Below, piece by piece: positions 1 through 64,000 of a stretch of 64,000 nt of DNA. The DNA is taken from assembly GCF_009707465.1 (NCBI RefSeq), contig NZ_CP046120.1, positions 3,253,501 through 3,317,500 on the forward strand, read 5' to 3'. A program made the position numbers and the translations under genes. Source of the stretch: Novosphingobium sp. Gsoil 351. GTDB taxonomy: Bacteria; Pseudomonadota; Alphaproteobacteria; Sphingomonadales; Sphingomonadaceae. The notes beneath the pieces were generated by a model. That model was not told the DNA's origin. It saw nothing but the letters and a program-made list of their open reading frames with translations, and made no database searches. Position 1 is the stretch's first letter. Every line of letters starts with the position of its first letter.

Positions 1-224
1 CCCAGCGGCATGGCGGCCGATTCGATCGTCGCCACGCGCACCTTGCCAGCACCCGCGCGCAGCGCGCCCTCTGCCGTCAGGCGGATGCCCCCGGGCACCG
101 TTCGGCAGCCGCCGATCGCCAGGACCCGGCCGCGCTCGTTCTTGTCGGCGTGATCGCCCGGCTGGGGGAGGGGATTCTCGCGCAGCCAAGTGGAATCGAG
201 CGGGATGACATTGTGCTCAGCCAC
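1..224 (-). CDS. nnrD: ADP-dependent NAD(P)H-hydrate dehydratase, partial (3' end outside window)
   Basis: The reverse strand reads from a GTG at 224 to the window edge, giving about 74 residues of the YjeF C-terminal (ribokinase-like) family. Visible are a KNERGRVLAIGG segment and then a GALRAGAGKVRVAT segment, the usual first glycine-rich strand-turn and following helix of this fold. The known role is ADP-dependent dehydration of S-NAD(P)HX during metabolite repair. The domain begins near residue 25, so this looks like a stand-alone dehydratase rather than the bifunctional Nnr fusion. The start overlaps the end of the upstream phosphatase by 8 bp, suggesting co-translation. ATP-site and catalytic residues lie outside the window. 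Confidence 0.7.
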   Translation of the reverse strand, partial: MAEHNVIPLDSTWLRENPLPQPGDHADKNERGRVLAIGGCRTVPGGIRLTAEGALRAGAGKVRVATIESAAMPL

Positions 225-999
225 GCGCGGCGACCATCTTGTCGGGCGCGGCGGTGATCGGGGTCGCTTCCTCCTCCATCGGCGCGGTGACGTTGTAACG
301 CGCGAGGACAAGGTTGCCATCGCGCCCCGCGGCGGGATCGAAACGATATTCGGTGATCGCGCAGTTCGCCACATCGCCCCGGGCGTCGATCGCCAGCACT
401 TCGGCTTCGGAGAGATTCTCGATGACATAGCGCAGGCACAGCACCACCACCTGATGCGCCACGATCATGACCCGCCGGCCCGCGAAGTGGAGCGAAATCG
501 TGTCCATCAACGCTCGTAGGCGAAAAATCACGTCGACCCACGATTCGCCTCCCGGCGGGCGATGATAGAACTTGCCGAGGATCTCGCGAAACCTCGCCTG
601 GTCCGGCTGCATTTCGACAATCCCCCTGCGGGTCAACCCGTCGAGGATGCCGAATTCTTTCTCGCGCAGCCTCTCGTCAAGGCAGATGCGTTCCTCGGGC
701 GGGCATCCTCCCGCGTTGCGGAACACCTCGGCGGTCTCCACTGCGCGGACATAAGGCGAGGCCAGCATGATTTCCGGGCGGCCGTCCTCGTGAGCGGCGG
801 CGAACCAACTGCCCAACGCGGCGGCTTGCTCGCGCCCTAGCGCGGACAAGGGAACATCGACATCGCGGTGGGTCAACGAGATTTTCGCAAGCCCCGCCTC
901 ATCGGCGGCGTCGCGCGCCAGGTTTCCCGCGCTCTGGCCGTGCCGCACCACCCAAAGAACTGCGGGCCAGCGGGTTGAAGTGGTCCGGTGTTTATCCAT
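217..999 (-). CDS. Histidine phosphatase family protein (phosphoglycerate mutase-like)
   Basis: The protein has about 260 residues. The N-terminal WVVRHGQSAGN motif supplies the Arg-His-Gly of the phosphohistidine active site (His20 from the chosen start). LSALGREQAAALG, SPYVRAVETAE and a C-terminal VMIVAHQVV follow in the order usual for the branch-1 superfamily, the last giving the second catalytic histidine. The substrate cannot be deduced; the family covers phosphosugars, nucleotides and phosphoproteins. I chose the ATG at 999 because similarity begins about 15 residues later. A GTG at 1107 behind a GAGGT sequence would add 36 low-complexity residues and cannot be excluded. The downstream nnrD start overlaps this stop. 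Confidence 0.85.
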   Translation of the reverse strand: MDKHRTTSTRWPAVLWVVRHGQSAGNLARDAADEAGLAKISLTHRDVDVPLSALGREQAAALGSWFAAAHEDGRPEIMLASPYVRAVETAEVFRNAGGCPPEERICLDERLREKEFGILDGLTRRGIVEMQPDQARFREILGKFYHRPPGGESWVDVIFRLRALMDTISLHFAGRRVMIVAHQVVVLCLRYVIENLSEAEVLAIDARGDVANCAITEYRFDPAAGRDGNLVLARYNVTAPMEEEATPITAAPDKMVAARG

Positions 1000-1331
1000 T
1001 GGCTGCTGAACGAAAGCGCTGACGTTGGGGTTCCCATAGCTGGCCTGAGGTACCGGACTGGACCGGGCTGGAGCGACGGGGGGCACGGCCAAGAGGGCGC
1101 AGTTCACGACCTCAAACGTTCTGCCTGAAAGCTGTGGGGACTTTGGCCTTGCGCAGTTGGCTGCGGACTTTGGTCAGAAGCGGGCATGATCTCAAGAGGT
1201 GGTGAACGGAAGGGCGGCCTACCGCCGGAGCGACCTCTAGAAGTGGTCAGGCCGAGATCGGCCCAAGGCTGCCGTGGACTGTCTACGGGCGTGGCTGAAC
1301 TCTTAGCTCGGATTCCCGCTCGCGGCGGACC
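1000..1331. other. Intergenic stretch without a recognisable gene
   Basis: This stretch lies between the phosphatase start and the cytochrome P450 remnant. Short open frames occur on both strands, but none has a ribosome-binding site with a credible protein or any family motif. It probably includes the phosphatase promoter, which I cannot pinpoint. Confidence 0.4.
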
Positions 1332-1550
1332 TCACCACGCCAGCCAGAACGGTTCCGTCCCGGCGGTAACGCCGCCGAGATGCCGGACGTCCTGACCAGG
1401 CTCGAGGCGGAAGCTGGGAATCCGGGCGAACCACTCCTCGAGCAGGATCTTGATCTCCTGGCGGGCCAGGAACTGCCCTGGACAAATGTGGGCGCCGGCT
1501 CCGAACGTGACCTGCTTCTTGATCGTGCGGTCCATCTCGATCGCGAACGG
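1332..1550 (-). pseudogene. Cytochrome P450 C-terminal remnant
   Basis: The last 72 codons of a P450 are intact up to a stop. They include the heme-binding loop FGAGAHICPG with its proximal cysteine, the following helix LARQEIKILLEEW, and the C-terminal beta region. Upstream of about 1550 the frame stays open but no longer resembles a P450, because it runs antisense through the histidine kinase gene. More than 80 percent of a normal 400-residue P450, including the I-helix and ExxR motif, is missing. I infer that a deletion or recombination removed the 5' part and placed the kinase locus beside the scar. A functional product is very unlikely. Confidence 0.8.
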
Positions 1551-1646
1551 GCATACATAACTGCGCACCTGCTGTTGCCCCGCCTTGACCGGTGGGCTGG
1601 GGCGGAGAATATGGGCGACGGCTGGATGCGAGCCGAGGGGAACGCC

Positions 1647-2702
1647 ATGACGCGCTTCGGTTTCGTGCGCGACGCCATCACGTCGCAAAATTCCTGGCGG
1701 CGCGGCGCGATGGTCCTGCTTCTCGCCATGGGCACCGCGACCGCGGTGCGCTGGGGACTGGGCGTCGCCGCCGATCCAGTACCATTCGTCACCTACTTTC
1801 CCGCGGTCGTGCTGTGCACCCTGTTTGCGGGCTGGAGGTTTGGCCTTGCCAGTGTCCTGATCGCCGCCGCGATTGCCAACTGGGGCTTTCTCGACGAACC
1901 CGTCCATGCCCGATCGACCGTCCAAGCGGCAGTCATGACCGCCCTGTTCTTCTCGTCGTGCCTTCTCTTGGTGGCGACTACCGAAGCTCTGCGACAGACG
2001 CTCGCGCAAATGGCGGCCGCTCAGCGCCGATCTGAATTTCTAATGCGTGAGTTGCGCCACCGGGTTCGCAACACGCTGACGATTGTGCAGGCAATGGCGC
2101 AGCAATCTGCGCGAAGCGATCCAACTCAGTTCATCCCGGTGTTTTCCAAGCGCTTGTCCGCCCTGGCAAACGCTCATGATGTCATGTTCGATGACCCAGA
2201 GGGTGGATGCGATCTCGCTTCAATTATTGAGAAGGGCTGCGCCGCTTTCCACGAGGCGGGTAACTTCGCCATTGACGGGCCCAAGTGCTGCGTGCCTGAC
2301 GAGGTTTGTGTTCCTCTGTCGCTTGCTCTCCACGAGCTGTGCACGAACGCACTTAAATATGGCGCGCTTTCCGTGCCAGCCGGCCGGGTACACGTGAACT
2401 GGACTCCGCCTGTTGACGGCAAGACGACCCTGGTGTGGGAAGAAACCGGCGGCCCCGAGGTCAAGCCGCCCACACGCAGCGGGATGGGATCCGCATTGCT
2501 GTCTTCGCCCGAGATAGGAAAAGCGGATCTGCAGTATCATCCTCGTGGGGTTCGTTGCGTAATGATGCTCAAAGTGAAGGATCAAGCTCAGGCCCTGTCA
2601 CACAAGCCTTCACCGCCTCCTCGAGTTGAGCCATCCGATAGGGCTTCTTCAGGAACTTTGAGCCCGGGAGCAGCTCACCAAAAGATCCCGCGAATCCACT
2701 GA
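1647..2702 (+). CDS. Membrane-bound HWE/HisKA_2-type sensor histidine kinase
   Basis: The protein has 351 residues. Residues about 20-112 form a compact hydrophobic block of several membrane spans resembling the DUF4118 sensor region. Next comes a HisKA_2/HWE dimerisation motif RELRHRVRNTL with phospho-acceptor His138, then an N-box HELCTNALKYGAL and a short glycine-rich G-box (SGMGSALL). Kinases of this type often feed PhyR or single-domain receivers in alphaproteobacterial stress or light signalling. The start at 1647 is chosen for the GAGGGG Shine-Dalgarno seven bases upstream; the frame is open further upstream through the P450 scar. The last 44 codons overlap the convergent response-regulator gene, and the protein tail beyond about residue 312 looks non-conserved. 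Confidence 0.8.
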   Translation: MTRFGFVRDAITSQNSWRRGAMVLLLAMGTATAVRWGLGVAADPVPFVTYFPAVVLCTLFAGWRFGLASVLIAAAIANWGFLDEPVHARSTVQAAVMTALFFSSCLLLVATTEALRQTLAQMAAAQRRSEFLMRELRHRVRNTLTIVQAMAQQSARSDPTQFIPVFSKRLSALANAHDVMFDDPEGGCDLASIIEKGCAAFHEAGNFAIDGPKCCVPDEVCVPLSLALHELCTNALKYGALSVPAGRVHVNWTPPVDGKTTLVWEETGGPEVKPPTRSGMGSALLSSPEIGKADLQYHPRGVRCVMMLKVKDQAQALSHKPSPPPRVEPSDRASSGTLSPGAAHQKIPRIH

Positions 2703-2943
2703 CGTAGACAACACCAAGCTGCGGCAAAATTTGTCGGGCCTGGCTTGCCAAGGACCACCCGTCCAACTTGCCCGGCATCCGGATATCTGTGACGAGGACG
2801 TCAAAAGGCTCTCCCGCTGTGAGATGCGCAAAAGCGGCATCGCCGTTCTCGGCGACGACAACATCATGGCCTAGCTCGGCGAGGTCCTCTTCGGCCGCCA
2901 TGCGCACGAGCGCTTCATCCTCGACGAGCAGAACCCGTGCCAT
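2569..2943 (-). CDS. Single-domain response regulator (CheY-like receiver)
   Basis: The protein is 124 residues of receiver domain only. Visible are the acidic cluster VEDE (residues 7-10), phospho-acceptor Asp53 in VTDIRMPG, switch Ser82 in YVSGF and the conserved Lys100 in KKPY. There is no output domain, so it must act by protein contact or as a phosphate shuttle. Its ATG follows the stop of the upstream kinase directly (TAAATG), so the pair is surely co-translated and the kinase is the likely phosphodonor. Its 3' end overlaps the convergent HWE kinase gene by 134 bp, an unusually long coding overlap. Confidence 0.9.
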   Translation of the reverse strand: MARVLLVEDEALVRMAAEEDLAELGHDVVVAENGDAAFAHLTAGEPFDVLVTDIRMPGKLDGWSLASQARQILPQLGVVYVSGFAGSFGELLPGSKFLKKPYRMAQLEEAVKACVTGPELDPSL

Positions 2944-4098
2944 TTACCCTCCCACCGAAGATCCCGCTTGTGCGACCATCCGGGGCAGGAACAACCGTAC
3001 TCGCGTTCCTGTTCCAGGATCAGATTCGATCTTGAGCGAGCCGCCCAGCTGCTCGACCATTCCATATACCTGGCTGAGGCCCAAGCCCGTTCCTTGCCCG
3101 ACCGGCTTCGTCGTGAAGAAAGGCTCGGTCGCGCGTTCGAGCGTTTCTGCATCCATCCCCACACCGTTGTCCGATATGCGCAGCTCCACGCATTCGGGAT
3201 GCTCGTCTTCGTGCACCGAGATCTGCAGCAGGCCTCCATCGGGCATAGCATCACGAGCGTTGATCGCTAGGTTCAGCAATGCGTTTTGCAGCTGAGTTTG
3301 GTCTATCTCCACGTGTGGGTCATCGTCACTCGGGGCGAAGGAAATTTGCACATTTTGCCCAACTGCCTTCTCCATGAGGGGCGCTGCTTCCGCAACCAGT
3401 GCGTTTAACGAAACGGCGATCGGCGTGAGCGGTTGGCGCCTTGCGAAAGCGAGCAGTTGGTCGGTAAGCTCCGCAGCGCGCTGGGCACCGAGCGTTGCGT
3501 TGGCAAGCGCCCGCCGCACCGCGGGATCGTCTTTGCCGGCGATGCGCTCCGCGCGATCGAGGTTGGCCAGTACCACCTGAAGCAAGTTGTTGAAGTCGTG
3601 CGCGACGCCACCGGTAATCCGACCAATCACCTCAAGTTTTTGCGAATGACGTAGCATTTCGGCGGTCCGCTCCCGTTCGGCGGATTCCGCTACCAAGCGC
3701 TCGTTGACCGCACGCAGTTGAGCTGGAGAAGGTATCGCTACCAGCTTGGGTAGTAAGGGAATGAGGAGTGCCGCGGTGCCAATCGAGGCGAGCGCAGTGA
3801 TCATCTTGACGACGGCTTCGACGCCATAAGCCGGCACCCACAGGACATATATACTAAGCAGGTGAGTGGTCCCGCAGGCCAGGATAAAAGTGGCGAACAA
3901 ACCCAGGATCCAGCCGAACTCAATGTCTGGACGTGCCTTGAGGAGGCGCCACAGCACGAGAGGTATCGAGAAGTACGCCAGTGCGATGACAGCATCCGAG
4001 GCCACATGCGTCCAGATCAGAGACGGGTCCCATAACAAGCAATAGCCATGGGGTGGCAGACCTCGCATCCCAAGAAATCGGCTTGCCATCTCGAGCAT
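2944..4098 (-). CDS. Sensor histidine kinase with ethylene-receptor-like membrane domain
   Basis: The protein has 384 residues. Three hydrophobic segments (about 32-52, 62-85 and 95-120) precede a coiled coil, a HisKA H-box GGVAHDFNN (His167), and an HATPase domain with NLAINARDAM and DNGVGMD followed by GTGLGLS. The membrane domain matches the plant ETR1 ethylene-binding domain: Asp35, Tyr42, Ile45, Pro46, Cys75 and His79 stand in the same register as ETR1 Asp25, Tyr32, Ile35, Pro36, Cys65 and His69, where Cys and His bind Cu(I). The start is the ATG at 4098 with GGAG eight bases upstream; an in-frame TTG at 4134 is less likely. The stop abuts the receiver gene, forming a two-component pair. 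Confidence 0.85.
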   Translation of the reverse strand: MLEMASRFLGMRGLPPHGYCLLWDPSLIWTHVASDAVIALAYFSIPLVLWRLLKARPDIEFGWILGLFATFILACGTTHLLSIYVLWVPAYGVEAVVKMITALASIGTAALLIPLLPKLVAIPSPAQLRAVNERLVAESAERERTAEMLRHSQKLEVIGRITGGVAHDFNNLLQVVLANLDRAERIAGKDDPAVRRALANATLGAQRAAELTDQLLAFARRQPLTPIAVSLNALVAEAAPLMEKAVGQNVQISFAPSDDDPHVEIDQTQLQNALLNLAINARDAMPDGGLLQISVHEDEHPECVELRISDNGVGMDAETLERATEPFFTTKPVGQGTGLGLSQVYGMVEQLGGSLKIESDPGTGTRVRLFLPRMVAQAGSSVGG

Positions 4099-4463
4099 GT
4101 GATCATCTCCGCAATCGTTCCACGCGCCCGCCAAGTAGGTGTGCTCGCCGGGTATTCGCTATGGGATAGACCGCGCTTGAGGCTGGGGGCGAGATAAATA
4201 GCGCTAGCGTCGGAAAGGATTGGCCCGAAAGTTCAGACCCAAGGTCTGAAGGGCGCTGAACCGATGCGAACAGTGCGATCAGGAGAACGACCGACGCGTT
4301 GTCTGCCGGGCAGCCATCGCCGCCGACGACCTGCAGGCGGTTATGCGGCGACTGGCGTCATTCCGGCGCCCGAGGCTAGCATTGTCTATGACTCGATAAA
4401 TTGGGTTGTGACCCCCTCATGACGCTATCCGGCTTCCGGCATAGGTAATCTCCCAGTGCGCGG
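4099..4463. other. Divergent intergenic region between two signalling operons
   Basis: This 365-bp gap separates the leftward kinase-receiver operon from the rightward GGDEF-EAL/BLUF operon, so both promoters should lie here. No small gene, strong hairpin or clear operator was seen. Confidence 0.4.
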
Positions 4464-6629
4464 GTGCATCTCGATTTAATCTCGCCATTGCAGGAGGATG
4501 CCCGGGGAGCGGGTGCCGTGGGTTATTCAAGCCATCAGACGCTCGCTAGCGCTGCATTGGATGCAGTGCCGCAAATCGTTTGGACCACCGATCCGGCCGG
4601 CGTTTGCACTCTGTTGAACGAGCAGTGGTACACATTTACCGGCATTGACAGGTCAAACGACACCAGCAAATCGTGGACCGAAGCTGTCCACCCTGACGAC
4701 CTTGAACAGCTGCTCGCCGTTTGGTCCGACGCCCTTTCAAGCAAGTCGGATTTCGAGACTCAGTTCCGGCTGAGGGCCGCTGACGACAGCTACAAGTGGG
4801 TGCTCGCGCGGGCAAAGGCGCGATTGATCGATAACCAGGTCGTGGAATGGTGCGGCATATGCACCGATGTCGACGATCGTATCAGGGCACGGGAGGAAGC
4901 CAGCCGCAACGAAATCCTGTATCGCAGCATCGTCCAGGCAAGTGCCGACTGTATCAAGATCATCGACCTCCACGGGGCAATTCAGTTTATAAACGAACCC
5001 GGCGTTGACGCGTGCGAATTTGATCACGCGTCGGACGTGCTGGGGCGTCAGTGGAGTGAGCTCTGGCCCCCGGATTGCCGCGATATGATCCGGGCCGCAC
5101 TCGACGGTGCTGTCGCAGGCGAGAGTATCCGCTGTTCAGGATATTGTCCGACAGCCAAGGAAACGCCAAAATGGTGGGACGTTTCGGTGACGCCGGTGCG
5201 AAACAGGGCAGGGGATATAGTGCAGATCCTCGCGATCTCGCGCGACCTTACGCGGCAACGGCACGCCTCGGAGCAACTGCGATGGGCAAGCGAACACGAT
5301 GCGCTTACCGAATTGCCCAACCGGCGCTCTTTTGAGGGTCGCCTTCAGGCCGCCGTCCTCAGGGCAATGGAATCGGGCGGCACCGTTGGGCTGCTTTTGG
5401 TCGACCTGGATCACTTCAAGCACGTCAACGATTCGCTCGGCCATCTCGCCGGTGACCGCTTGCTCAAGATTCTCGCCCGCAGACTTCGTGACGCCCTTCG
5501 CGCCAGCGATTTTGTAGCACGGTTGGGCGGAGACGAATTCGCCGTGATCATCGAGCAGTGCGGGGTGGCCGATGAGCTGTGTAAGATCGGCGAGGCGATC
5601 CTTCAGCGGCTCAAAGACCGCGTGAGGATCGGAGAGCGGGAGATAAGCTCGGGGGCGAGCATCGGTGGCGCCGTTTTTCCTGGCGATGCAACCTCAGCCA
5701 ACGAGCTTCTCGCCCATGCCGATATAGCATTGTATTCGCTAAAGGAATCGGGTCGTGGCGGGACGAAGATGTTTCATCAACGCATGCGCGAACAGGCGCG
5801 GCTGGTGTCTTCGCAATTAAGTCTGGCGAGAAGCGCCATTACCCGCGAGACGGTCGACCCCTACTATCAGCAGAAGATCAACCTGGTCACCGGAGAGATC
5901 GCCGGCTTTGAGGCCTTGCTGCGCTGGCGACACGCAACCCAGGGTATCCAGCTTCCTCACACTGTGGCCGAAGCTTTCAAGGACTATGAACTCGCCACCT
6001 CGATCGGGGAGCACATGCAACACCGGGTGTTCGGTGACATCCGCGCCTGGCTCGAACACGATGTTCCAATTGGTGTCGTGGCGATCAACGCGGCGCCGGC
6101 AGAATTCCTGCGCGACGATTTTGCGGAGCGATTGCTTGATCGCCTAGGGCAATACAGTGTTGCGCCGCATCGCATCGAACTTGAGGTCACCGAGCATGTC
6201 TTCGTCGCGAGCGCGTCGAACTATGTAGAGCGCGCGCTGAAGCTGCTCTCACGCGCCGGGGTTCGAATAGCTCTAGATGATTTTGGCACCGGCTATTCGT
6301 CGTTGTCGCATCTGCGTGATTTTCCGGTCGATGTCGTCAAGATCGATCGTTCTTTTATCGAGCGCATGTCAGATGATCGCGAGGTGTGCGCCATTGTGAA
6401 GGCGGTTATCGATCTCGCGGCGAGCCTAAATCTCGAAGTGGTGGCCGAGGGTATCGAGACCGAGGAGCAGAGGCGTCAATTGGCGGACCTGGGCTGTCAG
6501 TATGGCCAGGGGTACCTTTTCGGCAGGGCGGTCCAGTCGAGCCGGGTGCGGCGCATCTTGAAGAATTCCGTACGCGATCGGCGGGACTGCGCGGCCCTGG
6601 CGCCGTCCCGCTTACTGAAGCGAGCTTGA
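4464..6629 (+). CDS. PAS-PAS-GGDEF-EAL cyclic-di-GMP turnover protein
   Basis: The protein has 721 residues. Two PAS/PAC modules (about 28-145 and 150-275) lead into a diguanylate cyclase domain with an intact GGDEF at 355-359. A phosphodiesterase domain follows with intact EAL (483-485), the DDFGTGYSS metal and loop-6 motif, VKIDRSFI and VVAEGIET. Both catalytic centres therefore look usable, although the usual Asn-Ser pair after EAL reads AINAAPAEF. No transmembrane segment is present, so it is probably cytosolic. The GTG at 4464 is taken as start; a second in-frame GTG at 4518, behind GGGGAG, is a real alternative. The BLUF gene follows after 6 bp, implying light input to c-di-GMP turnover. 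Confidence 0.9.
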   Translation: MHLDLISPLQEDARGAGAVGYSSHQTLASAALDAVPQIVWTTDPAGVCTLLNEQWYTFTGIDRSNDTSKSWTEAVHPDDLEQLLAVWSDALSSKSDFETQFRLRAADDSYKWVLARAKARLIDNQVVEWCGICTDVDDRIRAREEASRNEILYRSIVQASADCIKIIDLHGAIQFINEPGVDACEFDHASDVLGRQWSELWPPDCRDMIRAALDGAVAGESIRCSGYCPTAKETPKWWDVSVTPVRNRAGDIVQILAISRDLTRQRHASEQLRWASEHDALTELPNRRSFEGRLQAAVLRAMESGGTVGLLLVDLDHFKHVNDSLGHLAGDRLLKILARRLRDALRASDFVARLGGDEFAVIIEQCGVADELCKIGEAILQRLKDRVRIGEREISSGASIGGAVFPGDATSANELLAHADIALYSLKESGRGGTKMFHQRMREQARLVSSQLSLARSAITRETVDPYYQQKINLVTGEIAGFEALLRWRHATQGIQLPHTVAEAFKDYELATSIGEHMQHRVFGDIRAWLEHDVPIGVVAINAAPAEFLRDDFAERLLDRLGQYSVAPHRIELEVTEHVFVASASNYVERALKLLSRAGVRIALDDFGTGYSSLSHLRDFPVDVVKIDRSFIERMSDDREVCAIVKAVIDLAASLNLEVVAEGIETEEQRRQLADLGCQYGQGYLFGRAVQSSRVRRILKNSVRDRRDCAALAPSRLLKRA

Positions 6630-6635
6630 CCAGAC

Positions 6636-7088
6636 GTGTCAAACGTCAGCGAAATAGGCCTGACTTCGCTTCTTTACGTCAGCAGAAGCACTTTGGACGT
6701 GAATGGCGATCAGGCGAGCGTTGGCGAGATCGTCAGCGAGGCGATTGAGCGTAATAAACTACTCCTGGTCACGGGTGCCTTGTTCTACACCGGATTGCAT
6801 TTCGCGCAATTTCTTGAGGGACCGCGAAGGTCAGTCGAAAGCTTGATGGCCAGTATCTCGAAGGATACTCGCCATCACCATGTCACGGTTGTCGCGCACA
6901 AGCAGGTCCCGCGTCGCAGGTTCCCTGAGTGGGCGATGGCCTACGCTGGTTCGAACCCATTCCTCGATCGTCAGATGAAGGCATTGCTTAGCCCTCTCAC
7001 CGCAGAGCCCGAACGCTGCAGATTGATGTCGGAGCTCGGGGAGGATGCGGAACGACGGCTCGGCGCCGCGGCATTACAAGGGCGTTGA
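6636..7088 (+). CDS. BLUF-domain blue-light photoreceptor protein
   Basis: The protein has 150 residues; the first 105 form a BLUF domain that binds FAD. Tyr14 (in LLYVSRS), Asn40 and Gln58 (in HFAQFLEGP) correspond to the Tyr/Asn/Gln triad around the flavin, with a two-residue insertion between Tyr and Gln relative to AppA. FAQFLEGP followed by VESLMASISKDTRHH is typical of the family. The remaining 45 residues are a short alpha-helical tail with no output domain. Translation starts at a GTG only 6 bp after the GGDEF-EAL stop. In known cases BLUF proteins control EAL enzymes in fused or separate form; here regulation of the adjacent enzyme is inferred. Confidence 0.9.
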   Translation: MSNVSEIGLTSLLYVSRSTLDVNGDQASVGEIVSEAIERNKLLLVTGALFYTGLHFAQFLEGPRRSVESLMASISKDTRHHHVTVVAHKQVPRRRFPEWAMAYAGSNPFLDRQMKALLSPLTAEPERCRLMSELGEDAERRLGAAALQGR

Positions 7089-7100
7089 TCGCGTCAACGC
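7082..7100. repeat. Hairpin at the end of the BLUF gene
   Basis: GCGTTGA and TCAACGC form a perfect 7-bp stem around a 5-base loop and include the BLUF stop codon. The stem is followed by A residues, not T, so it is not a normal intrinsic terminator on the plus strand. It may still protect the 3' end of the message. Confidence 0.45.
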
Positions 7101-7481
7101 TGAAAAAACGTGCCTGGATCGACCTCAGGCCCTCGAGCCTGCATGGTGTCGCGGGGCGTGGAAGTGCCTCTCGTGGCTGAGGGATGAGGGACAATCGCGT
7201 GACCCTCCGCGAGGGATTGATTCACCCCTCGTGGCGCCCGCACGGCGATGCGAACTCATCTTGCGTCGGTCGGCGGGGCTTCACTTTAGTCGACTTGGCT
7301 CCCGACGATCATGGTGGCGCGGGTCCTGGGGTCCAGAAGAGTTGCTGTTTTTTTTTAAGAATTGCGCCTCCGGTTCCCCCATCTGGCGTCATATGGTAAG
7401 CAGGCGTCGCGAATTGCGAAGCGGCGCGTGTCCGGTGGCCGTAGCGGGGGGTGGCCTGCAAACCACAATTGGACTTTGAAA
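7101..7481. other. Intergenic stretch without a recognisable gene
   Basis: Between the BLUF hairpin and the winged-helix gene there is no convincing coding frame. A run of nine T residues lies at 7348-7356. The promoter of the two downstream regulators presumably sits here. Confidence 0.4.
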
Positions 7482-7982
7482 GTGCCAATAGACGATCCTG
7501 CGGGGGCCAACCCTACGACAATCGCCTCCGGCGACACCCTGAGGTCGGTCGCCGAGCTTCTGGTTAGGCTGGCCGATTCGATGGACTCCATGAACTATGT
7601 TCACGATGTCCCACTTGATTCCGCAGCGGCAGAACAAGATCATCTGGTGCTTCGAATCTGGGCTGAAGCAGAATACAGCGGACGCCGACGGCGCGCCGAT
7701 TTCCTGCCGGCGCACCTATTGGGCGAGCCAGGGTGGGATATCTTGCTTCACCTGTTTGTGCAGGAGTCGCGACAACAGAAGATGACGGTCGCGCAGGCTT
7801 GCGATGCCTCGGGCGTCCCGCGCCCAACCGCGCTACGGTGGGTACGGATATTGGAGGAGCACGGACTCTTGACCCGATCGATACCCGCAAACGATGATGA
7901 GGCGAGCCAACTCCAGCTGACCTCACCGGGCCTGCTGTCCGTATCAAAGTGGCTTCGTTACCGCGCAGCATTGCCGAATTAG
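7482..7982 (+). CDS. Winged helix-turn-helix (MarR-like) regulatory protein
   Basis: The protein has about 166 residues. The central part RRRADFLPAHLLGEPGWDILLHLFVQE is followed by a helix-turn-helix (ACDASGVPRPTALRWVRILEEHG) and a beta-wing ending in LTSPGL. Sphingomonads have many such proteins; I recognise the fold but no specific regulon. The start is uncertain. The GTG at 7482 lacks a good ribosome-binding site, and the frame is open upstream to a TTG at 7362. The AraC-type gene begins 16 bp downstream, so two regulators probably form one operon, which is unusual and might be a regulatory pair for a target elsewhere. Confidence 0.7.
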   Translation: MPIDDPAGANPTTIASGDTLRSVAELLVRLADSMDSMNYVHDVPLDSAAAEQDHLVLRIWAEAEYSGRRRRADFLPAHLLGEPGWDILLHLFVQESRQQKMTVAQACDASGVPRPTALRWVRILEEHGLLTRSIPANDDEASQLQLTSPGLLSVSKWLRYRAALPN

Positions 7983-7998
7983 GCGCGGCGGCGACAAA

Positions 7999-9024
7999 AT
8001 GCATCAAATCAGGGCAGTCTCGCTCTATTCGTACCTCGATGTTGCCAGCCTAGTCGGAATCGATGGATACCGCTTGCTTAGGTCAGCGGGCATCTCGCCC
8101 CTCGATTTGGAGGATCCCCAGGTTCGCTTGCCCGCGACCGCAGCGATTACCCTGCTGGAGAGATCAGCGAAGCTGTCGGGCTGCGACAGCTTCGGAATTC
8201 GGATGGCACAATGCCGGTCATTTGCAAGCCTGGGGCCGATCAGCCTATTGCTCGAACGACTGGGCACTGTGGGGGAGGTCCTCACAACCATGTCAGCCTC
8301 GCCGCGCATTCTCAGTGACGTACTTCGTGTTTCAACAGAAGCAGCCGACGGGGTGGTCGCAGCATCCTTCGAGGTGGCTCATCCCCTCAGTCAACCACAA
8401 GCGGCTGATCTCACGATCGGGCTCGGGTTCGTCGCGTTGGTCGGAGCCTCGCATGGGAGGTGGCACCCTGAAGCCATTCATTTCACGCATGGCGCGCCAA
8501 GGGACCGACAGTTCTTCGAGCAGTTTTTTCGAGCGGATCTTGCCTTCGACAGCGCCTTCAATGGATTTTCATTTGATTCGGGGGCGCTGGCGACCCCACT
8601 CCCGCTGGCTGACAAAGCCATGGCTGACAACGCCCGCAGGCTACTTGACGCGTTAGATCTCCCCGCTGTTTCCTGCACCGTCTCCGATCATGCGCGGCAT
8701 ACGATAGCGCTTCTGCTTCCTGCTGGCCGTTCGACACTGGATGCCGTCGCCCACAATCTCAACAGGAGTGGGCGGGTCCTGCAACGGCAACTTCACGCAG
8801 AAGGCCACACGTTCGTGGAGTTGCTCCGCCAAGTGCGTCGTGACTTGGCGCTGCGCTACATCGCTCGATCTTCGCAGAGCCTGACCGTGATTTCGGAAAG
8901 CCTGGGATATTCCACAATCGGGTCCTTCACCCGATGGTTTCATGACGAGTTCGGAATGCCCCCAAGTGCCTGGCGAAAGGCAAAGCAGGAGTTGCCCCAA
9001 CCGCCTCCGACCTGGAAGGTTTAG
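7999..9024 (+). CDS. AraC family transcriptional regulator
   Basis: The protein has 341 residues, the normal length for the OruR/ArgR-like branch. Residues about 25-205 match the arabinose-binding-like N-terminal domain of that branch (RLPATAAITLLERSAKLSG, then SFASLGPISLLLERLGTVGEVL). The C-terminal 95 residues hold the paired AraC helix-turn-helices, including VAHNLNRSGRVLQRQL and ISESLGYSTIGSFTRWFHDEFGMPPSAWR. This is a one-component DNA-binding activator whose ligand is unknown. It follows the winged-helix gene by 16 bp. No catabolic gene lies nearby except beyond the IS remnant, so its target may be distant. Confidence 0.9.
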   Translation: MHQIRAVSLYSYLDVASLVGIDGYRLLRSAGISPLDLEDPQVRLPATAAITLLERSAKLSGCDSFGIRMAQCRSFASLGPISLLLERLGTVGEVLTTMSASPRILSDVLRVSTEAADGVVAASFEVAHPLSQPQAADLTIGLGFVALVGASHGRWHPEAIHFTHGAPRDRQFFEQFFRADLAFDSAFNGFSFDSGALATPLPLADKAMADNARRLLDALDLPAVSCTVSDHARHTIALLLPAGRSTLDAVAHNLNRSGRVLQRQLHAEGHTFVELLRQVRRDLALRYIARSSQSLTVISESLGYSTIGSFTRWFHDEFGMPPSAWRKAKQELPQPPPTWKV

Positions 9025-9291
9025 GTGGTATCAACTGCTAACTGAGCAGTGCATATTGCGAAGCAGCGACAGTCAAAGTGCGGCAAGCCGGGTTATCCCC
9101 GCCAGCGGGCGCAGAGGCGGGACCGAGGGGTGATCCTTCGGGTCGCGGAGCTGACCGTTTTGAAAGTGACCTCTAACGTCGCGTTGCGGTCTCTGCGCCC
9201 GACCAGCCAATTTGGGCCCGGGATCGTGCCCCACCTCGTGGTGTAGGTTGGTTGACGTAGTCGCAGCGATCCGAGGCCAAGCCGGATTTTA
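9025..9291. other. Intergenic stretch next to a transposase remnant
   Basis: No gene was recognised. The region separates the AraC-type regulator from the IS256 remnant. I looked for terminal inverted repeats of the element but found none I would defend. Confidence 0.35.
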
Positions 9292-9675
9292 TCATGCCGC
9301 CATGGCTGGCAACCTGATGATGGTGTTATTGCTTAATCCCAAGGCGCCTTCCAGCATTATGTAGCGGCAACGCTGAACGGCCCACTCGTCATTCTGTTCG
9401 AGCAGGATCGCGCCGACGAGACGGGTTATGGCCTCCTCGTTGGGGAAGATGCCGACGACATCGGTGCGCCGCTTGATTTCGCCATTGAGGCGCTCAATGG
9501 GATTGTTGGAGTGCAGCTTGGTGCGATGCTGCGCGGGGAAGGTCATGTAGGCCAGCACATCGTCCTCGGCGCTGTCCATCAGGGCAGCCAGCTTGGGCAC
9601 GGTCGGCCTGAGCTGATCAGCCACACTGCGCTGCTGGGCCTTGGCGGTCTCGGGTGTTTCCTGGGCGAAGGCGGT
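9292..9675 (-). mobile_element. IS256-family transposase C-terminal remnant
   Basis: About 127 codons match the C-terminal part of a mutator-type (IS256) transposase. Visible are the region after the second catalytic Asp (ETPETAKAQQRSVADQLRP), then the segment HSNNPIERLNGEIKRRTDVVGIFPNEEA containing the catalytic Glu, and the tail NDEWAVQRCRYIMLE. The N-terminal two thirds, with the first two acidic residues, are missing; upstream sequence in this frame is unrelated. The element is therefore dead and marks an old insertion followed by deletion. The surrounding 580 bp contain few genes, consistent with a decayed site. Confidence 0.8.
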
Positions 9676-10258
9676 GGGAACGCGTCCTCGAAAGTCCGCT
9701 GCGTCACTGAGTTGAACGACTATCGAACACTGCGGCGTCGCAGTCGTCGCGCACGATGGCATGGGTCACGCCGCTACGTCTGGAATAGCCCGGCAAGTCA
9801 CGGCTGATAGTTTCCAAAGCCGCACCTAAGTCGAATATTTCCATAGTCGAGAGGGTCCGTTCAACCTTCATCCACTCTATTCGATAGCTCACGGTCATCG
9901 GATTCCTCGCCCACAGACTTAGACGCGCGGAAGCACGACGGGTTCCACGCGATAGGCCCAGGGCCGAGTACAAGTGCTTCGAATCGAAGCCAGCGAGCGT
10001 ATCTCACTCCTAATCTTGCATCTCGCATGGTTCGGCCAGCATCGCTCAGTGTCCCAGGAGTGATCTACCCGCACACCTCCGAAATCGCCCCGGTCTTTCT
10101 TTGCTGGGGAACCTGACCGACGCTCGTGCGTCCAGCAAGTGTTCGACCTCTGCCGCGGTTGAACTGTCCGGCCTAACGTCGCTGTCTGGCCGGCGCTTGC
10201 GACGGCGGCTGAGGTTCGCGAAACACCTCAGCCGCTTTCGCATGTGGTGGCAAGACCG
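9676..10258. other. Gene-poor stretch beside the IS remnant
   Basis: No protein family is recognisable. A leftward frame at about 9704-9871 gives a 55-residue peptide that I do not trust. An EcfG-like promoter element lies at 10108-10132 upstream of a small rightward gene. Confidence 0.35.
10108..10132 (+). promoter_or_regulatory. Candidate EcfG-type (general stress sigma) promoter
   Basis: GGAAC, a 16-base spacer and CGTC match the alphaproteobacterial EcfG promoter (GGAAC, 16-17 bases, CGTT) with one mismatch. The small 54-residue gene starts about 127 bp downstream. This is pattern matching only. Confidence 0.35.
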
Positions 10259-10423
10259 ATGCCGTTCATTGTTATCGATGCCCAAGGCAATCCTCTATGC
10301 GACGACGCGGGCGACCGGATCGTGCTGCCCACGTACGAAGAAGCATTGCGCTGGATTAGACCTGGCGAACAGGTTGTGCCCTACCTGGATCGGCGGCGTA
10401 AAAGGCCTTCGTGCATCCGTTAA
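10259..10423 (+). CDS. Small hypothetical protein (54 residues)
   Basis: The frame from ATG 10259 to TAA 10423 encodes an acidic-to-basic 54-residue protein starting MPFIVIDAQGNPL, with an IVLPTYEEALRWIRPGEQVVPYL core. The composition and the alternating hydrophobic pattern look like a real folded small domain rather than random sequence. I do not recognise the family. A weak purine-rich ribosome-binding site lies upstream, and an EcfG-like promoter lies about 130 bp upstream, so a role in the general stress response is possible. No cysteine pair, signal peptide or membrane span is present. Confidence 0.5.
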   Translation: MPFIVIDAQGNPLCDDAGDRIVLPTYEEALRWIRPGEQVVPYLDRRRKRPSCIR

Positions 10424-10673
10424 GACCAATGCCCGGCGCCAGGTTTCGGCTCCGTTCGTGGGCGCTAGCCGTCAACTCGGTTGGTGAGATGCCAACCTGC
10501 TGTGGATTAAGCTCGGTTCAGCCGTCGCCACGCTCTGTCGGCCCCGCTTCTCTAGCGGCGACCTAGTCGCGTCCATGTTAACCTGCGCATATCGGAACGC
10601 CAGCAATGGCGGGCGGGACTTCGGGTCAAGTGGGGCCCGTCCTATTTAGCGATAGCATGACGCGCCCCTCTCG

Positions 10674-10838
10674 CTAGGCCCGATCGTCGTTCGCGTTTTC
10701 ACTGATATCCGGCGGAGCCGATCGGTTGTCGCACCAAGGCATCGTGTGGTCACCGTTGCGACAGAGATGTTCGGAAATCAACAGACCGGCGATCAAGAAT
10801 GCAGCGACCAGCGCCGCGAGGATGAGTGCGGTAGACAT
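10674..10838 (-). CDS. Small single-span membrane protein (54 residues)
   Basis: The reverse strand encodes 54 residues from ATG 10838. A strong hydrophobic segment (about residues 3-22, TALILAALVAAFLIAGLLIS) is followed by a short polar tail with two cysteines (HLCRN and PWCDN) and an acidic end. A GAGGG ribosome-binding site lies nine bases upstream. The cysteines would lie in the periplasm if the N-terminus stays in the cytoplasm. Function is unknown. It lies downstream of, and in the same direction as, the receiver-domain gene at 10966-11352, but 128 bp separate them. Confidence 0.55.
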   Translation of the reverse strand: MSTALILAALVAAFLIAGLLISEHLCRNGDHTMPWCDNRSAPPDISENANDDRA

Positions 10839-10965
10839 AAGGGCTTTCCCTCGGCGGGAGCACTCCAGTGTCTCTCAGTCACCGAAAAGTCTCGATAAGG
10901 GTCGGCGATGCCGTGGTATGCGCCTTTATTTCGCGAAGCCTAATCCGGCTACGGTCTGCGGGTTT

Positions 10966-11352
10966 TCACGGGGCAGCTGCCCGGTCGTTCAACAGGCTGG
11001 CGAGGGCAGTGATGAGCTGGGCCTCGACGAACGGTTTCTGGATCATCACGCTGTCTGGAACGCCTTGGGCGGTGTGGTCGATCCCGCTGTCACCCGATAT
11101 GAACACGACCGGGAGGCCGGCGCTGCGCTCGCGTGCCAAACGAGCAAGCTCCCAACCCGACAAACCTTCACCAAGGCGAATGTCGGAAACGAGCGCACTT
11201 ACTGTATCGATGCTGTCGCGGATTGCCGCCTCGGCTTCATCAGGATTGCGAGCTAGGATCACTTCGAACCCGGCGTCGTTGAGGGCCTCCTCAACGAATA
11301 TCGCGACGAGCGGTTCGTCTTCGAACAGCATGACTTTTATCGCAGGTTCCAT
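10966..11352 (-). CDS. Single-domain response regulator (receiver only)
   Basis: The protein is 128 residues of receiver domain. FEDE near the N-terminus supplies the acidic pocket, Asp57 in VSDIRLGEG is the phospho-acceptor, ISGDSG gives the switch Ser, and QKPF gives the conserved Lys. No output domain follows. The start at 11352 is chosen because a strong GGGAGGGGG ribosome-binding site lies just upstream; a frame extension of ten residues is possible but unsupported. No kinase is adjacent, so the partner is unknown. Stand-alone receivers of this type in alphaproteobacteria often work with HWE kinases in stress or light circuits. Confidence 0.88.
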   Translation of the reverse strand: MEPAIKVMLFEDEPLVAIFVEEALNDAGFEVILARNPDEAEAAIRDSIDTVSALVSDIRLGEGLSGWELARLARERSAGLPVVFISGDSGIDHTAQGVPDSVMIQKPFVEAQLITALASLLNDRAAAP

Positions 11353-11791
11353 GAATCCCCCTCCCTGAGGATACAGGCGCAACGCTCGAAGCTTCAGTAA
11401 GGTCCGTTAAGGCGCGGATCACTGCCCCAGGGCCAAAGCAGAGGTGACCGACAGGACGGCCATCAGTCGGCGCGGCTCACTTCCGCGATTGCCCTGGCAG
11501 CGAATTGCGGGCACCGTCGACGGCCGCTCAGTGATGTCCGAGGAGCACCTCGGCAGATGATTCATGCCAAAGAGATGCGCGCCAGCAGCCATCAGCGCCG
11601 CGGGTTTAACACAACGCCTGCTCGCAGCTCGAGCGCCCGGAACGGGGCGGGCACCAGAATGGCCGCGCTTGCCAGATTGCATTTGGATCGGACGAGGAGC
11701 AAACGGCCCCGTTGCCACCTTCAGCGAGGGGCCGAATGTGTCGTAGCTTCCAGGGTTTCGGTGACGGCGCCTTTGTCGGCGGGTGCCGTCC
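11353..11791. other. Intergenic stretch without a recognisable gene
   Basis: This 439-bp stretch lies between the receiver gene and the zinc-finger gene. Leftward and rightward open frames exist but read like antisense noise: arginine- and proline-rich, without ribosome-binding sites. No repeat or hairpin stood out. Confidence 0.4.
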
Positions 11792-12055
11792 TCACCGCAA
11801 CTGACTATCCTTGCTGCCCCGGCGGTTGATGTGGGAGTGGATCACCGCCTTATCGCGTAGCCCCTGGCATGCTACGCAGGTGCGCACACCGGGCAATGCT
11901 TCTCGCCGACGAACAGGGATGGCCTCGCCACATTCTTCACAATGCTCGAGCCCCTCGCCAGCGGGCATCCGCGCGCGAGCTCCGCGAACGGCGTCGTTCA
12001 CGGTGTCATCAATCTGATCCTGAACTGCACCGTCGCGTGACCATCCACCGGCCAT
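11792..12055 (-). CDS. ybiI: YbiI-like DksA/TraR C4-type zinc finger protein
   Basis: The protein has 87 residues and closely follows the Escherichia coli YbiI pattern along its whole length, beginning MAGGW and ending NRRGSKDSQLR. The C4 zinc finger is Cys39, Cys42, Cys60 and Cys63. An N-terminal helix (QDQIDDTVNDAV) is present but the long DksA coiled coil is missing, so it may not reach the RNA polymerase secondary channel as DksA does. The biological role of YbiI is poorly defined. The start at 12055 has GAGGA eight bases upstream; longer in-frame extensions look non-coding. Confidence 0.88.
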   Translation of the reverse strand: MAGGWSRDGAVQDQIDDTVNDAVRGARARMPAGEGLEHCEECGEAIPVRRREALPGVRTCVACQGLRDKAVIHSHINRRGSKDSQLR

Positions 12056-12445
12056 ATCAGCGTCCTCACGTGTTCCTGAGCGCGACGTGGGAATGCAAGG
12101 ATCACAGTTCAATGATTGGCTGTGACCGGCGAGAAGGAACAACCAAACTGAAGTGAACCAACGTCGGCTGTCAGGCCTGCTCAAACACCCCCGACGGTCT
12201 TGGGGGTGCTTACACAGCCGTTGGCTCGCCCGACGGTAAGCTTTCCCGACCATAGCTCCCGAAACCGGGCAGGCGGAAGATGACCCATGCCCGCCGTCGT
12301 TGATCTGGGTTCTATGTCCGCATGGGGGTGGGACCGGCCAGCGACTGGCTGCGCTTTTCAATCGCCGGCACCTTCGTTTTCGCTGCCTATCCGGGCGCGA
12401 TCGGGCCTGACAGGTTCGCACGCCAAAATCGGCGGTTACAATCAC
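12056..12445. other. Intergenic stretch with one hairpin
   Basis: No gene was recognised in this 390-bp stretch between two leftward transcription units. It holds a strong GC hairpin at 12186-12208, described separately, and presumably the ybiI promoter. Confidence 0.4.
12186..12208 (-). terminator. Possible intrinsic terminator hairpin
   Basis: CACCCCC and GGGGGTG form a perfect 7-bp stem around a 9-base loop. On the minus strand it is followed by only TTTG, so termination would be weak. It lies about 240 bp after the leftward stress operon. Confidence 0.3.
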
Positions 12446-12724
12446 CTAGCTAGCACTAGGAGGAGTTTCAGCGTCAAATTCCCAATGTCCAAGCGCCGCT
12501 TCGATCATCGCCGACCACACCCGTCCATCGCCCGCCGATGCCATCGGCTCGTCTGGCTCGCGGAGGGTCTTGAGAACCGCAATGGCGTCGTCCGTGTGGG
12601 CTTCCCATTCCATATCGACAGCTTCAGCGGCAGACGGATCGCCGCCCTTGGCATTGGAGCTGAGGCGCTGCCCAGCCAACACGCGGGCGATCCGCTCAAT
12701 GGCGGTTCGTTCGGAGACTGGCAC
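12446..12724 (-). CDS. Small hypothetical protein (92 residues)
   Basis: The protein has 92 residues and starts MPVSERTAIERIARVLAG. It has amphipathic helices, with DDAIAVLKTLREPDEPMA in the middle and VWSAMIEAALG near the end. I have the impression that such proteins are common in sphingomonads but cannot name a domain. It follows the DUF3606 gene by 3 bp and is therefore almost certainly in the same message, under the EcfG-like promoter at 12936-12961. A cytosolic stress-related function is an inference from that context only. Confidence 0.65.
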   Translation of the reverse strand: MPVSERTAIERIARVLAGQRLSSNAKGGDPSAAEAVDMEWEAHTDDAIAVLKTLREPDEPMASAGDGRVWSAMIEAALGHWEFDAETPPSAS

Positions 12725-12727
12725 GAC

Positions 12728-12913
12728 CTATCCGTTCATCTGGCTAGCGGCTTCATCAAGCGCCGCGCGATTGTTGCCGTGCTCGGAAATGAGCTGCTGA
12801 GCCTGCTCGACCGAGATGCCGTGCTGCTCTGCGAAGTCGCGGAATTCGTAATCTTGCCCGCCTGACACGCGGCTGCGATCCTGCTCACCGGTATTGGTCT
12901 TGTCGTCGGCCAT
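12728..12913 (-). CDS. DUF3606 domain protein
   Basis: The protein has 61 residues. The start MADDKTNTGEQDRSRVSGGQ followed by a DYEFRDFAEQHGIS segment and VEQAQQLISEHG is the DUF3606 pattern: a small helical, helix-turn-helix-like fold. The family has no proven function but is widespread in proteobacteria and often stress-induced. ATG 12913 is preceded by GGAG at a good distance, and a candidate EcfG promoter sits only about 23 bp upstream. The 92-residue hypothetical gene follows directly. Confidence 0.8.
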   Translation of the reverse strand: MADDKTNTGEQDRSRVSGGQDYEFRDFAEQHGISVEQAQQLISEHGNNRAALDEAASQMNG

Positions 12914-12935
12914 GATGGATCTCCTTCACGGCCAC

Positions 12936-12961
12936 GACGCTCGACGCTAGCTAACGGTTCC
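12936..12961 (-). promoter_or_regulatory. Candidate EcfG-type promoter of the DUF3606 operon
   Basis: On the minus strand GGAAC (12961-12957), a 17-base spacer and CGTC (12939-12936) match the EcfG consensus with one mismatch. It is close to the start codon, leaving a very short leader that still holds the GGAG ribosome-binding site. Confidence 0.45.
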
Positions 12962-13104
12962 AACGCCGAAACCCCTACAGCGTATTTCTGCTAAATCCCT
13001 GCGTGGCCGTGAGGTTTGGACTAGGAGAAACTTCGGCGCCGCTAGGTGGGTAGGCCTCGAACTGCTTCTAGACTTCCTTAATTTTAGTGGCCTAGCCAGT
13101 CTCG

Positions 13105-13761
13105 ATGCGCGTGAAGCCCAGCCAAGACCCACTCGTGCTTGCAGCAAGCGCCCTGGCCGGGGCGCTCGTGCTCGGCGGAACCCTGGCCTACATGCACTCC
13201 TCGCCGGAAAGACTGAAACGCTTTCGCGAAGGCGGCGAGCGCGTTGCGCGGCAGAGTGCAGAAGCAAAGCGGCAGCGTGACCTGGACCGGCGGCTACGCC
13301 AACTGCACGAGGAGTATTTTTCAACCGGCGCTGGGGCAGACATCCTGGCCAAGCGGGCCTTTGACATCGCCCCGGTGGGGCGACCCTTTGCCGACGCCGT
13401 GCGTTACAGCCCCAGCTTGAACGCCTACAGCTATGGGGAGGGCTTCCTGAGCCGTGACCAGGATGCGCAGTTTGAATATTCCTATGACGGACACGACGCA
13501 GTTGGGCGCTGGCAACTTGATATCCGGGACCAGCGGATCGGTGGGGGCATTGCCAAACCCGAAGCAAGACTGACCATATATTGCCCACAGGGGCAAGGCT
13601 TGCTCGAACCGGCTGAACGCTGCGCGATCCGGAGACTCCTAGGCACACCCACGTCGCGTATTGCCGAAGTCAGGTTTGTTCGCTCTGACTTTCGGGCGAT
13701 CGAAGAGGAAATATGGCAGCAGCACCTAGCGCAGATGGGGGAACAGGGCGCGAGCGCTTAA
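13105..13761 (+). CDS. Hypothetical N-terminally anchored protein
   Basis: The protein has 218 residues. A hydrophobic segment at about 12-30 (VLAASALAGALVLGGTLAYM) anchors or exports it. A charged coiled-coil-like stretch (RFREGGERVARQSAEAKRQRD) follows, then a soluble domain without recognised motifs. The pattern of aromatic and charged residues (VRYSPSLNAYSYGEGF) and consistent codon use support a real gene. It lies 102 bp before lemA in the same direction and may belong to the LemA/M48 group. I do not recognise a family. Confidence 0.65.
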   Translation: MRVKPSQDPLVLAASALAGALVLGGTLAYMHSSPERLKRFREGGERVARQSAEAKRQRDLDRRLRQLHEEYFSTGAGADILAKRAFDIAPVGRPFADAVRYSPSLNAYSYGEGFLSRDQDAQFEYSYDGHDAVGRWQLDIRDQRIGGGIAKPEARLTIYCPQGQGLLEPAERCAIRRLLGTPTSRIAEVRFVRSDFRAIEEEIWQQHLAQMGEQGASA

Positions 13762-13863
13762 TCGACCGCTCCTGTCGATCATCGCAAAGCAATATTCATA
13801 CGAGCCCCAATTAAGCATTTGGCAAAAAGGGAGGTCTAAGGGGAGACGCAACGAGGGGGGCGA

Positions 13864-14502
13864 ATGGACGTGCACGATCAAACCTTCAGCCAGGCGACCG
13901 ACCTCTTCGGCAGAGCGGTCCGCAGCGTCAATTTTGTCTTGGACAATTGGGCGGGTTGGCTAGTCGTTGGCGCGTTGGTCTGGCTCGCACTGCGCGTCCG
14001 CTCGCGTCATGAACTGCTCGGGCAGCTCGACGAACGCTGCGAGGCGGCCTTTGCCGACATCGACGCGCTGATGGCAGAGCGTCATGGCTTGATCCCTAAC
14101 CTGGTCGAAACGGTCAAGGCCTTCGCGGTTCAGGAACACAGAGTGCTCCAGGACGTGATCGAAGCGCGAGCACGAGCCATGGCGACCGCCGGCAATGCCC
14201 GGCTCGAGGCCGAAGTTCAGATCGGCCAATCGCTCAACAGCCTGTGGGCTATCTCGGAGAACTATCCGCAGCTCGCCAGTTCGGGCCATTTCGCTGACCT
14301 GCGCCGTGAACTGACCAGGATCGAGGAAAAGGTCACCGCGAGCCGCAAGTTCTACAACCTGACGGTCGAGGAAATGAACTCGGTTCGCCGTGCCTTCCCG
14401 GGCAATGTGATCGCGATGTTCACGAAGCTTGGCGAGCATGAGAAGTTCTCGCTCGGTGATAAGCGGGCCACTTACGCTGAACCTGTCAAAGTCACATTCT
14501 AA
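13864..14502 (+). CDS. lemA: LemA family protein
   Basis: The protein has 212 residues. A membrane span at about 30-46 (WLVVGALVWLALRV) precedes the LemA helical bundle, with LDERCEAAFADIDALMAERHGLIPNLVETVKAF and the later TASRKFYNLTVEEMNSVRRAFPGNVIA signature. LemA proteins are membrane-anchored helical bundles with most of the chain in the cytoplasm or periplasm depending on the organism; biochemical function is unclear. The adjacent M48 protease is a recurrent partner of LemA (htpX-lemA pairs). A strong purine-rich ribosome-binding site precedes ATG 13864. The protease gene begins 16 bp downstream. Confidence 0.9.
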   Translation: MDVHDQTFSQATDLFGRAVRSVNFVLDNWAGWLVVGALVWLALRVRSRHELLGQLDERCEAAFADIDALMAERHGLIPNLVETVKAFAVQEHRVLQDVIEARARAMATAGNARLEAEVQIGQSLNSLWAISENYPQLASSGHFADLRRELTRIEEKVTASRKFYNLTVEEMNSVRRAFPGNVIAMFTKLGEHEKFSLGDKRATYAEPVKVTF

Positions 14503-14518
14503 GGTCTGAGACTGCGAG

Positions 14519-15925
14519 ATGTCCGACCCCGGGTTCGTCATGCATGTGCGCGCCGCCAGACGCAACGTCGCCTGGATGGTCGCTGCCTATATTCTAGCCT
14601 TCCAGATGGTCGGAGGCCTCGCCGGCCTTCTGTTCATTGGCATATGGGACCCCGAAAACACTATCCTCGCCAACCCTCTTGGATATTTCGCGCGCTACGG
14701 GTTTCCCATGGCCTTGATTGCTGCCGCCGTCTTTGCCTCGCTCTACTTTCGTCATGCGGAGACGATCGCCAAGGCGCTGGCCGTCGATTCAGCGTCGGCG
14801 TTGAAGGACCGGCGCTTTCTGTCGATCGCCGAGCAACAGTGCGTCGCACAGGGAATTCGCGCACCGCGCTTTGGTGTCCTCGAAGTTCCCCAGCTCAACG
14901 CGCTGGCTGTTGGCGAGGGCCCCGAGCGCGGATTGATCGCGGTAACCCGAGGGTTGCTTGACCACTGCGACGACGAAGAGCTGGCCGCAGTCCTCGCACA
15001 CGAGGCTGCTCATATCCGCAATGGCGACACCCGCATTCTGGCGGCCAACCATGCGCTCATGCGCACCGCGGTCGGCTTGCAAGTCAACAATCCGCTTCGG
15101 TTCGAGGACTGGAGAATACTGGCCCTGCCTCTCCTCTTGCCTCCGTTCATGGTCATCATGCTGGCCAGCGGCTTCATCACGATGATTTCCATGCGGATTG
15201 CACGTCAGGCGAGGCGCGGGATAAACCTGTCACGGGATTTCGCGGCAGACGCGGCAGCAGTGCGAGCCACGCACTTTCCGGACGCCCTCATCTCCGCACT
15301 TCACAAGGTCGGGGGACGTAGCGCGTTCTCGGACGCGGGCAAGTGGGAAGACATCCTGTTCGACGGCAAGAGTGCCGGCGACGGTGGCTGTCATCCCGAG
15401 GTCAACGAGCGCATCGCTGCGCTTCACCAGCTGGCCGGCTCGATGCTCGACCCTGCCAGGGTTCGGCGGGACTCGCGCCCAAGTGAACCACCTTCGCGCG
15501 CAGCGGCGACATTCGGACGTCGCGGCCTCACCGCCGAGAACGCCTTGGCTATGCGCGCGCGTCACCTGGTTGTCGCCGAGATTGCGCCGCCACCGCCGAA
15601 ACCCAAGCCTGCCCGCCTCAGCCAGAAACAGCTGAACCGGCTACTCTTCAGTGATTTCAAGGCCTACAAAGCTTACCTCGCCGCGTGGAGCGACTATTCG
15701 GAATGGCGCGAGACCGACGATCGCGACTTGTTCGGCCTTCGCCCAGAAATGCGGCTGCCGGTCGCCGCATGCTTTGCGTTTCTGCTGGTGTTCCATTGGC
15801 CGAGCGACGGTAATTTCTACAAGTTCGCATACAAGTTCAGCCCTCGAGCGTGGGCGGATGTAGGCGTGGCCATGCAGGGAACACACTGCAGCGGCCCGAG
15901 CTATCCGGACGGAAAATGTACGTGA
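14519..15925 (+). CDS. M48 family membrane metalloprotease (HtpX-like)
   Basis: The protein has 468 residues. Two hydrophobic segments lie at about 17-40 and 60-78, followed by the zinc motif HEAAH at 161-165 within VLAHEAAHIRNGD. More hydrophobic sequence at about 200-222 and a downstream SRDFAADAAAV provide the third-ligand region. This is the topology of HtpX-type inner-membrane proteases that degrade damaged membrane proteins. The C-terminal third (from about 330) is long, carries a KPKPARLSQKQLNRLLFSDFKAYKAYLAAW segment and one more hydrophobic stretch, and is not part of classic HtpX. It lies 16 bp after lemA, so co-expression is likely. Confidence 0.88.
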   Translation: MSDPGFVMHVRAARRNVAWMVAAYILAFQMVGGLAGLLFIGIWDPENTILANPLGYFARYGFPMALIAAAVFASLYFRHAETIAKALAVDSASALKDRRFLSIAEQQCVAQGIRAPRFGVLEVPQLNALAVGEGPERGLIAVTRGLLDHCDDEELAAVLAHEAAHIRNGDTRILAANHALMRTAVGLQVNNPLRFEDWRILALPLLLPPFMVIMLASGFITMISMRIARQARRGINLSRDFAADAAAVRATHFPDALISALHKVGGRSAFSDAGKWEDILFDGKSAGDGGCHPEVNERIAALHQLAGSMLDPARVRRDSRPSEPPSRAAATFGRRGLTAENALAMRARHLVVAEIAPPPPKPKPARLSQKQLNRLLFSDFKAYKAYLAAWSDYSEWRETDDRDLFGLRPEMRLPVAACFAFLLVFHWPSDGNFYKFAYKFSPRAWADVGVAMQGTHCSGPSYPDGKCT

Positions 15926-16012
15926 GAACTGCCGGACAATCTGCAGTTTGAGATCAGCGACTGTGGTCAGGCCCGACGTAATCGGGATCGCCATTTGAAA
16001 GGGGAATGACGA

Positions 16013-16673
16013 ATGAGGTGGATCGCGACGTTCGCCCTGGGCTTGGCTCTGTCGGCTTGCGGGGGGAGGGCAGGAGGTTTCGCAGCGCGTGGAAAACACG
16101 CCCGCGCAAGTCATGGCGCCGCTCCTCGACGCCTCGCCAAGCGATGCCGGCCAATTTGTTTCCGGCCTTAAAGTCGTGATGTCGCGCCCCAGCGATAACG
16201 ATGTCCTCTATACGATGCCCGGCGACGGAACCGCTGATGCTGCGACGATCCGCTTTCGCCTTAGCCCCCTCGACAACGGGAGCGCGACGCAGGTGCAGGC
16301 GTTCGTCGATGTTCCGCCGATCACGGCTGTCGTTGGCGGCAAAAAGCTGATGCTCAGCGAAGCGAAGGTTGCCGCCGAAGTGCGTGACATCCTCGAGGCG
16401 CTCGCCAAGAACTCGTCGTCGGCTTCGACCCACACCAGGCTGTCCCAAGTCCTCGCCGCGCTCGCCATCTGCACGGACTCAAAAATCCGCGAGGAGGCTA
16501 CCAAGCTCGCAAGCGGTTCCTCGTCGCCGATGTCCCGGATGCTCGATGGCGACAGCTACGGCGAGGGCGACGAGGTCAAGGCACCGGACGATCTTGCCCC
16601 AGTCGAGGATAACGATCCGACGGAGTTCGACACGCCGATCGATGAGAGCAACCGCTATGCCGAAGACGTGTAG
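16013..16673 (+). pseudogene. Predicted lipoprotein, interrupted by a frameshift in a G6 tract
   Basis: ATG 16013 (GGGG eight bases upstream) opens a lipoprotein signal MRWIATFALGLALSAC with a clear lipobox. Immediately after the Cys, the run of six G at 16061-16066 changes frame. If one G is removed, the signal reads straight into GGQEVSQRVENTPAQV and an uninterrupted domain of about 200 residues ending at 16673. As given, the body could start only at GTG 16089, which has AGGAGG 12 bases upstream but no export signal. The mature protein is acidic at its C-terminus and of unknown family. A base-calling error or slipped-strand variation is likelier than old decay, because the rest is intact. 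Confidence 0.6.
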
Positions 16674-16912
16674 CCGTTGGAACCCATGCGCTCGTGGCAG
16701 TCTGGCGACACTCGGCGTCGCGCGCATTTGCCAAACTACGGGTGCGTCGGTGTCCGTGATGAGAAAAGGTGCCGAATCTGGCGGGGTAGATTAGCGGGGC
16801 GGTGGCCTCTTTGGAGGAAGCGCGCTTCAGTCGAGACCGGCCCCTTGCAGCTTTGGGCCGATCTTGCCAGACGTCTCCCGTGGGCGCGCGAGCCAGCATA
16901 GCGAGGAGTTTT

Positions 16913-17749
16913 GTGGGTCGTCTCGAAAGGTTGGGTCTGGCAGCTCTCGCAAGTGTGGGCCTCGTGGCGATCCCAGCGATTGCAGCGGGGTATGCCACCC
17001 CGGGTTCCAGTTTCGCGATTGTCGGCCAAGTTGTCGCGGGTGACGCTGAGTTGACCGCGAAGAACAATGGTACGCTGACCGAACTGAAGGCGCGGCCCGT
17101 CTCCGCGGTGACGCTCGGGGCGGCTATCCCGTCCGCAACCTCCGAGCTGTTCGGCGCCAAGGCCGACGCGCCTTTCGACACGACGCGCACCCTCTACGGG
17201 TGGCCCGAGCGCCCAGGGCTCTACTGCGACCTGCTGCGCACTCGTGGGCTCGGCCTTTCGACGGCTTGCCTGCGCGACGTCGACAACGATGGTCGCTTCG
17301 ATGAAGGACGCCGCTTCGATTTCAACAGCGGTTTCGGTGATCTGTTGGGCATCACCCCGTCGGGCAAGATCATTGGCGTGCGTACCACAGCCAGGCCTTT
17401 GCCGGTGCCTCTCCCGCAGCCGGTCCCCTACACCGTCGGCAACGTCCCCAGTGAGGTTACCGGCCGACTGGCGCTCAAGTGGCGCAAGATCAATTTGGCA
17501 GACACTGCTGCCGCGCAGCTATGGCTCACAACCCCGGATAATTACACGGGCACAGAGGGACTTTCCGAACAAGTCGTGCAGTTTCCCTTCACGCGCGCCC
17601 CCCTCGATGTCGAACTCTACGGCATCAAGCTGCGCGTCCTTGGCTTCGACGAAAAAGGCGCGATGCGCTATCGATTGGTGGAGATCCGAGACGGCACCAT
17701 GGTGCCGCTAAAATTCCGGGGATACACTTTCCGGATCATGATTATCTAG
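16913..17749 (+). CDS. Secreted hypothetical protein
   Basis: The protein has about 278 residues. The start at GTG 16913 is supported by GAGGAG just upstream and by an immediate signal peptide (GLAALASVGLVAIPAIAAG). The mature part alternates short beta strands: a DVDNDGRFDEGRRFDF segment resembles a calcium-binding loop or bacterial structural repeat, and near the end comes LRVLGFDEKGAMRYRLVEI. The frame is open to 16802, but that extension lacks a ribosome-binding site and would bury the signal. No domain is recognised. It is probably periplasmic or extracellular. It is last in the run of exported proteins beginning at 13105. Confidence 0.7.
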   Translation: MGRLERLGLAALASVGLVAIPAIAAGYATPGSSFAIVGQVVAGDAELTAKNNGTLTELKARPVSAVTLGAAIPSATSELFGAKADAPFDTTRTLYGWPERPGLYCDLLRTRGLGLSTACLRDVDNDGRFDEGRRFDFNSGFGDLLGITPSGKIIGVRTTARPLPVPLPQPVPYTVGNVPSEVTGRLALKWRKINLADTAAAQLWLTTPDNYTGTEGLSEQVVQFPFTRAPLDVELYGIKLRVLGFDEKGAMRYRLVEIRDGTMVPLKFRGYTFRIMII

Positions 17750-17931
17750 GACGGGCTGAAATCGCCAATTTCCAAAGTCGGACCGTAAGCTGCCCAGCGG
17801 CAATCGCCGGGCTCAGTCCGGAACCGGCCACGCGGCAATCGGCGCAAGTCTGACCATTCAAAGGAGAGTCGTTGAACTGTACTCGACTGCCGCATACGAC
17901 CTTGATTGCACTAATTGCCGTCAACCCTGTG

Positions 17932-19344
17932 TTAGCCGCGGGCCAGATAAACGGCCTGCGGAGCCATATATTCCAGGAGGCCGTCCAGACCATTTTCGAC
18001 GCCCAGGCCGCTGTTCTTGCGGCCTCCGAATGCCGTATCGGGCCGTAGCATTAGGTTCTGATTGATCCAGACGGTTCCGGTCTCGATACTCCGGGCGATC
18101 TCAAGTGCCTTGTCGGTATCCTTTGACCATACCGCGCCAGCCAAGCCATACTCACTGTCGTTTACGCGCTCGATCACCTCATCGATCTCAGTAAAACGGA
18201 GCATTGGCAGGATCGGGCCGAACGCCTCTTCCTGTACGACGCGCGCATTTTCGGGCGGATTATCTACGATCGTCAGAGGTATGAAGTAGCCTCCGTTGTT
18301 TGGAACCTCGCCGCCATGGAGCAGCGTAAGATTGGCGTTCCGCGCATCCTCGAGCAGTTCGCTCACCCGACGGTACTGGCGTTCGTTCTGGATCGGCCCC
18401 AGCACGGTCCCCTGTTCTGATCCATCCCCAACCTTGGTTCGCTGCGCGATCGCGACGAGCCGATCGCGCAGGTCATCGTAAATGCTGTCGTGGACATACA
18501 GCCGCTTGGTCGCAACGCAGATCTGCGATGTGTTGAAGAAGGCGCCGAAGAAAATCTTTTCCGCCACCTCGTCCAAATCGACGTCGGGCATGACAATCGC
18601 CGCGTCATTTCCGCCCAGCTCCAAGGTGACTCGTTTGAGATCCTTGGCAGCCGATTCCATGACACGTTTGCCGGTGGCGCTCGATCCGGTGAACGAAATT
18701 TTGTCGAAGCCCGGGTGGGCCGTCATGAGCGGGCCCAGCGCGTCCCCTCCCGAAATGACATTCAATACGCCGGCGGGAAGAATTTCCGCGAAGATCTGGC
18801 CGATGCGCAACGTGCAAAGCGGCGTGAACGGCGAGGGTTTGAGGACGATGGTATTGCCAGCCACCAATGCCGGCGCCACTTTCCACATCGCCAAGCTGAC
18901 CGGGAAGTTCCACGGCGAGATCGCGCAGATCACGCCGAGGGGGACATAGCGAGTTTCCACGAGCTGGGCGGCGGAATCCTCGGACACATGAATCGGTGGA
19001 GCCATCTGCGCTACAGCGTGCATCCAAAGGCCTGCCCCCGCGATCTCCTGCTCCGCGGCGCCAACCGGACGCCCCTGTTCCTGAGTAAATAGGCGACTGA
19101 GCTCGGGCGCATTCTCGATAAGCCGCGTGCCGGCCTTTCGAACGAGGGCTTGGCGTTCCTCGAGCGGGACTTTGCGCCAGGTCGTGAATGCCTGGCGCGC
19201 GGCCGCTACCGCCTGGTCCAGTTGGGCGGCGGAGCAATCGGGCGCCTGCGCGAAAACGCGCCCGGTCGCCGGATTGACGACGCTGATCCAGCTGTCTGCC
19301 CGAGCCGGCGCACCGTTTATGGTCATGACGTAATCGTCGGTCAC
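17932..19344 (-). CDS. NAD(P)-dependent aldehyde dehydrogenase
   Basis: The protein has 470 residues, the usual size of the ALDH superfamily. Visible are the Asn-containing SPWNFPV, the cofactor loop SFTGSSATGKRV, the general base Glu242 in LELGGND and the nucleophile Cys276 in SQICVATKR, followed by EEAFGPILPM. It oxidises an aldehyde to the acid in the cytosol; the substrate cannot be read from sequence. GTG 19344 is preferred because AGGAG lies six bases upstream; a longer frame to 19620 looks non-coding. It faces away from the TBDR at 19670, so the aldehyde may be a product of the substrate imported by that receptor. Confidence 0.93.
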   Translation of the reverse strand: MTDDYVMTINGAPARADSWISVVNPATGRVFAQAPDCSAAQLDQAVAAARQAFTTWRKVPLEERQALVRKAGTRLIENAPELSRLFTQEQGRPVGAAEQEIAGAGLWMHAVAQMAPPIHVSEDSAAQLVETRYVPLGVICAISPWNFPVSLAMWKVAPALVAGNTIVLKPSPFTPLCTLRIGQIFAEILPAGVLNVISGGDALGPLMTAHPGFDKISFTGSSATGKRVMESAAKDLKRVTLELGGNDAAIVMPDVDLDEVAEKIFFGAFFNTSQICVATKRLYVHDSIYDDLRDRLVAIAQRTKVGDGSEQGTVLGPIQNERQYRRVSELLEDARNANLTLLHGGEVPNNGGYFIPLTIVDNPPENARVVQEEAFGPILPMLRFTEIDEVIERVNDSEYGLAGAVWSKDTDKALEIARSIETGTVWINQNLMLRPDTAFGGRKNSGLGVENGLDGLLEYMAPQAVYLARG

Positions 19345-19669
19345 GCAAATCTCCTGTCCATTGGAAGCTCGATCTCCAGCATCGCCGGCAACGCTAACGA
19401 GCGAATACCGATTTGCTGCGCGGATCGACCACTGGCTAATTCGCCCAACAGGCCGCAGCTCGGCAGAGATCGCGCACTTATGACCGCTATCGGCCCTCAC
19501 ACCCATTTGCAATCCATCCGCTGCACATTTCATACAGTTGTAGCAAAAATGAGAGTTTTGGAGTAGACGGCCGCGGCCTAATCCGGCGATCAGCAAGTGA
19601 ATAATCGAACCGTCGTCCACTCGAGGGAGAACGGGTCAAAAACCACGAAACGTAGCTGGGGGATGGAAC
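19345..19669. other. Divergent promoter region
   Basis: This 325-bp gap between the leftward aldehyde dehydrogenase and the rightward TBDR should hold both promoters. I see no convincing palindrome or small gene in it. The TetR-type regulator downstream is a candidate to act here. Confidence 0.4.
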
Positions 19670-21820
19670 ATGGCCTACGCACAGACTGGTCGCAAAATAC
19701 GTAAGGCAGGACTGCTGTATGGAGGCGCTGCGCTAGCCGCTTTTGCAACCTCGGTTCAGGAAACCCGAGCCCAGAGCACGGATATCATAGTTACAGCGAG
19801 GAAAACCGAAGAACGGCTTCAGGACGTTCCAGTGGCGGTGACTGCGTTCACAGGCGAAACGTTCGAGAACGCCGGTCTCACCCAGTTTGCCGACATCGCC
19901 CGGCTTACGCCCAATTTTAACATCCGGCCGAGTGGCGCGACGGGCGATCTGTTCGCAGGGCTAACCATTCGCGGCCAAACCGCCGGATTCATTACGCTGA
20001 ACGCCGATCAGGCGGTCGGGATCAATATCAACGGCGCGCCAATCACTCGCGGCACCAGCCTGTTCACGCATCTGTTCGATGTCGAGCGGATCGAGGTTCT
20101 CAAGGGTCCGCAGGGCACCTTGTTCGGGAAGAATACCACCGGCGGCGTCGTCAATGTGGTAACAAAGGGGCCCGACCTCGACCGTTTTGGCGGCTATGCG
20201 AAATTCACCTATGGATCGTTCGAGCGCACCGAAGCGGAACTGGTCGCGAATTTGCCGCTGGTGGAGGACAAGATCGGGGTTCGTGTGGGAACGGCTCTCA
20301 CGCACCGCGATGGCTTCGGCCGAGGCGGGGCGGGCCTCGCGCTCACTGGCCGGGAACTGGCCGACGACGATGAGATTTTCGTGCGCGGGTCGCTACTGTT
20401 CAGGCCAGGCGAAGCACTCTCGGTCCGCGTCAACGCCGACTATCACACGGTCGACGAGTCGACCTCGATCTTTCGCTCACTGCGCTCGGCGCTGGGTGGC
20501 TTCATTGCCCTAAAATCGATCAACCCCGACATCTACGTCGGCAACGATTTCCGCGCCGACCGGCCCTTTGTCCGCTCCAACGAATTCAACCTGAACGGAA
20601 CGATAGAAGTCGATCTGGGAGCTGCCACGCTCTCCTCGATCACCAGCTATCGCACGCAGGATTCGCTCACCTTGGTTCAGAGCGCCCCGAGCACGGCCGT
20701 GCTGCTTGGACAGCAATCTGACCTTTATGCGCAGGAACTACGGCTCGCCGGCATCGCTGTGGACGGCCGGCTCAAATGGCAGGTAGGCGCTTTCTATTCA
20801 GACGAGTCCGGCGTCGATATCGACGTGCTTAAAGGCTTTTCTCTCGACACCACCACCGCTGCATCGAACAAGGGCTGGTCGGTTTTCACGCAGGACAGCT
20901 TCGCGCTGACCGACACGCTCACGCTCACCGGTGGCGTCCGCTACACGCATGAAAAACGTCGTGTGCGGTCGCTCGTTTTCACGCAGGCGAACAAGGCGAG
21001 CTTCGACGGGGTATCGTGGCTTGTCGGTCTTGATTTCAAGCCCAACAGCGACACGCTGCTCTATGCCAATGTCTCGCGAGGTTTCAGAAGCGGCGCGATC
21101 GATCAGGACAACATTGCGACCATCGTCCAACCCGAGTTCGTCCTGAACTACGAAGTCGGCCTCAAGGCCGAGCTGTTCGACAGGCGTGTGCGGTTCAATT
21201 CGGCAGCCTTCTATAGCGATTACACCGATATTCAGCGGACCTCCTTCGATCCCAACAGCCCGGTACCCGTAACCGTCCTGCGCAACGCCGCTCAGGCCAC
21301 TATCTGGGGGTTCGAAGGCGAGTTGAATGCTGTCCCCGTCGCAGGCCTGACGCTGGGAGCGACGGTCGGATACACCAACGCCAAATTCGACAAGTTCCTC
21401 GACGACAACGGCCAGGGCGTCGTAATCGACCGGTCGGACGATCCGATCGGGGGGCCCAGATGGCAGCTTAGCGCAAGTGGTCGATATGAGTTTGACATAT
21501 CGTCAGTCGCCAAGGCCGGCCTGCAGGCGAACTACTTCTGGATCGGCAAGGCCATCCTCGCGGGACCTTCGGTCGCGGCGGTGCTTGCACCGGGCGAAGC
21601 GATCCTCAATTCGTACGGTCTGCTCAATGCCCAGATCGATTTGGACATCGCGGATCTCGGCGGCAATCTGGGCGGACTCAACATCGCCCTGTTCGGGACA
21701 AACATCCTCGACAAAGAATATTATGCGGGTGGAATTGCGCTGGCTTTGTTCGGAGGGGTTTCGAATCGGATCGTCGGCGAACCTCGCCAATGGGGTATTC
21801 GGATCACAAAGGAGTTTTGA
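19670..21820 (+). CDS. TonB-dependent outer membrane receptor
   Basis: The protein has 716 residues. A signal peptide ends near TRAQS, then a TonB-box-like DIIVTARKTEE segment leads into the plug (LQDVPVAVTAF to VERIEVLKGPQGTLFGKNTTGGVVNV). The beta-barrel includes the SRGFRSGAIDQDN strand and ends in a terminal phenylalanine (ITKEF). The style is that of sphingomonad receptors for small organic nutrients rather than siderophores. It starts the operon TBDR-TetR-deacylase-MFS, so a hydrophobic amide or N-acyl compound is a reasonable guess for the ligand. Confidence 0.95.
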   Translation: MAYAQTGRKIRKAGLLYGGAALAAFATSVQETRAQSTDIIVTARKTEERLQDVPVAVTAFTGETFENAGLTQFADIARLTPNFNIRPSGATGDLFAGLTIRGQTAGFITLNADQAVGININGAPITRGTSLFTHLFDVERIEVLKGPQGTLFGKNTTGGVVNVVTKGPDLDRFGGYAKFTYGSFERTEAELVANLPLVEDKIGVRVGTALTHRDGFGRGGAGLALTGRELADDDEIFVRGSLLFRPGEALSVRVNADYHTVDESTSIFRSLRSALGGFIALKSINPDIYVGNDFRADRPFVRSNEFNLNGTIEVDLGAATLSSITSYRTQDSLTLVQSAPSTAVLLGQQSDLYAQELRLAGIAVDGRLKWQVGAFYSDESGVDIDVLKGFSLDTTTAASNKGWSVFTQDSFALTDTLTLTGGVRYTHEKRRVRSLVFTQANKASFDGVSWLVGLDFKPNSDTLLYANVSRGFRSGAIDQDNIATIVQPEFVLNYEVGLKAELFDRRVRFNSAAFYSDYTDIQRTSFDPNSPVPVTVLRNAAQATIWGFEGELNAVPVAGLTLGATVGYTNAKFDKFLDDNGQGVVIDRSDDPIGGPRWQLSASGRYEFDISSVAKAGLQANYFWIGKAILAGPSVAAVLAPGEAILNSYGLLNAQIDLDIADLGGNLGGLNIALFGTNILDKEYYAGGIALALFGGVSNRIVGEPRQWGIRITKEF

Positions 21821-21864
21821 CGCGAGCATCTATGAGTCTTGCGCGGTGACCAATCGGAGATGAC

Positions 21865-22554
21865 ATGAAGACGGGCCTGGAACTGGACACGCGGTCGAAG
21901 CTGCTGAAGGCAGCAGTATCGATCTTCGGAAAATATGGCTTCGCTGGCGCCTCGGTTCGGCAGATTGCCGACGTGGCCGGGGTCAACCATGGTTCGATCA
22001 AATACCACTATTCGTCCAAGCGCGACCTGTGGTGCGCCACCGTTTCGTACCTCTACGACCTGATGGAAAACGCCGTGATGGCGAATTCGCACCGGTGGGG
22101 TGAGATGACGCCTCGCGAACGAATCATCGATTCAACCAGAAATTATGTTCGCTTCAGCGCGGCGTATCCGGAGCTACAGCGGATAATACTGTTTGAAACG
22201 ATACTCGAAAGTGAACGGGGAGAATGGCTCAGCGATAATTTCATTCGACCCTTTACCGACCGGGCTATCAACTTTACCGCCCTTGCTCAAGAGCAGGGCG
22301 TCTATTCCGATAAAGTCCCGGCCATGAATCTTTACTACATCAGCCAGGCCGCGAGCCGTTCATTGTTCGTCATGGCAGCGGATATTCAACGCAACTTCGG
22401 TGTCGATGTTTTCGAGGAATCGGAGATCGAACGCCATATCGATGCCATTGTCGAGTTGCTCGTCCTGCCCGAGCGCGAAGCAGCAGACGCGCCCCGCGCC
22501 GGAGGCGGTCGAAACAGGCCCGCAAATCCGCCGCGCAAGCCGCACAAAATTTGA
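21865..22554 (+). CDS. TetR family transcriptional regulator
   Basis: The protein has 229 residues. The N-terminal HTH is clear: RSKLLKAAVSIFGKYGFAGASVRQIADVAGVNHGSIKYHYSSKRDLW. The ligand-binding domain carries the TetR_C-like segment SAAYPELQRIILFETI that is common in sphingomonads. The last 25 residues are proline- and arginine-rich and probably disordered. It lies 44 bp after the TBDR and 51 bp before the deacylase gene, so it probably regulates this locus, most simply as a ligand-released repressor. The operator was not located. Confidence 0.92.
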   Translation: MKTGLELDTRSKLLKAAVSIFGKYGFAGASVRQIADVAGVNHGSIKYHYSSKRDLWCATVSYLYDLMENAVMANSHRWGEMTPRERIIDSTRNYVRFSAAYPELQRIILFETILESERGEWLSDNFIRPFTDRAINFTALAQEQGVYSDKVPAMNLYYISQAASRSLFVMAADIQRNFGVDVFEESEIERHIDAIVELLVLPEREAADAPRAGGGRNRPANPPRKPHKI

Positions 22555-22605
22555 AACGAGGCCCATGGCGCAGGCCGGTCTCGCCGACTTTCCAAGGAAC
22601 CAACG

Positions 22606-24360
22606 ATGCTGGATGTGGTGATCAAAGGCGGCAACCTCGTCGATGGCCTGGGCGGCAAACCGCAATTGGGTGACGTTGGCATAAAGGATGGAATCATCGT
22701 CGAGGTGGGGGGCGGATTACCAGCACGTCCCGTGAAACGCTTGACGCGACCGGCGCCTGCGTGACGCCGGGCTACATCGATGTGCATACCCATTACGATG
22801 GTCAGGTGTGCTGGGACGATCAGCTCGACCCCTCCGCGAGCCACGGCGTCACGACGGTTGTGATGGGCAATTGCGGGGTCGGTTTCGCCCCAGTACCCCG
22901 CGGCGGAGAGCACGATCTGATAGGGGTGATGGAAGGGGTGGAAGATATCCCCGGGACCGCGCTCTATGAGGGGGTCGATTGGGGTTGTTGGGAAACGTTT
23001 CCGGAGTATCTCGACTATCTGGCGAGCCGCCATTACGCACTCGATATTGCGGCACAAATCCCCCACGCGGCATTGCGCAACTACGTGATGGGCGAACGCG
23101 GTCGGGCCAATGAGCCGGCCACCCAGTCCGACATGTTGACGATGGCGCGGCTGGTCGAGGAAGCGCTCGCCGCGGGAGCGGCAGGCGTTTCCACATCGCG
23201 AACCATCGGGCACCGCGGCACCGACGGGTTCCCCATTCCCGGAACCTTTGCGCAGGAGGAGGAAGTCCTCCTCATAGCCGCCGCAATGAACAAGAGCGGC
23301 AAGGGCACATTCGAGTTGATACCCGCCGGCACCGTTGGCGATCTCAAGGTTCTGGGCGGTGAGCAGACTACGCTGCAGGATGAGGTTTCGCTCATGCAGC
23401 GCGTCTCGCAAGTGAGCGGGCGTCCGGTCACGTTCACTCTGCTGCAGCTGCACGAATCGCCCAGTTCGTGGCGTGAGGTGCTGGACCGGGTGACCGCGAT
23501 CAATGGCGCCGGTGGTCGACTGTTTCCCCAGGTGGCGTCGCGCCCGATCGGGCTCGTCACCAGCCTGGCCACTTATCACATGTTCGAGAGGCGCGAGACC
23601 TACCTCAAGTTGGCCGACTTGCCCTTCGAACAAAAGCTCGCGGAGATGCGGAGGCCCGATGTGCGGGCGGCCATTCTCGGCGACCGCGACATTCCCAGTG
23701 GCGCGTCGGGGATGATGGCCAACGCGCACATGATCTTTCGAGGATCGAGCAAGCGGCTTGTTCGAGTTGAACCAGCCCATCAATTATGAACCGACCCCCG
23801 ATCAGAGCTTCTTCGAAAAGGCTCGGCGCGCGGGCCTCGACGAGCAGGAATTCATGTACGACTTCCTCACCTCGCAAGGGGGAAGAAGGTTCGCCATCAT
23901 GCTCGGCAGCAACTTTGTCGAGCACAACTTCGACGTGATCCGCGAAATGCTTGTTCATTCCGAAACGGTAATCGGCCTCAGCGACGCGGGAGCGCATGTC
24001 AATTTGATCTTCGACGGCGTGGCGCCTACCTATCAGATGACCCATTGGGCCCGTGATCGATCACGCGGTGAGCGACTTCCTCTTGAATTTCTGGTCGCCA
24101 AGCAAACCAAGCGGAATGCCGACCTTTACGCGATGCATGACCGTGGATCGCTGGAAATTGGCAAGCGGGCCGACATCAACGTGATCGATTTTGAAAACCT
24201 GCGCCTCGGCAATCTGGAGGTGCGCAACGATTTGCCCGCCGGTGGGCAGCGCATCCTGCAACCGGCGAGCGGGTATTGCGCGACCTTCGTCAACGGCGTG
24301 CAGACTAGGCGCAACGACGAGGACACGGGGGCGAGGCCGGGCCGGTTGTGGCGCGCCTGA
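22606..24360 (+). pseudogene. N-acyl-D-amino-acid deacylase-family amidohydrolase, two frameshifts
   Basis: Three consecutive frames together encode a complete member of about 580 residues: MLDVVIKGGNLVDG, the metal motif DVHTHYDGQ, the active-site region GVSTSRTIGH, and IGLSDAGAHVN with the catalytic Asp. Break one is in the G6 tract 22707-22712; one more G restores VGGRITSTS. Break two is at about 23756-23759, where CTTG should be CTG to give RLFELNQPINYE. No other damage is visible. The family hydrolyses N-acyl-D-amino acids or related amides in the cytosol. The ribosome-binding site AAGGAA precedes ATG 22606. It may be a functional gene with sequencing errors, or a recent pseudogene. The MFS gene overlaps its stop. 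Confidence 0.8.
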
Positions 24361-25556
24361 TGCCGGGTCACACCAGACTGGAACTGGGCGGTCTGCTGGG
24401 GGTAATGTTGGCCAGCTTCACCGTTCCGTTGACGGTCGCCTACAACGTCGGGGCTATCGTCAGGGAGTTCGGCGCAAGCGTGGCTCAGGCGGGGGTCGTG
24501 GCGACCGCGCAGGGGCTGGGCACCGCGGTAGGGGCGCTTGCCGCCTCGCGCCTCGTTTCACGCGTGCGCTCTCGCCGGTTGTTCGTCTTGGGGTTGCTGG
24601 CCCTTGTCATCAGCAACGCACTCAGCAGCGTCGCGCCTGGTGTCCAATGGCTGACCGTTTTGCAGGCTACAGGAGGCATCGGAACGGGTGCCGTAGTGGC
24701 CGTCGTGATGGCGACGGCCGCGCGCACCGCGCGACCTGAGATGACCTATGGCCTTATCAACGGGAGCCTCGGCGCGCTCATCGTCGTTCTGGGCTTTGTC
24801 ATGCCGCAAGTGATCGAGCTTGGCGGAGCCAAAGGCGCCTACCTGCTTTATGCCGGGATCGCCGCAGCGGGTCTGCTCGCGGCGATGGTCGCACCCGATA
24901 TTACTTCAGGCCACGGATACGACTCTGACCATCGCCACCAGGCAGGGTTAGACTTTGAGCAAAAAAATCGCGTTGTGAGAGCAAGTTTTGTCGCGCTGAC
25001 TGGCTTTGGGATTTTCTTCTTTGCTCAAGCTGGGGTGGGGGCGTTCGTCGAGCGTGTCGGAGCGGCGTCCGGGGTCGCGCTGACCTCGATCGGGCATGTC
25101 TTCGCCGTGGGTGGAGTTCTGACGATCGTCGGTCCGTTAATTGCAGGCTGGATAGGCGCTCGCTTTGGGGCAACGCTTCCGCTCATTTTGGTGACAGCAT
25201 CCCTTTGCGGGGTTCTCTTCGGCCTGATGATCGTCAACTCGCCCCTGAGTTTCTTCATTTCGTCGCCGCTCTTCACGGTTCTGCCCGCAATTCTCATGCC
25301 CTCGTTCCTCGGAGCGCTGGCGGTGATCGACAGGACTGGGCAATCATCCGCCATGCAACCGGCGTTTGCCACGTTGGGCGGAGCCTTCGGGCCGCTTGCC
25401 GCGGGGATGATCGTGCAATGGGGCGGCTTCGACGCACTCGGTTGGTATTCGATCGCTATCTTTCTCGTTGGCTCGGTCCTGATGGCCACCGCGACCATGG
25501 GGGCGGATAAACAACGACCGCGTGACACATCCGACCTAATGGAGAGCCGAATTTAG
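24360..25556 (+). CDS. MFS transporter
   Basis: The protein has 398 residues with twelve predicted hydrophobic spans. The LVSRVRSRRLFVLG loop between TM2 and TM3 and the duplicated GARFGATLPL loop in the second half are major-facilitator landmarks. The best start is ATG 24360, which overlaps the preceding stop as TGATG, a translational-coupling arrangement; a GTG four codons earlier is possible. As the last gene of the TBDR-TetR-amidohydrolase group it probably moves the substrate or product across the inner membrane. Substrate and direction are unknown. Confidence 0.88.
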   Translation: MPGHTRLELGGLLGVMLASFTVPLTVAYNVGAIVREFGASVAQAGVVATAQGLGTAVGALAASRLVSRVRSRRLFVLGLLALVISNALSSVAPGVQWLTVLQATGGIGTGAVVAVVMATAARTARPEMTYGLINGSLGALIVVLGFVMPQVIELGGAKGAYLLYAGIAAAGLLAAMVAPDITSGHGYDSDHRHQAGLDFEQKNRVVRASFVALTGFGIFFFAQAGVGAFVERVGAASGVALTSIGHVFAVGGVLTIVGPLIAGWIGARFGATLPLILVTASLCGVLFGLMIVNSPLSFFISSPLFTVLPAILMPSFLGALAVIDRTGQSSAMQPAFATLGGAFGPLAAGMIVQWGGFDALGWYSIAIFLVGSVLMATATMGADKQRPRDTSDLMESRI

Positions 25557-26036
25557 CATCGCTCGCCCCATTTCGCTCCCGGTCAAATCAGAGGTCCGCT
25601 TCGTGCCGAGTTCGTCCAGAAGCTGCCCGTCCGAAGTTGGCCCCCAGCCTCCCGGACCTGGGCCAGGCGGAAAACTCTAGACCAGAGTGGTCCAAGGTTG
25701 GGTAGCAGTGCAAAAGCTGCCGGACTCTAATGCGTGCTGGTGGAAACTAGGGGGTCACGTCAGCGGTAGTAATTTTCAGCGCAAAGATGCGAACCGCCCT
25801 TGATGACCTTGCGGCCGATCTTGATCTCCGGGTGAAGTGGGTCGACGCTTCGTTTGCTCGTTCCCACTCGCGGATCTCTTCAGCGTGCAGCAGGTGCCGG
25901 GCCGGCCACGGCAAATTTCCGCGGTTGCGAGATGGAATGAACGGTGCATGCGCGAAGCCAGAAGCGCCAGCGCCCCGGCCTTCTCGCCCCGCTTCCGGTC
26001 GGTGCAAGCGCAGCGACAGGGCTGCGTCTTCCGCCT
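25557..26036. other. Intergenic stretch between convergent units
   Basis: This 480-bp stretch separates the rightward MFS gene from the leftward LacI-like gene. Long open frames on both strands (about 25747-26104) are arginine- and alanine-rich with no family motif or good start. I see no clear terminator. Confidence 0.4.
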
Positions 26037-26984
26037 TTAGGTGGCAGCGTTCGCCTTGCTCTTGCGCACAGGCCGCTCAAGGCGCGCTGTCGTGCCGCGG
26101 ATAAGCTCGGCAGCGTAAAGCCGCACCTCGGCAGGCCGGTCCACGTCGGCGATCCGCTTCTGCAGGCGCTCGACCGCCATCGCGGCCAAGCGACGAAGCG
26201 GCTGGCGCATCGTTGTCAGATCGTAGGACGGCAAGCGGGCCGTTTGCGTACCGTCGATGCCGACGATCGAGAGGTCGCGCGGAATGCGGACCTGAAGCGC
26301 GCGCGCACGGTCGAGCGCGCCGATCGCCATTGCGTCGTTGATCGCGATTATCGCTGACGGCCTCGGTTTCATGCGCGCGAACAGCGCGTCGAGAGCAGCG
26401 GCGCCGCTTTCGTAGCTGTAGTCGCCGGGCACCACCTCGATCGTCAGTGCTCGGCCCTCGTTGAGCGTCTTCACCGCGCCTGCAGCGCGTTCGACCCCGA
26501 CCAGGGAGTCGGATGGCGAGGCGATGATCCCGAAACGGCGATGGCCGGCGTCGAGCAGCAGCGAGGCGAGTGCCTGCCCGCTTGCCGCATGGTCGCAGCT
26601 GACCGAATCGACGGTTGGGCCGTCGGCATGGCAGTTGTAGAGCAGCAGCGGGACGCCGCGCGCCTGGGCCAGCCGCATGCTGTCCTCACTGGGCCGAGCG
26701 GCCGCGATGATCCCGGCAACATCGAGATTGGCGAACGTGAGCATCGCCTGGTCGGCATCGCGCTCGTGCTCAATCACCTCGAGGACGAACCGGAAGTCGG
26801 CGCGCTGCAACGCACGGGCAAGCTCGGGCAGCAGCTCGGGGTAGGCGAGCATGGTTGCGCGCGCGATGATCAGCGCGATCAGGTTTTGCGACGACGCAAG
26901 CATGACACCGAACGCACGAGCCTCACGAGGAGAAGAGCAACTTTCACCAGTTGGCGGAAGGGACCGGACCCGGTCAAGTTCCAC
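26037..26984 (-). CDS. LacI-type regulator lacking the DNA-binding domain
   Basis: The protein has 315 residues. From about residue 26 it follows the periplasmic-binding-like effector domain of LacI/GalR proteins: NLIALIIARATMLAYPELLPELARAL, then SVSCDHAASGQALASLLLDAGHRRFGII, then AIIAINDAMAIGALDRAR and a VGIDGTQTARLPSYDLTTMRQP segment. The N-terminal HTH and hinge helix are absent. They cannot lie upstream, since only 20 bp separate the start from the SnoaL gene's stop, and other frames there show no HTH. It may be a decayed repressor, a small-molecule-binding co-regulator, or a mis-assembled start. Its position points to control of the 27-37.9 kb locus. Confidence 0.75.
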   Translation of the reverse strand: MELDRVRSLPPTGESCSSPREARAFGVMLASSQNLIALIIARATMLAYPELLPELARALQRADFRFVLEVIEHERDADQAMLTFANLDVAGIIAAARPSEDSMRLAQARGVPLLLYNCHADGPTVDSVSCDHAASGQALASLLLDAGHRRFGIIASPSDSLVGVERAAGAVKTLNEGRALTIEVVPGDYSYESGAAALDALFARMKPRPSAIIAINDAMAIGALDRARALQVRIPRDLSIVGIDGTQTARLPSYDLTTMRQPLRRLAAMAVERLQKRIADVDRPAEVRLYAAELIRGTTARLERPVRKSKANAAT

Positions 26985-27004
26985 GTGGTCGGCGCTTGTG
27001 GCGT

Positions 27005-28018
27005 TTAGGCGAACACCGCGGGCTGCAGCGCGCGCGCCTCGGCGAAGAGATCGCGCCCAAGCTGATCAAAGAGCTCGGGAAGGTCGATGAAGATCCAGTT
27101 TTCCGCCAGGCGGTCATCATTGCGACGCCACCAGTCCATGACGCGCATCGTGATTGCCTGGTTCGATGGCGCCAGGCCAAGGAAGTTGCCACCGGAGTGG
27201 GTCGCCTTGATCGAGGGCCATCCGGTCGAGCAGGTATAAGGCCCGTCTCCGAACCGCGCGACATGGTTGCCCCCCTTGAAGTCGGGCCAGGCCTCGTTGA
27301 ACGGACCTTCGTGGTACCGATAGAAGTTTTCTACACCGCGCGTGGTGCCGATCCCGCCAGGGCCGTACCACATCATGTCCTCGACCCAGAAATCGTGAAA
27401 GCGCATGGTCTCGTGATTAACCCCATCGAATGCCCACATGCCTTCGAAGATCATCGCTTCGACGAGCTTTAGGCTGGCCTCGCCTTCGTTGGGGTCGCAA
27501 TCGTATAGCTGGAGTCCGTCCTGAGCCATCGGCGGTGGACAAAGGCCTTCCACACCCAGCGCTCGCCGCAGCGGATTGATGCCGAGCTGGCGGAAGAAAT
27601 CGACCCAGTCGAGGATGGCGTAGGCATCGACGATCCGGCCATCGATCAGCTTATAGAACTCGCCGTAGCGCAGGTAGACCCAGGCATTGTTCGGACGGAA
27701 TCCGAACAGCTCGTGCTGGAGCGTGCCATAGTAGTAGCCAGTTGCCGAAACCCAATCGCCGTCCTGCCAATGACCGCTCATCACGATGTCGTCGCGGCGC
27801 TCGAGGTCGGGCATCGCGTGCTTGAGGGGCACAAGGTAGCGATGCGCGATTTCGGCAAGCCCATGCATCTGGTTGACCGGGTGCGCAGAGATATAAGCCG
27901 CGTCCTCAGCGAATAGCTCGCCGGCAACGATCGTGATCGCATCGGGCGTAGCCCGAGCAATTCGCCGTAAACCCTCGATGACCCGCCGCTTGGTTGCGCC
28001 CGCTGGATGCAGCTTCAT
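27005..28018 (-). CDS. Tandem SnoaL-like (NTF2-fold) protein
   Basis: The protein has 337 residues forming two NTF2-like halves. The first contains RYLVPLKHAMPDLERRDDIVMSGHW and YLRYGEFYKLIDGRIVDAYAILDWVDF; the second contains RFHDFWVEDMMWYGPGGIG and GDGPYTCSTGWPSI. SnoaL-like proteins include polyketide cyclases, hydratases and dehydratases; the reaction here is unknown. ATG 28018 has a GGAGATCGGAG sequence upstream, and the open frame beyond it is not coding. It is divergent from a second tandem SnoaL protein and followed by the LacI-like gene 20 bp later, forming one leftward operon. Confidence 0.8.
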   Translation of the reverse strand: MKLHPAGATKRRVIEGLRRIARATPDAITIVAGELFAEDAAYISAHPVNQMHGLAEIAHRYLVPLKHAMPDLERRDDIVMSGHWQDGDWVSATGYYYGTLQHELFGFRPNNAWVYLRYGEFYKLIDGRIVDAYAILDWVDFFRQLGINPLRRALGVEGLCPPPMAQDGLQLYDCDPNEGEASLKLVEAMIFEGMWAFDGVNHETMRFHDFWVEDMMWYGPGGIGTTRGVENFYRYHEGPFNEAWPDFKGGNHVARFGDGPYTCSTGWPSIKATHSGGNFLGLAPSNQAITMRVMDWWRRNDDRLAENWIFIDLPELFDQLGRDLFAEARALQPAVFA

Positions 28019-28046
28019 CTCCGATCTCCCATGATTCGCCGAAAAG

Positions 28047-28067
28047 CGTATCCGATTTCGGGAGAAA
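28047..28067 (-). promoter_or_regulatory. Candidate operator, copy 1 of a shared 21-bp dyad
   Basis: On the plus strand it reads CGTATCC, seven bases, GGAGAAA. The right half equals the half-site of the perfect copy at 37866-37886 and the left half matches at four of seven. It lies 29-49 bp upstream of the leftward SnoaL start. Confidence 0.35.
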
Positions 28068-28179
28068 TGCAACGATACCTCCGATGCACGGAAAGCTGTA
28101 CGTCGACAAAAGTAGCGAAAAAAAGACAGAAAACCTGCTATTCGGAAAAAGCCCTTGCGTTTCACCTCGGTCTATGATG

Positions 28180-28200
28180 TTTTTCCGTAAATGGGAAAAC
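28180..28200 (+). promoter_or_regulatory. Candidate operator, copy 2 of a shared 21-bp dyad
   Basis: TTTTTCC, seven bases, GGAAAAC matches TTTCTCC-N7-GGAGAAA at 6/7 and 5/7 positions with the same spacing. It lies 24-44 bp upstream of the rightward SnoaL start, over the probable promoter. A further inverted partner CGGAAAAA is at 28143-28150. Confidence 0.4.
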
Positions 28201-28223
28201 TAAGCGCGATCGAGAGGAGCGAC

Positions 28224-29438
28224 ATGGCCCTGGCCGAACAGGATAGCGAAGGCCGACCCGCCAAGCTGGTAAGCGCGCCGCGCATTGCCTCGGGCGATGA
28301 GGAGGCGCGCGAACCCCTCAGCGATGTCCTGCGGGTGCCGCTCTCGGCGATGCCGGGCGACTTCTCGATCTCGCTCAAAGACGCGGTGCGCGGAGGAACC
28401 GACCGGCTCCTGCTCAACCCCGGGACCGAGCGGCGCCAGCCGATGAAGGGGTTCGAAGACCAGTACGTCGACATCATCGACTACATCGTTCGGATCACCC
28501 ACCGCATCTGGGAAGAGAAGGACATCGGCTACATCTACGATACCTACCGGCACAATTGCCGAGTAACGGACGATGCCGGGCTCCAGTACGGCCGCGACAA
28601 GATCGTCGCCGACACTGTCCATACGATCAACGCATTCCCCGACATTCGTCTCTATGCCGATGAGGTGATCTGGGCCGGCAACGAGGACACCGGGTTCTTC
28701 ACCTCTCATCGCACGGTGATCACCGGGACCAACACCGGCTACAGCCGTTTTGGCCCCCCGACCGGCAAACGCATCAGCTTGTGGTGCATCGCCAACTGCC
28801 TCGCCGAAGCCAACGAGATCCACGAAGAGTGGGTTATCTACAACCAGTCGGCGATGCTCCAACAGATGGGGCTCGACCTGTTCGAGAAGGCGCGCGAATT
28901 CGGCAATGCGCGAGTTCGCGCCGACGGACCGCGTATTCAGCCATCCGAGGGCACCCGTCTTCAGGGACAAGGCAAGCCGCTGTCCTTGCCGTTGCCATCA
29001 AATGCCAGCGGCTTTGATATCGAGGGGGAGCTTCGCCGGGCGCATCACTATGCGTGGAACTGGCGCAATCTCGCAGCGCTCGACCGGATCTACGACCCGC
29101 GGCTCGTCTTCCATGGGCCAACCGACCGGGAGCTGCGCGGCCTGTCGGCGTACAAGAGCTATGTCCTGAGCCTGATCGCGATGTTTCCCGACATCGCCGC
29201 CCAGGTCGACGAGATCTACTGGATGGGCAACGAGTCAGACGGGTTCCTGGTCTCGTTGCGTTGGTCGGCGGTTGGAACCCATCGCGGATTCGGGGTCTAC
29301 GGCCAGCCGACCGGCCGCCAGTGCCGGATCTGGGGCATCGATCAGTACCGGATCAAGGATGGCCGCGTGCGCGAGCAGTGGCAGATGTTCAATGAGTTCG
29401 ACCTGCTTCAGCAGATCCTGGCCGACGAGCCGATCTGA
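28224..29438 (+). CDS. Tandem SnoaL-like (NTF2-fold) protein, divergent paralogue
   Basis: The protein has 404 residues. After an N-terminal extension of about 70 residues come two NTF2-like domains, each with the same landmarks: in the first IIDYIVRITHRIWEEKDIGYIYDTYRHN with DEVIWAGNEDTGF, in the second HHYAWNWRNLAALDRIYDPRLVFHGP with DEIYWMGNESDGF. Each domain ends in a strand with WVIYNQSAMLQQMG or WQMFNEFDLLQQI. This internal duplication is directly visible. The enzyme type is unknown. The start at 28224 has AGAGGAG upstream. The TBDR gene begins 28 bp downstream, so it leads a long rightward operon. Confidence 0.82.
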   Translation: MALAEQDSEGRPAKLVSAPRIASGDEEAREPLSDVLRVPLSAMPGDFSISLKDAVRGGTDRLLLNPGTERRQPMKGFEDQYVDIIDYIVRITHRIWEEKDIGYIYDTYRHNCRVTDDAGLQYGRDKIVADTVHTINAFPDIRLYADEVIWAGNEDTGFFTSHRTVITGTNTGYSRFGPPTGKRISLWCIANCLAEANEIHEEWVIYNQSAMLQQMGLDLFEKAREFGNARVRADGPRIQPSEGTRLQGQGKPLSLPLPSNASGFDIEGELRRAHHYAWNWRNLAALDRIYDPRLVFHGPTDRELRGLSAYKSYVLSLIAMFPDIAAQVDEIYWMGNESDGFLVSLRWSAVGTHRGFGVYGQPTGRQCRIWGIDQYRIKDGRVREQWQMFNEFDLLQQILADEPI

Positions 29439-29466
29439 GCGACCATCATCCAGGGAGGATATGTCC

Positions 29467-31741
29467 ATGACTAGATCCGTTCACGCACTGCTTTTAACCG
29501 TGTCGCTCGCTGCCGTCGCACTCCCGACGTCCGCAAACGCCCAGGCGGCCCCGGCAGGTGAGCAGGCTTCATCCGACACCAACGACAGCGGTATCGGCGA
29601 CATCGTCGTCACCGCCCAGAAGCGCGAAGAACGGCTGCAGACCGTCCCGATCGCGATCACCGCCATCGACAGCCGCGGGCTCGAACAGGCCGGCATCAAG
29701 GACATCACCCGCCTCGAGGTTGTCACCCCCGGGCTGAGCGTGGGCCAGAGCGGTTCGGACACGCGGCCTGCGCTGCGCGGGGTGAACACCGACAACAGCC
29801 GCCAGGCTCAGGCCGACGCGACCGTCGCGTTCTTTGTCGATGGCATCTACCAGTCCTCCAACCAACAGGCCCTGGCCGGGTTTCTCGATCTCGCCCGGGT
29901 CGAGGTACAGCGCGGCCCGCAAGGCACGCTCTATGGTCGCAACAGCTTCGGCGGCAATATTTCGCTGGTGAGCAATCTTCCTGGTCGCGACTTCGAAGTT
30001 ATCGGCAAGGGTGAATACAGCCGGTTCAATCACTACAAGCTGACCGGGATCGTCAGCAGTCCGCTCGGAGACACCGCGGGTCTGCGCGTTGCTGCCCAGT
30101 ACGAGAAATCCGACGGCTATGTCCGCAATCTCACCCCCGGCGGCACACGCGCGGGGGACATCGACGACTTCACGGGCCGTGCCACCCTCCGCTTGGAACC
30201 CAGCGATCGGCTTGAACTGATCGCGCGCGGCAATGTCTGGATCGGCAAGGGCGCGGGTGCCGGTGCCTACGAATACAAGGTTGAAGGCATCCAGGTGAAC
30301 GCGGCGGGCGACCAGGACATCGCCGGCACGACCATCCTTTACGTCAATCCGCGCGCCCGGCAGAGCGATATCGCGACGTTGCCTGCTGCCGGCGTGCCGG
30401 TAAACCGCTATCCATGGACGATCGAGCAGGATACACCCTCAACCCGCGATATTCGCGACTACGCCGGCTCGCTCGAGCTGAACTACGATTTCGACTTCGC
30501 CCGTCTCAAGTTGCTAGGTAGCTACAACGACTTCGATGCCAACCGCACCAGCGACGGCGACTTCACCGCGTTCCTCGTCCGCACCAACATCCAGCATTCG
30601 ACCAACCGCACCTGGACCGGTGAGGCGCAGCTGGCGTCGGCTTCGACGAGGCCGTTCCAATGGATTCTCGGGGGCTACTATCTCGACACCAAGGCCTCCG
30701 AGTTCTTTCAGCAGCGGCGGGTGACTCTTGGCATCATCACCGACGAGACGCTGTCGCGCTACTCGACCAAGTCCTACGCCTTCTTCGGGCAGGCGAGCTA
30801 CAATCTGACCGAGCAACTGCGCCTGACCGGCGGGGCGCGCTATACTAACGACGAGAAGATCGCGAGCGGCGTTGACACTGCCAACCTGACCGCCGGACAG
30901 CCTACGGTTTATCCGCGGCGGTCACGTCATTTCGACAAGGTCACCTGGCGCGGTGCGCTGGATTACCAGGTCACTCCCGACAAGTTGATCTACGCCAGCG
31001 TCAGCAACGGCTTCCCGCTCGGGCGGGTTCAACCCGCTGGTGGTCGATCCGCTGCCGAACGACGGCGTCGACATTACATTCTTCCGTCCGGAAACGGTCA
31101 CCGCTTACGAGGTCGGCGCCAAGACCCGGTGGCTTGACGACACGCTGCAAGTCAACGTGGCCGCGTTCGTCAACAACTACAGCGCGATCCAGATCAACGG
31201 CTTCGATCTGCAGACGTTTCTCACTTACACGCAGAACGTCGGCAAGCGCCGGGCCAAGGGGGTCGAAGCCGAAGTGCTGATCCGCCCGGTGCGCGGGTTC
31301 GAGGTCGGGATCGTAGCTTCCTATCTCGACGCATACTACCGCAAGGGCGCCGCAGCCTTCGACCCGATCAGCGGAGCCCTGATCAGCATTGCGGGCAATC
31401 AGTCCGGGTTCTCGCCAAAGTACCGGATCGGCACATCTGCGAGCTACGCCATACCGTTGGGTAACGGCGCGACGCTCACCCCGCGTGTCCAGACGAGTTT
31501 TGCCTCGCGCTACTACCTGACCGACTTCAACGCCTTCATCGAACGGCAGAAGGCCTATACCAAGACTGACTTCCGTCTGACGTATGCGGCGCCGGACGAC
31601 CGCTGGACGTTGGAGGGCTACGTGACCAATATCGAGAACACGGCGGTCAAGGCGGGCGGCGAGTTCGGTGGTCGCGGCGCCTATTTCATGGCTTATGCCC
31701 CACCGCGCCAGTGGGGCGTGGCGGCTGGCTTCAAGTTCTAG
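29467..31741 (+). pseudogene. TonB-dependent receptor, interrupted by one frameshift
   Basis: The signal peptide (VHALLLTVSLAAVALPTSANAQA), TonB-box region DIVVTAQKREERLQT, plug (VEVQRGPQGTLYGRNSFGGNIS) and most of the barrel are normal. At 31014-31016 a CCC run shifts the frame. With one C removed, the sequence reads NGFRSGGFNPLVVDPLPNDG, the canonical receptor strand, and continues to a terminal Phe (KF) at 31741. The intact length would be about 757 residues. ATG 29467 is preferred over 29461 because GGGAGG is eight bases upstream. It is probably the outer-membrane importer of the whole locus; a sequencing error is as likely as a real mutation. Confidence 0.85.
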
Positions 31742-31760
31742 GGCCATGGCGGGAGCGGAC

Positions 31761-33038
31761 ATGGCGCGGCCGGTTCCGCTCCCGCAGGCCAGGCGGGCCG
31801 ACGCGCTTGGCCGACGCGAGCAGACGCTGATTTACGGCATCCTCGCGCTGGCGAGCCTTGCCTATAACTACAACTTCGTCGTCGTCGATTTCATCCGGCC
31901 GTTTCTCATCAAGCGCGCCGGGATGACGCTCGCCGAAACCGCCTGGCTCTATACCGCGCAAGGCTCGGGCGTAATCCTCGGGTCGTTCCTCGTTCCTGTC
32001 ATCGTTGCCCGATTTCACGCCAAGCCGGTACTTGTCACCGGCGCGCTTGCGCTCGCCGCGCTTACCGCGACGAACCTCGCCGCAGAAAGCTTTGCGGCCT
32101 GGGCAGCGTCGCGCTTTCTCGTCGGCATCGGGCTGACCGCCACTTATATTGCCTCGATCACGATGCTCGCCAACCTCTTCCCACCCCGGGTGAGAGCGCG
32201 GCTGCTGGGCGTGAACATGGCGATGTTTTCCATCGCGCTGATGGGGATCGGCGCGCTCGGCTCGGCCGTCGGCGAAGGCGGCTGGCGCACCTTGCTGTGG
32301 GTGGGCGTCGCCGGCCCGTTGGTGGTGGCCGTGCTGGTCGCCGCTTTTCTTCCTAGCGATCGCGGTCTGGTCGTCTATGCCGATGAGGAGGTCGCCAGCG
32401 AGGTGTCGGAGCAGCGTGGCAGCTGGCGTGAAATGTTGTCGGGACGCCGGCTTTGGCTGACCCTGGCCTGTCTGGTGCTGGCCGGCCTCAACTTCTCAGC
32501 CTATCAGTTCTACTCGGGTTTCATCACTACGTACCTGACTCAGGTCCGGCACTTCAGCGCGGAGCTTACCGGGCTGTTCGTTACGATCGACGGCATCGGC
32601 ACGCTGCTCGGCACGCTGTTGTGGGGCTGGATCGCCGATCGCTACGGCCGCCGCGTCAACGCGGCCGGGTTCGCGCTGGCGGCGGTCTTCGCCATCGTCT
32701 TTCTCGTCGCCCCGGTCTCGATCCCGGTGCTGATGCTGGTCGAGCTTGGCTATGCGATCTGCCTGTCGTGCACCAACGTCTGGGCGGCCTATTTCGCCGA
32801 ACTGTTCCCGGTGCGGCTTCGCCCGATGGGCACCTCGCTCTTTCACGGGGGTCACGTTATCTCGATCGCCGCGCCTCTGATCGTCGCCGGCGTCGCTGCC
32901 CACTTTTCGCTCACAATCGGCATGGCTCTCGCGCCTCTCACCTTTCTGGCCGGCGCGATCCTGTGGGCTGCCTTGCCCGAGACGCTCAAGACGAGCGGGC
33001 TCTATCGTGGGTTCTCGGCCGAGCGAGCCGGGAGATGA
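31761..33038 (+). CDS. MFS transporter (sugar/organic acid type)
   Basis: The protein has 425 residues and twelve hydrophobic spans. The major-facilitator landmarks are visible: a central cytoplasmic loop, then WGWIADRYGRRVNAAG between TM8 and TM9, and NVWAAYFAELFPVRLRPMGTSLFHGGH, as in the AAHS/sugar-porter style of proton symporters with the PVRLR motif. ATG 31761 is chosen for GGGAG five bases upstream; ATG 31746 is also in frame. It follows the TBDR by about 20 bp, so receptor and inner-membrane carrier would move the same compound. The substrate is unknown. Confidence 0.9.
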   Translation: MARPVPLPQARRADALGRREQTLIYGILALASLAYNYNFVVVDFIRPFLIKRAGMTLAETAWLYTAQGSGVILGSFLVPVIVARFHAKPVLVTGALALAALTATNLAAESFAAWAASRFLVGIGLTATYIASITMLANLFPPRVRARLLGVNMAMFSIALMGIGALGSAVGEGGWRTLLWVGVAGPLVVAVLVAAFLPSDRGLVVYADEEVASEVSEQRGSWREMLSGRRLWLTLACLVLAGLNFSAYQFYSGFITTYLTQVRHFSAELTGLFVTIDGIGTLLGTLLWGWIADRYGRRVNAAGFALAAVFAIVFLVAPVSIPVLMLVELGYAICLSCTNVWAAYFAELFPVRLRPMGTSLFHGGHVISIAAPLIVAGVAAHFSLTIGMALAPLTFLAGAILWAALPETLKTSGLYRGFSAERAGR

Positions 33039-33127
33039 CACCCTACGCACGTTCCCAGGAATGCGCTAACTAGCGAAGCAACTCGCGGCCCGTCCGCCAC
33101 GTCTGTTGTCTTTCGAGTGAGGTTGTT

Positions 33128-35476
33128 GTGATCGACGTTTCCGTTCCGGCCGTATCGAGCGCAGTCGACCTGCTCGAGACACTTGACACGCGCCTGCGGT
33201 GGTTGGCGTCGTGGACGATCCACAACGCCAATCACCTGCGCGACAGCCGCGACGGGTTGAAGGTGGGCGGGCACCAGGCGAGCTGTGCGTCGATCTCGAC
33301 GATCATGGCGGCGCTTTATTTCCACGCGCTGGGACCGAACGACAAGGTCGCGGTCAAGCCGCACGCCGGACCGGTGCTGCACGCGATCCACTACCTGCTC
33401 GGCAACCAGAGCCTGGATCAACTCAAGCGCTTCCGCGGGCTGGGCGGCGCTCAGAGCTATCCCAGCCGCACCAAGGACCGGATCCCGGTCGACTTCTCGA
33501 CCGGCTCGGTCGGACTCGGCGTGGCGATCACGTTGTTCGCCAGCCTGGTCCAGGACTATCTGGTCGCGCATGGCCAGTTGGCCGAGAGCCAGGCCGGGCG
33601 GACGATCGCGCTGATGGGCGATGCCGAACTCGACGAGGGCAACATCTACGAAGCGCTGATCGAGGGCTACAAGCACGATGTCCGCAACTGCTGGTGGATC
33701 GTCGACTACAACCGGCAGAGCCTCGACCACACCACCGCCGACCGCATGTTCCGGCGCTTCGACGATATCTTCGAGACCTGCGGCTGGCGGGTGCTGACGC
33801 TCAAGTACGGCAAGCGCCAGCTCGAAGCGTTCAGGAAGCCGGGCGGCAAGACCTTGCAGGACTGGATCGACACTTGCCCGAACGCCGATTTCGCGGCGCT
33901 GACCTATCAGGGCGGCGCGGCGTGGCGCGAACGGCTGTTGCGCGACATTCGCGACAAGCCGCAGGTGGCCAAGCTCATCGCGAGCTACGATGACGCCAAC
34001 CTCGCCGCGCTAATGACCAATCTTGGCGGGCACTGCATCGAGACCTTGGTCGAAGCGTTCGACCAGGCGCAGGACGACCGGCCGACGATGTTCATCGCCT
34101 ACACGGTCAAGGGCTTCGGCCTGCCGTTCGCGGGCCACAAGGACAACCACGCCGGGCTGATGAACCCGACCCAGATCGAGGGCTTGCGCGACGAGCTGGG
34201 GATCGCGCCAGGCGAGGAATGGGAACCGTTCGGCGGCCTTGGCGGGAACGCCGCGACCGTGCTCAAGGATTTCATCGCGGCCTCGCCGCTCGCCGCGAAG
34301 GAGGGCGAACCGCAGGCGGCGGCGGTGCCGGTGCCCGATCGCTTGCCCGTCCCCGAAGGCAACGAGCAATCGACCCAGGCGGCGTTCGGCAAGATCCTGT
34401 TCGAGCTGGCGAAGTCGGGTCATCCGTTGGCCGACCGGATCGTCACCACCTCGCCCGACGTGACCGTCTCGACCAACCTCGGCGCGTTCGTCAACCAGCG
34501 CGGGCTGTTCCGTCGCTCCGAGCTGAAGGACGTGTTTCACGCGGCTCGTATCCCCTCGGCGCAGAAGTGGTCGGGGCACCAGGCGGGGCAGCATATCGAG
34601 CTCGGCATCGCCGAGAACAACCTGTTCCTGATGCTCGCCGCGCTGGGCCTCGCCGCGCCGCTGTTCGGAACCCGGCTGCTGCCGGTCGGCACGGTCTACG
34701 ATCCGTTCATCGCCCGCGGGCTCGATGCGCTCAACTACGGCTGTTATCAGGACGCGCGGTTCCTGCTGGTGGCGACGCCGGCAGGAGTGACGCTGGGCCC
34801 GGAGGGCGGCGCGCACCAGTCGATCAACTCGCCGCTGATCGGGATCGGCCAGCCAGGCCTCACCTATTTCGAACCGGCCTTCGCCGACGAGCTGGCGCTG
34901 CTGATGCGCTGGTCGTTCGCGCACTTGCAAGCCGAAGACGGCGGCTCGGTCTACTTGCGGCTGACGACACGATCGATCGAACAGGTCGAACGGGCGGACG
35001 AGGCGTGGGAGGCCGATGCGCTGAAGGGCGGCTACTGGCTCAGGCGCCCCGCGACCGACGCCGAGGCCGCGCTGGTCTACACGGGGGCCATTGTCCCCGA
35101 GGTGCTCGAAGCGTTCGAGCAACTGCAGGACGACGTTCCCGGTCTCGGAGTGCTGGCAGTGACCTCACCCGACCTGCTCCATCGCGGCTGGTCGGCGGCC
35201 CGGGCAGCCCGCGGCACCGGCAAGAGCGCCGCGCCGAGCCATGTCGAGACGCTGCTCGGCGCACTCTCCCCCACAGCGGGACTGGTCACGATCATCGACG
35301 GCTCGCCTTCGACGCTGTCGTGGCTCGGCGGGGTCCGGGGCATGCGCACCAGCCCGCTCGGCATCGACCGCTTCGGCCAGACCGGCGACCTGCCCGATCT
35401 ATACCGAACCTATCGCCTCGATGCCGAAGCGATCGTCGATGCCGCCGCCGAACTCTTCCTGGGTTTGCCGGCATGA
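33128..35476 (+). CDS. Thiamine-diphosphate 2-oxoacid dehydrogenase E1-like protein (AceE/MdeB-type transketolase)
   Basis: The protein has 782 residues. The N-terminal part has GGHQASCASISTIMAALYFHAL and the ThDP motif GDAELDEGNIYEALIEGYKHDVRNCWWIVDYN; the second part has GIAENNLFLMLAALGL and the pyrimidine-domain segment TPAGVTLGPEGGAHQS. This is the homodimeric pyruvate dehydrogenase E1 architecture, somewhat shorter than AceE (about 890). Pseudomonas MdeB, described as a 2-oxobutyrate dehydrogenase E1, is of this type. No E2 or E3 gene is nearby. The stop overlaps the threonine ammonia-lyase start by 4 bp, which makes 2-oxobutyrate a plausible substrate; this is inference. Confidence 0.82.
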   Translation: MIDVSVPAVSSAVDLLETLDTRLRWLASWTIHNANHLRDSRDGLKVGGHQASCASISTIMAALYFHALGPNDKVAVKPHAGPVLHAIHYLLGNQSLDQLKRFRGLGGAQSYPSRTKDRIPVDFSTGSVGLGVAITLFASLVQDYLVAHGQLAESQAGRTIALMGDAELDEGNIYEALIEGYKHDVRNCWWIVDYNRQSLDHTTADRMFRRFDDIFETCGWRVLTLKYGKRQLEAFRKPGGKTLQDWIDTCPNADFAALTYQGGAAWRERLLRDIRDKPQVAKLIASYDDANLAALMTNLGGHCIETLVEAFDQAQDDRPTMFIAYTVKGFGLPFAGHKDNHAGLMNPTQIEGLRDELGIAPGEEWEPFGGLGGNAATVLKDFIAASPLAAKEGEPQAAAVPVPDRLPVPEGNEQSTQAAFGKILFELAKSGHPLADRIVTTSPDVTVSTNLGAFVNQRGLFRRSELKDVFHAARIPSAQKWSGHQAGQHIELGIAENNLFLMLAALGLAAPLFGTRLLPVGTVYDPFIARGLDALNYGCYQDARFLLVATPAGVTLGPEGGAHQSINSPLIGIGQPGLTYFEPAFADELALLMRWSFAHLQAEDGGSVYLRLTTRSIEQVERADEAWEADALKGGYWLRRPATDAEAALVYTGAIVPEVLEAFEQLQDDVPGLGVLAVTSPDLLHRGWSAARAARGTGKSAAPSHVETLLGALSPTAGLVTIIDGSPSTLSWLGGVRGMRTSPLGIDRFGQTGDLPDLYRTYRLDAEAIVDAAAELFLGLPA

Positions 35477-36750
35477 CCATGGGCGCGACAAGCCTCAGTG
35501 AACCGGCTGCCGTTCACGCGAGCCTCGTCGGAACTGGCTGGCTCTCATCGGTCGACGTCAGGGCGGCCGCTGCCCGCTTCGCGGGGCGCATTCCACAGAC
35601 CCCGTTTCTCCCTTCGCAGACCCTTTCGGAGCTTACCCAGGCCGAAGTCTGGCTGAAGTTCGAGAACCTGCAGTTCACAGGCAGCTTCAAGCAGCGCGGC
35701 GCGCTCAACACACTGCTACTGCTGTCCGAGGAGGACCGGGCGCGCGGCGTGATTGCGATATCTGCTGGCAATCATGCCCAGGGCGTAGCCTACCACGCGG
35801 CGCAACTCGGCGTTCCCGCGACGATCGTCATGCCTCGCGGAACACCCGCGGTTAAGGCCAATCGCACGCGCGCACTTGGCGCCGAAGTGCTCCTCCACGG
35901 CGAGGACTTCGCCGAGGCCTCCGCCGCGCTCCCCGGGCTCCTGGAGACACGAGGCCTCACTCTCATTCATCCCTTCGACGATGATCGGGTGATCGCTGGT
36001 CAAGGCACCGTCGCCCTCGAAATGCTCGATGATCGGCCCGACCTCGATGTCATAGTGGTACCGGTGGGCGGAGGCGGCCTCATTTCGGGCGTCGCCCTCG
36101 CCGCGCACGAACGGGCAGACCGGCCGCGGATCGTTGGCGTGCAAAGCGATATGTTTCCGTCGATGGCGCTGGCCACGGGCCGCTGGCCGGATGCGGTTCG
36201 GGGTGGCTCGTCCATTGCCGAGGGTATAGCGGTCGCTGCGGCCGGTTTCCGCACGCGGCAGTATGTCGAAGCACTCGTCGACGACGTGTTGGTGGTCGGC
36301 GAAGGCGCGATAGAGACGGCCATCGCGCTGCTCCTCCAGATCGAGAAGACGCTGTGCGAAGGCGCAGGTGCGGCCGGTCTGGCCGCCGTCCTTTCCAATC
36401 CGCGCGCGTTTGCCGGCAAGCGCGTGGGTCTTATCCTTTCGGGCGGCAATATCGACAACCGTTTGCTCACCGCGATCCTGCGACGGCAGCAGGTCCGCGA
36501 AGGAACCATCGTGCGTTTGGTGGTTCAATTGCCCGACCGCGCAGGATCGCTCGGGCGGCTCTGCGCGGAGATTGGTCGACAAGGCGGCAACATCGGTACC
36601 GTCAGTCACGACCGGACATTCCTCGCCGCCGATGCGAAATCGGCGCGAGTCGAAGTCGAGGTCGAATTGGCCGATTCCGAACTGCTCGACCCGCTCCTGC
36701 GGTCCCTCGACGCAGAGGGCTTCGTGGTGGAGGCCGCGACTGCGTCGTGA
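35473..36750 (+). CDS. ilvA: Threonine ammonia-lyase (threonine dehydratase) with ACT-like domain
   Basis: The protein has 425 residues. The PLP lysine is Lys73 in FTGSFKQRGALN; SAGNHAQGVAYHA binds the phosphate region and PVGGGGLISG is the tetraglycine loop. A single ACT-like C-terminal domain (REGTIVRLVVQLPDRAGSLGRLCAEIGRQGGNIG) gives the length of the catabolic-type bacterial enzyme. The known reaction is L-threonine to 2-oxobutyrate plus ammonia. ATG 35473 overlaps the stop of the E1-like gene (ATGA), so the two proteins are made together. The symbol is by family; it could be the only biosynthetic IlvA or a dedicated catabolic copy. Confidence 0.88.
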   Translation: MTMGATSLSEPAAVHASLVGTGWLSSVDVRAAAARFAGRIPQTPFLPSQTLSELTQAEVWLKFENLQFTGSFKQRGALNTLLLLSEEDRARGVIAISAGNHAQGVAYHAAQLGVPATIVMPRGTPAVKANRTRALGAEVLLHGEDFAEASAALPGLLETRGLTLIHPFDDDRVIAGQGTVALEMLDDRPDLDVIVVPVGGGGLISGVALAAHERADRPRIVGVQSDMFPSMALATGRWPDAVRGGSSIAEGIAVAAAGFRTRQYVEALVDDVLVVGEGAIETAIALLLQIEKTLCEGAGAAGLAAVLSNPRAFAGKRVGLILSGGNIDNRLLTAILRRQQVREGTIVRLVVQLPDRAGSLGRLCAEIGRQGGNIGTVSHDRTFLAADAKSARVEVEVELADSELLDPLLRSLDAEGFVVEAATAS

Positions 36751-36912
36751 GCGTCACGACCAGTGGTGCGCGGCTGTTCTGCATGGGTCCAGCCGCCCCT
36801 TCACGCGTGCAAGGGCCAGGGCCGCGAGGACCGCCCCAGGCTTCTGATCCTTCGGCGGCGTGGAGAGCGGAATGTACAACCGCGGATCCGGCCACTCACT
36901 ACGTTTGGACCT

Positions 36913-37854
36913 TCAGACTCCGCGCACGACAAAGACGGTCGTACCCTCGGTTCCACGGCAACGCCATCTGGCGCCAACCGGAATCGTGATCGTGTCCCCC
37001 GGACCCAGCGTCGTCACGTCCTCGGCAACCTCAACCGTCGCTTTGCCATGATGAACAAACATGACGGTCGGCGTCTCGCTGAGGTCGCCGGCGTGATGAG
37101 CGGAGTCGAGAGCGATCTGGGACAAGGTGAAATGGGAGTTCGGGGCTAACGGCGCGTCCGGCCCGATCAACAGTGTTTCTCCAGGCCCGTGCGTTGAGGG
37201 ATCCCGGGCAACGAAGGTGCTGGCCTCGTCGGGCGAAATCCTGCGCATCGCGGCAACGGTCTCCGGCGTCGTGCGCGGCATCGGCCGGACACCGTCCGGC
37301 ACCGCCTCTCCACGGACCGTATCGACCAGCGAGCCATTCTCGAGAAGGACGAGGCCGTGCGCTTTGGCCAAGTCGAAGACCTGTGGAGCCCAGGTCACCC
37401 GTCCGGGATCGTCCGCACCGAGGACTGCCCAAAGGAAGCCGGCTTGATCGATATTTTTCCCGATATTGGTAAAACCACGAAATGCGAGCGGCGGGAAGCT
37501 TACGACATCCCCTGGTCCGGCTTCGAATGAGGCGTCGCTACCGGTCACGCCGAAATCGAACCTCCACTGGCCGCTGTGAATGACGAACACTTCAGCAGTC
37601 TCGTGACTGTGCTGTGAGTTGACGCAGGCCGGCGGCTGACGCGCGCCGCCAATGTTGAAGCCATGCTTTTCGGCGATGTGGACGAATTGCTCCGGGTTCT
37701 CGGAAACGCCCGGGCCGATGATCGTGAAGTTCTCCTTGCGATCCGAACCGGGCGTGCGGCTGTCGACAAATGCATTGTAGCAGGGCTTGAGATCAGCATA
37801 GCGAACCACCCTGCTGGCGAGCGCCGTCCCGGTAATCTCGGTCATCGACGACAT
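36913..37854 (-). CDS. Bicupin (two-cupin-domain) protein
   Basis: The protein has 313 residues. The first cupin has the metal-type motif NSQHSHETAEVFVIHSGQWRFDFG followed by FEAGPGDVVSFPPLAFRGFTN. The second is degenerate: HHGKATVEVAEDVTTLGPGDTITIPVGARWRC, with few histidines. Such bicupins include dioxygenases and isomerases of aromatic or sugar-acid pathways, but no specific match is claimed. ATG 37854 is preferred; the 21-residue upstream extension crosses the palindrome at 37866-37886. It is convergent with the threonine ammonia-lyase gene and carries the perfect copy of the dyad shared with the SnoaL promoters, so it belongs to the same putative regulon. Confidence 0.8.
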   Translation of the reverse strand: MSSMTEITGTALASRVVRYADLKPCYNAFVDSRTPGSDRKENFTIIGPGVSENPEQFVHIAEKHGFNIGGARQPPACVNSQHSHETAEVFVIHSGQWRFDFGVTGSDASFEAGPGDVVSFPPLAFRGFTNIGKNIDQAGFLWAVLGADDPGRVTWAPQVFDLAKAHGLVLLENGSLVDTVRGEAVPDGVRPMPRTTPETVAAMRRISPDEASTFVARDPSTHGPGETLLIGPDAPLAPNSHFTLSQIALDSAHHAGDLSETPTVMFVHHGKATVEVAEDVTTLGPGDTITIPVGARWRCRGTEGTTVFVVRGV

Positions 37855-37865
37855 ATCCGTTGCCT

Positions 37866-37886
37866 TTTCTCCAAAACACGGAGAAA
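37866..37886 (-). promoter_or_regulatory. Candidate operator, perfect copy 3 of the shared 21-bp dyad
   Basis: TTTCTCC, AAAACAC, GGAGAAA is a perfect 7-bp inverted repeat with a 7-base spacer, 12-32 bp upstream of the bicupin start. Related dyads with the same spacing lie before both SnoaL genes (28047-28067, 28180-28200). Confidence 0.5.
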
Positions 37887-37941
37887 TAATGATCGACTGG
37901 AATCGGCGCTTGGTCAAGCGCGATCTCGCGAGGAGAGTACT

Positions 37942-38001
37942 ATGGCCGACTATCTGACGCGTAGAGCGACGGCGGAAGCGACAGGGGCCAGTTTCAATTA
38001 G
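37942..38001 (+). pseudogene. Start of a truncated gene, possibly a membrane channel
   Basis: A textbook ribosome-binding site AGGAGA lies five bases before ATG 37942, but the frame ends after 19 codons (MADYLTRRATAEATGASFN). The pattern resembles the N-terminus of aquaporin/MIP proteins (RRxxAExxGxxF), after which the first membrane span should follow but does not. I read it as the surviving 5' end of a deleted gene. The assignment is weak. Confidence 0.25.
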
Positions 38002-38214
38002 AGACCGGCGATTCAGCGGTCGCCGGTCCTGCCGCCGGAGTGTCCCGCCGTACGGCGAGCGCAGTGAGCGGAGACCGATAGACCGCGTCGCTGCGCCAAT
38101 GCCGCCACAGCCGGTTCCATTCAGCCCAGACCGTCATGCGGCGAGAGAGCTAATCGCGGTTGGATAGATCGAGACGATAAAGATCGGCGCATCAACCTTG
38201 ATCCCCATGAGCAG
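38002..38214. other. Gene-free stretch between two gene remnants
   Basis: This stretch has no recognisable coding sequence. A leftward 47-residue frame (37994-38137) has no ribosome-binding site. It lies between a truncated gene start and a truncated transporter end and is probably a deletion scar. Confidence 0.35.
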
Positions 38215-38379
38215 CTTGGAAAATCTGGACTGTTGCTTGGGCCGCTGTCGGTGGCGCTGTTGACCGACGACATCTTTGCCGATCCCACCAGGATCGGATG
38301 GTCGTTTGCTGCCGTGGCGGCGACGGTGCAGCCCATTTCCATCGCCGCTCTGCTACTTGCCGTGAGGCGAAGTGCTTAG
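38215..38379 (+). pseudogene. C-terminal remnant of an MFS transporter
   Basis: About 50 codons before the stop at 38377-38379 read GLLLGPLSVALLTDDIFADP followed by IGWSFAAVAAT and a hydrophobic helix ISIAALLLAVRRSA. This matches the TM11-loop-TM12 end of sphingomonad spinster-like MFS carriers, where GLGLGP and VALLTD are usual. Nothing upstream continues the protein. Together with the truncated start at 37942, it marks a rearrangement between the bicupin and the outer-membrane protein. Confidence 0.45.
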
Positions 38380-38586
38380 ATTCCAGTGAGAGAACCCGCG
38401 GGGACAGTGAAAATCGAGCCTTCGATGTGCTCTCTTGCAAAATCATTCACGGCCAAGATCGTGGGTCGTGCGTGTTGCGCCCGCGCGTAGCCTTCGTTGT
38501 CGTTTCGGCGGATGCGGCAAGCACTTGGTCATCGACCGGGAAGCTCGGCGCGCGAAGAGGGCCGATTGCAGATCTAAGCCATGCGC

Positions 38587-39363
38587 TCAGAAGGCCAATC
38601 GAGTGATCAGGAAAACGCCCTTGTCCCAGCCGTTCCCGGCTGGGAAAAGGGTTCGGTCGGAGCCTGTCAACCGGCCCATGGAAGCCCGGATTCCAAACGT
38701 CGCAGCGGCGCGCGAACCGAACGCCACTGGCGCAAGGGTGAGTTGGCTGGAGACCTGGCGTTCGGCTCGCGCCGAGCCATCGGCGAGAGCTGCAAGACGC
38801 GCCATCGGCGATTTGGCCTGGGTAGTGGTGCTCTGCATGGCAATATCGAGACGCCATTGTCCCGCGTGGCTCCACCCGATCCCAGCGCCAAGGGTTCGGC
38901 TCGATTCGAAGTTGCGATTGCTCGCAACAATCGCATTGGGCCGCTTTTCCAGAGTCGCGTTGGCCAGTGCGCTCAGCCGATCGCGCGCGAGGTCGATACC
39001 GAGTTCCGCGTTCGCGGCGATGCCTCGATGCTGGGTCAGCCTGTCCGCAGAGAGCCAGTGGAAAGTCTGCGGGTAAAACCGCTCGGTGTCGAAAGACCAG
39101 CGCAGATCCCCCGACTGGCCTACATAACTGTGCCGACTCGTACTCGTGCGTTCACTGGCGATCGGAGCCAAACGAGGCACGATCGCGATCCTCGTGTCGA
39201 CCTGGCGCGCGCGCGACACGGGAGCTTCTTCTGCTTGCGATTTGAGTGGCTCGGCAGTGGCGGTGAATACGCCGCTATCGGCGGCGTGGTTCGCCTGGGC
39301 GGTGGCGGACATCGGCGCGGGTTGCAGGATCAGGGCCGGAATCGAGAGCATGGCGAGCGGCAC
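38587..39363 (-). CDS. Hypothetical exported, outer-membrane-type protein
   Basis: The protein has 258 residues. It starts at GTG 39363 with GGGAGA upstream and has a signal-like N-terminus (LAMLSIPALILQPAPMSATAQA). The C-terminal half alternates polar and hydrophobic residues (AATFGIRASMGRLTG) and ends VFLITRLAF with a terminal phenylalanine, the usual end of outer-membrane barrel proteins. I do not recognise a family. The opposite-strand open frame is longer but arginine-rich and lacks any motif, so I take this strand as real. It could assist export of the envelope cluster that follows, but that is speculation. Confidence 0.6.
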   Translation of the reverse strand: MPLAMLSIPALILQPAPMSATAQANHAADSGVFTATAEPLKSQAEEAPVSRARQVDTRIAIVPRLAPIASERTSTSRHSYVGQSGDLRWSFDTERFYPQTFHWLSADRLTQHRGIAANAELGIDLARDRLSALANATLEKRPNAIVASNRNFESSRTLGAGIGWSHAGQWRLDIAMQSTTTQAKSPMARLAALADGSARAERQVSSQLTLAPVAFGSRAAATFGIRASMGRLTGSDRTLFPAGNGWDKGVFLITRLAF

Positions 39364-39687
39364 AGCTGGTTCTCCCGTTGGGCGGCGATCGGCCGCGGCG
39401 ACTGGAACAGAGACGCCGGGCCGCGGCCCCGTCCGCAGTACAAGACTTTTTCGCGTTGGAACTGCGGATCGATGAGCCCGGCGGCGTCCTAACCCGAACT
39501 GCTGCCTCGTTTCGGGATCGCCCTTCTGTCTCTCTCACCTGACAGTCCAGTTTCAGAGCTGCTCGCCCCTTTCAGCGGTGCAAACGTCACTACCGCCTCG
39601 ACCGATAGCGTCGGCCGGTGGCCGATCGACTGGCAGGCGCGACTCGGACGCTGGCGCAAGCCACTCGGCTGCGCCGTTGCGATCGGA
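39364..39687. other. Upstream region of the envelope operon, start unresolved
   Basis: The reading frame of the first operon gene is open back to a TAA at about 39505 but contains no ATG, GTG or TTG before 39688. Translated upstream sequence (VGRWPIDWQARLGRWRKPLG) looks coding and aligns with the N-terminus of the paralogue at 42555, so the true start may lie here. Confidence 0.45.
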
Positions 39688-40506
39688 ATGATCGTGTGGC
39701 TGTCGTGGCGGCTCGAAGCTCTCGGCTGGGCGACGGTGTGGAAAGCCCTTCCGGTGTCAGGCGCGTTCTATGCTGCGGTTCTGGCGGCGTACCTGGTGCT
39801 TCCGATTGCCGACGCGCTGATCTACCGGCGGCTGTGGGGTGTCGGGCTGCGCCGCTCGCTAGGCCTATTCTTCCGCAAGCGCGTCTACAACAGCGCACTG
39901 GTGGGTTATTCGGGCGAGGTGTCGCTGGCGGTCTGGGCTCGCGGGAGGGTACACCGTTCCGACCCCGAGATCTTTCACGCGATCAAAGACGTCAACCTGC
40001 TCTCGGCGGTCGTTTCCGGTTGTGGCGGTGCGCTGCTGGTGGTCTGGCTAGCGACCCGGGTCGCGCTTGAGCGGCTACCTTCGAACGCGATCATCTGGTG
40101 GGGCGCGGCTACCGTCGCGCTTGCCGTGGCGCTTCCGGCGGTCTTGCTGGCGCGCCGTGGAACGCTTGCGATGGACCGGGGAGACATCCTGGCGGTGCTG
40201 GAAATCCACGGGCTGCGTTTCGCGCTGGGATTGGGGTTTCTGCTCGTCCAATGGTGGCTTGCGCTTCCTGCTGCTTCAGTCAGCGCGCTGCTGGTTTTGC
40301 TGGCGATCTATGTTCTCGTGGGCCGGATTCCGTTCATTCCCAATCGCGACATGCTGTTCGTGGGGATCGCGCTTGCAGTGTCGGACCACCTCGCGCTCGC
40401 CTCCGCGCCGCTTGCCGGGGTGCTCCTGGCGTCGAGCGCGCTCCAGCAGCTACTCCACCTTGCGGTATTTGCCCTGTCCGCGGTCGCCGGCGGCGTCGAG
40501 CAATGA
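39688..40506 (+). CDS. Polytopic membrane protein, paralogue of the gene at 42555
   Basis: The protein has at least 272 residues with about seven hydrophobic spans. Shared landmarks with the 42555 protein are LIYRRLWG after TM2, a cytoplasmic FRKRVYNSALVGYSGEVSLAVWAR segment, FHAIKDVNLLSAVVSG, and GRIPFIPNRDMLFVGIAL near the C-terminus. No known family was recognised. The ATG at 39688 probably misses the N-terminus: the coding pattern continues upstream without a start codon, suggesting an indel near 39580 or a non-standard start. It overlaps the next gene as ATGA. Spans around a conserved basic loop suggest an envelope lipid or glycan transporter or polymerase; this is inference. Confidence 0.72.
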   Translation: MIVWLSWRLEALGWATVWKALPVSGAFYAAVLAAYLVLPIADALIYRRLWGVGLRRSLGLFFRKRVYNSALVGYSGEVSLAVWARGRVHRSDPEIFHAIKDVNLLSAVVSGCGGALLVVWLATRVALERLPSNAIIWWGAATVALAVALPAVLLARRGTLAMDRGDILAVLEIHGLRFALGLGFLLVQWWLALPAASVSALLVLLAIYVLVGRIPFIPNRDMLFVGIALAVSDHLALASAPLAGVLLASSALQQLLHLAVFALSAVAGGVEQ

Positions 40507-41762
40507 TTCGCGTAGTCGTCTGGGCGACGCACCTCCAGACCGACATCCTCGCGCTCGCCGCGCACCTCGACGGCTGCCCCGACGTCGCTTTGCTGATCGT
40601 CGCAGGCGACGCCGCCGCATACCAACGCGAACCGATCGCGACCGCGCTCGGACTCGGCGCCCCGGTGCTTGGCCGGGATGACCCGGCGACAATGGCGCGG
40701 GTGCGGGCGTTTGCCGCGGATGTCGCCGTCGCTGACAACCACGTGCCTCCCAAGGGTGTGGCGCCGCGGCTGTTCTACATGTGGCATGGCTTGGGATGGA
40801 AGGCGCGGAGCAAGCTCGATCTCGCGGTCTTCTATCGCCAGGTCGAGCGATTGACTGGTGCCGACCCGCGCCGCCCCAATCCGAATTTCCTAGCGCAATG
40901 TTATGGACCAACCGACCGGGCTTGGCGGGTCCGCGACTGGAAGCTGCCTGCCGAGGCCTGCCCCGAGGTTGGCATGGCTTTCGCCTCGTTGCTGCGTGCG
41001 CCGCCGTATGACAAGCGGGCGGCGGCCGGGCGCTATGCGATCGACGTAATGAATCGCAAGACGGTGCTTCTGTCGATCACCTGGCACAGCGGTGGGGTCT
41101 TCGACGGCGATACGGCCGATACCGATCTCGTCCGGCGACTGATCGCCGCTACCGCTGCGCGCGAGGCCAACCTGTTGGTTTGCCTGCACGATCGGCATCG
41201 CTACTCCGCCTCGTTTCTGGCGGGCCTCGAAACCGCGGTTGCCGATGCGCCGCACGCCGAGTTGCGCTTCAAGAGCGATCATCCGGACAACCTCTCCGAT
41301 TTGCTGGTCGCCGACGTGATGGTTTCGAACCTCTCGTCGTTTCTTGCCTACCACTATGTCTCGGGGCGACCGGCGATACATTTGGTCCGGCCTCGAGATG
41401 GTCCGGTCGAACGCGTTGCCATGGTGCTGTCGAGGTTTCGAGTGCGCCGGAAGATCGCGGCCGACTCTGCCTGGATGATCGATCCGGCGGACACCGGCGG
41501 GGTACAGGTGTCCGACATTGAGGGCGCTCTCCAGGCGGTTGGAGCCGCGCTCGATGATTCGCAGTCGGGCGGTCAGGCAGCGGTCGACTGGCTCGCGCGC
41601 CATGTCCCGAGGCTCGATGGCAACGCTCCCGAGCGGATCAGACAATGCCTACTCGCGATGAGCACGGCACCCGTCTCGCTGCCGCCTATCGATACCACGC
41701 GGTGCGAACAGCATTTTGCCGGCCTGTCAGACTGCGGACCCGCGAAAGCGGCAACGTCTTAG
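40503..41762 (+). CDS. CDP-glycerol glycerophosphotransferase-like protein
   Basis: The protein has 419 residues. After a Rossmann-like N-terminus it has LFYMWHGLGWKARSKLDLAVFYRQ, which carries the His-Gly seen in TagB/TagF-type enzymes. It then has KTVLLSITWHSGGVF, LLVCLHDRHRY and LVADVMVSNLSSFLAYHYVSGRPAIHL, the last corresponding to the donor-binding 'DxxxTDYSS' region with an SNLSS variant. Family members transfer glycerol-phosphate or related phospho-alditols to lipid-linked acceptors at the inner membrane. The start overlaps the preceding stop (ATGA). Teichoic-type polymers are not expected in a sphingomonad, so the product here is unknown and of interest. Confidence 0.65.
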   Translation: MIRVVVWATHLQTDILALAAHLDGCPDVALLIVAGDAAAYQREPIATALGLGAPVLGRDDPATMARVRAFAADVAVADNHVPPKGVAPRLFYMWHGLGWKARSKLDLAVFYRQVERLTGADPRRPNPNFLAQCYGPTDRAWRVRDWKLPAEACPEVGMAFASLLRAPPYDKRAAAGRYAIDVMNRKTVLLSITWHSGGVFDGDTADTDLVRRLIAATAAREANLLVCLHDRHRYSASFLAGLETAVADAPHAELRFKSDHPDNLSDLLVADVMVSNLSSFLAYHYVSGRPAIHLVRPRDGPVERVAMVLSRFRVRRKIAADSAWMIDPADTGGVQVSDIEGALQAVGAALDDSQSGGQAAVDWLARHVPRLDGNAPERIRQCLLAMSTAPVSLPPIDTTRCEQHFAGLSDCGPAKAATS

Positions 41763-41766
41763 TATC

Positions 41767-42558
41767 ATGCCCGGCCCGCAACCTGCCAAGCGCCTGCTGC
41801 TGTCGATCCACGATGTGTCGCCATGCACCGAGCACGCAGTGGTGCGGCTGCGCGACCTGCTTCAAGTGCGGCATGGCGCGCGGAGCGTCGCCTTGCTGGT
41901 CGTTCCCAACCTTTGGGGCGAAGCGCCAATCCGGGCCGGAACGCAGTTCGCCGCGCGGTTGCGCGCCGCAGCCGATGCCGGCGACGAGATTTTCCTGCAC
42001 GGATGGTACCACCGTGCCGACGTGCCCCCGCGAGGGCGACTTGACCGCTTGCGTGCAAGTTGGATGACCGCGGGCGAAGGAGAATTTCTCGGACTGACGC
42101 GCAGCCAAGCGGCGCAACGGATCGGTGACGGGCGAAAGTTGCTCGAAGACGTCACCGGTCGCCTATTGGCCGGCTTCATCGCACCCGCCTGGCTCTATGG
42201 CATGGGCGCCAAGGAGGCATTGGCCGAACTCGAACTTCCTTTGGTCGAGAGCCATATGCGGGTCTGGCGACCGGCGGACGGCGAGGTGTTGGCGCGCGGT
42301 CCCGTTATCACCTGGGCAAGCCGCAGTCCTGGCAGGATCGCATCGTCGCTGGCGTTCGCCAGGATCGCGCCGCGCTTGCTCGCCGCGACGAACACGGTGC
42401 GCATCGGGGTTCATCCCGGCGATGTCGGGGTACCTGAACTGCGCCGGAGCATTGCCGAGACGGTGGCCCACTTTGCGAGCCGCCGCCCGATCGGATGCTA
42501 CGGCGATCTGCTTGCGAAACCGGCGATCGCATACGAATCCGAGGGTGCCGTGGCATGA
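41767..42558 (+). CDS. DUF2334 / polysaccharide-deacetylase-like protein
   Basis: The protein has 263 residues. LLLSIHDVSP near the N-terminus gives the Asp-containing first motif. EIFLHGWYHR supplies the metal His and FIAPAWLYG the substrate-loop motif of the NodB-like fold; RIGVHPGDV near the C-terminus carries the final His. No signal peptide is seen, so it may act in the cytoplasm or at the inner face. It could remove an acyl group from a lipid-linked sugar made by the neighbours. It begins 4 bp after the glycerophosphotransferase-like stop and overlaps the next gene (ATGA). Confidence 0.8.
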   Translation: MPGPQPAKRLLLSIHDVSPCTEHAVVRLRDLLQVRHGARSVALLVVPNLWGEAPIRAGTQFAARLRAAADAGDEIFLHGWYHRADVPPRGRLDRLRASWMTAGEGEFLGLTRSQAAQRIGDGRKLLEDVTGRLLAGFIAPAWLYGMGAKEALAELELPLVESHMRVWRPADGEVLARGPVITWASRSPGRIASSLAFARIAPRLLAATNTVRIGVHPGDVGVPELRRSIAETVAHFASRRPIGCYGDLLAKPAIAYESEGAVA

Positions 42559-43460
42559 ACGCGCTGGCGTTGCCGACCACATCGGCTGTCGTTTTCTATC
42601 CTGCCAACGCCGGGCGCAAGTGGACGAACTGGCTCGGGCCGCTGATCTCGCTTGCGCTGCTCGCGGGCGTGCTGCGCGAATACAGCCGCTTCGAACTGCG
42701 CGCCGACAGCCACGTGCTGGAGGCCGGTGCCGGATTCGGAGTCCTGTTCGTGCTCCACTATCTGGTGACGCCGGTGTGCGAGTGGCTGATCTACCGGCGC
42801 CTATGGCGACTTCCCAGCGCCGGAATCGCCGCGTTGCTCCGTAAGGAGATCACCAACGATCTGCTCCTCGGCTATCTAGGCGAGATCTATTTCTACGCAT
42901 GGGCCCGCCAGCGCGCGAAGCTCAGTGCTTCTCCGTTTGGCGCGATCAAGGATGTGGCGATTCTTTCCGCGGTCGTGGGCAACGTTTTGACGCTGGCGCT
43001 TCTGCCGCTCGCCGTCGCGTTGGTCGGAAATCTCCCGCCGGGGATCGACCCGCTGGCGCTGAAGCTTTCGGTGGCAGCGTTTCTCCTTTCCTCGTTCGCC
43101 CCGTTGGTATTCCGCCGCCGCTTGTTGAGCCTGCCGTCGGGCGAGCTATGGTTCATCGCCCGGATTCAGGTGGTGCGCGTCGCCGTTGGCATCGCGCTCT
43201 ACGCCGCCTTGTGGCACTTGCTGCTGCCAGGAGTCGTGATCGGCTGGTGGATCGCGCTCGCCGGACTGCGGCAACTCGTGGCGCGCCTCCCTTTCGCGCC
43301 AAGCCGCGATGTACTGTTCGCGGCAATCGCCGGGTTCTTCGTCGGGCGCCACAGCGAGATCGCCGCTCTGCTAGCGCTATTCGGAGCGATGACGATGCTG
43401 CTCCACCTCGTGCTCGGCGCGGTGCTGAGCACGACCGGAATGCTCGAGAGTCCAGAATGA
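42555..43460 (+). CDS. Polytopic membrane protein, paralogue of the gene at 39688
   Basis: The protein has 301 residues with about seven to eight hydrophobic spans. It repeats the landmarks of the protein at 39688: WLIYRRLWRLP, then LRKEITNDLLLGYLGEIYFYAWAR, FGAIKDVAILSAVVGN and RLPFAPSRDVLFAAIAG. Two paralogues in one operon suggest a heterodimer or a tandem of related steps. ATG 42555 overlaps the DUF2334 stop, and its own stop overlaps the DUF2141 start, so translation of the whole series is coupled. I cannot assign a family. Confidence 0.8.
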   Translation: MNALALPTTSAVVFYPANAGRKWTNWLGPLISLALLAGVLREYSRFELRADSHVLEAGAGFGVLFVLHYLVTPVCEWLIYRRLWRLPSAGIAALLRKEITNDLLLGYLGEIYFYAWARQRAKLSASPFGAIKDVAILSAVVGNVLTLALLPLAVALVGNLPPGIDPLALKLSVAAFLLSSFAPLVFRRRLLSLPSGELWFIARIQVVRVAVGIALYAALWHLLLPGVVIGWWIALAGLRQLVARLPFAPSRDVLFAAIAGFFVGRHSEIAALLALFGAMTMLLHLVLGAVLSTTGMLESPE

Positions 43461-44002
43461 GAATCGGTGTTGGGATGGCGTGCGCCTTCTTGCTGGCGCT
43501 TCCGGCTGCGGCCTTCGCGGGTCCACACCAGGAACTCGGAAAGGCCGAGGGGCGCTGTCGCACGAGCGAGACGGGTCCCGCGCTGATGGTGTCCGTGCTC
43601 GGGCTCAAGGATCGTACTGGAAACCTCAAGCTCGAGGTCTATCCGGCCAACGACAACGATTTTCTTCAGGATGACCGCATCCTCGTCGCGCAAGGCAAGA
43701 CCTTTCGTCGCGTCGAATTGCCCGTGGCTTCAGCGGGAACGCCCGTCCTGTGCGTGCGCCTTCCCGCACCGGGACGCTACGCGGTTAGTCTGCTCCATGA
43801 CCGTGACGCCAACCACAAGTTCAACCTGTCGGGCGACGGGATCGGTTTCGCCGGCAATCCGAGGCTGGCTTGGTCCAAACCCAAGGCGGCAGCTAGTTCG
43901 GTCGTAGCAGGGACCGGGCTTACCCAAGTCCCGATCGTCATCAACTATCGCCGGGGACTGTTGTCCTTTGCCCCGCTGGAGCGCCGCAATGCACGTCGTT
44001 GA
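43457..44002 (+). CDS. DUF2141 exported protein
   Basis: The protein has 181 residues with a signal peptide (GVGMACAFLLALPAAAFAG). The mature domain follows the DUF2141 pattern: VSVLGLKDRTGNLKLEVYPAND, then LCVRLPAPGRYAVSLLHDRDANHKFN and GDGIGFAGNPRL. These beta-sandwich proteins are periplasmic or outer-membrane associated and have no known biochemical role. They are often found next to glycosyltransferases in sphingomonads, in my recollection. The start overlaps the previous stop, and the next gene starts 14 bp before this one ends. Confidence 0.88.
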   Translation: MRIGVGMACAFLLALPAAAFAGPHQELGKAEGRCRTSETGPALMVSVLGLKDRTGNLKLEVYPANDNDFLQDDRILVAQGKTFRRVELPVASAGTPVLCVRLPAPGRYAVSLLHDRDANHKFNLSGDGIGFAGNPRLAWSKPKAAASSVVAGTGLTQVPIVINYRRGLLSFAPLERRNARR

Positions 44003-45179
44003 TGTCTGCGCGTTCTACACGCCGCACGGCGGTGGGGTTAAGACCTACGTCGATCGCAAGGTCAAGGCGGCCGCGCGGCATGGGGTAAAGGTCACCGTGC
44101 TTGCGCCAGGCAAGCCAGGGCACGACGAGGCGTTCGGTTTGGCGGGTATCCGCTCTGTGCCCGGCCGCCGCTTTCCGCTGGACGGGCGCTATTGCTATTT
44201 CCATGACGAGAAAGCGCTGCACGCCGCACTCGACGATCTGTCGCCCGACTTCGTTGAAGCCTCCTCGCCGTGGTCGAGCGCGGCAATGGTCGCGCGCTGG
44301 CCGGGCGCGGCACCACGCGCGCTGGTGATGCACGCCGATCCGCTTTCCACATATGCGTATCGCTGGTTCGATGGGGTGTTCAGGCGCGAAACGATCGACC
44401 GCCGCCTGTCGCGCTTCTGGGGCCATCTGCGGTGTCTTGATGATTCGTTCGACCTTGTGGTCTGCGCTGGGCGGGAACTAACCCGGCGGTTGCAGCTCGG
44501 CGGGCTGCGCCAGGCACGGACGATCCCAATGGGAGTCGAACCGGGCGTATTCTCGCCCGATCTGCGTGACGAGGATTTGCGGCAAGACTTGTTGCGCCAG
44601 TGCAGTCTGCCGCCGTCGGCCACGCTGTTGCTCGGGGTCGGTCGCCTCGCCGCCGAGAAGCGTTGGCCGATGGTGGTGGATGCGGTGATGGCGGCCGGAA
44701 TCGACCATCCGCTCGGATTGGTGTTGATCGGAGACGGGCGCGACCGCGCCGCGGTGCTCGCGCGGATCGGCAACAATCCGCATGTCCGCCTGCTCGGCCC
44801 TGTCGTCGACCGTGTGGCGCTGGCTCGGATCATGGCCAGCAGCGATGCGCTGGTCCACGGCTGCGAATCCGAGACCTTCTGTATGGTTGCCAGCGAAGCA
44901 CGGGCGAGCGGGCTGCCACTGATCGTTCCCGACCGTGGCGGTGGTGCGGAACAGGCGGAAGGCGGCGCCGGTTTCATTTACGCCTCGGGCCGTCCCGACA
45001 GCCTTGCCCAAACCATCCGCGCCTGCATGGCCAACGATGCCGGAACACTACGTTTGAAGACGACGACGCTGGCTCCCTCGGTCCGTTCGATGGACGATCA
45101 TTTCGCGGAACTCTTTCGAACCTACAGCGGGCTTATTGCGCGCAACGCCGGACCTCGCATCGTTCGGCGAAAGGCGTAG
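43989..45179 (+). CDS. GT4-family glycosyltransferase
   Basis: The protein has 396 residues. The N-terminal domain has YTPHGGGVKTYVDRKVKAA, the acceptor-site loop of GT-B enzymes. The C-terminal domain has LLGVGRLAAEKRWPMVVDAV, VLIGDGRDRA, VRLLGPVVDRVALARIMASSD, and the nucleotide-sugar motif HGCESETFCMVASEARASGLPLIVPDRGG with the EX7E-type glutamates. It transfers a sugar in the cytoplasm to an unknown acceptor, perhaps the lipid handled by the two membrane paralogues. ATG 43989 has GGAG seven bases upstream and overlaps the DUF2141 gene by 14 bp. Confidence 0.9.
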   Translation: MHVVDVCAFYTPHGGGVKTYVDRKVKAAARHGVKVTVLAPGKPGHDEAFGLAGIRSVPGRRFPLDGRYCYFHDEKALHAALDDLSPDFVEASSPWSSAAMVARWPGAAPRALVMHADPLSTYAYRWFDGVFRRETIDRRLSRFWGHLRCLDDSFDLVVCAGRELTRRLQLGGLRQARTIPMGVEPGVFSPDLRDEDLRQDLLRQCSLPPSATLLLGVGRLAAEKRWPMVVDAVMAAGIDHPLGLVLIGDGRDRAAVLARIGNNPHVRLLGPVVDRVALARIMASSDALVHGCESETFCMVASEARASGLPLIVPDRGGGAEQAEGGAGFIYASGRPDSLAQTIRACMANDAGTLRLKTTTLAPSVRSMDDHFAELFRTYSGLIARNAGPRIVRRKA

Positions 45180-45240
45180 CAGTGGACCTGCGGATCGGGA
45201 GCCGCGGCGGCGTCTGACGACGACAGATAGAGGGTCGTCG

Positions 45241-46254
45241 ATGGCGCGTCTGAGCAACGGTTTGGTTTGGGCGTTTGCGCTCGGCGTGGCGCTGATCGCG
45301 GGCGGAGCCATGCCTGCTACGCCGATTGTCGGATCGCTCCCCGCCTTGCCGTCGGCCTCGGGCGACCTCAGTGTCCTGACTTACAATGTCCACGGGCTTC
45401 CCTGGTTCGTGGCCGGCGACCGCTCGGCGGCACTGGCGGCGATCGGCAAACGGCTGCGCGATCTCCACGAAGTCGGTACGGCGCCGCGGGTCGCGGTCGT
45501 CCAGGAGGCTTTCACTCCAGATGCCAAGGCCATCGCCGCGACATCGGGCTATCGTTACGCGGCATTCGGGTCCGGCGAGCATGAACGGGAGGCGGCGGCA
45601 CTTCCCCGCGGCACCGCGGCGCGGTCTCTCGAGGCGGGCGAATCTTGGATGAAAGGCGAAGGTGTCGGGAAATGGGAGGACAGCGGACTGATGATCCTGT
45701 CCGACTACCCGATCGTCCGGGTTCGCCGCATGGCTTACTCCGCCGACGCCTGTGCCGGCTTCGATTGCCTGGCGGCCAAGGGCGCGATGATCGCCGAATT
45801 GGAAATACCCGGAGGCAACGTCGAGGTGGCAACCACCCACATGAACAGTCGCCACGCTTCTGGGGTGTCCGACGACCGAGCAAATCGCGCTTGGCTCGTT
45901 CAGGCCGACGAGCTGCGCGACTTCATCGCGACGCGGCGTAATTCTGCGCTGCCGCTGGTGCTGAGTGGCGATCTGAACGTCGGTCGCGACATTGTTCGTC
46001 AGCTTGGCTTGGCTGACCTGGCTGCGGCGCTGGATGGCCACGCCAGTGACGGCCTGCGCGCGCTGCGCGCGGACGGGGCCGTGCTCGATCACGACGCGAC
46101 TCGCGCGCTCGATCACGCCAAGGATTGGGAGTTGGCCATCGGCGGCAACGGCACGCGACTCGCTCCCAGCGGTGCGTGGGTCCCGTTCGGCTCGGACGGG
46201 GGCACGCCTCTATCGGACCATTTCGGCTACGCAATCAGGTATCGGCATGGCTGA
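45241..46254 (+). CDS. Endonuclease/exonuclease/phosphatase (EEP) family protein, exported
   Basis: The protein has 337 residues. An N-terminal hydrophobic segment (GLVWAFALGVALIAGGAM) is a signal or anchor. EEP catalytic landmarks are LTYNVHGLPW (Asn), VAVVQEAF (Glu), VLSGDLNVG (Asp/Asn) and the C-terminal LSDHFGY (Asp-His). Exported members often act as sphingomyelinase-like phosphodiesterases on lipid headgroups, which fits sphingolipid-containing sphingomonads. That substrate is a guess; deoxyribonuclease activity is equally open. It follows the glycosyltransferase by about 60 bp and may share its message. Confidence 0.83.
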   Translation: MARLSNGLVWAFALGVALIAGGAMPATPIVGSLPALPSASGDLSVLTYNVHGLPWFVAGDRSAALAAIGKRLRDLHEVGTAPRVAVVQEAFTPDAKAIAATSGYRYAAFGSGEHEREAAALPRGTAARSLEAGESWMKGEGVGKWEDSGLMILSDYPIVRVRRMAYSADACAGFDCLAAKGAMIAELEIPGGNVEVATTHMNSRHASGVSDDRANRAWLVQADELRDFIATRRNSALPLVLSGDLNVGRDIVRQLGLADLAAALDGHASDGLRALRADGAVLDHDATRALDHAKDWELAIGGNGTRLAPSGAWVPFGSDGGTPLSDHFGYAIRYRHG

Positions 46255-46369
46255 GCCGATGCGAAGCGGTTTACAGCCGCAGCCATGCCGGTCCATGCCG
46301 CAACGGTGGCCGCTGCCGTGCTCGATCGAGCGCCGCCGCCACACGACGGAGGCGTGGGCGAAACGGGCA

Positions 46370-46954
46370 ATGCGGCTGGCGGAGGGAGATCGGGCTGCGG
46401 CAGGCGGACTGGCGGCGGTTTATGCCGCGAGCCGGGCCGAGCTGCTGCGCTTCCTCGCCGCGCGGTGCGGCGACGCGACTGAAGCCGAAGACGTGCTCCA
46501 AGAATTGTGGCTCAAGCTCGAGGTTGGCGCACCCGGCCCGGTCGCCAACGCCCGCGCCTATCTGTTTCGCATGGCGAACAACCTCGTGCTCGACCGCCGC
46601 CGCAGCCAGCACCGCGCGATGGCGCGCGACCGCGCCTGGGCCGGCGAGGGTGCGGCGATCGACGAGCGGCCCGACCCGGCCCCGCTTGCCGACGAAACGC
46701 TCGTTAAGCGCGAAGAGGCCGAAGTGCTGGCCCGGGCCATCGCCGCGCTCCCGCCAGGCGCCCAGCGTGCCTTGCGGCTCTATCGGTTCGACGGCCTGGA
46801 TCAGGGCGAAGTCGCGCGCACGATGGGGATCAGCCGCAGCGGGGTTGAAAAGCACCTCGCGCTTGCCATGCGGCAGTTGCGCGCCGCGCTTGCTGACTGC
46901 GGATTGTTCGGCACGCAGGCGTCTGATGAGGGAGGAGGGCCCGATGGCCCATGA
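46370..46954 (+). CDS. FecI-type ECF RNA polymerase sigma factor
   Basis: The protein has about 194 residues. Region 2 is visible as LRFLAARCGDATEAEDVLQELWLKL with ARAYLFRMANNLVLDRRRSQ. Region 4 is ALPPGAQRALRLYRFDGLDQGEVARTMGISRSGVEKHLALAMRQLR, the typical FecI subgroup HTH. The start is uncertain: ATG 46370 gives the usual length, while ATG 46247, overlapping the EEP stop, would add 41 arginine- and proline-rich residues. The FecR gene overlaps its end by 11 bp. The set sigma/anti-sigma/STN-receptor implies cell-surface signalling triggered by ligand binding at the TBDR. Confidence 0.88.
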   Translation: MRLAEGDRAAAGGLAAVYAASRAELLRFLAARCGDATEAEDVLQELWLKLEVGAPGPVANARAYLFRMANNLVLDRRRSQHRAMARDRAWAGEGAAIDERPDPAPLADETLVKREEAEVLARAIAALPPGAQRALRLYRFDGLDQGEVARTMGISRSGVEKHLALAMRQLRAALADCGLFGTQASDEGGGPDGP

Positions 46955-47903
46955 CGCGATGATCCCCGCCGACGACGCGATCCACTTGGTGGCCGCCGAC
47001 TGGCACGCCGCAAGCGAAGGCGATGCCTTCGACTGGGACGCCTTCACCAGCTGGCTGGAGGCGGATCCGCGACATGCCAGTGCTTACAATGAAATCGCGT
47101 TGACCGACGCGCTGTTGCGGGATCACGCCCCTGACCTTGCCGCTCGGTTGGGGCCCGAGGCCCCCGATACCGTGGTTGCGTTCGCGCCGCGCCGTCGCTG
47201 GCCGCTGTGGGCGGGTGCGGCAGTTGCTGCTGCGACGGTGGCGATAGTGGCTGTCCCGCGCTTTGCTCAGCCTGAGGCCCAAATCTATACGACCGAGGCG
47301 GGCGCGCGCACGCTTGCACTGAACGACGGCTCGACCATCGTCCTGGCACCTAGGAGCCGGTTGGAGATCGCTGGGCGAACCCAGGCGGACATGAAGCTCT
47401 CCGGAGGCGCGTGGTTCGACATCCGCCACGATCCCGCACGCAATCTGGCGATTGTGGTCGGCGACGAGACAATTCGCGACATCGGCACTGCATTCGACGT
47501 GCGGAACACGGCCGATGGTTTGCGCGTAGCGGTGACCGAGGGCGCGCTGAGCGTCGCTTCCGAAACGCTCGACAAGCCGATCCGGCTCCGTGCCGGACGC
47601 GCGCTGGCGCTCGATCGCCGGACACACACCGCGCAAGTCAGTGCGCTCGCGCCAGGCTCGGCGGGCGATTGGCGCAAGGGCCGACTGACTTACGAACAGG
47701 CCCCCCTGCGGCTGGTTGTGGACGATCTGGCGCGCTATGCCGGGATCACGATAGGGATCGACAAGGCAGTCGCCGACAGGCGCTTTTCAGGGACGTTGAT
47801 GATCGGCGATGGCAAGCAGGCAGCGCGCGATCTTTCCCAACTCATGGGCCTTGCGCTCGTCGCTCGCCCTGACGGCTATCGTCTGCGCCAGCCCGAACGT
47901 TGA
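46944..47903 (+). CDS. FecR-type transmembrane anti-sigma regulator
   Basis: The protein has 319 residues. A DUF4880-like cytosolic N-terminus (AADWHAASEGDAFDWDAFTSWLEADPRHASAYNEI) binds the sigma factor. A membrane span lies at about 86-105, and the periplasmic FecR domain follows (YTTEAGARTLALNDGSTIVLAPRSRLEI, then GTAFDVRNTADGLRVAVTEGALSV). The C-terminal secretin/STN-like part (LTYEQAPLRLVVDDLARYAGITIGID) contacts the receptor signalling domain. ATG 46944 has GGGAGGAGGG upstream. The TBDR start lies inside this gene, 95 bp before its stop. Confidence 0.9.
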   Translation: MAHDAMIPADDAIHLVAADWHAASEGDAFDWDAFTSWLEADPRHASAYNEIALTDALLRDHAPDLAARLGPEAPDTVVAFAPRRRWPLWAGAAVAAATVAIVAVPRFAQPEAQIYTTEAGARTLALNDGSTIVLAPRSRLEIAGRTQADMKLSGGAWFDIRHDPARNLAIVVGDETIRDIGTAFDVRNTADGLRVAVTEGALSVASETLDKPIRLRAGRALALDRRTHTAQVSALAPGSAGDWRKGRLTYEQAPLRLVVDDLARYAGITIGIDKAVADRRFSGTLMIGDGKQAARDLSQLMGLALVARPDGYRLRQPER

Positions 47904-50184
47904 GGCCAGGGAGGCCGCAAGGCTCGACATTGCCGCAAGCGATCTGCCGCAGGCCATCGCTGAACTGGCGAGACAGGCGGGCGTCTCGATCGGATCGAAT
48001 ACCTCGCTTCCGGCAATTCGCACCCAGCGAATTCGCGGGACGATCGGCGTAGCCGAAGCGCTGCGTCGCCTGCTCGGCCCCGCGGGCCTAGTCGCTCGCC
48101 AGGTCGGGTCGACCGCTTGGCGGATCGAACGAAGCGCGCAAGCCGTCCGACCCAGCCCGACGCCCCCTCCGACGCCAAGCGCGCTTGCGCCCGAAGTGCA
48201 GGCGCCGCCGATCGTGGTGACCGCGGCAAAACAGGAACAGTCGCTCGCGAGCGCGCCGTTCGCGGTGGCGGTCGTTGTCCCAGACGAACGATCCGGAGGC
48301 CTGGCGCAGGCGGTGCTGGGCAGCACATGGCTTGCCTCGAACGTCGAGGGTTTGGCGCTGACCGGGTTGGGTCCTGGGCGAAACCGCATGTTCGTTCGGG
48401 GGGTGGCGGACAGTCCGTTCAATGGGGCCAGCCAATCGACAGTTGCGATCCTGCTCGACGAGGCGCGGTTGACTTACGCTGCGCCCGATCCCGACGTGCG
48501 GCTGGTTGATGTCGAGCGGGTCGAATTGCTCAAAGGCCCGCAGGGATCGCTTTATGGCACCGGAGCGCTCGGCGGGATCTACCAGATCCGCACCCGTCGT
48601 CCCGACCTCGATTCGGCTTCCTTTGCCGCCGAGACCGGTGCCGAGAACGTCTGGCACGGCGGGCTGGGCGGCTCCGCGAGCGCGGTCGTCAACCTTCCCC
48701 TGCGCCGCGACAGGATGGCGCTCCGGGTATTGGGCTACGGAGCGGTCGAGCCTGGCTGGATCGACACCGGCGACCGCCGCGACGCCAACGAGACGCGTTT
48801 GTGGGGCGCACGAGCGACGCTGCGCACCGCGCTGGGCGATGCCTGGCTGGCCGACGCGACGGGCTTCGTCCAATTCCTCAATTCGCGCGATACCCAGTAT
48901 GTCTACGCGCCGACCGAGCGGGCGCGCCCGGCGCAACTGCCCGAACCCCACGATAACGACCTGCGCCATGCCGCGCTCCGCGTTGAACGCCGCGGTGGCC
49001 AGATCGGCATCCATCTGACCAGCGCGATGACCTGGCATGACGTAGCCGACAAGCTCGACGCAACCGTCGGCGCGCAAGGCTTCGGACTGCCCGACCCGGG
49101 AAGGTTGAACGATGCTCGGTCGTACCGCGTGTGGGACAACGAAGCGCGGCTTGACGGCCAATGGGGAGGCATGCGTTGGCTTGCGGGGGCCGCCTATCTC
49201 GATGCGACCCAAAGCCGCGATCTGCTGCTGAACGCGCGCGCAAGCACGGCGACGATTTCGCTTGGCACCGAGAAGCGCAATTCGTCAGACGCGGCGCTGT
49301 TCGGACAAATGTCGATGCCCTTGGGGCAGGGTCTCGAAGCAACCGTGGGCGGGCGCCTGTTTCGCAGCAGCACTGAACTCACGCGGGCCGGGCGGGCAAG
49401 CGCGGGACTAGACGATCGCCGCCGGACGAACGTAACTCCTAGCGCATCGCTGTCATGGCAACCGCGCGATGGACGCCTCTTCTTCGTGCGCTACGGTTCG
49501 GCGTTCCGGCAAGGCGGGCTGGGTGCGGGCAGCGCCCAGCCCATGGTGCTCGAAGGCGACGAACTGCGCACGATCGAGGCCGGCTGGCGCGAGATGTTGG
49601 GATCGCGCGGACAATTCGATCTTGGTGGGTATTTTTCCGACTGGGATCACCTGCAATCCGATGCTCTCGGCACGGATGGCCTGGTCGGAACGGTCGACGC
49701 GGGGCGCGCGCGCATCGTCGGCGCCGAGGCGTCGGTGGATTTTCGCCCGGTCGTTGGCTGGCGACTTCAAGCCGGAGCGATCTTCCAGAGCGCGCTGCTG
49801 ATCCGCAACGATCTCGGGATCGAACTCGATGACCGCCGCCTGCCGGTCGTCCCGCGCTATACCGTGCGTGGTTCGCTGAGCCACGATTGGATGCTTGGCC
49901 CTATCCCTTTCAGCGCGCAGGCGGACGCGCGCTACCTCGGACCAGCCCGACTGAGCTTCGATCCCGTTCTCGATCGTCGCGCTGGCAACTTGCTGGAAAC
50001 ACGGTTATTCCTCGGTGCACGGCTTGGCCGCTTGGCGTTGGGCGTCGTCACATCCAATCCGCTCGGACTCGAGGCGAATACGTTCGCGTTGGGCAATCCA
50101 TTGAGAGTGATTGCCTCTCGCCAATACATTCCGCAGAAACCTCGCTCGATTGCGCTTAGCGTGAGGCTGCTGGAGTTTCCCTGA
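47809..50184 (+). CDS. TonB-dependent receptor with N-terminal signalling (STN) domain
   Basis: The protein has 791 residues. A signal peptide (about 1-33) is followed by an STN domain (LDIAASDLPQAIAELARQAG to RRLLGPAGLVARQV), a proline-rich linker, the TonB box (PIVVTAAKQEQ), a plug with VERVELLKGPQGSLYGTGALGGI, and a barrel that lacks a C-terminal Phe in the strict last place (ends LLEFP). The STN domain places it in the transducer class that signals through FecR and FecI. Its coding start overlaps fecR by 95 bp in another frame. The ligand is unknown; no siderophore genes are near. Confidence 0.92.
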   Translation: MASRQRAIFPNSWALRSSLALTAIVCASPNVEAREAARLDIAASDLPQAIAELARQAGVSIGSNTSLPAIRTQRIRGTIGVAEALRRLLGPAGLVARQVGSTAWRIERSAQAVRPSPTPPPTPSALAPEVQAPPIVVTAAKQEQSLASAPFAVAVVVPDERSGGLAQAVLGSTWLASNVEGLALTGLGPGRNRMFVRGVADSPFNGASQSTVAILLDEARLTYAAPDPDVRLVDVERVELLKGPQGSLYGTGALGGIYQIRTRRPDLDSASFAAETGAENVWHGGLGGSASAVVNLPLRRDRMALRVLGYGAVEPGWIDTGDRRDANETRLWGARATLRTALGDAWLADATGFVQFLNSRDTQYVYAPTERARPAQLPEPHDNDLRHAALRVERRGGQIGIHLTSAMTWHDVADKLDATVGAQGFGLPDPGRLNDARSYRVWDNEARLDGQWGGMRWLAGAAYLDATQSRDLLLNARASTATISLGTEKRNSSDAALFGQMSMPLGQGLEATVGGRLFRSSTELTRAGRASAGLDDRRRTNVTPSASLSWQPRDGRLFFVRYGSAFRQGGLGAGSAQPMVLEGDELRTIEAGWREMLGSRGQFDLGGYFSDWDHLQSDALGTDGLVGTVDAGRARIVGAEASVDFRPVVGWRLQAGAIFQSALLIRNDLGIELDDRRLPVVPRYTVRGSLSHDWMLGPIPFSAQADARYLGPARLSFDPVLDRRAGNLLETRLFLGARLGRLALGVVTSNPLGLEANTFALGNPLRVIASRQYIPQKPRSIALSVRLLEFP

Positions 50185-50398
50185 CAATCGAGGAAACTCG
50201 CAACCCTGGTCACGGTGGCCGGCTTGGACCCTCATCTCGTGCGCTTGGCCAGGGTTTCGACGATCCAGCTAGCTGGCTGTCAAAGGACAAGGAGCGCCGT
50301 TCTCAACGGACAGGTCTTGGGGACACCGTAACATTGCGGATGCAGCGCCGGTTCGGCGCCGTTCAAGCTCCCGCACACATGCTCACGGGAGACGAACG

Positions 50399-51190
50399 AT
50401 GAAGAACATCATGGTGCTCATGCATTCGGATGACGGGCAGGAATCTAGGCTGCAATGCGCGTTGGACGTCGCGCGGGCGGTCGAGGGTCATCTCAACTGC
50501 CTCGATGTGGCTGCAACCCCGATCGTCTACGACGACTACGTGACGAACTACACCCAGGCGATCCTGCTGGAGGATGCCGTGGCCGCCGAGCGGGAAAACC
50601 GCCTCAAGCTTGAGCCGCGACTCAAGGTCGAGGGCGTTCCCTACACGTGGCTCGAAACGTCGGGTCCGATCGCCGATTGCATCGTCGATCGCGCCGGACT
50701 CAACGACCTTGTGGTTGTCGGTACGCACGCGCCAAAGGGCGAACCCAAGTATGGCGATGTGGCGGCGAATATCGTCCGCAGAGTGCGTCGCCCGATCCTG
50801 GCAGTGCCCCGGACAGCGGAACGCATCGACCTGTTTGGCACCGCACTGATTGCCTGGGACGGGTCGAATGCTGCCGACGCCGCGCTGCGAGCAGCGATGC
50901 CTTTGTTGCGGCTTGCGGGTAAAGCGGTGATCGTAACCGTCGGCCAGGTCGAGCGAGATCCCGCGGATGCGGCGAGCTATTGCTCTCGCCACGGGGTTCG
51001 CGCCGAGGTTCGCTCCGCACCCGGCGGAGAGCCGGTGAGCGATGTCCTGCTCGACCAGGCGAGGAAATTCGGCGCGGGCTTGATCGTCATGGGGGCGTTC
51101 GGCCACTCGCCGCTGCGCGAAGCGATCTTCGGCGGCGTCACGCGACGGATGCTGGAACGCTCGGGCGTGCCCTTGCTGATAGCGTCCTAA
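50399..51190 (+). CDS. Universal stress protein (UspA family, tandem type)
   Basis: The protein has 263 residues. The first half begins MKNIMVLMHSDDG and ends RRPILAVP. The second half has ALIAWDGSNAADAALRAAMPLL and the ATP-site pattern MGAFGHSPLREAIFGGVTRRML, ending VPLLIAS. The first half keeps VVVGTHAPKGEPKYGDVAANIVRR, a degenerate form of the nucleotide loop. Tandem Usp proteins act in stress survival as ATP-binding modulators. A GGGAGA ribosome-binding site is upstream. It stands alone, followed by the MgtC remnant 54 bp later. Confidence 0.92.
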   Translation: MKNIMVLMHSDDGQESRLQCALDVARAVEGHLNCLDVAATPIVYDDYVTNYTQAILLEDAVAAERENRLKLEPRLKVEGVPYTWLETSGPIADCIVDRAGLNDLVVVGTHAPKGEPKYGDVAANIVRRVRRPILAVPRTAERIDLFGTALIAWDGSNAADAALRAAMPLLRLAGKAVIVTVGQVERDPADAASYCSRHGVRAEVRSAPGGEPVSDVLLDQARKFGAGLIVMGAFGHSPLREAIFGGVTRRMLERSGVPLLIAS

Positions 51191-51244
51191 TCCTTCAAAC
51201 CCCAGCGCGACCGTGTCGAACCGGCGCGGCGAGGCCCCGGCTCG

Positions 51245-51643
51245 ATGACCCTTGACCAACTCCTCGGGCTGGCGCTGGCGCTCGCCATCGGCCTGCTCGT
51301 CGGCGCTGAGCGAGGCTGGCAGTCGCGCGACGAGGAACCCGGCGGCCGCGTGGCCGGTATCCGCACCCTTTCGCTCCTTGGCCTGCTCGGCGGGCTGAGC
51401 GGCCTCCAGTTCGACCGGGCAGGGTACGCGCTGTTCGTGTTGCTCGCCAGCGGGGCGCTGCTCGCCCTCCTGCTCGGCTATCGGGCGGACATGCGTCGCG
51501 ACGACAACGTCAGCGCAACCTCGCGTGGCGACGCCGCGCTGGAACGCGTCGACAAGGCCGTTCGCGGAATTCTCACCGGCCATCCACCCGGTACGCCAAA
51601 GATCGATGCCGCGTGGGACACCTTACCTCACCCAGCTGGTTAG
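51245..51643 (+). pseudogene. Truncated MgtC/DUF4010-type membrane protein with foreign tail
   Basis: Residues 1-92 match the N-terminus of MgtC/SapB-DUF4010 proteins: LALALAIGLLVGAERGWQSRDEEPGGRVAGIRTLSLLGLLGG with three hydrophobic spans, then the conserved NVSATS. The family continues for about 300 more residues, but here the frame changes character after NVSATS into an unrelated hydrophilic tail ending PHPAG. Other frames do not restore MgtC sequence, so this is a recombination or deletion junction near 51525, not a simple indel. A stable product is possible but would lack most of the domain. Confidence 0.65.
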
Positions 51644-51682
51644 CTCGGCGCCTCAAACGCTTTATTGCCAAGGTAAACTGCC

Positions 51683-52108
51683 ATGATGAAGTTCGTTCCG
51701 GGACCAGACAACGCCATCGCGGTATCGCTGAGCGGGACTGTTACGGGCGATGATCTGAGCCAGATAATGGACCGGCTCGAACTCGCGCTAAACATCTTCA
51801 ACACTGTCGACGTCTTCATCGAAACGCACGAAATCAAAGGTCTGGAGGTGTCTGCGTTGGCAGCCTACGCGGCAAGGGCGCTCCCGCTCTTTGGCGCTCT
51901 CCGCGCGTTCGACCGAGTTGCCGTGGTTGCCGACCAGGCGTGGATCAGGCTGGCCACGCGACTGGAAAGCGCGATCCTACCCCTCATCAGCTACAGGATC
52001 TTCAAGCCTGAGCATCGCGCCGAAGCGATGGCATGGGCATTCCACCGCGATGAAACGTCCGCTCGCGATGCGCAGCAGGCAGTCGGCGAAATCGACCGCG
52101 CGGCCTAG
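51683..52108 (+). CDS. SpoIIAA-like (STAS-fold) protein
   Basis: The protein has 141 residues. The pattern AIAVSLSGTVTGDDLSQIMDRLELAL, then VDVFIETHEIKGLEVSALAAYAARALPLF, then RVAVVADQAWIR and the YRIFKPEHRAEAMAWAF end is the SpoIIAA-like family (PF11964 type). This single-domain fold is related to STAS and SEC14 and may bind a lipid or nucleotide. No phosphorylatable STAS serine is obvious. It follows the MgtC remnant by 39 bp. Function is unknown. Confidence 0.82.
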   Translation: MMKFVPGPDNAIAVSLSGTVTGDDLSQIMDRLELALNIFNTVDVFIETHEIKGLEVSALAAYAARALPLFGALRAFDRVAVVADQAWIRLATRLESAILPLISYRIFKPEHRAEAMAWAFHRDETSARDAQQAVGEIDRAA

Positions 52109-52312
52109 CGCCCGGACCTGACAAGGCGAGAAGGTCTGTTTGCAGAACGGCGAGCTTAGGTGCGGCGACGGATGTTGCCCTTCCGCTTTGCCTTCTGGTC
52201 CGGTCCCCTGAGACCCTAATCCGCGTCGGGCGCATTTTTCACAACGTGCTGCCGCGATCGTCGTCGATGGTTGGCATAGCGAGTCCGCCCGTTCTCGGGC
52301 TAAGCCTGGGCT

Positions 52313-53383
52313 GTGAGCATCTCTGGCCCTTCTCCGCAAAGCGAACAGATCAAGGAGCAGCCGGCTTGCGGCGAAGTCGATGCAGAGACGACCAGTCGCA
52401 GGCGTGTATTGGTTCTGGGAGCGACCGGTACGATCGGGAGGGCGACCGTGCGCGCGCTCGTCCAGCGCAATCTGGATGTTGTTTGCCTGATCCGCGCGCG
52501 CGCGGGTGGCAACGGAACGATCGGTCCGTCCGGGGGCACCACCTTGCCCGCGGGAGCGATTGTCAGAGTCGGCGATCCGACCAGTTCGGCGTCGCTAGGC
52601 CGCGATGGAATTTGCGGCGAACGCTTCGACGCGATTATTTCCTGCCTTGCGTCCCGCACGGGCAGGCCCCGCGACGCTTGGGCAATCGACTATGAAGCGC
52701 ACATCGGGGCATTGGCGGCCGCCCAGCAAGCTCGCATTCCCCACATGGTCCTGCTCTCGGCCATCTGCGTCCAAAAGCCCCGCCTGGAATTCCAAAGGGC
52801 GAAGCTCGCCTTCGAACAGGCGCTCATCGGGTCCGGACTGACCTTCTCGATCGTCAGGCCGACGGCCTTCTTCAAATCGCTGTCCGGGCAGGTCGATCGT
52901 GTGCGGCAGGGAAAGCCATTCCTGTTGTTTGGCGATGGAAGGCTGACTGCGTGCAAACCCATCAGCGACAACGATCTTGGCTGCTACCTCGCCGATTGCT
53001 TGGACGATGCGACCCGCCACGACCGGATTCTGCCGATCGGCGGACCCGGCAAGGCGATCACGCCGCGCGAACAGGGCGAAGCCTTGTTCTCGCTGCTGGG
53101 ACTGGAACCCCGCTTTCGCCAGGTGCCGGTCAGAATGCTCGACGTCATTCTGGCAATTCTCGGCCTGCTCGGGCGCGTGGCGTCCAAGTATGCGGACAAG
53201 GCGGAACTGGCGCGCATCGGACGCTACTACGCGACCGAGTCGATGCTGGTCCTGGACAGCGTGACCGGAAAGTACGACGCCGATGCCACGCCGTCGACGG
53301 GTGCCGAAACCCTGTTCGACTTCTATCGCAGGTTGATAAACGGAGAAGCCGAAGTCGAGCGCGGCGATCACTCGGTGTTTTAG
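52313..53383 (+). CDS. bciA: 3,8-Divinyl (proto)chlorophyllide a 8-vinyl reductase, BciA type
   Basis: The protein has 356 residues. The NAD(P)-binding motif VLVLGATGTIGRATVRALV is followed by the BciA-specific segments DAIISCLASRTGRPRDAWAIDYEAH, then HMVLLSAICVQKP, then TFSIVRPTAFFKSLSGQVDRVRQGKP and LLFGDGRLTACKPISD, with a YYATESMLVLD end. This matches my memory of Rhodobacter-type BciA very closely. The enzyme reduces the C8 vinyl group in bacteriochlorophyll a synthesis. No other bch, crt or puf gene is in the window. The GTG start at 52313 has a weak ribosome-binding site. The stop overlaps the convergent IclR gene by 4 bp. Confidence 0.85.
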   Translation: MSISGPSPQSEQIKEQPACGEVDAETTSRRRVLVLGATGTIGRATVRALVQRNLDVVCLIRARAGGNGTIGPSGGTTLPAGAIVRVGDPTSSASLGRDGICGERFDAIISCLASRTGRPRDAWAIDYEAHIGALAAAQQARIPHMVLLSAICVQKPRLEFQRAKLAFEQALIGSGLTFSIVRPTAFFKSLSGQVDRVRQGKPFLLFGDGRLTACKPISDNDLGCYLADCLDDATRHDRILPIGGPGKAITPREQGEALFSLLGLEPRFRQVPVRMLDVILAILGLLGRVASKYADKAELARIGRYYATESMLVLDSVTGKYDADATPSTGAETLFDFYRRLINGEAEVERGDHSVF

Positions 53384-54150
53384 AGGTCCCGCGGGGTCGC
53401 GGCTTGGCGGCTGCTTCGCTTGTCGCTGTCGTTGATCGCCTGCATCAGCGCCACGATCTGCTCTTCGCGGTCCCTGATGCGCCGGTTCAGTCCGGCAACC
53501 GCCAGAATCATCGGCTCGCCGAACCCGCGGGTCCACAGCGGCATGGCGATGGCGCCCGTATCGGGAATGACGATATCGAACGCGGTCGCGTGGCCCACGG
53601 TTCGCGCCTTGTCGACCGCCAGGGCGATCTCGCTCAGAACCTCGCGCTGATCGGCATGGTCTCTGCCCCAGCGCTCGAAAATCGCTTCGACGCGGGCCGG
53701 CTCCTGGGTCGCCAGGTACATCGTCCCGATGGCGGTGCCGATCATCGGAAAGCTCACGCCTTCCTCGACCTGGAGCGCGATCGGGTGGGTGCCGATCAGC
53801 GCATGGAGGCAACGCATGTGGAGGTCGGCGGCGATCGTCAGCGTTACCGTCTCGCCGGTGGCATCGCGGAGCTGGGACAGCAGCGGAAGCAGCGTTTCCG
53901 ACCCGAGCAGCGCCCCCGGAACCCACTCGCCGAGCCGGGACAGCTTGAGCGTGGGAAAGTAGGCCTGGTCGACGCCATTGGCGGAAAGGTACCCTTGGCT
54001 TACCAAGCTCTTGACTAAGCCGCTCATACTAGACTTCGGATAACCGAGCGCGGTGCCGAGCTGGGTCGCGGTCATCGGTTGGCGACGGGCGGCAAACAGC
54101 TCGAGGATTTCGATCGCCCGCGCGGCTGACTTGACGAGATCCTGAGCCAT
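53380..54150 (-). CDS. IclR family transcriptional regulator
   Basis: The protein has 256 residues. The N-terminal HTH (KSAARAIEILELFAARRQPMTATQLGTALGYPKSSMSGLVKSLVSQGYL) and the effector domain (VTLTIAADLHMRCLHALIG to AFDIVIPDTGAIAMPLW) are standard for the family. The DNA-binding domain includes the winged segment ANGVDQAYFPTLKLSRLG. It is 74 bp downstream of the DUF1330-like gene in the same direction and is the only regulator of the 54-64 kb locus in view. The tandem GTTCA-N6-TGAAC operator at 57966-58002 is its probable target; IclR proteins bind short palindromes like this. Confidence 0.92.
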   Translation of the reverse strand: MAQDLVKSAARAIEILELFAARRQPMTATQLGTALGYPKSSMSGLVKSLVSQGYLSANGVDQAYFPTLKLSRLGEWVPGALLGSETLLPLLSQLRDATGETVTLTIAADLHMRCLHALIGTHPIALQVEEGVSFPMIGTAIGTMYLATQEPARVEAIFERWGRDHADQREVLSEIALAVDKARTVGHATAFDIVIPDTGAIAMPLWTRGFGEPMILAVAGLNRRIRDREEQIVALMQAINDSDKRSSRQAATPRDL

Positions 54151-54224
54151 CGCCGCTGGCGTTACTGCGCCGCGCGCATCCTGTCAGGTCTCAATCTCGC
54201 CGATGGGCGTGCCATCGAGCCCGC

Positions 54225-54851
54225 TCATCCGGCTACGCCGTCGACGATCTGGACGTCGAAACGGCCGACCCCGGTGCGGATCGGGATCGCCTCGCCTTGA
54301 TACCGCTCGCTGAACCAGAAGTCCTCGGCATGTGCGCGCGAGGGCCAGCGCGAGATCGCGAAGATCCCCTCGGCCCACGCGCCCGCCCACACCTCGATCG
54401 CGCCACCGAGCTCGAAGACGACGTAGTAGGCGCCGCGCTCGCGCATCATCGGCAGGATGATGTCGCGATAGCGGTCCATTCGCGCCTGGTCGGTCCCGGT
54501 GCCCTCGATCACCATGAAGCAGCGTGCGGTGTCCGCGGCCGGCACCTCGACAGTGGCGATGGTCGGGACGAAATTACCTGGCCAGCCCTCCCACGCGATC
54601 CCGTTGCTGGCGAGGGCGACCAGCGCCGGATCGGCCGCGATCAGATCGGCGCAGGCGCTCCACAACGCCGACCGGTCCTCAGGGAAGGCAAAGCGCAGGA
54701 TCGTGAGGCCGGTGTGCCGGCTGCCGGGTTCGAGAACGGTGACTTCGGCGGCGTCCGCCGCCGCGAGCACGGTTCCCCGATGGGCGGCCGCCCGATCGGC
54801 CCAGGCGGTCGCATCGCAGCCGCTCTTGAGCGTGAGAAAGCAGGGGTCCAT
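54225..54851 (-). CDS. DUF1330-like (dimeric alpha/beta barrel) protein
   Basis: The protein has 208 residues, apparently two ferredoxin-like halves. The second half has the DUF1330-like pattern CFMVIEGTGTDQARMDRYRDIILPMMRERGAYYVV, then VWAGAWAEGIFAISRWPSRAHAEDFWFSERYQ and the end IVDGVAG. The first half carries a similar but weaker pattern. Proteins of this fold include small monooxygenases and isomerases; no catalytic residue is certain. ATG 54851 overlaps the hydrolase stop (ATGA), so the two are co-translated in the TBDR operon. Confidence 0.75.
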   Translation of the reverse strand: MDPCFLTLKSGCDATAWADRAAAHRGTVLAAADAAEVTVLEPGSRHTGLTILRFAFPEDRSALWSACADLIAADPALVALASNGIAWEGWPGNFVPTIATVEVPAADTARCFMVIEGTGTDQARMDRYRDIILPMMRERGAYYVVFELGGAIEVWAGAWAEGIFAISRWPSRAHAEDFWFSERYQGEAIPIRTGVGRFDVQIVDGVAG

Positions 54852-55669
54852 CAGTGCCGCGACGCGAAATCGGCCACCGCGCGGTTGAACCCCGTGGGGT
54901 CTTCCCAGAACACGCTGTGCCCGCCACCGTCGAGCTCGACCAGCTCGGCCGCGGGGATCCGCCCGGCCATCCACGCGCCGACACGGCCGGGCATCACCGG
55001 GTTGTTGCGCCGGCCATAGACGAGCAGCGTGGGCAGCGCGATCTCGGGCAGGAAGGCGCGGAAGTCGGGCTCGACCATGTCGTCGATGATCGTGGCGACG
55101 GTCTCGGTCGGGGTCAGGTACATCTGCGCCTTCATCTCGGCCTTGATCGCAGGATCGAGCGGGTCGGCGAAGGCGGCATCGAGGAACCCGTCGAGCAGCG
55201 CGCGATCGGCGCGTACCCCGGCGCCATAGCCGCGCGCGGCCTCCGGGGGAAAGTCACCGAAGGTGGGATGCTCCCAGCCTTCGTCCGACATGACCCGCGG
55301 GCTCATCTCGCACAGGCCAAGCGCACGGAGGCGATGCGCGGGGTGGCTACGCAGATATTCGAGCGCGACGATCCCGCCGAATGCGACGCCGAGCAGCATC
55401 GCGCCGGTGATGTCCCGGCCATCAAGAAATTCGGCTAGGTCGGCGGCGTTGCGCGCCACCGAGTGATCGCCCGAGGGCTTGCCCGAAAGACCTTGGCCGC
55501 GCAGGTCCAGCACGATCACGCGGTTGCCGGCCTCGACCAGCGCGGCGAGGTTCTTCTGCCAAAAGTATCCCGCGGGGAATTGCAGCCCCTGGAGCAGCAC
55601 CAGCGGACGGCCCGCGCCGTGGTCCTCGTACCACAGCGGAACGCCGTCGCTCAGCCAGTGCCACGCCAT
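54851..55669 (-). CDS. Alpha/beta-hydrolase fold protein lacking the nucleophile
   Basis: The protein has 272 residues with a complete fold: LVLLQGLQFPAG (oxyanion-loop region), VIVLDLRGQGLSGKP, the nucleophile elbow region MLLGVAFGGIVAL, and GGGHSVFWEDP. The elbow reads G-V-A-F-G, with Ala96 where the catalytic Ser should be. The acid position reads GRRNNPVMP (Asn222/Asn223 for the usual Asp), while His251 is retained. It is thus unlikely to be an ordinary esterase; cofactor-free lyases or oxygenases of this fold could work without Ser. It lies between the TBDR and the DUF1330-like gene with ATGA overlaps on both sides. Confidence 0.85.
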   Translation of the reverse strand: MAWHWLSDGVPLWYEDHGAGRPLVLLQGLQFPAGYFWQKNLAALVEAGNRVIVLDLRGQGLSGKPSGDHSVARNAADLAEFLDGRDITGAMLLGVAFGGIVALEYLRSHPAHRLRALGLCEMSPRVMSDEGWEHPTFGDFPPEAARGYGAGVRADRALLDGFLDAAFADPLDPAIKAEMKAQMYLTPTETVATIIDDMVEPDFRAFLPEIALPTLLVYGRRNNPVMPGRVGAWMAGRIPAAELVELDGGGHSVFWEDPTGFNRAVADFASRH

Positions 55670-57906
55670 CAGAAGCTGACGCCCGCGGTCACCCCATAAG
55701 TCCGCGGCGGAGCGACATAAGCCTGCCCCACGAGCTGCGGGTTGAACGCGCCGGATTCGAGCACTTCCGTGAAGTAGTCCTTGTCGAACAGGTTGTTGAC
55801 GAACGCACCGAATGTGAAACGCTCGTCATCGCTGGTCCAGGTGGCGCGGGCGTTGACCGTGGTATAACCCTTCTGGCTGATCAGTGGACGGTTGAACTGG
55901 GTGAAGAACGTGCGCGATTGATAGCGCGCGTCGGCGCGCAGCGCGAGGCTGCCTGCGTTGCCGAGCTCGAAGGTATAGCCGAGGTTGCCCGCCAGCGTCC
56001 ATTTGGGCGCGCGGGGAAAGCGGTTTCCGGCAAGATCGATCGGGTTGGCCGCGGTGCAGCCCGCGCTGATCGGCGCGGCTGGCTGGGTCGGGTCGCCGGT
56101 GCAGAAATTGTCGTAGGTGGCGTCGAGATAGGCGAGCGAGCCGCCCACCTCGAACCCGCCGAGCGGACGATAGGCCAGCTCGATCTCGCCACCCTTGATC
56201 GTCGCTGCCGCGGCGTTGGTCAGCACCGATTGCAGGTTGACGATCTGCTGGACCTGAACGTCTTTGTAGTCGGTGTAGAACACGTCGGCGTTGAGCGAAC
56301 CGCGGCCGCCGGCGAAGGTAGTTTTGATCCCCGCTTCGTACGACCACAGCTTTTCCGGGTCGAAGCCGGGTTGGATCGCCAACAGGTTGAAGCCGCCCGA
56401 CTTGAACCCGCGCGTTGCCGAGGCGTAGAGGTTGACGTCGTCGCTGGCCTCGTAGTTGACCACAAGGCGCGGGGTGAACGCGTTGAAGGTGTCCTTGAGA
56501 TCGGGGTTGGCGACGAAGGGTGCGCCGAAGTTGATCTCGTAGCGATAGCGCGCCTTGCGGCGCTCGGAGCTGTAGCGCCCGCCGAGCGTGATCTTGAGCC
56601 GGTCGGTTGCGGCGAAGCGCAGCTCCCCGTACCCGGCCAGCGCGCGGGTCTTCGCGCTACCGTCGATGGTGATGTAGAACGGCAGGTTGGCGCCGAACGG
56701 GAACGGAAGCGCGATGAAGCTGTCGCCGGTCTCGCGGAAATAGAACGCGCCCAGCAGCCACTCGAACCGCCCGCCGCCCCCGGCGAGCTGCAACTCCTGG
56801 CTGTATTGCTTCGACGCATCCTGCTGGAGGTAGTTGACGTAGAAGATGTCCGCTCCGTCGCCGTCGTCGAGGTAGTTGAACTTGGTGTCGCGATACCCGG
56901 AAATCGACGACAGCGTGACCGGACCGAAATCGTACGACAGATGAAGCGCGAGGCCGGTCTGAAAGGTCTTGAAGACATCTGCGTTGCTGCCGACGCTGCG
57001 GTTGGTCCCAGGGATCGCAAGCTCGATCCCCTGGTTGACGACACGCAGATTGTCCTTGGTGAACGCCGCCGCACCGCCGCCGAAGTCTGACGTGGGCAGC
57101 GCGGTGGGACGATTGAGGTACTTGTACGCGGGCAGGTTGCTGTCGTCGTGGTTGTACTCGGCGGTGAGGCGCGCCTCGAACGGGCCGCTGCCGGTGGTGG
57201 CGATCTGGCCGCGAACCGCCCACACGTCCTTGCTGTCGAGCCGCCCGAAGCTGCGCGCCTGCGCCGCGGCGTTGGTGTTGCGGGTAAAGCCGTCGCGCCG
57301 ATTGCGCAGTCCGGCGACGCGCACCGCAAAGGCATCGCCCAACGGCGCATTGACCATTCCGTCGATCCGCAACGCGTCGTAGTTGCCGTAGCTGGCGTTC
57401 ATTCGCGCGGCGAATTCGGGGCCGGGCCGGTTGGGGATCACGTTGACCACACCCCCGGTCGCGTTGCGGCCATACAGCGTGCCTTGCGGACCGCGCAGCA
57501 CCTCGACCCGTTCCACGTCGTAGAGGTCGAACAGCCCCGCCGCGGCGCGGGCGACGTAGACCCCGTCCGAATGGACCGCGACGCCCGGGTCGCCCGCGAT
57601 CGTATAGTTTTCGTTGCCGATGCCGCGGATGCGAATCTGGCCGACGACCGAACGCTGGACGAGCAGACCGGGGGTAAGCGTCGACAGGCTCTCGGTATCG
57701 GTGATCCCGGCGCGGGTAAGCGTCTCGCCGGTCAGCGCGGTGATCGAGATCGGCACGTCCTGGACGCTTTCCGCGCGACGTTGCGCGGTGACCACGATTT
57801 CCGTGCCGGAGGTGGGCTCGTCGGCCGTTTCCTGAGCGAGCGCCGGGACGCAAGAGGCCAAAGCGGCGATCGAAACCGTACCCCGCCACGCGATCGTCCT
57901 CATCAT
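55669..57906 (-). CDS. TonB-dependent outer membrane receptor
   Basis: The protein has 745 residues. A signal peptide ends at PALAQ, and the TonB box is EIVVTAQRRAESVQDV. The plug has GIGNENYTIAGDPGVAVHSDGVYVARAAAGLFDLYDVERVEVLRGPQGTLYGRNATGGVV, and the barrel includes ATRGFKSGGFNLL and the terminal VTAGVSF. The ATG pair at 57901-57906 follows a GGGGAGAGG ribosome-binding site; the open frame upstream to 58461 runs antisense through the amidohydrolase and is not coding. It leads the leftward operon TBDR-hydrolase-DUF1330-like-(IclR). A paired operator lies about 60-96 bp upstream. Confidence 0.95.
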   Translation of the reverse strand: MMRTIAWRGTVSIAALASCVPALAQETADEPTSGTEIVVTAQRRAESVQDVPISITALTGETLTRAGITDTESLSTLTPGLLVQRSVVGQIRIRGIGNENYTIAGDPGVAVHSDGVYVARAAAGLFDLYDVERVEVLRGPQGTLYGRNATGGVVNVIPNRPGPEFAARMNASYGNYDALRIDGMVNAPLGDAFAVRVAGLRNRRDGFTRNTNAAAQARSFGRLDSKDVWAVRGQIATTGSGPFEARLTAEYNHDDSNLPAYKYLNRPTALPTSDFGGGAAAFTKDNLRVVNQGIELAIPGTNRSVGSNADVFKTFQTGLALHLSYDFGPVTLSSISGYRDTKFNYLDDGDGADIFYVNYLQQDASKQYSQELQLAGGGGRFEWLLGAFYFRETGDSFIALPFPFGANLPFYITIDGSAKTRALAGYGELRFAATDRLKITLGGRYSSERRKARYRYEINFGAPFVANPDLKDTFNAFTPRLVVNYEASDDVNLYASATRGFKSGGFNLLAIQPGFDPEKLWSYEAGIKTTFAGGRGSLNADVFYTDYKDVQVQQIVNLQSVLTNAAAATIKGGEIELAYRPLGGFEVGGSLAYLDATYDNFCTGDPTQPAAPISAGCTAANPIDLAGNRFPRAPKWTLAGNLGYTFELGNAGSLALRADARYQSRTFFTQFNRPLISQKGYTTVNARATWTSDDERFTFGAFVNNLFDKDYFTEVLESGAFNPQLVGQAYVAPPRTYGVTAGVSF

Positions 57907-57965
57907 CGCCGCCTCTCCCCTGGTCTTCCGCCTTCTGTCAGACGGCCATAGCAAAGCGATCTGCA

Positions 57966-58002
57966 GTTCACAAGTGCGAATTACAGGTTCATACTTGTGA
58001 AC
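57966..58002. promoter_or_regulatory. Tandem palindromic operator in the divergent promoter
   Basis: Two sites of the form GTTCA-N6-YGAAY lie at 57966-57981 (GTTCA...CGAAT) and 57987-58002 (GTTCA...TGAAC), centres 21 bp apart, two helical turns. The outer arms GTTCACAAGT and ACTTGTGAAC form a perfect 10-bp inverted repeat. The position between the TBDR and amidohydrolase genes suits the IclR protein at 53380-54150. Confidence 0.6.
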
Positions 58003-58050
58003 AAGGTGATTTGGGCCTAAGAGCCACTCGCGGCGGGAGAAGGGAACTCT

Positions 58051-58932
58051 GTGGTCAAGGCCATCGACATCGTCGTCAATCTGTTCGGACCCGAGGAAGT
58101 CGCGGCGGGGCTGACCGGGTTCGATGCGGCGTTCATGGATCAGGTGCGCATGCCCGCCGCGATGCGCGGCGGGATCGATTGCGACGCCTATGTGCGCCTG
58201 ATGGACGAGGCGGGCGTCGAGCATTCGCTGCTGATCGCGGTCCGGGCGGGCGATCGCCGGTGGCGCGGCAGTTTCGAGATTCCCTATGACACCGTCGCTC
58301 GCTGGTGCGACCGGCATCCCACACGCTTTTCCGGGCTTGCCGGGGCCGACCCCACTCGCGGCATGGCGCAACTGCGGGATCTGGAGCACGCCGCCGCCTT
58401 GGGCTTCGTAGGCGTCCACGCCTATCCGCACTGGTTCTCGCTGCCGCCCGATGCGGCGCAATGGTATCCGATCTACGCCAAGTGCTGCGAACTCGAGCTA
58501 CCGTTCATGCTCCAGGTCGGCCAAAATCTGATCTATCGCGAAGATGTGCGCCTGCCTTCGGTGGCGCGCCCGATCCTGCTCGATCGGGTCGCGATCGACT
58601 TTCCCGAGCTCACCCTGATCGGCATCCATGTCGGCACGCCTTGGGCCGAGGAAATGATCGCGATGGCCTGGAAGCACGCGCGGATGTTCATCGGGATCGA
58701 CGCCTACGCGCCCAAGCACCTGCCTGCAGCCTTGATCCACTACATGGACACATACGGCAGCGAGAAAGTCCTGTTCGGCACCGACTGGCCGGTGATCGAT
58801 CCCCGCCGCGCCGTCGCCGAGATGGCCGCGCACCGCTTGCGCCCGGCGTCGCATGCCGCGGTCATGCGCGGCAACGCCTTGCGCGTGTTTCCCAAGATGG
58901 CGGCCCGGCTGGCCTCGACCGATGCGCCCTGA
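58051..58932 (+). CDS. Amidohydrolase-2 family (decarboxylase-type) protein
   Basis: The protein has 293 residues. The TIM-barrel landmarks of the amidohydrolase-2 (ACMSD-like) family are visible: GFVGVHAYPHWFSLPPD, then TLIGIHVGTPWAEEMIAMAW and VLFGTDWPVIDP, with the metal Asp in GTDWP and His in GIHVG. The N-terminal HxH metal motif, expected at IDIVVNLFG, is absent. A decarboxylase or hydrolase on a ring or branched acid is the usual role; loss of HxH makes the metal centre doubtful. GTG 58051 has GGGAGAAGG upstream. The acyl-CoA ligase starts 11 bp before its end. Confidence 0.82.
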   Translation: MVKAIDIVVNLFGPEEVAAGLTGFDAAFMDQVRMPAAMRGGIDCDAYVRLMDEAGVEHSLLIAVRAGDRRWRGSFEIPYDTVARWCDRHPTRFSGLAGADPTRGMAQLRDLEHAAALGFVGVHAYPHWFSLPPDAAQWYPIYAKCCELELPFMLQVGQNLIYREDVRLPSVARPILLDRVAIDFPELTLIGIHVGTPWAEEMIAMAWKHARMFIGIDAYAPKHLPAALIHYMDTYGSEKVLFGTDWPVIDPRRAVAEMAAHRLRPASHAAVMRGNALRVFPKMAARLASTDAP

Positions 58933-60436
58933 CGATCAGCAGCCCTTGACCATCGCCCGCGGCATCCGCTGCGCCGCGGCGTGCGCCCCCGACCGGCCGG
59001 CGATCGTGATCGGCGCTCACGCGTTGACCTATCGGCAATTGGTGCGACGGATTGCCCAGGTCGCAAATCTGGGGCGCGACCGCTTTGGCTTGCGCCAGGG
59101 CGACCGGGTGGTGGTGCTGGCGCCTAACTGTCTCGAATACGTCGAACTCATCGCCGGTCTCGCGGACATCGGGGTGATCGTCGCGACGCTGAGCCCGCGG
59201 GTGGCCGCGCCGGAACTCGCCGCGATCCTGGCCGATTGCACCCCCAGCTTGATCGTGGCGCATCCCGAATGCGACGATCTGCTCGAAGCCGTGCAACCCC
59301 TGAGCGTTCCCGCGCTGCGCCTGGGACCGGACTATGAAGCGCTTCTGGGCTTCGCTTCGGACCTGACGGCCGGTTCGCCGCCGCCCGAGCACGCGCCGTT
59401 CGCGCTTGCCTATACCTCGGGGACGACCGGCCTGCCCAAGGGCGTGCTCCTGTCGCACCGCTCGCGCGTGCTGACCTTCGCCGCCATGGCCGCGCATTAC
59501 CGCTGCTTTGGGCCAGGCGACAACTTCCTCGCGCTGGCCCCGATGTGCCACGGCGCGGGCTTCGTGTTCGCGTGTGCCGCGCTCCATTTCGGCGGCACGA
59601 CCACGCTGTTTCCCTCGTCGGACCCTCAGGCGATCCTCGCGCGCATCTGCCGCGGCGACGTCACTGGCGTCTTCATGGTCCCTACGCATTTCGCGCGCTT
59701 GCGCGATCTGCCGCCGGACGCGCTGGCGCGCCACCGCGGTCATGGCCTGCGCACGATCATCTCCAATGCGGCGCCGTTGGCGCAATCGCTCAAGGCGTTC
59801 GCGGTCGAGCAGTTCGGCGAGGGTCTGCTGCACGAAACGTACGGCTCGACCGAGGCCGGCATCGTTACCGACATCCGCCCCGGCGACATCCTCCGCAAGC
59901 CGGGCAGCGTCGGCGTGCCGTTCCCGCACATGGAAATCGAGCTGCGCCGGGACGATGGCACGGTAGCCGGCCCGGGTGAAATCGGAGAATTGTTCTGCCG
60001 TGGCCCGACGTCGTTCAACGGCTACTGGAACCGGCCCGAAGCGACCGCCGAGACGATGGTGGAAGGATGGGTCACCGTTGGAGACATGGCCGTTCGCGAC
60101 GAGGACGGCTTCATCTCGATCATCGACCGCAAGCGGGACATGATCATTACCGGCGGAATGAACGTCTATCCCAGCGAAATCGAGCGGGTCATCGCCCGGC
60201 TGCCCGGCGTCTCCGAAGTCGCCGTCGTCGGCGCCCCTGACCCCGAATGGGGCGAGAGCGTTCACGCCTTCGTCGTGGCGCGGAGCGGGGAAAGCGGGGA
60301 TCGCGTGCTCGGAGCGTGTCGCGAAAGCCTGGCCGGGTACAAGATCCCCCGCTCGGTGACGTTTGTCGACGAGCTTCCCCGCAACGCGGGCGGCAAGATC
60401 CTGAAGGGTGAGCTTCGCGCAAGACTGGTCGCCTGA
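58922..60436 (+). CDS. AMP-forming acyl-CoA synthetase/ligase
   Basis: The protein has 504 residues. Adenylate-forming motifs are in order: LAYTSGTTGLPKGVLLSH (A3), HETYGSTEAGIVTDI (A5), VTVGDMAVRDEDGFISIIDRKRDMI (A7-A8) and PRNAGGKILKGEL with the C-terminal catalytic Lys (A10). It activates a carboxylic acid as CoA thioester; medium- or long-chain and aryl acids are all possible. ATG 58922 overlaps the amidohydrolase gene by 11 bp. With the preceding enzyme and the following oxidoreductase it looks like a short degradative path for an acid imported by one of the two TBDRs. Confidence 0.92.
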   Translation: MRPDDQQPLTIARGIRCAAACAPDRPAIVIGAHALTYRQLVRRIAQVANLGRDRFGLRQGDRVVVLAPNCLEYVELIAGLADIGVIVATLSPRVAAPELAAILADCTPSLIVAHPECDDLLEAVQPLSVPALRLGPDYEALLGFASDLTAGSPPPEHAPFALAYTSGTTGLPKGVLLSHRSRVLTFAAMAAHYRCFGPGDNFLALAPMCHGAGFVFACAALHFGGTTTLFPSSDPQAILARICRGDVTGVFMVPTHFARLRDLPPDALARHRGHGLRTIISNAAPLAQSLKAFAVEQFGEGLLHETYGSTEAGIVTDIRPGDILRKPGSVGVPFPHMEIELRRDDGTVAGPGEIGELFCRGPTSFNGYWNRPEATAETMVEGWVTVGDMAVRDEDGFISIIDRKRDMIITGGMNVYPSEIERVIARLPGVSEVAVVGAPDPEWGESVHAFVVARSGESGDRVLGACRESLAGYKIPRSVTFVDELPRNAGGKILKGELRARLVA

Positions 60437-60572
60437 GCAGGGCGGCGCTGGGAAGACTCTCGACGCTGGCCCAGATCGAGGACTGTCAGTTTCGACCGTT
60501 GATGGCAAAAACCCCCGCCAATATGGCCCCCGTCAATTCACGCCTGATTGGCCGAAAACAGATGGGAACGCA

Positions 60573-61586
60573 GTGATCGAGCAGCAAAACCGCCGCGTGT
60601 TTATCCAACGGCACGGCGACGGCACGCCCGCCCTTGCGGACTTCGGAATCGGTGAAGAGACGATCGAAGGCGTCGCCGCGGGCGAGGTTCTCGTCAGAGT
60701 CGACACACTTTCGGTCGATGCCTGGATTCTGACCACCTTGAGCGCTCCGGGGATGCACGAAACCGGGCGCCTCGGCAGCACCGTGCAGGCCTTCGGGGTC
60801 GGGCAAGTGCTGGTCAGCAACAGTCCGCAGTTCGTCGCGGGCGATTGGGTCTACGGCATGCTGGCTGCGCAAACGCATGCGGTGTTGCCCGCATCCCAGC
60901 TCACCAAGGTCGTCCCCGAGCCGCAGGTCGATCCCCGCGCGTACATCGGTCCGCTGGGCATCACCACGGGACTGACCGCCTGGGTGGGGCTGGTCGCGGT
61001 CGGCGAAGCCCAGGCGGGGGAGGTGGTGCTCGTGTCGGGGGCTGCGGGGGCCGTGGGTTCCTGCGTGGTCCAGCTTGCCAAGGCGCGCGGGGCGCGCGTC
61101 ATCGGTATCGCGGGCGGGCCCGAGAAATGCGCCTATCTTTCCGAGGTCATCGGAGCCGACGCGACCATCGATTACAAGCAAGATGACGTGGCGAGCCGCA
61201 TCGCCGAACTGGCGCCCGACGGAATCGATGTCTTCTTCGACAATGTCGGCGGCGAAATTCTCGACAGCGCGCTGGATAACTTGCGCCCGACAGGCGGCGC
61301 ACGGGTTTTGATTTGCGGCGCGATCTCGCAATATCGCCATCTCGACGACGTGCGCGGTCCCAAACTCTACTTGCGTCTGGCCGAGCGGAACGCCTCGATG
61401 CGGGGGTTCGTGGTCAGCCACCATGCCGCCCGGTTTCCCGAGGCTGTCGCCGAAATCTCCGAACTCATCCGTTCGGGCAAGCTGAAATTGCCCGAGCATG
61501 TGGTGACACCGATCGACAACTTTCCCGAAGCGTTGCTGATGCTGCTCGACGGCAAGCATACCGGCAATCTGGTCGTGCGCCCCTAA
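60573..61586 (+). CDS. NADP-dependent MDR oxidoreductase (alkenal/one reductase type)
   Basis: The protein has 337 residues. The family pattern is that of zinc-free medium-chain reductases such as CurA or leukotriene B4 dehydrogenase-like proteins: VRVDTLSVDAW, then ITTGLTAWVGLVAVGEAQAGEVVLVSGAAGAVGSCVVQLAKARGARVIGIAGGPEKC (nucleotide-binding), then VFFDNVGGEILD and ICGAISQY. It reduces an activated C=C double bond with NADPH. GTG 60573 has GGGA upstream; an earlier ATG (60562) stops after four codons. It is 136 bp after the ligase, probably the same operon. An enoyl-like intermediate of the ligase product is a plausible substrate. Confidence 0.88.
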   Translation: MIEQQNRRVFIQRHGDGTPALADFGIGEETIEGVAAGEVLVRVDTLSVDAWILTTLSAPGMHETGRLGSTVQAFGVGQVLVSNSPQFVAGDWVYGMLAAQTHAVLPASQLTKVVPEPQVDPRAYIGPLGITTGLTAWVGLVAVGEAQAGEVVLVSGAAGAVGSCVVQLAKARGARVIGIAGGPEKCAYLSEVIGADATIDYKQDDVASRIAELAPDGIDVFFDNVGGEILDSALDNLRPTGGARVLICGAISQYRHLDDVRGPKLYLRLAERNASMRGFVVSHHAARFPEAVAEISELIRSGKLKLPEHVVTPIDNFPEALLMLLDGKHTGNLVVRP

Positions 61587-61843
61587 AACGAAGGGCGGGA
61601 AAACTACGCGAAACGAAATTCCTTTCGGGGGAAGCCAAACGGCTGCCCGAATGAAAGTCATGGCGCGTGCCATTGCAAAAAACTGGACCGGGCGCACGCC
61701 ACAGGCCGCCAAAAAAAGATGGGATAACCCGTTAGATTGCCCCCCTATTCAAATGTAGAGGTGCGTCGTCCTCGCAGGTTTAGTTGATTGCCGATCAATG
61801 AAATGGCGAAGTCTCGTAGAGGACTCGTTCGGGGAGAGTGACT
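61587..61843. other. Promoter region of the last TBDR
   Basis: No gene is visible. A small inverted repeat TTGAT-N5-ATCAA near 61783-61797 could be an operator, but it is too short to trust. The TBDR ribosome-binding site GGGGAGAG is at 61831-61838. Confidence 0.4.
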
Positions 61844-64000
61844 GTGTCCAAATCAACCAAGATGTTGACGCGCGTGTTGCAGTGCATTTCCGTGGGCAGC
61901 GCGGCGTTGCCGGTAGTCGCTGCGGCCCAGACACCGCCGCCCGACGCTTCGGTGGCGGCGCCGCAATCCGAAGAAACGGGAACCAACCCCGACATCATCG
62001 TGACCGCGCGCTTCCGCAACGAGCTGCTCCAGGACACGCCGCTGTCGATCAGCGCGTTCAACGCCAAGATGGTGGAAAACTCGGTCCTCACCGACGTCCG
62101 CGACGTTCAGAAGTTCCTGCCCAACGTCCAGCTTTCGCGTATCTCGTTCGCGGGCAACGCGCTCGGCGCGTCGATCCGCGGGGTCAGCTTCGCGGACCTG
62201 GAGAAGACCTTCGACCCGGCGATCGGGGTGGCGATCGACGGGGTGTTCCTGGGCACCAACACCGGCGCCAACATCGACTTTTCCGACATCGAATCGATCG
62301 AGGTGCTGCGCGGTCCCCAGGGCACGCTCTATGGGCGCAACACCATCGGCGGAACGATCAGCGTGCGCCGCACCCGGCCCACCGGCGAATTCGGAGTTAA
62401 GGCCCACGCCCGCTACGCCAGCTTCAACGCGACCGATTTCGACGCGGTCGTCAACCTGCCCAAGCTGGGCGACGCGGTCTCGATCAAGCTGTTCGGGCTG
62501 GTCCGCAACAGCGATTCGTTCACCCGCAACCGGACCACCGGCAAGCGCGAGAAAGGGCGCGACTACTACAACCTCGGCATCGCCGCGCAGTTCGATCTCG
62601 GCGGCGAGACCACCGCGCTCGCCTCGGTCGACTACCAGAAGGACCGCAGCACTTTTCCGAGCAACATCAACCTCACCAAGGCCGCCGGGCGGCCGTTTGG
62701 CGCGGGCGGGACGATTTGCGATTTCACCCGTTCGATCGGCTTCGGCGATCTGGGCTGCGATACCCTGGGCGTGGTCCGCCAGCGCGCCGAGAAGTTCAAG
62801 ATCGCCAACACCAGCATTCCTTTCCTGAGCAGCATCGACGGCTGGAACGCATCGTTCGAGCTCAACTCCAAGCTCGGTGATTTCGCGCTGACCGCGATCA
62901 CCGGTTATCGCGACACCGACGATTCGATCCTCGAGGAGAATACCGGCGCGCCCGCTTTGCCGTTCGCACCCGGGGTCAACGTGCCGTTGTTCGTGGCCGC
63001 GCGCGACCAGAGCTACAAGCAGCTCAGCCAGGAGGTGCGGATCAGCGGCAATCTGAGCGATTCGGTCGATTTGATCGCCGGAGTTTATTATCTGCACACC
63101 AGCTACCAGATCCGGCCGCTGCCCTATAACGGCATGACGAGCGGCCAGATCTATGTCCTCAATGGCCCGGCGCAGGGCTTCACGGCGCGCCAGAAGCTCG
63201 ATTCCTACGCGATCTTCGCAGAATCGATCATCAAGCTGGGCAGCAACGTCCGCCTGACGCTTGGGGGTCGCTACACCACCGAGACCAAGAAGTTCGGGAT
63301 CGACTTCACGATTCCCGCACCGTTCTCGGCCAGCGCGAAGAAGACCTTCAGCGATCCCACCGGACGCGTGATCCTCGATTGGAAGCCCAATGACGACACG
63401 ATGCTCTACGCCAGTTGGTCGCGGGGGTTCCGTTCGGGCGGGTTCAATGGGCGCGCAACCACGCCCACCTCGATCGGACCTTATAATCCGGAACGGGTCG
63501 ACAGCTTCGAGGCCGGCCTCAAAGCCGATCTCCTCGACGGACGGCTGCGCTTCAACCCCACGGTGTTCTGGGTCGAATACAACAACAAGCAGGAAGACAT
63601 CATTCGCGCCGCCGGGGTCGGCACCGAGACGATCGTCGAGAACGCGGCATCCGCACGGATCCGCGGGGCCGAACTGGAAATCCAGGCCCGGCCGACTCCC
63701 GAACTGACCCTGCGCGCGTCGGGCGGCTATCTCGACCCGCAGTACAAGTCGTTCCTGATCCCCGACCTGACCCGACCGGGACAGTTCATCGACGTCTCCA
63801 AGCAACGCAACTTCCGCCGCGCGCCGGAGTGGACCTTCAACGCCGGGCTCGACTATCAAATGCGCGTGAGCGACGCCAACAGCGTGGGCTTGACGATCGA
63901 CTATGCCTATATCGACGACATCACGTCCTCGCCGTTTCCCGACACGACCGGTGCCGGGCGCGACGTGATCAAGGCCTACGGCACGCTCGATGCGTCACTC
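61844..64000 (+). CDS. TonB-dependent outer membrane receptor, partial (3' end outside window)
   Basis: From GTG 61844 (GGGGAGAG six bases upstream) about 719 codons are open to the window edge. The signal peptide ends near VAAAQ, the TonB box is DIIVTARFRNELLQD, the plug has SIEVLRGPQGTLYGRNTIGGTIS, and the barrel contains WSRGFRSGGFNGRAT. The last strands and stop lie beyond 64000. A 668-codon open frame on the opposite strand is a shadow. It lies 257 bp after the oxidoreductase and may be a second receptor for the same nutrient class as the TBDR at 55669. Confidence 0.95.
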   Translation, partial: MSKSTKMLTRVLQCISVGSAALPVVAAAQTPPPDASVAAPQSEETGTNPDIIVTARFRNELLQDTPLSISAFNAKMVENSVLTDVRDVQKFLPNVQLSRISFAGNALGASIRGVSFADLEKTFDPAIGVAIDGVFLGTNTGANIDFSDIESIEVLRGPQGTLYGRNTIGGTISVRRTRPTGEFGVKAHARYASFNATDFDAVVNLPKLGDAVSIKLFGLVRNSDSFTRNRTTGKREKGRDYYNLGIAAQFDLGGETTALASVDYQKDRSTFPSNINLTKAAGRPFGAGGTICDFTRSIGFGDLGCDTLGVVRQRAEKFKIANTSIPFLSSIDGWNASFELNSKLGDFALTAITGYRDTDDSILEENTGAPALPFAPGVNVPLFVAARDQSYKQLSQEVRISGNLSDSVDLIAGVYYLHTSYQIRPLPYNGMTSGQIYVLNGPAQGFTARQKLDSYAIFAESIIKLGSNVRLTLGGRYTTETKKFGIDFTIPAPFSASAKKTFSDPTGRVILDWKPNDDTMLYASWSRGFRSGGFNGRATTPTSIGPYNPERVDSFEAGLKADLLDGRLRFNPTVFWVEYNNKQEDIIRAAGVGTETIVENAASARIRGAELEIQARPTPELTLRASGGYLDPQYKSFLIPDLTRPGQFIDVSKQRNFRRAPEWTFNAGLDYQMRVSDANSVGLTIDYAYIDDITSSPFPDTTGAGRDVIKAYGTLDASL

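Follow-up and report, generated by a model that had tools for sequence, protein, structure and literature searches.

Is a histidine kinase of a sphingomonad an ethylene receptor of the kind known from plants? The question is raised by a minus-strand reading frame in Novosphingobium sp. Gsoil 351, within a stretch of 64,000 nucleotides (hereafter the window) from the host genome's single 3.8-Mb contig.

A sensor kinase with the ethylene-site residues of ETR1

The first-pass annotation had set D35, Y42, I45, P46, C75 and H79 of this kinase at the spacing of the ETR1 ethylene site, and translation of the frame, which is open throughout, places them exactly as claimed. Its further description of the copper signature as complete is right in that all residues are present, although it named six positions and missed a seventh, I72, the counterpart of ETR1 Ile62. 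All seven ETR1 ethylene-binding positions are thereby found in the window kinase (D35, Y42, I45, P46, I72, C75 and H79), with Y42 matching Tyr32, which we take to be an ethylene-site position of ETR1. A profile search could still have placed the domain in an unrelated family, but the sole Pfam family matched within residues 27-121 is ETR1_N (PF25487; 119.3 bits, E 8.6e-35). Since the cut-off of this model is 27 bits and it has no match in 14 control genomes, chance is ruled out. A kinase core follows the sensor, as had been stated, and is intact: H167 lies within an HDFNN box and HATPase_c scores 84.2 bits, while HisKA, at 25.6 bits for residues 160-222, falls slightly below its cut-off of 26.9. 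The Pfam search found neither a PAS nor a GAF domain in the protein.

Table 1. Coordinates in the window of the receptor kinase, its parts and the adjoining receiver gene
Feature	Position	Strand	Basis
ETR1_N sensor histidine kinase, 384 aa	2944..4098	-	ORF translation and Pfam
Alternative in-frame TTG start of the kinase ORF	4134	-	396 aa product
N-terminal P-H-G-Y-C-L-L-W motif, codons 16-23, outside the Pfam match	4030..4053	-	Conservation counts
ETR1_N domain, codons 27-121	3736..4020	-	Pfam 119.3 bits; AlphaFold2 model
C-G-T-T-H, codons 75-79; C75 and H79 are predicted Cu(I) ligands	3862..3876	-	Translation
HisKA, codons 160-222, phospho-acceptor H167	3433..3621	-	Pfam 25.6 bits
HATPase_c, codons 266-373	2980..3303	-	Pfam 84.2 bits
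GGGAGGG, likely ribosome-binding site of the receiver gene, within the kinase 3' end	2947..2953	-	Read from sequence; putative
Single-domain response regulator, 124 aa, phospho-acceptor D53	2569..2943	-	Pfam Response_reg 51.5 bits

An AlphaFold2 model of the kinase, built from 62 sequences (mean pLDDT 89.5, pTM 0.56), has three predicted transmembrane helices at 25-55, 62-85 and 91-121, presumably inserted in the membrane, and a long helix (125-186) that runs from the third of these into the kinase. The model returns 345 fold matches in the PDB at E 0.001, of which the best 50 are all histidine kinases or complexes thereof; the sensor domain has no relative by sequence among solved structures. 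For the kinase core, the solved structure nearest in sequence is CckA (5idj), which also ranks second among the fold matches, but CckA-type HisKA kinases carry a different sensor, and the receiver in the window is a separate gene.

Comparison with known receptors and proposed function

Seven residues are required for ethylene binding in ETR1 (PMC11819568, PMC6682694), and the positions named there and elsewhere include I35, P36, I62, C65 and H69 (PMC6586836) and D25 and C65 (PMC11819568). The closest characterised relative found is AzoEtr1 of Azospirillum brasilense Sp7, whose sequence we took from plasmid record NZ_CP012915.1 (L108). Expressed in Pichia, residues 1-130 of AzoEtr1 bind ethylene saturably, and little or no binding is left in disruptants (PMC11819568). 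Its domain aligns with that of the window kinase without gaps at 45.6% identity (H8), such that D35, C75, H79 and K98 share identical numbers, and both proteins have an HGxC motif and a HisKA/HATPase core. In both cases a single-domain receiver gene lies directly downstream with stop and start touching, the AzoEtr1 stop being overlapped by the start of AzoRRetr1 (PMC11819568). The two differ in that AzoEtr1 has a PAS domain and 525 residues and is encoded on plasmid ABSP7_p1, whereas the window kinase has 384 residues, no PAS domain and a place in the 3.8-Mb contig.

SynEtr1 (slr1212) of Synechocystis, compared by description, is a bacterial ethylene-binding receptor that acts via a histidine kinase and a response regulator and senses light as well (PMC6682694, PMC11819568). 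Plant receptors stand further off: they signal mainly without histidine-kinase activity (PMC11819568), and ETR1 carries a GAF domain (PMC6586836) and forms dimers linked by disulfides through N-terminal Cys4 and Cys6 (PMC2799528), whereas the window kinase has no GAF domain and no such Cys pair, C20 being the single Cys ahead of D35.

Because domain, numbering and gene pairing match those of AzoEtr1 and its receiver, the window receptor belongs to an already known bacterial family and is not a novel type of system. AzoEtr1 went unmentioned in the first-pass annotation, and this proteobacterial ethylene binder makes the reading proposed there both stronger and less novel. By homology, this bacterial ETR1_N protein is probably a membrane-bound receptor for ethylene and most likely depends on Cu(I). 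In the mechanism that we infer, the three transmembrane helices would hold Cu(I) via C75 and H79, with D35, Y42, I45, P46 and I72 assisting, and ethylene would bind this copper. The signal would travel along the long helix after TM3 into the kinase core, alter autophosphorylation of H167 and phosphotransfer to D53 of the co-translated receiver, and the single receiver would then act through a partner protein. As to direction, ethylene would lower kinase activity; such an effect is reported for ETR1 and, by indirect evidence, for SynEtr1 (PMC11819568). The output may fall on biofilm or attachment; Azospirillum and Synechocystis are reported to change their biofilm formation in response to ethylene (PMC11819568).

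Conservation of the ethylene site and of an N-terminal motif

All seven ethylene residues are kept in 85 of the 107 Pseudomonadota loci found by the Pfam profile, the Cys ligand in 100/107 and the His ligand in 103/107. With 22 loci departing from the seven, and with the clade having Arg in place of H79 that is described below, family membership alone is no proof of ethylene binding. Upstream of the Pfam match these loci share a further motif, P-H-G-x-C-x-x-W (P16 in 95/106, H17 in 96/106, G18 in 99/107, C20 in 98/105 and W23 in 95/104), whose conservation in bacteria is comparable to that of the copper ligands. The window and all 23 host-genus loci have the seven residues and the H17/C20 pair intact. 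Cyanobacteria show HGxC in 82/82 domains from the best 80 loci, a figure that is biased because the scan used two patterns and PHGxC was among them.

The plant side looks different. Querying with the N-terminus of plant ETR1, among candidates of similar short length and hence in a partial view, gave 58 matches, of which four (P0171-P0174) have HGxC and 54 lack it; one of the four, P0172, is from Exilibacterium, a bacterium, and none of the plant-named matches has the motif. In 32 of the 54, the stretch of at most 35 residues that closes with the D25 position contains two or more Cys; the remainder have one Cys or none, some being fragments lacking the N-terminus and some EIN4-like. Most of the plant-type matches that cover the seven positions have the same residues there. 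Cyanobacterial receptors have one Cys in this region, which may replace the plant disulfide pair functionally (PMC6682694); this remark leaves the conserved His next to it unexplained. P0171-P0174 (133-145 aa), along with L054, L058 and L062, are short ETR1_N proteins without a kinase in the same frame.

In a second genus of the same class, sampled as its 28 best matches and as 38 low-scoring loci picked by hand from the list, Arg stands at position 79 in 36 of the 38 low-scoring loci fetched; C75 is kept in 30 of these 36, and 25 of the 30 have H17 and C20. Within this genus is a clade of DFTAVCR type (L222-L226, L228-L251, L258 and L259) with Arg at the His69 position and changed Tyr32 and Pro36, which keeps Cys65 in 30/31 and HGxC in most; judged from its residues, its ligand is likely to be altered.

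In the first 107 loci, 98 copies have C75 and H79, and 93 of these also have H17 and C20; of the nine other copies, eight lack the pair. An association with loss of both copper ligands was considered and fails for H79, as shown by the 25 of 30 second-genus copies with C75 and R79 that keep HGxC. Across 175 Pfam-found domains the pair is missing in 14/15 without C75 and present in 148/160 with C75, counts that represent few independent events because the copies are related and were in part picked for low scores. At least three of the exceptions (L052, L074 and L227), which remain in the counts, have an N-terminus that is truncated in the frame as fetched. As far as these alignments go, loss of HGxC is linked to C75 only. 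We tentatively suggest, while thinking it on the whole rather unlikely, that the periplasm-facing P-H-G-x-C-x-x-W of bacterial receptors is a second functional site, replaced in plants, that would take up periplasmic Cu(I) or redox-gate the copper site before C75 and H79 hold the copper.

The same motif bears on what the sensor perceives. A sensor with the same fold and Cu(I) site might respond physiologically to periplasmic copper, to redox state or to another copper-binding gas such as CO, and not to ethylene. This would fit an H17/C20 pair that is conserved to such a degree and that, by helix parity, would face the periplasm, and it would fit the second-genus Arg79 copies, whose frequent retention of C75 and HGxC implies that the domain is seemingly used without a full ethylene site. 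Against this, the window copy retains all seven ethylene residues, and AzoEtr1 and SynEtr1 bind ethylene (PMC11819568). We regard a signal other than ethylene as unlikely and retain the ethylene receptor as the preferred reading.

The probable partner receiver and the neighbouring genes

A co-translated receiver had also been proposed, and the gene arrangement supports this: the kinase stop TAA (2944-2946) abuts the receiver ATG (2943-2941) with 0 nt between, and GGGAGGG lies ahead of the ATG. The receiver has D53 and K99/K100. In 14 of the 23 host-genus receptor loci, a receiver on the same strand adjoins the end of the kinase. Five others encode long proteins, in four of which a REC domain was found within the fetched stretch; in three the receiver lies on the opposite strand, and the fetched stretch of the remaining one, L023, shows an ETR1_N-HWE kinase and no receiver. 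The 20 larger regions comprise 15 same-strand pairs, three with an opposite-strand receiver and two of the long type. None of the nine further window proteins examined holds its place across these 20 regions, so that among the genes tested no conserved neighbourhood extends past kinase and receiver. A TonB-receptor match (26-27%) occurs in five of the 20, at differing placement. The domain, its residues, the intact motifs of kinase and receiver and the conserved pairing of their genes are established.

It is conceivable that the adjoining receiver is not cognate and that the kinase acts via another regulator. The three host-genus loci with an opposite-strand receiver instead, and L023, would agree with this, as would the likeness of the receiver to the CpdR and CckA receivers, which scores below their cut-offs and lies in a crowded family. 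But the genes abut with a likely ribosome-binding site, the pair is kept in 15/20 regions while the other tested neighbours change, and in the hybrid form described below kinase and REC are a single protein. A separate regulator is accordingly improbable in our estimation, and we continue to read the receiver as the partner of the kinase.

Other features of the window are recorded here for completeness. A PAS-PAS-GGDEF-EAL gene (4464-6629, +) is divergent from the kinase, 365 nt from its start, a placement that could be chance. A protein with a BLUF blue-light domain is encoded at 6636-7088, 6 nt past this gene, which suggests a light and c-di-GMP unit adjoining the receptor. An HWE kinase ORF on the plus strand, with its end at 2702, shares 134 nt (2569-2702) with the receiver gene, the two meeting tail to tail. 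A Mutator-family transposase is matched by a short ORF at 9292-9762, but solely in its C-terminal portion (positions 267-377 of the 379-position profile).

Distribution of the family

Many proteobacteria have proteins with ethylene-binding domains and varied outputs (PMC7700396). The first-pass annotation, which placed ethylene-receptor-like proteins in cyanobacteria and 'sporadically elsewhere', understated their spread. By the Pfam profile, the ETR1_N domain occurs in 23 of 195 host-genus genomes, in 30/298 genomes of a family sample, in 28/385 of a class sample and in 29/398 of a phylum sample (28 above the cut-off), and it is present in 123 of 175 genomes of the second genus. With residues 1-135 of the window kinase as a protein query, 2301 of 3165 candidates matched at E 1e-5. 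The domain is also found in 18 plasmid records. Conjugative plasmids are among them: p2 of Novosphingobium sp. ES2-1 (L110, 2013-7462) has receptor kinase and receiver genes next to a type II Cas9, and a Pseudanabaena plasmid carries a relative of the receptor. No phage relatives were found.

In a tree of 139 rows, the window groups with other host-genus members, apart from the cyanobacteria, and the HWE form branches off as a clade of its own; with few columns and a bootstrap that has not settled, the tree is used for those groupings alone. Rows drawn at random numbered 18 cyanobacterial, eight high-scoring and eight low-scoring, and fragmentary or very divergent rows (L052, L074, L076, L077, L079, L104, L105 and L106) were dropped. 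The HWE clade consists of ETR1_N fused to HWE-type histidine kinases in sphingomonads (L023, L043, L044, L051 and L112).

Degenerate ETR1_N copies in relatives (L075, L078, L252-L257) might suggest that the sensor is a relic serving as a mere membrane anchor for the kinase, but with an open kinase frame and with the seven residues and the N-terminal pair intact in the window and all 23 host-genus loci, this is highly improbable.

None of the literature matches listed, judged by title and start of the abstract and with partial coverage of the literature, reports ethylene receptors in sphingomonads or an operon joining a receptor to a GGDEF gene. Four candidate leads (PMC12172448, PMC3633832, PMC7344409 and PMC6515357) proved irrelevant in the parts available, the matches being reference titles or plant genes.

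A hybrid clade with a GGDEF-EAL gene

Five long-form receptors (L003, L004, L007, L009 and L014, in regions L279, L282, L283, L280 and L284, respectively) are close relatives that form one host-genus clade. The hybrid receptor, as checked in L279, comprises ETR1_N, HisKA, HATPase_c and Response_reg. In all five genomes it is directly followed on the same strand by an overlapping frame, delimited from stop to stop, that is related to the GGDEF-EAL protein of the window; Response_reg, PAS, GGDEF and EAL were found in each of the three such genes checked (L279, L280 and L282). In L282 the receptor stop and the start of the GGDEF-EAL gene overlap as ATGA. A search at 20 other loci, seven of them from the same family and the others farther removed, in stretches lying mainly downstream of the receptor, turned up no GGDEF-EAL relative close to it. 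A general link between receptor and c-di-GMP genes is rejected on this comparison, 5/5 in one clade versus 0/20 at other loci. Relatives of the divergent GGDEF-EAL gene of the window are found in four of the 20 larger regions (L265, L270, L279 and L280), of which only L279 and L280 belong to the hybrid clade. For this clade, hybrid receptor and GGDEF-EAL gene together are predicted to be an operon that would form an ethylene-to-c-di-GMP circuit.

A full ethylene-type receptor is now placed in sphingomonads, and its short form of 384 residues is convenient for biochemistry. In the HGxC motif, bacterial and plant-type receptors differ by a defined feature that can be mutated, and the arrangement of hybrid receptor and GGDEF-EAL gene in related genomes renders the step from ethylene to c-di-GMP testable.
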